A stretch of 20,251 nucleotides of DNA from Chromera velia (lineage: Eukaryota > Sar > Chromeraceae). The position numbers and the translations under genes are program-made. Positions 1 through 20,251 of this stretch are shown in pieces. The notes under the pieces are model-generated. The model had not been told where the DNA came from. It searched no databases and saw only the letters and a list, made by a program, of their open reading frames with translations. The DNA lies in NCBI GenBank assembly GCA_018398765.1, contig JAHBMJ010003506.1, positions 21,852-42,102 of the forward strand, in the 5' to 3' direction. Every line of letters begins with the position of its first letter. Position 1 is the first letter of the stretch.

Positions 1-132
1 AAACTGCCCTTACCGAAAGCCCCACGCCAGCTGCACTGGCAGAAGACTGAGGTGACGGTCCACTTGTACGTCCTCACCTGTCGAGGGCTGGCCAACGTGG
101 ACGGGTTCGGAAAGTCGGATCCTCTTCTGCAG
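1..132 (+). CDS. Ferlin exon a (partial): start of a C2 domain
   Basis: Open in frame 1 from the window edge to CAG at 130-132, followed by the donor GTGTGT. It encodes the first strands of a C2 domain, including VHLYVLTCRGLANVD and GFGKSDPLLQ; GKSDP is the typical C2 loop-1 motif. The true 5' end is outside the window, so this may be only part of the exon. Confidence 0.8.
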
Positions 133-606
133 GTGTGTGCATGCATGCTGATTCATTGGGGGGTCTCTCTGTAGGTGTATTTGTTTCTCTGTGTATCTGT
201 CTGAATGATTGCGTTTGTTTGTCTCTGTGAGGGTGTATGTGCCCCTCTCCTCTCTCTGTTCACTCTCTTGCCCTGTTTTCTCTTCCTTCTCTCGGCCTCT
301 GTGTGTCCCATTCACATTGCCTCTCTCTGGCCATCTATGTTTTCTGATGTCTGCCTGACTCCTTTCCACCTGCATGGGTGCAGATCGCTGTCGGTCGAGG
401 AGAGAGTCCCTCACAGGTCCTGAAGGGAAAGAAGGAATTCGACAAGTGAGTCATCTCTTGTTTCTTTTGAGCGGGTCGTTGTTCCTTTTTTGACTGCATG
501 GGCTTTAAAACTGAAAAGCGTTCTTCAAGTCTGGCTGTATTTCTGTCTGATTGTTCGTGCAAAGCCCTTGACATTCCTCGTTGTTCTCTTCTTCTCTATC
601 TCTCTC

Positions 607-644
<38 letters not shown>

Positions 645-2276
645 TGTGTGTGTGCAGCGACAACAATCCCGAATTCTACGAGCACTTCCAGTTCAACCTG
701 TCTCTTCCTGGAGACGGCGTCGTGAAGGTTCAGGTGATGGACAAGGACGACTTCTCTTCGAATGACCTGATTGGAGAGGTGGGTGCGTGCGTGCGTCAAG
801 GAGAGAACGAGGGTGTGGTACGGTGTCTGCATGTGCTTGGGTTGGTCAGAGAGGGACAGCACACAGAAACGAATGGGGTCCTTTCACTTCCTCTCTCGGT
901 GTCTGTGCTCTTTCATGACCATGCATGTGGTTGCATTGCACTGCAGGTGGAACTGGACTTGGAAGAGAGGTGGTTGGGTATGCGCAACGGGCTGGCTGCA
1001 GGCAGGAGTGTGATCACCGAGTTCCTCTCCCTCGAAGAGTCAGTCAGTGGTTGGAAGGGTATCTGGTGTTATCTCTCTGTGTGCCCTTTGCCTTCCTGTT
1101 GTTTTTTTGCTCCAAGCCACTGAAGCCGTGCCGAAACTAAGCATCGGCAGAAAACTTAAAGAGTCGGTGGAGTGACAGGAAAATGGAATTCGAAACACTC
1201 CCTCTTCACTTCACGCGCCTGCTGCTTACTGTTTGCTTTTCTCTTCTGGTTGCTGCAGCTTTCTGCTGAAGTTGAATCCCGGTCCTGGAGAGGACAGATG
1301 GAAGACATTCCTTCCCCCTGTCTTCGCCTCTCCTATCGAATTCGCCCCTCTGTCAAAGGGCAGCGGGGCAGGCCAGGAGGGCGTCCAGACAGGGGCTATC
1401 CGGCTCTTTGTTGACATGGCTGAGGCGTCAGCACCGTACTCGGTTAGTGCGTTTGGTTGTCTTTCTGGGTGCTTGTCGCTCCCACAGCTCCAATTGGTAG
1501 TGGGCGTTGCTGAGTGAGTACAGACAGAGGGGTGTTGGCATCATCGCTGCGTTCTTTTTTGCCAGATAGGTAGAGGGCCCTATTGGGTGTATGTGCCCGA
1601 AAGAGAGAGAACCTGGTTGAGAGAGACAGGCGGGCAGACAGTGACGATACACACACGTCCTCCTCGAGGTTTTTTCTTGCATGTTAAGAACGAGAGAAGA
1701 ACTTTGGGCGAAACGCTCAACAGGATTTCCTTGGAGCCATTGAGAACTCTTTGCAGATGCGAGACGCTGACATGGAAGAAATATCCATATGCAATTCATT
1801 CTTTGAGTTGCGTGCCAAGACACGATTTCGTGCACATACCCTATGTACATGCCCGCATCCCCCGACGCACGCACGCACGCAGGTCCTTGACGTGGAGGAG
1901 ATGGCCCGTAATGAGGAGTGGGAGCTCCGTCTGATTGTGTACGACGTGAAGGACATTATGTACTTCCTGGATGTCGGGGAGAGGAACGACTTGAAGGTAC
2001 AAGCCTCCGTGCAGCAGCTGGACCTTCTCGATGAGCACACGGAAGTGAAAAAGATCACAGACGTGCACAAGTGGGCCCACGACTTTGCGGCGTTCAACTG
2101 GAGGATGACGTTTGACGTGAAGGTTCCGAACTCGGCTCTGGCCATCAAGTTCACGTTGCTGGATGACGATTCTCTAGGAGGAGACGATATGGTGTACATG
2201 CCTGAGTACCTCAACTTGGATGACCTCTGGAGGTGGGTCTGTGGGATCTGTCGTGTTCGTACGTGCACATCGCTCT

Positions 2277-2314
<38 letters not shown>

Positions 2315-3425
2315 CATACTTGAGACTTTCCGTTGAGCTCAGCGCTACAGTTTCTCATGTGGTTGAGGGTCGTCAATTCTTTTGAGGCATCGAGAGTGTT
2401 CTCCATCGTTCGTTTTGGAACTTCTCTGACTGCCCCTCACCCTCACCCTTTGCATCACCCTTTCCCCTTTTCGTTCTACAATCCGCGGTGATGACGGCAT
2501 AGACAGCACGATTCTGTTCTGCGGTGCCGTTTGTTTATTCCGCATCTGTACGGTTCCCTGCCCACGTGTCTTTCTGGTACCTGTCTCCCTTCTGTGATCC
2601 TGCAGACTGGCACGTGAGATGGCGGCTGGAGGGGGACAGCCTCTCGGGAGAGTGGAGTCGGTCGTCTATTTCGACAAGCCTGTGGAGAAGGAGTACAAGT
2701 CAGTTCGCATGGGAAGGAAATCAGAAGACCGAAATGGAACCGGAAAACCTTTTGCTGTGTGTCTCGCAAACTTTGTTTTTCTTCCATGTATGTGAACGCA
2801 CTTCTTGAAGCAATTCAACGGAGTCATGTACAGTTGCGTGCGCATCTGCTTGATTGTGCCTCTATTTTCCTTCCTTCATGTCTGCAGAATGGGCGGCCTG
2901 TCGAAGTTCATGAACCTGGTCTTCGAGCGCATGTGCGGGAAGTGCTGGCGGTCCTGTAAGAGGAAGTGCTGCCCGTGCCACTGCTACGAGAGGTGCTGCC
3001 CCTGTGTGTGCAAAGCCCCGAAAGACCCGATCGACGAGGAGACGCGCATGTACTCTGATGGCCTTCCTGAGGGGTACTGCTGCTGCTGTCTGTGCACGAA
3101 GGGATGCCGAGACAATGAAGGGTGCAAGAAGAGCGCGGGAAGCTGCGGAGTGTGCTGCGGCCGCTCCTGTCCCTGCTGCTGTTGGCCCTGCTGTTGGCAC
3201 ATGCGCAGACCTGTAACGTCAGTTTGAATGAGTGCATGGAGAAACGAAGGATACGTCTGAATTCGGTGCTTCTGAAAATGTGTGGCTGTGTGTGTTTAGC
3301 CTTCTTTGTTGCGTCTGTTCGGTTCTGACGCGGGCTCCTTTGACTTTCTCTGCGCTGTTTTTTTCGGTCTCCAGTGTGTTCTTTGGCTCCTTTTGGCGTC
3401 CTTCTTGGAAAGGGATTGTACCTTC

Positions 3426-3475
<50 letters not shown>

Positions 3476-4136
3476 CGGGGACAAAACACCCTGATGGCAA
3501 TTTCTGTATGTTTCTCTTTTTGACTTCAGCTATGTCTCCGCAAAGCTGCGCGTCTCTCTGGAGCTGATGCCGAAGAAGGTTGCTGCGAACACGAAGGTCG
3601 GGGAGGGCAGGGAGGACCCGAACGACCATCCGTACCTCGCCGCTCCTGACGGCAGGGTCGGGTGGGGGCTGCTGTTCAAGGACCCCATGCAGTTCATGAA
3701 GGTGATGCTGGGACCCACCAACTTCCGCAGACTCCAGTCAGTGAGAAGTCCAGGGAAAAGGGAGAAAGGAGGGAGGGCGGGGTTTGCATGAACCTCTGAT
3801 AAAAGCGAATATGTGACCGTTTTCACTTTTGTATGTTTGTGTGCTTGCTTTCAAGTTTGAAGACTGAATTTCTCGGAAGAAGGTAGATTGAATGATTCCG
3901 TGGTCATTCTGGTTTTGTTTCTCGTTTCAGGCATTGCCTTCTCCAGTATGCGATCCAAGCTTTCTGTTCCTCTTTTATGTTGGATATTTGCTTTCAGGGT
4001 GTGCTGCGGGGTCTCCTGCTGTCTGGTTCTCGTCGCTGGGCTCTTGTTCGTGGTCGCGCTGGTCTTCTACCTGTTGATTCAGGGGCAGACCGTGCTCGGT
4101 TACAAACTTCCGGGAGCAGACATCGCGACCGGGTGA
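1..4136 (+). CDS. Ferlin family protein, C-terminal part (10 exons, 5' truncated by window edge)
   Basis: Exons seen: 1-132, 384-445, 658-778, 947-1038 (end uncertain), 1259-1442, 1883-2232, 2606-2698, 2888-3217, 3530-3736 and 3998-4136, ending in TGA. Every junction is GT-AG and the reading frame is kept throughout. Exons 1-4 encode a C2 domain (VHLYVLTCRGLANVDGFGKS, then NPEFYEHF, VMDKDDF, NDLIGE and LDLEER). Exon 5 carries the ferlin-like GAIRLFVDM. Exon 6 carries a second C2 domain with ITDVHKW and FNWRMTF. Exon 9 matches the ferlin pre-anchor segment (GEGREDPN, then LLFKDPMQFMKVML and FRRL). Exon 10 is a single transmembrane helix with a short tail. Ferlins are tail-anchored, Ca2+/lipid-responsive proteins of vesicle fusion; in apicomplexans they act in secretory organelle release. 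That role here is inferred from family. The cysteine-rich exon 8 is unusual. The start codon and N-terminal C2 domains lie left of the window. Confidence 0.87.
384..445 (+). CDS. Ferlin exon b: C2 domain, middle strands
   Basis: Acceptor TGCAG at 379-383 and donor AA|GTGAGT at 446. It continues the frame from exon a (phase 0) as IAVGRGESPSQVLKGKKEFD and ends in phase 2. The split codon is completed by the first base of the next exon to give Asn. Confidence 0.78.
609..656 (+). repeat. (TG)n microsatellite abutting a 3' splice site
   Basis: A nearly perfect TG array fills the end of the second intron; its last TGTG is directly followed by the CAG acceptor at 655-657. It takes the place of the normal pyrimidine tract. 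Confidence 0.95.
658..778 (+). CDS. Ferlin exon c: C2 domain, Ca2+-loop strands
   Basis: The acceptor lies directly at the end of a long TG repeat (TGTGCAG|C). The exon encodes DNNPEFYEHFQFNLSLPGDG, VKVQVMDKDDF and NDLIGE, the classic NPxF, D-x-D and DLIGE pattern of the second half of a ferlin C2 domain with acidic Ca2+-binding loops. Donor GAG|GTGGGT. Confidence 0.85.
947..1038 (+). CDS. Ferlin exon d: C2 end and linker (3' boundary uncertain)
   Basis: It begins VELDLEERWLG, equivalent to the ferlin IDLENR segment that closes a C2 domain. The next exon requires a phase-2 donor. GA|GTCAGT after 1038 satisfies this and matches three other donors in the gene. The alternative TG|GTGTTA after 1065 would add nine residues. 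A cDNA read would decide. Confidence 0.6.
1259..1442 (+). CDS. Ferlin exon e: inter-C2 linker with ferlin signature
   Basis: Acceptor TGCAG at 1254-1258 and donor TCG|GTTAGT. It reads FLLKLNPGPGEDRWKTFLPP and so on, then TGAIRLFVDMAE. The last segment matches the conserved 'G-x-h-x-h-W/F-V-D-h' strand found in ferlins just before the penultimate C2 domain. Only this frame stays open and matches; the phase-0 frame hits TGA before the donor. Confidence 0.75.
1883..2232 (+). CDS. Ferlin exon f: penultimate C2 domain
   Basis: The longest exon, acceptor CGCAG and donor AG|GTGGGT. It encodes EEWELRLIVYDVKDIMYF, then NDLKVQASV, ITDVHKW, FNWRMTFDVKVPNSALAI and LLDDDSLGGDDMVYMPEYLN. The order 'WELRV-IW', 'TDVH', 'FNWR' and 'D-D-x-x-x-x-D-D' is diagnostic of the C-terminal C2 pair of ferlins. 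Confidence 0.88.
2279..2310 (+). repeat. (GT)n microsatellite in ferlin intron
   Basis: A perfect dinucleotide run of about 32 bp in the intron 2233-2605, close to its 5' end. Confidence 0.95.
2606..2698 (+). CDS. Ferlin exon g: linker after the C2 domain
   Basis: Acceptor TGCAG and donor AA|GTCAGT. It encodes LAREMAAGGGQPLGRVES and VVYFDKPVEKEYK. Both boundaries are in phase with their neighbours. No known motif is visible; its position corresponds to the segment before the basic, tryptophan-rich stretch of animal ferlins. Confidence 0.7.
2888..3217 (+). CDS. Ferlin exon h: cysteine-rich insert
   Basis: The exon starts KMGGLSKFMNLVFERMCGKC and contains 27 cysteines in about 110 residues, in runs such as KCCPCHC, YERCCPCVC, YCCCCLC and CPCCCWPCCW. 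Donor AC|GTCAGT after 3217 keeps the phase needed by the next exon; GT at 3213 would break it. At this place other ferlins have a short segment without such cysteines. The residues could bind metal, form disulfides or be palmitoylated; which one cannot be told from sequence. Confidence 0.78.
3425..3472 (+). repeat. (CT)n-(TG)n compound microsatellite in ferlin intron
   Basis: A CT run passes directly into a TG run inside the intron 3218-3529. Confidence 0.95.
3530..3736 (+). CDS. Ferlin exon i: conserved pre-anchor region
   Basis: Acceptor TTCAG and donor CA|GTCAGT. It encodes YVSAKLRVSLELMPKKVAA, GEGREDPNDHPYL and LLFKDPMQFMKVMLG, then FRRL. This parallels the 'GKVE-h-x-L-E ... GR-x-EPN ... 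FLWF-x-x-P-x-K' block just before the transmembrane segment in animal ferlins, which fixes the family and the reading frame. Confidence 0.85.
3998..4136 (+). CDS. Ferlin exon j: C-terminal membrane anchor and stop
   Basis: Acceptor TTTCAG at 3992-3997. It encodes VCCGVSCCLVLVAGLLFVV followed by ALVFYLLI, one hydrophobic helix of about 25 residues, then a short tail ending GADIATG and TGA at 4134-4136. A single helix close to the C-terminus is the expected ferlin topology, with the bulk of the protein in the cytosol. Confidence 0.85.
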
Positions 4137-4376
4137 CAGGTGCAGAAAAAGTTTAGGCAAGTTGAACATGAAAGAAAAAGAGAGAATTCACTCAATATCA
4201 CCAGGGTCGTGTTTCGACTGACTAAAGCAACATATACTCTATTTTTGGCTTTCAGTCAATGCATCATACATACGATATTAAATTGATACGATGATTAAAA
4301 CTGTGTTAGCAAGACTAAACAATAAGTGAAGTATCTACTAGTAGGTATGCGTATTTCTACATACTTAGACACACTG

Positions 4377-4400
4377 TTAGTTAGTTAGTTAGTTAGTTAG
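4377..4400 (+). repeat. (TTAG)6 microsatellite
   Basis: Six perfect TTAG units in the region just downstream of the ferlin gene. Confidence 0.95.
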
Positions 4401-5917
4401 AGGATGCTTAACCCCAGTTGGAGTGCTAACCAGAGCGCTAAGCTCCCGGGCGGCACATACATGCATGGTTGTTGTTTGTTATCAATGATTTGATACATTT
4501 TATAATTGATCAGTAGTGCAATTGATTTATGACATATATTATGTCTATATGTAATCCCTCGTAAGGTTAATTTTTTTTTAAGAAAAAAAAAATAGTTTCC
4601 TACTGGTAGAATTAAGAACTAGTATAGAAATTGAAGTACCACTAGCGTAGTACAAGGCGCACGCTCCAAGTTGAACTTGATCGTGTGGGCATAACAGATA
4701 GCAAAACAACACTTAGGACGGGCAGTGAGCGAGAACGAAAAGAAAGTGAGAGAGGTTTTCACCCTCCTTGTTGAGAAAGATTTTTTGAAAGGCCTAGGCT
4801 CGGATTCAATATATATTATATTTCAGATAAAACGCTAATAGAATATAATGTAATATAAACTTAATGTAATATGGGAGGATGAAGATTGAGTTGAAGACTA
4901 GAGATGAATTAGAGAATGAAGATCCGTCCTGTAATATCTGATGATGACGCGTCTGTTTGGTTGATGAACTTGATGTATATTGAGGCGGCGGTTTTTGAAA
5001 AAGATTTAGAAGTAAGTTGCTCTGTTCAGATGAATTAAGGGGGCATTGACTTAAAGTTTGTTCCTAGCGTCTAGCCTATACGTCTTTCGTCTCTTCCTTC
5101 TGTCCTAGTTACTGCTCTTGCTGCTAGCTCTCTCTCTCATGCGACCTCATACTTGACGCTCCAGATGAATTAAGAGGGGAAAAAAAACAAACATGGCTGA
5201 ATTTATATGTAGATGTTATATCATATTATATTATATAATTTATATTTATATTATCATATTAGGAGAACCCTAAAGATATATATATGTATATATTGAATCT
5301 AAGCCTAGTGAAAGGCCCTGTTACCGGCGTACAGGCAATTTCAGATTGCCTCCGTAAATGGTAAAGTCTTGATCCGATTATCTTTAGATGGTTTGTTTTC
5401 TGCTTTCTCCGTTTAGCTGTATAAAGTGAGTTGAAAGGATGTAATAGGGAGAGAAAGATGAGACAGACGATCCCAACTGAGGCCCACTGGCAGGCTGTCG
5501 AGGCATGGATGGCACACTTGCTAGTACGTGGGCGCGAGGGAGAACGTGCTCGAGCTCGCACGAGCGCCAAGCTTGTTCCTCGCAGGCTGCTATGTCATAG
5601 ATAGCCACTAGGCTTGGGTATATTGGAGGCCTTTGCTGTCGGGTATATTGTGTCTGCGGCTAGAGAGCCATTTTAGGCTTACGAGCACGCAAGCGGGACT
5701 AGTCAGACCGATATAGCGTAGATCGTTTTGTGATCCACCACTATAATCGGACGACTTAAACCGTAACCCCCCCCTGAGCTAATCGTAGCTAACGTCACCA
5801 CCGCTATCAACCCATATGGACAGATCTAGTCTGCTGGATGGGTAAGTGGGGTGTATGCATGACTGCCCACGATTATAAGGGGGAAAAAGTGGTGGGAGGG
5901 CGGGCAAATAAAAAAGG

Positions 5918-5942
5918 GGACTTCGATTTAATAATCGAGTCC
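5918..5942. repeat. Short inverted repeat (hairpin)
   Basis: GGACT(T)CGATT and AATCGAGTCC flank a TAAT loop: ten pairs with one bulged T. Purpose unknown; it could be chance. Confidence 0.5.
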
Positions 5943-6941
5943 GTCGCAATGAGACAAGGAGGTGGAGTTCTTAGCTAGCTAAGTGAGGCTTAGCTACTTT
6001 CTCCAGCTTTCTGTCGAATCGGTCTATCAGCAGCTTGAAATTTTCCGTCTCGTAGCGTTTGACGCTGTACGTAGGATAATTTCGTAAGGCCGGTCCTTGG
6101 GCCTTAAGGCCGTGGAATCTGCTAACTCGCTGAGCCTGGCGAGGAACCCCAGCTTTCACATGCAGAGCTTGCTAACGCTGACACACACGGGCATAGGCCG
6201 AGCAGCTGGGGCGCTCATACTCGCGCGGTGTACATGCAGCTTATTTTGGGTGGTCTCTCTGTTTTTCTCTTCTCTTATATTTTTTTCTTTTTCATCTTTC
6301 TTCTTTTCTTTCTCTTTCTTTTTCTCATCTTATTTTCTACTCATAATATCACTGCCTCAAAAAAATAGATTGTGCCTCACGGAGTTGACCTCTGGTCTTA
6401 CTGATTCAGAAGGACAGGAGAGACTGACAAGACTACCATAGGTAACGTACTCCAGTCAGTCTAGTCAGCTCTAGGAAAGCGAAGTGCCTACGTTTCGTTT
6501 GATCTTGTATGTATTTCTTCTTCGCTGCTGACTGTCCACTGTGCTCAGCAGCTGAACCCTTCCTCAGAAGTCGGTATCCAGGGAAGTATTCCGTAGAGTT
6601 CCTACTCTGAACGACTGTACTCCTTGTCATTTCTCAGTCTGACAGAGACGCGTTGCTCTGAACAACTTTTTCGGTTTCGCTTTTTGGCCTTGTCTCCCTT
6701 TTCAGTCGCTTCCCCTGCCACTGCAAGTCTGTTCTAATGCAGGGGGATTTTAACCCTGGTTGCATGAAGGTAGAGCTACCCTCCGTTTTTAGTTCTATTC
6801 CTGCACTCGCTAGGCTTTGATCCATTCAAATGCCCCAGTGATCGAGGCCTAGGTTAAAAGATTGAATCTATGCAGGAAATATTAGGTCTAGTACTAGGTT
6901 GGCCAGAGCCTATATACGGCTCACCGGCTTTAACTCTATAT

Positions 6942-7050
6942 ATCATTATCATCATCATCATTATCATCATTATTGATCGGTCTATAGGCCATCATGCAAT
7001 GCATGAGTCTAGGACAATGCTGTATTGCCATCATCATTATCATCATCATA
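6942..7050 (+). repeat. Two (ATC/ATT)n trinucleotide arrays
   Basis: Imperfect ATC/ATT arrays at 6942-6974 and 7029-7050, separated by about 55 bp of ordinary sequence. Confidence 0.9.
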
Positions 7051-7122
7051 TTACTAGATATGTTACAAAAAAATAATTATAATATTATAATTCTTACATA
7101 CATCTAGACATACACAAATTCT

Positions 7123-7195
7123 CTCTTTCTCTTCCTCTCTCTCTCTCTCTCTCTCTTTCTTTCTCTCTCCCTCTCTCTGTCTGTATATCTATCTC

Positions 7196-7226
<31 letters not shown>

Positions 7227-7237
7227 CTGCTAGTCTG

Positions 7238-7271
<34 letters not shown>
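7123..7271 (+). repeat. Compound microsatellite: (CT)n, (CTGT)n, (AT)n
   Basis: A CT-rich tract to about 7180 is followed by about eight CTGT units (7199-7229) and a perfect AT run (about 7242-7271). Confidence 0.95.
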
Positions 7272-7274
<3 letters not shown>

Positions 7275-8772
7275 GCATATGTATACATATATACATTTAT
7301 ATATGACTTGGTTGATTTGATTTGCATGATTTTAGTTGGTTTTACTTAATTGGTTAAAGCCGGCGAGCTGCCTGTTACTATACTTAAATTCTTAATTGTT
7401 ACGGCCTATAGGGCTTTGGACAACCTCTATAAGACAAAACGGCGACAGTGCTCTAGGGCACTACTAATCACTAATTCTACAACATTTACATGGAGATGCT
7501 CTGATGCAGTGTTAATTAGTTCTAGAATTTGTTTAAAAAAAAATGAAGTCCAACTTGAATTCACTAGCAAAAAGAATAACTCAACATTCATTTCCAACGC
7601 ATATTTTTTTTTTTAATGTCTATAAAAAAATGTATAATGCTGCATGGGTCAAGTATTATAAGTACATTGCAAGCCTTGCAAGGCCGCCGAGGCGTTTTAA
7701 TTAATAATTGTTGGAGACAGTCTCAAAGTTACAGACTCGGAACTATACAGACAGAATGTTTACTATTATATATAGCAACGGATCAAGCAGCGGATGCTGC
7801 TGCATTGCTGCGGATCTAGTTTTTTTAAATCTTTCAAACTTTCCCATTTTTCCCTAAAAACTTAAGCTATGACGACGACGGCGGAAAGTGGCGAGCTGCC
7901 GACAAAAAGAACCAGAAATCGTCGCTACGCCAAATATATGTACAGCCCGGCCAAAGAGAGGAACGATTTCGCCATGTCATAGTGTCTGAAGAAACTTTTG
8001 AGGAAGGAAGGAAGGAAGGAAGGAAGGGAGAAAAGAAAGACCGAAAGAACGGGAACGAAAGAAAGGTGGAGAAAACGAACGAAAGGAGGAAGGCAGGAAG
8101 GAAGGAAGAACGGCGGACAGAAGGAACGAGGAAAGAAAAAAAAAAGGCCGGTCAGACGAAAAGAGGAAATCAAAGGACATTCAAACAGCCAGCCAGCGTT
8201 GGGGTAAAGGAAAAGAAAAGTTCTTTAAAACAAAGATCAAAACAATCTGTTGTCATACAGCTCACTGACGCCAAACATTCTTCTCTTCTGCAAATCTTCC
8301 GTTTCTTTTTCTCTCTCTTCACAGCCATGCCTCTCCCCCCTTCCCGTCTCTGCGGCTCTTCTGACTCTGCCCCCCTACATTATCCGATGACAAAAGCAGA
8401 GACAGAGACCAAGAGAGCACAACACACAAGCAAGTACGTAGCTCAAGAGAAAGAGAGACAGATCGAGGGTAAAAATATCTGAGGGTGGAGAAACATAAAA
8501 TCGAGGCAAGCAACTTGAAGGAAAGGGGGCAGACTGAACAGACGGACACAAACACACCTACTCACTCCGAAATCCTGCGCACAATGCACGTACGAACACA
8601 AAGACGGCAAGCACCACTGAACTAGACTGTGAGCACTCACCGCCTCATCTCCCTTTCCTTGTTAGACAAATCGAGAAGGACCCCTTCCTGCCCCCATCCA
8701 TTCCGCATGCGTGCAAGAAGAGACAAAGAAGGGGACGAATTAAGGGAACAGAACATCAATCTGGAGACAAAG
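7272..8772. other. Intergenic region, no gene supported
   Basis: The 7272-7860 part is AT-rich with A/T homopolymers. The 7980-8170 part is almost pure purine on the + strand. The 8170-8772 part is mixed purine-rich sequence, probably including the 3' flank of the minus-strand gene that ends at 8954. No convincing exon was found. A donor-like CG|GTGAGT on the - strand near 8637 was noticed but has no supporting partner. Confidence 0.6.
7998..8150 (+). repeat. Polypurine tract with (GGAA)n core
   Basis: A perfect GGAA run at about 8001-8027 continues into about 120 bp of almost uninterrupted A/G, including AAGAAAG and GGAAGG motifs. Such tracts can form triplex DNA. Confidence 0.85.
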
Positions 8773-8839
8773 AAGGAGGAAGAGAAGAGGCCACATTGAG
8801 GCACTCCTGGCAGAGTGGACGCTCCTTTCACTGAACACA
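8773..8839 (-). pseudogene. Decayed copy of the last Cys/His repeat unit
   Basis: Read on the minus strand, this stretch aligns with the last repeat and tail of the neighbouring gene (9019 down to about 8960). Both begin TGTGTTCA, share GAAAGGA, CGTC, TGCCA and GAGTGC, and end in a run containing TTCCTCCTT. Translated it reads CVQ, a TGA stop, then KERPLCQECLNVASSLPP, against CVHRKDRRYCHECKQVSSFPP in the gene. The CGA codon of the intact unit is TGA here. It lies 180 bp beyond the intact copy and outside the open frame, so it looks like a relic of a duplicated 3' end. Confidence 0.65.
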
Positions 8840-8953
8840 GATCGATGCACAGATTTCGTCGGGACTCCCAACAGGAAAGGAAGGGAAAAAGGGGGGCAAC
8901 GAATTTTGACGGACATGAGATAGTGAAGAAAGCAGAGCATGAAGACGAATGCA

Positions 8954-11158
8954 TCAAGGAGGAAAAGAGGAGACCTGCTTGCACTCATGGCAGTATCGAC
9001 GGTCCTTTCGGTGAACACAGAAGGCCCCCCCTCCGCAGTCCTTGCAGAAGTAGCGATGCTTTCCGTGCTCACATACGCTCTTCCCGCCACATTCCTTGCA
9101 CTGCGAGCGAATGCGACCGTGCTCACAAATACTCCTCCCGCCACAATCCTTGCAACGAGAGCGAATGCGGTCGTGCTCACAAACACCCTTCCCGCCACAT
9201 TCCTTGCACCCAAAGCGCTGCCGACCGTGCTCACAAATACTCTTCCCACCACAATCCTTGCACCTGTGGCGCCGTCGACCGTGCTCACATACACTCTTCC
9301 CTCCGCACTCTTTGCACTCAGAGCGCTGCCGACCGTGCTCACATATGCTCTTCCCTCCGCACTCTTTCCATTGAGAGCGCCTGCGACCGTGCTCGCATAT
9401 GCTCGTCCCTCCGCACTCTTTGCATTCAGAGCGCCTGCGACCATGCTCACAAATACCCTTCCCGCCACATTCCTTGCAGTGAAAGCGCTGCCGACCGTGC
9501 TCACAGATGCTCTTCCCCCCGCACTCCTTGCATCTGCTGCGAATCCGTCCGTGCAGACAGAAGGCCCCTCCTCCGCACTCCTTGCACTGAGAGCGAACGC
9601 GGCCGTGCTCACAGATGCCCTTCCCGCCACATTCCCTGCACTGAAAGCGCTCCCGGCCGTGCTCACAAATACTCTTCCCGCCACATTCCTTGCATCGAGA
9701 GTGCTGTCGACCGTGCTCACAGATGCTCTTCCCCCCGCACTCCTTGCACCTTTGTCGCTCCCGACCGTGCTCACAAACGCCCTTCCCTCCGCACTCCTTG
9801 CATCGGCAGCGCTTCCGACCATGCTCACAAATACTCTTCCCACCACATTCCTTGCAGAGAGAGCAGTTTCGGCCGTGCTCAGAAATGCTCTTCCCACCAC
9901 AATTCTTGTAGTGAGAGCGAATTCGGCCATGCTCACAAATACTCTTCCCTCCACACTCCTTACACTGCGAGCGAATGCGACCGTGCTCACAAACGCTCCC
10001 CCCTCCGCACTCCTTGCAGTGAGAACGAACCCGTCCATGCAAGCAGAGAATCTGCCCGTGGCGGTTCCTCTTCCCCCCCCCCCCATCCCCCCCTCGATGA
10101 TCATTCTCGGACGCCACCACTTTCCCTCCAGCGATCAGATCACCCCTCCCTCTACACAACTCAGAAGAGAGAGGGGCAGAGTCCGAAAGAGAAACAGTCA
10201 ACCGACGCTGCTTCTCTTCCCGCAAGAAAGTGCTGCCCCCCCCACTCTCTCTTGAAGCAACCCCCCGCCTCTCACCGGGACAGCCAGAGACCTCATCACA
10301 CTCGTCAGCCTGTATCTGACCTAGGTCACTCTCTGAGCGAAGACGCTTCACGGCAAACGTGTCCGCATGCCGTCGCTCCTCTTTCTCCACTTTGGTGGAT
10401 AGGAATGGGGGGCGTTGAAGGACTTTTTGCTCTGAGGAAGTGGCACGGGAGACAGCCGACTGGATGCTCGAGGTGTCATGACTGTCTGAATCATTGGCTG
10501 GTTTTACAATTCTGGAATTCGTTTGTTTCCTCCCCTGTGAGGAATCCGGACACGCAATCTCTGACGGGCGGGCAGACAGGTCATCATGCTGCGGGTTTTC
10601 CGTCTGTCTATTCGTTGGCAGAGGGAGAAAAACGAGCTGCACACTCTCAGGGACCCCCCATTCCACCGAAATCCCAACCACCTCCCTCTCCTGCCCCTCT
10701 CCTCCCTCTGCACCGACATGGATTGTGTTGACACCCCTCTCTCCGACCGAAGTGCAGTCAGAGAGAGGAGGCGCACTAACGAGATGCACGATACGGAAGT
10801 CCCCCCCCCTCAGCGGCTCAAGACACATGAGGTTACCAGGATGTGAAACCTCAGTCTCTTCGTCATCGTTCGGAATCGCAAACAGTCGAAACTTCAATTC
10901 TGACACCCCCATACCCCCGCACTCCCCCCCCGTCCCCACCCCATTCACCGCATCTCCAGAGACACCCATCGTGGACTCTGGGAGATTCACCTCCACCTCA
11001 CTCGACACCCACCAAGGACGCCCACACGGTACAGGGGCGAGAGACAACGCACCAGCCAATTCCCACCCACCCAGCTCAGCACATTCTCCCACCACCACAA
11101 CGCGTTGATTCTCTCGCACCTCCGGGCAATGCGCAATGAAGGCGATGAACCCCTTCAT
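8954..11158 (-). CDS. CBM20-like starch-binding domain protein with 20 Cys/His tandem repeats
   Basis: One open frame of 734 codons, ATG at 11156-11158 and TGA at 8954-8956. Residues 1 to about 130 resemble a CBM20 starch-binding domain: GFIAFIAHCPEVRENQRVVV, then GECAELGGWELAGALSL, PWWVSSEVEVNLP and LKFRLFAIPND, with W32, W49 and W50 as possible sugar-stacking residues. The usual late W-E-x-N site is not evident. Residues 131-371 are a polar, Gly/Ser/Glu-rich linker. Residues 372-726 are 20 repeats of 18 residues, consensus CEHGRxRxxCKECGGKSI, a C-X-H-X6-C-X2-C pattern fit to bind zinc. The tail is KQVSSFPP. No signal peptide or membrane helix is seen. CBM20 suggests contact with starch or glycogen; the repeats suggest nucleic-acid or protein binding (inference). 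The ATG is the natural start because the CBM20 fold begins right after it. The frame crosses long G tracts (10073-10084 and 10801-10809 on the complement), so assembly errors there could matter. Confidence 0.8.
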   Translation of the reverse strand: MKGFIAFIAHCPEVRENQRVVVVGECAELGGWELAGALSLAPVPCGRPWWVSSEVEVNLPESTMGVSGDAVNGVGTGGECGGMGVSELKFRLFAIPNDDEETEVSHPGNLMCLEPLRGGDFRIVHLVSAPPLSDCTSVGERGVNTIHVGAEGGEGQEREVVGISVEWGVPESVQLVFLPLPTNRQTENPQHDDLSARPSEIACPDSSQGRKQTNSRIVKPANDSDSHDTSSIQSAVSRATSSEQKVLQRPPFLSTKVEKEERRHADTFAVKRLRSESDLGQIQADECDEVSGCPGERRGVASRESGGGSTFLREEKQRRLTVSLSDSAPLSSELCRGRGDLIAGGKVVASENDHRGGDGGGGKRNRHGQILCLHGRVRSHCKECGGGSVCEHGRIRSQCKECGGKSICEHGRIRSHYKNCGGKSISEHGRNCSLCKECGGKSICEHGRKRCRCKECGGKGVCEHGRERQRCKECGGKSICEHGRQHSRCKECGGKSICEHGRERFQCRECGGKGICEHGRVRSQCKECGGGAFCLHGRIRSRCKECGGKSICEHGRQRFHCKECGGKGICEHGRRRSECKECGGTSICEHGRRRSQWKECGGKSICEHGRQRSECKECGGKSVCEHGRRRHRCKDCGGKSICEHGRQRFGCKECGGKGVCEHDRIRSRCKDCGGRSICEHGRIRSQCKECGGKSVCEHGKHRYFCKDCGGGAFCVHRKDRRYCHECKQVSSFPP
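8981..10045 (-). repeat. 54-bp coding tandem repeat, 20 units
   Basis: Twenty in-frame units of exactly 18 codons encode the Cys/His modules. There are no indels between units. Deviants: unit 3 (first Cys of CxxC is Tyr), unit 4 (leading Cys is Ser, with a new Cys at position 7), unit 13 (first Cys of CxxC is Trp), unit 17 (HGR is HDR) and units 19-20 (HGK and HRK). Units 9 and 19 both end in GGGAF instead of GGKSI, exactly ten units apart. Confidence 0.93.
10790..11158 (-). other. CBM20-like domain region
   Basis: The first ~120 residues of the repeat protein. The diagnostic part is VVVVGECAELGGWELAGAL, which matches the 'hhVGxxxELGxWxxxxAhxL' signature of family 20 modules, followed by WW and a VNLP strand, then a KFRLF strand. 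The CBM20 assignment is from pattern recognition and needs a profile search. Confidence 0.7.
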
Positions 11159-12226
11159 TGTGCCGATGCAGATAGGTAGACGGTTTCAATGTCAGGAAAT
11201 GAGTGTCAAGAAGGAGCAAGGCTTCCTGCGGCCTCGTTTGATTTGACGATCACCTGCACACATTCGCAAACTCAGAAACTTGAGAAAGCTCTCTACGCAA
11301 TCAAAACAGTTGCCAAGAAGGAAAATAATGAACTTGATGCCAAAGGATAGAACAGGAGAGAACAGACTCACCACAGGTGCCTCGATCAAATTCAACTTGA
11401 AGCTGGGAAGGCAACAGCCCGATCACCGACTGTTGGCAGCAGGACCGACGACAAAAACTGTCAGACTTCTGGCTCTCTTCTATGTACACGACCTCAAAGC
11501 ACGACGAATCGTGCACCGTCGCAGGAAGTATGGGTGGACAGGTCCTGTCCGTCCCTGGCCAAAGCAGTTCGCGATCGACCAGCCTGCTGTCTCGGTGTTC
11601 AATTCTCAGTCTGAATCTCAGACCGTCTCTCTGATTCTTGTGCTTCGAAATGATTCTCCAAGGAGGCACTCACGACTCCTTCTAGATATATATATCTGGT
11701 GGACACTCAATTCTACTTTGATCCGACGATCATTGGGAAATGTTCGAAGGCAGAGGAACTGCAAGGAAGGTCAAACGTACATAAACTTACCATACCGCGC
11801 CTCGTACGCTCGCGATGCCATTGCACACTGGCTCTGTTGTTGGAGGAATTTGGAGGATGTGTGCGGTACGTTATTCTGTGCGTGAACCTTACATTCTTAT
11901 ATTTCATGCCAGATTTCCTGTTTCTATACTGTCGTAAAAAAAAAAAACAGGCGCTTTGTATCGAAAAAGCGTGAAAAGAACATGAATTTAAGGCAGTAAA
12001 ACGTTAAAAATGTGGTCTCTTCACACTATTTCATGTAAATAATCGATGAAGTCATCCATTTTGCTAAATGCGTAGTGGTTACTAGTGCTTAGTTAGCTGC
12101 TCTGACAGCTGAAGTAAGCCTAAAACTAAGTTCAAATTCTATTGTCAAACAAGGCTACCAGCAATATATGCCTCTTCTACATATTGGAGTCATAATAATA
12201 ATTAGACCGTAAAGAGTATCCGGAAC
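11159..12226. other. Upstream flank of the repeat gene; possible 5'UTR intron
   Basis: No coding region is supported. On the minus strand a donor-like GTG|GTGAGT (intron first base 11371) and an acceptor TGTGTGCAG (last base 11254) would define a 118-bp intron before the ATG at 11158. Joining them gives no continuous coding frame, so it would be a 5'UTR intron. From about 11930 to 12226 the sequence is AT-rich with a 13-base A run. Confidence 0.45.
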
Positions 12227-12231
12227 ATAAA
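12227..12231. repeat. Target site duplication, left copy (ATAAA)
   Basis: ATAAA directly precedes the left LTR and is repeated directly after the right LTR at 18149-18153. Five bases is the usual size for Ty1/copia insertions. This match also fixes the LTR ends. Confidence 0.85.
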
Positions 12232-12459
12232 TATAAGGAATTCAGATGTTAGAACAGAGTTCGGGGAGGAGAGGATGAATGAATGCGCCTCTCCTTGAAT
12301 AAGTCAATATGGATCGATCAGTTTCTCCTCCATGGTGCATGCACAGTTTGTAGTCTTGCAGATTTGCATACCTTCTAGCATGCTGAGCCCAGGCTGAAGT
12401 CCTTGGGACTGCGGCCGTAAAAAGCCGGCGTCAATCGACCCCGGACGCAATCTCCAACA
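12232..12459 (-). repeat. 3' LTR (228 bp)
   Basis: On the element strand it begins TGTTGGAGATTGCG, the classic copia LTR start, and ends TTCCTTATA. It aligns without gaps to 17921-18148. It ends in TA rather than the common CA; the target duplication supports this end over the inner TAACA at 12247. Confidence 0.93.
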
Positions 12460-12470
12460 ATCACCCCCTG
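12460..12470 (-). promoter_or_regulatory. Polypurine tract
   Basis: CAGGGGGTGAT on the element strand lies directly before the 3' LTR start TGTTGG. This is the usual place and composition for the primer of plus-strand DNA synthesis in copia elements. Confidence 0.8.
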
Positions 12471-12572
12471 ACTTGAACATTCACAGGAGAGTCACCCCTT
12501 TTCTTAGCTTTCGATCGACATGTCTTTGCGAAATCTACCATTCCTCTCTTTACATGTACTTCCTTCTTCGCT

Positions 12573-13249
12573 TCAACCTGAGGCGCTTGACTCCCTCTCT
12601 CCTTTTCCAACTTGTACTTCGTGTGTATTCATGTGTCTGTCTGCCCACTGCCGATTAGTAAAAACCCAAAGCACCCGTGCCTTCAACGCTCTCAGCTCCT
12701 GCTGCACATACTTCAACAATCCATCCATCCGAGGCTCTTGCTTCGAATATCCACTCTCCAATTGCTCCATGAGAGGAGCGCTGTCTGTATAAATCTCTAC
12801 TTCCAGCGGCTTCATCCACAACGCCTCTGCAAGACGCTTCCATTGAAAAGATTGTTTCACATCATCTACAAGCGCACAAAGCTCAGCAGAGGTCGAAGAA
12901 ATCAGCTTTCTTTTGATTTGTTTGCTCTTCCATGCCACCAGATTCGTTCTTCTCATTTCCTCAATCTTTTCCTTCTTGTCAACCAAGTAAGCCTCAAAGC
13001 CCCTTCTTCCTTCATAACGGGAAAGAGAATACGCAGCATCCACAAACAAAGCAAGCTTTGGATCAATCACGCCCTCAAAGCGCAAACTGTCGTTCTTTTC
13101 ATGAGCTCTGATGAGGGCAAGCAAAGCAGCAACAAGCTTCGAACCAGTCGGGCAGGAACTATAACGAGACAACTCACTGAAAACAAAAGTAAGATCGGCA
13201 GACGTCCGACACACCCAACCATCACTTTCATCATCACCACAACCAGGTC
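12573..13249 (-). pseudogene. RNase H domain of copia Pol
   Basis: Ty1-type RNase H: LALFVDAAYS (first Asp), SSTSAELCALVDD (Glu) and VEIYTDSAPLMEQL (second Asp), then WVFTNRQWADRHMN in place of the usual ADxLTK end. The segment itself has no stop until TGA at 12573-12575, but a one-base deletion (or a two-base insertion) near 13250 puts it out of frame with reverse transcriptase. Confidence 0.88.
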
Positions 13250-14160
13250 TTCTTCTTTCTTTTCTTCCTTCTTTTCATTCAGCATATCAGGGGAAGGAGA
13301 CTTGCGAGGCAAATCGTCTGTCTGAATAGGAATGGACTTCAAGTATACCTCCTAGCTGATCTCAAACCCGCTTTCATTCTTTCTTACCTCCAAACCCATG
13401 TAGCCCATTTCATCCCCCGCAGAGAGAATTTCTGGCTCATCTATCTTCAAACGCTGTCTCAAAGGTTCAAAGTCACGAGCAGGGTTAGCAAAGAAAATGA
13501 GCAAATCATCAATGTGAACAGCCATCACTGCTTTCACCTTCTTCTCTTCATCCTTCAACACAAAGATGCTCTCAACGATTTCCTCACATCCTTCTTCTGC
13601 TGCAATCCGTTTGAAATGCTTTCCATACAGACGAGGGGCATCTTTCAATCCATACATGGCTCTCTCTAGCTGACCGATAACTCTAGGTGCGAATCCTTCT
13701 GCGGAATGCGTCGGGACGCGTCCTGGCAGCTGCACAAACACCTCATCATGAATGGATGCAGTCAGAAACGCAGTGCGCATATCTGATTTACCGATCGTCT
13801 ACCCCTGACTAGATGCAAACGTAAAGCAAACCAAAAGAGCCCACTAAGCAGCTGTCCCACTGTACGTCTCAACGTTCTTTCGGTCATCTTGAAATCCTTT
13901 ACACACAAGATGGGCTTTCGGCTTTCTCTCTTTCCCTTTCATCTTCCATATGAGCACCCATCTGGTTTTGATTGCTCTTCTCTTCTGTAGTATTCTTACT
14001 CTGTTTATTTTCAACACTTTATTCTCCTCAAAGCTTTTCAATTCCCCTTGCATCGCTTCATCAAAGAGGCCTTTCTCTACTTCTTTTTCCTTTGCATCGA
14101 TGTGCCCCTTCCTTGGGTTCACATGCTTCATCATCTGGTCGACTACTTTCTTATCCACCA
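13250..14160 (-). pseudogene. Reverse transcriptase domain of copia Pol
   Basis: RVT_2-type: KTRWVLIWKMKG, KAHLVCKGFQ, then KSDMRTAFL (the copia 'D-V-K-T-A-F-L' motif), ERAMYGLKDAPRLYGKHF, AVHIDDLLIFF (HIDD at 13505-13516 in place of the common YVDD), and GYMGLEVRKNESGFEIS. Three TAG codons interrupt it, at 13846, 13801 and 13354. The last falls where copia proteins have Gln (IS-Q-x-x-Y) and the middle one where they usually have Trp. Confidence 0.92.
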
Positions 14161-14896
14161 CAAGTCTCTGTGGCGCCTTCCTGAATCTATTTCTTTCTCT
14201 CCTCACTTTCTTCCTTTCACCCTCCTTACTATCGTCTTGTGCTCCCTGCACCCTCTTCCCTTCCTGTGCTCCCTGCACTTTCTTATTATCCTGTGTTTCC
14301 TGCACTCCCTCCGTTTCTTTGCTGCCTTGCTGCTCTCCTTCACGTGCAAGAAAGCTAGCAAAGGCTGTGGCCCCCCCAGACTCCCCAAGCAAGTTGAGGC
14401 TAAACAATGAATCGTCATCTAGAATGTCTGGCAGGACGACTTCTCCTTCTCCCTCTTTTTCTGCTGGCTGCGCTGCCTGAACAGGTTCGCGACCCTACCC
14501 TGACTGCTTTTCCTTTTCCTCTCTACCCCCCACCCCCTACTGCTGACTTCGCAACTCCAGATGGCCTGCCTCAAGTTGAGAGCCTGCTGCAAATGAAGGA
14601 GGGAAAGGGACAGGTACAGAAACAAAAGACACAGACTCTCCCACAACATGATTCAGCTGCCTGACGGCCGCTGACGGAACAGAGTCGGGAAAGATTGCCT
14701 GCGACTTGGAGGAAGAGACAACAGCTTCAAGGTCCGCACCCCCTGCAGCAAGAACATCGACTTCTCTATCTTCATCGACATCGAAATCGGAAAAACGATC
14801 AACATCGTCAGCAGATGCAGCTGCTGACTCAGACATTCCATTCAAAAAGTCAGAAGACACATTCAAACCATACTATTCAATCAAAGACACAGGACT
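14161..14896 (-). pseudogene. Integrase-RT linker of copia Pol
   Basis: A polar, low-complexity linker joins integrase to reverse transcriptase in the main frame. It has acidic stretches (DVDRFSDFDVDEDREVDV, and VVLPDILDDDSL) and a repeated EGVQETQDNKKVQGAQEGK-type segment. TAG codons at 14875, 14539 and 14497 interrupt it. No catalytic motif is expected here. Confidence 0.7.
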
Positions 14897-15916
14897 CTAT
14901 CCCTTCCCACTGTCTGTCTTCACAAGAACACACATGACAAAGTCGCTTTCGACTCCACCAAAGAACCCTTCCTTTCCCCTGACAGGCACAGCAGAAGAGG
15001 GAATCGGATGAGGGTCAGTCACAAGAATACGATCACCGACAGAGATGAGAGAAATGAGACGAGCAGCCTCAACACCAAACACAGACGCATTGGGCGACTT
15101 ACCCATCGCAGACGAAACACATTCATTCAAAGAATCAATCACACCACTCAACAACCACTTCGCACAATATTTTGGTAAATCCAAATCCGTAAACAACTTC
15201 CAGAGCAATCTTTTTACTGTACGATTCATTCTCTCTACTTGCGCTTGAGACTGAGGAGTGTAGATGCTTCCTTTCTTATGAAAGATGGACTCCTGATCAC
15301 ACACATACTCGTAGTGTCCCTTCTTTTCACCCACAAATTCTCTTCCGTTGTCAGTGCAAACCGTTGCAGGCTTTCCTTTGACTTTCAGCTTCTCATCCAG
15401 TCTCTCCTTTTGAAAGCAGAACCATGCCAGAAATAAAACGAGTTACAGCATCGACAATCAAAGACACAGGGGTACCACCAGGTAAAAACATGACATCCTA
15501 ATAAATGACTTCATTGAATTCCTTTGCTTGCATGCCTTCCTGGCTCTCCTGAGGAATACGATGCATCACAGCATTCACATGCTTGCACTGTCTGCACATA
15601 TGCCTCACTTGATCACACGCCTCTCTGCTCATACGCGACATAATGCCTTTCTCTTTCATTGTTTTATACAGTCGCACACCACTTATGCCACATCAAAACC
15701 TCCCTCGCACTCATCTGACCTTCAGAAGGGAAGCTCACCTTCCGCGATCGATGCGCACCTAACCGAATTGGCGGTCGCTCCTGCGGGGCCCCCTTCTGAC
15801 CTCCGTGCTGCAAAAACGCCCACTCACGTATAAGAGGTCTATCCTTCCTATCTACGTTCAAACACACACGAAGGGGGCCACGCTTCACTGCCAGACTCTT
15901 TGACTGCACCCCCCCC
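14897..15916 (-). pseudogene. Integrase domain of copia Pol
   Basis: An N-terminal zinc-binding part is seen (LMWHKW, then RHMCRQCKH), preceded by a pre-integrase segment. The DDE catalytic triad is present: Asp in LIVDAVTRF (15450-15452), Asp in CTDNGREF (15350-15352) and Glu in QVERMNRTV (15233-15235), with 38 residues between the second Asp and the Glu. Three single-base shifts and a TAG at 15500 split it, so no intact enzyme can be made. Confidence 0.9.
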
Positions 15917-16465
15917 ATGCACACTCAAAACCAGAACGCCTTCCTCCTCTTTTATACGCGCACAAAAACTGCTACCCCCTTTTTTAGGGAGCTCCACCCA
16001 GAATGGCTCACGCACTTTCTGCAAGCGGAGACTATGCACACTCACAAAAAAGACTGGCACAGACCGAGAGAAAGCTCCATCCAAACGTGCCGTCCTCCTA
16101 CCTCCATCCATACACTCGACTCCAGGGAGATCCACAGTCACGTCGCTCTCTACTCGTGCGACGTCTCCTTCAACCCCCACAAACTCAGTAACACTGTCTG
16201 TCTCCCTCACCTCAACTACACAGGACTCGACGTCTCTGCCAAAGAAATGCCGGCTGTATCCAAAATCAACCACCGGCTTCTTCACCACGCATTTCATTCC
16301 ACCCCGGGGCCCTCTCGCTCCACCTGTACGCCCTTTAGCGTGTGGTCGCAGTTTTATCACGTCCTTCCCGGGACGGCTCTCCCCCTCTTCTTCAGCAAGC
16401 AACGTAAAGCGATTGGAAACCTGTACGTCGGGTGAATACGCTGCACTCTGCACCCCCGAGTGTGG
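15917..16465 (-). pseudogene. Aspartic protease region of copia Pol
   Basis: KPVVDFGYSRHFFGRD aligns with the copia protease active site 'D-S/T-G-A-S-x-H'. Here the motif is D-F-G (16259-16267), so the essential Ser/Thr is lost; one C-to-T change in a Ser codon would explain it. The downstream part leads into the pre-integrase segment, with a frame change at the G8 run. Confidence 0.75.
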
Positions 16466-17878
16466 TTATCTCCCTCCCTGTCCCCCAGAGGAGGACGAGG
16501 AAAACTGCTGCTGCTGGCTTCTGTTGGGATCTTGGCTGGGGGGAGGGGGAACCCAAGGGCAACGCTCGATTCTAGGCTGCCCTGCACGCTTGCGCGCACA
16601 GTTCTTCTTAAAGTGGGTCATGCCCTGGCACCACCAGCACCTCTTCGGTCCCCACGGCTGCTGCTGCTGCTGCTGCTGTTGAGGGGGAGACTGCTGGGAG
16701 GAGTGCTGACTGTTCTGTCTGTTCCCCTGATTTCTGAATCCACCAGATCCCCGACCCCGTCTTTGCTGGCCTCTGAAGGCTCTCTCTCTGCCCCCACTCT
16801 GCCTCTGTCTCGCCTTAATCTCTGCATCCCGATTAAAGGACGTGAACCACTCGAGCTCCTTCTTCAGAGTGGCATAGTCAATCTGTCCGAGATCCAGCTG
16901 CCCCCCCAATCTAAGAAGTTTCGATCTGAGGGAGTTGATGAGCTTCATACGCTGGTTGTCCGTGAGGGCGTTGGCGATCATGATGACCTTGGCGGGATCT
17001 GCGATCTCCCACTCCGCGTTGTCAGAATCGAGGAGGAGATCCTCGAGTCTCTGGTCGATCTTCGCGAATGACAGCACTACACCGCTTGGGATGACGACAC
17101 GACTGTTCTGATCACGGTGGTCGAGGAGCCATGGGAAGACCTGCACACGCTCCTGCACAGCTAGCTACATCGCCAGCAGGGTCGAGGAATACTCCTGCTC
17201 CATCTTCTCTATAATATCCTCAGGGTTCACCCGCTTCCATCTCCATCTCCTCACATGAGTCACATCTCTCCTGAAGGCCCGAGTATCACTTCCTGCCTTG
17301 TTCAGCGCGACGATGATGTTTGATCTCTACTCCTCCGTCGACCGGAAGTGTTTCCTCTGCAGGTGCACATTGGAGAACTCCCCCCACTGCGATGCAAAGT
17401 CGACAATCTCCTTCTTTCCACCGAACTTTAGGCAGGCGGTCAGGTCCACTTTCTTCGACTGCTTCGATGATCTCTTCTTCCTGCATGTGGAACCCACTCT
17501 CTGAGCTGCAGAGTGGCGGGAAGACGCATCGGAAAATCCACTCACATCTGACGAGTTAGAGTGGGAGGGAGATGGGTCCTTGTCCGAGAAGAAAGCCACA
17601 GCGTCGAAAGGCTTTCGGACTTTCTAAGCCTGAACGGCTCTAGGCGCAAACAGAGAAACAGGGGCAATTCTTTCTTTCTTCTCCACCACTGCGGCACTGG
17701 TTCGACTGGGTGGAATCCATCTATCTAACGAGTCTTCTACTCTCTCCTCCCGCTGGCCTGGAGGCGCAGCATCTCTTCGATCGAACTCTGCACTGAGTCT
17801 GGATACTTCAGCGCTGATCGGTTCAAGGGCGTCATTGAGTAAGCCCCTGAAAAAGCTTTTCATGTCTTCAAAGTTCAT
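16466..17878 (-). pseudogene. Gag of copia element, with zinc knuckle
   Basis: It starts MNFEDMKSFFRGLLNDALEP just inside the 5' LTR. The capsid-like central part has KVIMIANALTDNQRMKLINS and LKKELEWFTSFN. It ends with an Arg/Gly/Gln-rich region, a run of eight Gln and a CCHC zinc knuckle, CWWCQGMTHFKKNC (16598-16639), that binds RNA. Three TAG codons lie inside it. The TAA at 16466-16468 sits at the gag/protease boundary in the same frame as pol, so it may be an original gag terminator rather than decay. Confidence 0.88.
16598..16639 (-). other. CCHC zinc knuckle (C-X2-C-X4-H-X4-C)
   Basis: All four metal ligands are intact in CWWCQGMTHFKKNC. It follows a CAG-rich stretch encoding poly-Gln (about 16657-16680). 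This is the nucleocapsid motif that packages element RNA. Confidence 0.93.
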
Positions 17879-17900
17879 TTTAACAACAAAGTGGCAACAA

Positions 17901-17919
17901 ATCAGTCTGACACACTGAT
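17901..17919. repeat. Hairpin at the expected primer-binding position
   Basis: ATCAGT and ACTGAT are perfect inverted arms around a 7-base loop, beginning one base inside the 5' LTR. No TGG complementary to a tRNA 3'-CCA end is found here, so the priming tRNA is not identifiable. Confidence 0.55.
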
Positions 17920-17920
17920 C

Positions 17921-18148
17921 TATAAGGAATTCACGTGTTAGAACAGAGTTCGGAGAGGAGAGGCTGAGCGAATGCGCCTCTCCTTGAATAAGTCAATGTG
18001 GATCGATTAGTTTCTCCTATACGGTGCATGCACAGTTTGTAGTGTTGCAGATTTGCATAGCTTGTAGCGCGCTGAGCCCAGGCTGAAGTCCCTGGGACCG
18101 CGGCCATGAAAGGCCGGCGTCAATCAACCCCGGACGCAATCTCCAACA
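17921..18148 (-). repeat. 5' LTR (228 bp)
   Basis: It begins TGTTGGAGATTGCG on the element strand and ends TTCCTTATA next to the internal region. It contains the element promoter, but no clear TATA box was chosen; TATA occurs near 18029. An inverted repeat with a 9-bp stem lies at 17956-17984. Confidence 0.93.
17956..17984. repeat. Inverted repeat inside the LTR
   Basis: AGGAGAGGC and GCCTCTCCT are perfect arms of 9 bp with an 11-base loop. The other LTR keeps an 8-bp stem at 12267-12295 despite about 10% divergence. It may be a structure in the element RNA. Confidence 0.7.
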
Positions 18149-18153
18149 ATAAA
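18149..18153. repeat. Target site duplication, right copy (ATAAA)
   Basis: Matches 12227-12231 and directly follows the 5' LTR of the minus-strand element. Confidence 0.85.
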
Positions 18154-19823
18154 TATTATTCTAAGAAAAATAGTAGGTGGAATGTGCCAAGCAGAGAAGA
18201 GACCAAGGAGACGGGAGATAACCCGGAGATTCTATGGTTCTTTTTTGATGAGCAGGATACAACGCGGGATTTCAACGAGGGTAATCCAAAGCCTCTGGAA
18301 GAGGGCACTGCGGGCAGATGAATAAATTCTGCAGTAACTTTTATAATCAATCGATGTTTGCTTAACCTTAATAACAAAATTTTTATTTTTTTAAAGTTTT
18401 TTTTGTTACACTCAACACATGCATCTCTGGGGATGGTCTTTATGCCATGTCACAGCAGTGACAAAACCGGCGCACCACACTTGATGCGTGCATGCATGCA
18501 AGTACTATATATTATAATCGAGAGGACGCAGGGCAGGGAGCCGAACATTCATTCAACATGAACAGGCCTAGCTAGCCGCCCAGGCTGTACGTGCGGCGAC
18601 TCCGGCGAGTCGAGTCGAGTCGCGTGGTACGTATCGATCTGCACAAATGATTCATTCCCTTGAATCGACCCGGCCCCCTCAAGTTCCTCCACCGGCAACG
18701 AACGTGCATGGGTTGACCCCCCCGGTTGACTCGATCGGTCAGGGGTTCGTGTGGTCGGCCGTTGCTTTCATTCTCTGTCAGTCAGTCGGACAGAGACGGG
18801 GCGGCTTCTCCTCCTGACATTTTAAGCTTGACCGAAGATACATAGCACTGCATGGATGACTGGGTGGGTAGATGCATGCTGAGGATCGATGCACTGTGGC
18901 TTCCTTCGTCCGGTACGGGTTTTTGTGAAATCCCTGAGTGCGTGTGTAACTTGATCTCTCTCAGACGGTACTTTCGTTCGACTCTGGCTGTCTGTCCATC
19001 AGCAGGTCGTGAATCGATAGAAAGACGTGAGTGCACGTGCGGAGATTTGAAGCGGAAGACAGGAAGGGGAGAAATGTATGGGTGAACCTCTGGACGAATG
19101 AGTGAATTGAAAAGACAACATGAAGACAAAACAGCCGGCTGGCTGGTAACTGAAGATCGATAGATGCATGGCGATGCATGGGTGCATGTCTGATGGATAA
19201 TGAAAGAAAGTGTCTCCCTCCCTGCTTCCAACCTCGCAGGAAAAGATCGGCCAAAATACGAAAGGGGAGAAGTGGATGGAGGGATGGATGTTCAGGGCTC
19301 CCGATCCCTGTACGAGGAGAAGAACAAAAAAAGAAAGAGGGGAAAGCGAAAAGGGCGTGCTGCTTCCCGTCTCGCATCACCATTTGCCGATGAGTTATCG
19401 ATTGGTTGAGACGGGAAGGAAGCTGGGGCAACGCGATGAGGACTGAAGAAAGGAACACAATCTAAAAAAAGAACGAACAAAGAATCCAACAAAGAGACAT
19501 TCACACACGTACGCACACACACGCATACAGAAAGCACACGATATTACAAATAGAAGATTCCATGACAGACAGAGACAGACATACAGACACACCGACGAAC
19601 GCCCCCCCCTGCGATCGAATAAGTAAAATCATTTGTTTGACTCACGGAAGAGACTCATTCATTCCGATTGAGCAAGCTTCTAGAGGAAGTAAGCGTCAGG
19701 AGAGAAGAAGAATCGCGTTTCGTCTGTTTTATGTAGATGTCTGAACGACCCCTATCGTCATTTTTTTGTTTTGCTTCGCGCGTATTCACGTAAAATTTCT
19801 TTCCTTCCTTTTCTTCTTCACAG
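18154..19823. other. Right flank of the retrotransposon, no gene supported
   Basis: No frame with recognisable protein similarity. Seen: A/T homopolymers (18360-18410), GCATGCATGC-type words (about 18490), tandem GAGTC units (about 18604-18622), repeated GATGCATGG words (about 19162-19180), and purine-rich or CA-rich stretches from 19300 to 19600. Confidence 0.6.
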
Positions 19824-19979
19824 AGACCCTCCCTTCTCTCGAACGGCCTCTACCCTTCTCTTCTTTCCTTCATCTCTGGCCCTCCGGTCCACCTGAACTA
19901 TGAGTCAAATCCATGCAAGGAACACAGTTCACGAGGAAGCTGGACAGCTGGATTGAGAGAAGCAGCAGCATTCAAGGAG
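19824..19979 (+). CDS. Candidate internal exon of an unidentified gene
   Basis: A pyrimidine tract followed by CACAG (to 19823) and a strong donor GAG|GTGAGT (19980) enclose 156 bases, exactly 52 codons, open in one frame. It reads RPSLLSNGLYPSLLSFISG, PPVHLNYESNPCKEHSS and so on to AAAFKE. The splice sites match the style of the ferlin introns. No family is recognised and neither neighbouring exon is certain; an acceptor CCCACAG at about 20039-20045 would give a very short 66-bp intron. Confidence 0.3.
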
Positions 19980-20251
19980 GTGAGTGAGCAAATCATCCAC
20001 CCCTCAAACTTGGTCAGACTTTTCTTTCTCTTTCAAAACCCACAGCTTCCTTCCTTAACAAGAAGGATTGATTCCCTCTGCTTCTCTTTTCTCTGTCACC
20101 ACTCTCTAAAGTCACCCTCCCCATCCCCCCTTCTACTCACCTCACTCACTCATGTTCCGTGGGTGCCTCAGGGGAGAAAAAAGGAAGCAAGGGAGAAAGA
20201 GAGGCAGGAATAAGACAAAAGGCATGCACGTACCCTCTCTCCCCCCCCCCC
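19980..20251. other. Window end, pyrimidine-rich, poly-C terminus
   Basis: Mostly C/T-rich sequence with no secure coding region. The last 12 bases are C, which may mark a contig or gap edge. Confidence 0.5.

Follow-up and report, generated by a model that had tools for sequence, protein, structure and literature searches.

Short Cys/His repeat arrays of Chromera velia, joined to CBM20-like regions or HNH nuclease domains, as candidate modular nucleic-acid-binding domains

Results

The array gene and its surroundings

The window, by which we mean the whole stretch of 20,251 nucleotides of Chromera velia DNA that was analysed, carries on its minus strand an open frame of 734 residues whose C-terminal half is an array of short Cys/His repeats. 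Related open frames exist elsewhere in the genome. The features of the locus are listed in Table 1. The earlier note had described 20 units of 18 residues at 8981-10045 without giving a strand; the number and length of the units were correct, and the extent was corrected to 8966-10045 on the minus strand. The CBM20-like region at the N-terminus was absent from that description.

Table 1. Coordinates of the array gene and of adjoining features in the window
Feature	Coordinates	Strand	Remarks
Open frame, 734 residues, ATG to TGA	8954..11158	-	CBM20-like region, linker, 20-unit Cys/His array and short tail
CBM20-like N-terminal region, residues 1-130	10769..11158	-	Pfam match at residues 12-63
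Linker from CBM20-like region to array	10046..10768	-	
KRLR in the linker	10337..10348	-	Nuclear-localisation-like K-K/R-x-K/R motif
KRNR directly N-terminal of the array	10061..10072	-	Basic motif that recurs in paralogues
Array, 20 units of 18 residues	8966..10045	-	CxHGRxRxxCKECGGxxI; 17 units with all four candidate ligands
Unit 3	9884..9937	-	C10 replaced by Y
Unit 4	9830..9883	-	C1 replaced by S
Unit 13	9344..9397	-	C10 replaced by W
5' flank	11159..11743	.	80-84% DNA identity with five paralogous loci; similarity ends at 11664-11743
Ty1/copia-like LTR element, outside the array gene	12232..18150	-	LTRs at 12232-12461 and 17921-18150, 90% identical

The upstream similarity of the window gene to its paralogues stops where it does partly because the sampled paralogue stretches end there. 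Two of the five paralogous matches reach the end of the sampled stretch, and a third comes within 41 bases of it. The copia-like element has a reverse transcriptase match of 2.6e-10. Elsewhere in the window, exons with C2-domain matches at 581-2323 (Pfam 1.7e-7 and 0.14 for the first and second exon, respectively) may be part of an intron-containing ferlin-like gene. The Pfam scan gave no match for a Cys-rich frame at 2805-3227.

The 18-residue repeat

A 54-bp tandem repeat was detected in the window by TRF (score 828, 17.8 copies), and it encodes 20 uninterrupted periods of 18 residues. The ligand pattern C1-x-H3-x6-C10-x2-C13 is complete in 17 of the 20 units, so that the claim that each unit keeps its Cys and His residues stands for these and fails for units 3, 4 and 13, each of which lacks one ligand (C10 to Y, C1 to S and C10 to W, respectively). 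Across the six frames of the window there are 17 occurrences of the strict pattern C.H.{6}C..C, compared with a mean of 0.03 and a maximum of 1 in 30 two-base-block shuffles. The 360-residue array contains 59 Cys and 27 His, and the mean net charge per unit is +2.2 (774 units). The four conserved Cys/His suggest that each unit would bind about one zinc via C1, H3, C10 and C13.

The units, which read CxHx6CxxC, do not follow the C2H2 ligand pattern CxxC...HxxxH, and no zinc-finger match was found by Pfam inside the arrays that were scanned. Searches of Pfam, NCBIfam and PDB sequences returned sub-threshold matches to the unit only; from the PDB sequences there was one match (E 0.41). One PHROGs family matched, and its function is not annotated. 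AlphaFold2 models of four units were inconsistent in pLDDT (75, 44, 37, 35 and 32), so that they speak for neither a defined fold nor disorder, and the four-unit model had no match of note among PDB structures, one being found at E 9.1. A literature search that covered open-access papers, with subscription journals mostly outside it, found no paper on this repeat.

Positions at which the units vary

It had been claimed that variability is confined to positions 6, 8 and 9. Among the 17 complete window units, these three positions do hold the most residue types (8, 7 and 7, respectively), but the confinement was not borne out, as further types occur at positions 16 (5), 18 (4) and 2, 11 and 17 (3 each). 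A pooled set of 916 complete units was compiled from 65 reading frames in the window and 59 further sampled loci. In this set, the effective number of residues was 10.4 at position 9, 8.1 at position 6, 6.9 at position 8 and 5.8 at position 16, followed by 3.4 (position 17), 3.2 (18), 2.9 (2) and 2.4 (12); the four ligand positions score 1.0 by construction of the search pattern. The non-ligand positions 4, 5, 7, 11, 14 and 15 are under strong constraint. In statistics that ignore kinship, coupling was significant between positions 6, 8 and 9 (z 11-15) and also between others, such as 15-18 (z 18.5).

Nonsynonymous diversity between units was compared with the silent rate of the same array in 50 frames with at least eight clean units. 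It exceeded the silent rate at position 6 in 35 arrays, at position 9 in 21, at position 16 in 11, at position 8 in 4 and at positions 14 and 17 in one each, and at all other positions in none of the 50. These results support the layout of a constant scaffold with a few hypervariable positions that the earlier note had proposed, and equal variability at all non-Cys/His positions is rejected by the 916 units as well as by the 50 arrays. Of positions 6, 8 and 9, for which the earlier note had suggested a test of diversifying selection, 6 and 9 show diversification in many arrays and 8 in the few just given. The variable set is best stated as 6 and 9, then 16 and 8.

Silent sites are near saturation in most arrays, including that of the window, whose ratios to the silent rate are 1.22 at position 6 and 1.01 at position 9. 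Six arrays have a low silent rate (0.20-0.39), which indicates that their units have been homogenised. In these, positions 6 and 9 exceeded the silent rate in six of six arrays (median ratios 1.71 and 2.12), position 16 in three and positions 8 and 14 in one each; the six are non-independent and perhaps represent three lineages, since L026, L044 and L055 are sisters and L025 and L027 are sisters by their tails. Bases 1-2 of codons 6 and 9 were more diverse than base 3 in five of the six, the exception being L028. The 54-mers of L026 are near-constant apart from codons 6, 9 and 16 and the third base of codon 15. The sisters L026, L044 and L055 are 79-89% identical in the DNA before the array, and their strings of residues at positions 6 and 9 differ in both content and order. 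In the two HNH-fused arrays tested, L029 and L053, position 6 lay below the silent rate (0.27 and 0.50, respectively), and the ratios at position 9 were 0.82 and 0.80.

The CBM20-like region and the paralogue family

Six-frame searches of the genome (178 Mb, 4040 contigs), in which the best candidates only were scored, revealed at least 137 array-matching stretches at about 60 loci. The CBM20 match (PF00686) of the window protein scored 21.7 bits, just below the curated threshold of 23.3. Six of the eight CBM20-matching array paralogues pass this threshold (L019, 25.2; L028, 35.2; L037, 28.4; L064, 34.3; L069, 35.6; L072, 28.1), and two do not (L009, 19.5; L013, 17.9). CBM20 domains normally bind alpha-glucans. 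Two CBM20 subtypes were found, A, to which the window protein belongs, and B, each fused to an array; from their sequences, A has Leu at the site where B has the Trp of WEP. Purifying selection on the CBM20-A region is moderate, with a median dN/dS of 0.46 over 285 non-independent paralogue pairs (dS < 0.6). In the 25 closest paralogue pairs, the 100 residues after this region range from 0.36 to 4.78 in dN/dS.

Linker motifs of the form K-K/R-x-K/R were present in 17 of 17 A-type frames (2.6 expected by shuffling), 8 of 8 B-type frames (1.8 expected) and 26 of 38 other frames (5.8 expected). Many paralogues have KRRR in the linker, and the window protein has KRLR.

Many CBM20 genes are arranged head to head: 22 of 31 A-type N-termini have a CBM20 match on the opposite strand, with 1.45-2.9 kb between the matched starts (median 1.6 kb). 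All six partner stretches that were read (L028, L059, L068, L069, L070 and L072) are of the B type, and five have an array, the array part of L068 being N. The window gene is among the nine A-type genes without a partner, and the copia-like element sits where its divergent partner would be expected. When five B-type proteins were used as tblastn queries, a B-type N-terminus was detected neither in the window nor in the stretch just past it (L071), in which 1252 bases are N. The partner of the window gene may have been lost or moved. The N stretch of L071 is followed by exons that by eye resemble a casein-kinase-type protein kinase.

Nuclease fusions in the same genome

The window frame has no HNH domain by Pfam scan or by eye. 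The C-terminal domain of both L029 and L053 can be aligned with viral HNH domains and retains the core W-H-x-D-H, P, N, Q, W, N, K, which is invariant in 18 aligned sequences. A tblastn search with L053 matched 104 phage records; 39 of the 40 matches listed fall in the HNH part, and 7 of these 40 are annotated as HNH endonuclease or endonuclease VII. A genome search using the HNH domain by itself gave 124 matches in 72 clusters on 70 contigs, and 51 clusters had at least two matches.

Three further proteins (L164, L165 and L166) read as basic N-terminus, array, HNH, linker, array, HNH, and in the five proteins read an array lies directly N-terminal of all eight HNH domains. A genome search with the whole of L164, in which the best 50 of 745 candidates were scored, gave 147 pieces, 93 of them with an HNH block. 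Of these 93, 79 also hold about two or more units, and for 13 of the 14 others an array piece lies no more than 300 bases upstream; a fused piece was found at 49 of 49 places. Fusion was thus observed at 51 of the 72 HNH clusters (49 by this search, L029 and L053 by reading), the remaining 21 lying outside the sample, and these counts favour fused genes because the query was itself fused and the best 50 candidates were scored.

The first 40 residues of L164, L165 and L166 contain 9, 7 and 9 K/R and 0, 1 and 2 D/E, respectively. In this composition the three N-termini look like organelle presequences.

Arrays in viruses

In IMG/VR, an array-only query matched six viral contigs. In four of the six, the array frame runs into an HNH domain (two contigs) or an endonuclease VII-like motif (two), the endonuclease VII assignment being a motif reading. 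With fused proteins as queries, one of the two remaining contigs proved to contain a fused frame that is truncated at the contig end. These queries also gave a seventh contig, likewise truncated, in which one unit and an endonuclease VII-like motif are present. An array is the exception among the viral HNH relatives, being present at 5 loci, on 2 contigs, out of 81 at which an HNH-like frame was seen. The predicted structure of the nuclease domain of a viral homologue reached a pLDDT of about 90 or higher, and most of the best structural matches to it were HNH domains. The kinship with viral proteins that the earlier note mentioned for these repeats therefore holds in kind for viral contigs, and its reference to giant viruses goes beyond this evidence.

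In one viral contig (L074), the array-HNH gene is present twice as an inverted duplicate. In Synechococcus phage B23 (L163), a protein annotated as secretory antigen precursor covers 96% of the 327 window-array residues used as query at 24% identity.

Discussion

The basic units, the linker motifs, the diversified positions, the nuclease fusions and a weak C2H2 match behind one array suggest that the array is a nucleic-acid-binding domain of modular build, a reading that we consider probable though well short of assured. An array of this kind is expected to show a few positions above the silent rate on a constant scaffold, and positions 6 and 9 did so in every homogenised array. Fusion to domains acting on nucleic acid is likewise expected and was found in the genome and in viral contigs, the window protein itself being unfused. 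Because dozens of other genes of this genome, and some viruses, combine such repeats with domains that cut DNA, the repeats have the look of a modular DNA or RNA recognition system, and the HNH and endonuclease VII-like fusions lend indirect support to nucleic acid as the ligand. Several points speak against it: the inconsistent AlphaFold2 models, the link of CBM20 to glucans, the missing ligand in 3 of the 20 window units, position 6 not being diversified in the two HNH-fused arrays, and the strongest diversification coming from six related arrays.

In the proposed mechanism, each unit would fold around its zinc, and a constant basic surface of R5, R7 and K11 would face the sugar-phosphate backbone. 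The residues between H3 and C10, chiefly 6 and 9 and less so 8, together with 16, would select a base or short sequence. The attached domain would set the outcome, an HNH or endonuclease VII-like domain leading to cleavage of the target. The window protein, which has a CBM20-like region and no nuclease, would be a nuclear, non-cutting binder, such as a regulator or silencer. Its CBM20 region would sense a glucan or recruit a partner, and we place much less confidence in any specific role of this region than in nucleic-acid binding by the array.

In TALE and PPR arrays, the scaffold is nearly constant and about two residues per unit are code-like, and engineered fusions of TALE arrays with nucleases exist. 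The unit described here differs in being Cys/His-based and, at 18 residues, about half as long as a TALE repeat, a comparison made at the sequence level by Pfam scans alone. PRDM9 and KRAB C2H2 arrays are similar in that tandem zinc-type units are encoded as a coding minisatellite and form a diversified family. According to one study, variation in PRDM9 is mostly nonsynonymous at the base-contacting codons -1, 3 and 6 (PMC3890296); the homogenised arrays likewise diversify mainly at set codons, 6 and 9. Another states that many members of the KRAB zinc-finger family bind transposable elements (PMC7289599). However, the PRDM9 finger has 28 codons against 18 residues per unit here, the ligands are CxxC...HxxxH in PRDM9 and KRAB arrays and CxHx6CxxC here, the present arrays have no Pfam C2H2 match, and their partner domains are CBM20 and HNH. 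By analogy, the array's mode of action may resemble that of PRDM9, KRAB-finger or TALE arrays; none of the library matches places it in any of these groups.

The array-fused HNH domains align with those of phage and viral HNH and endonuclease VII-type (homing) endonucleases, among which F-CphI is described as a homing enzyme with an endonuclease VII motif (PMC6083498). Most of these enzymes have no array, and the window protein has no nuclease domain. In EsV-1-7 domains the ligands are spaced C-x4-C-x16-C-x2-H, unlike the CxHx6CxxC spacing and 18-residue period seen here, the two being compared by description only. EsV-1-7 proteins (IMM) of brown algae are similar in that their Cys-rich repeats are reported both from algae and from a large virus, with an expansion in a single host lineage (PMC12993054). 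With CBM20 starch-binding proteins, the window protein and its paralogues share the N-terminal region, but here it is joined to a Cys/His array and to no enzyme.

The arrays might instead bind proteins or peptides as a diversified repertoire for immune or self-recognition; CBM20 would then bind a glycan, and the genes arranged head to head would act as a receptor pair. The divergent CBM20 pairs and the diversification at set positions are compatible with this. A CBM20 domain also has a role in RNF213. The abstract of a study on the recognition of diverse pathogens by RNF213 contains the term CBM20 (PMC11549300). Against it stand the nuclease domains that follow the arrays in dozens of genes and in viral contigs, the basic character of the units and the nuclear look of the linker motifs, and we regard such a repertoire as improbable. 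Relaxed constraint, under which positions 6, 8, 9 and 16 would be solvent-exposed and free to drift, agrees with the ratios near 1 in most of the diverged arrays, including that of the window, and with the ratios below 1 at position 6 of the two HNH-fused arrays. It does not account for the excess at codons 6 and 9 in the homogenised arrays or for the greater diversity of codon bases 1-2 in all of them but L028; drift by itself would not be expected to raise diversity above the silent rate, although a mutational bias at codons 6 and 9 is possible, and we hold this explanation to be decidedly improbable.

Metallothionein-like metal storage or buffering, in which the Cys and His alone would matter and the rest would drift, fits the Cys/His content and the regular ligand spacing; it is very unlikely because strong constraint on positions 4, 5, 7, 11, 14 and 15 goes together with diversification at 6 and 9, and because it leaves no place for the nuclease fusions. 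Similarly slight is the chance that the family is a mobile or viral element whose array genes serve its replication or homing: the dispersed array loci, the HNH clusters and the array-HNH proteins of viral contigs point that way, but similarity around the window locus ends at differing places on both sides with no shared ends seen (in short flanks), and the CBM20 region is under purifying selection.

Returning to nucleic-acid binding, a more specific and tentative form of it, which we think possible but would not favour, is a naturally programmable zinc-repeat system in which 18-residue units read nucleic acid via positions 6 and 9. It would comprise dozens of array-HNH nucleases, often with two arrays and two HNH domains per chain, and dozens of nuclease-free CBM20-array binders, perhaps an arsenal against genomic parasites like that of the KRAB zinc fingers. 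If true, this would explain a large and so far undescribed gene family, and it would raise the question of why CBM20 is the partner. To our knowledge, modular arrays that can be read for nucleic-acid binding are rare, namely C2H2 fingers, TALE, PPR and PUF. The present family has a very short unit, two codons that diversify in a PRDM9-like manner and numerous naturally occurring fusions to nucleases, and a recognition code could therefore be tested directly by SELEX on natural arrays.

Array frames without a recognised CBM20 region also exist, such as those of L036 (45 units) and L062 (34 units). The array end of L036 has, behind the array, a weak C2H2 match (E 0.0025, below the cut-off) and a KKKSKV tail.
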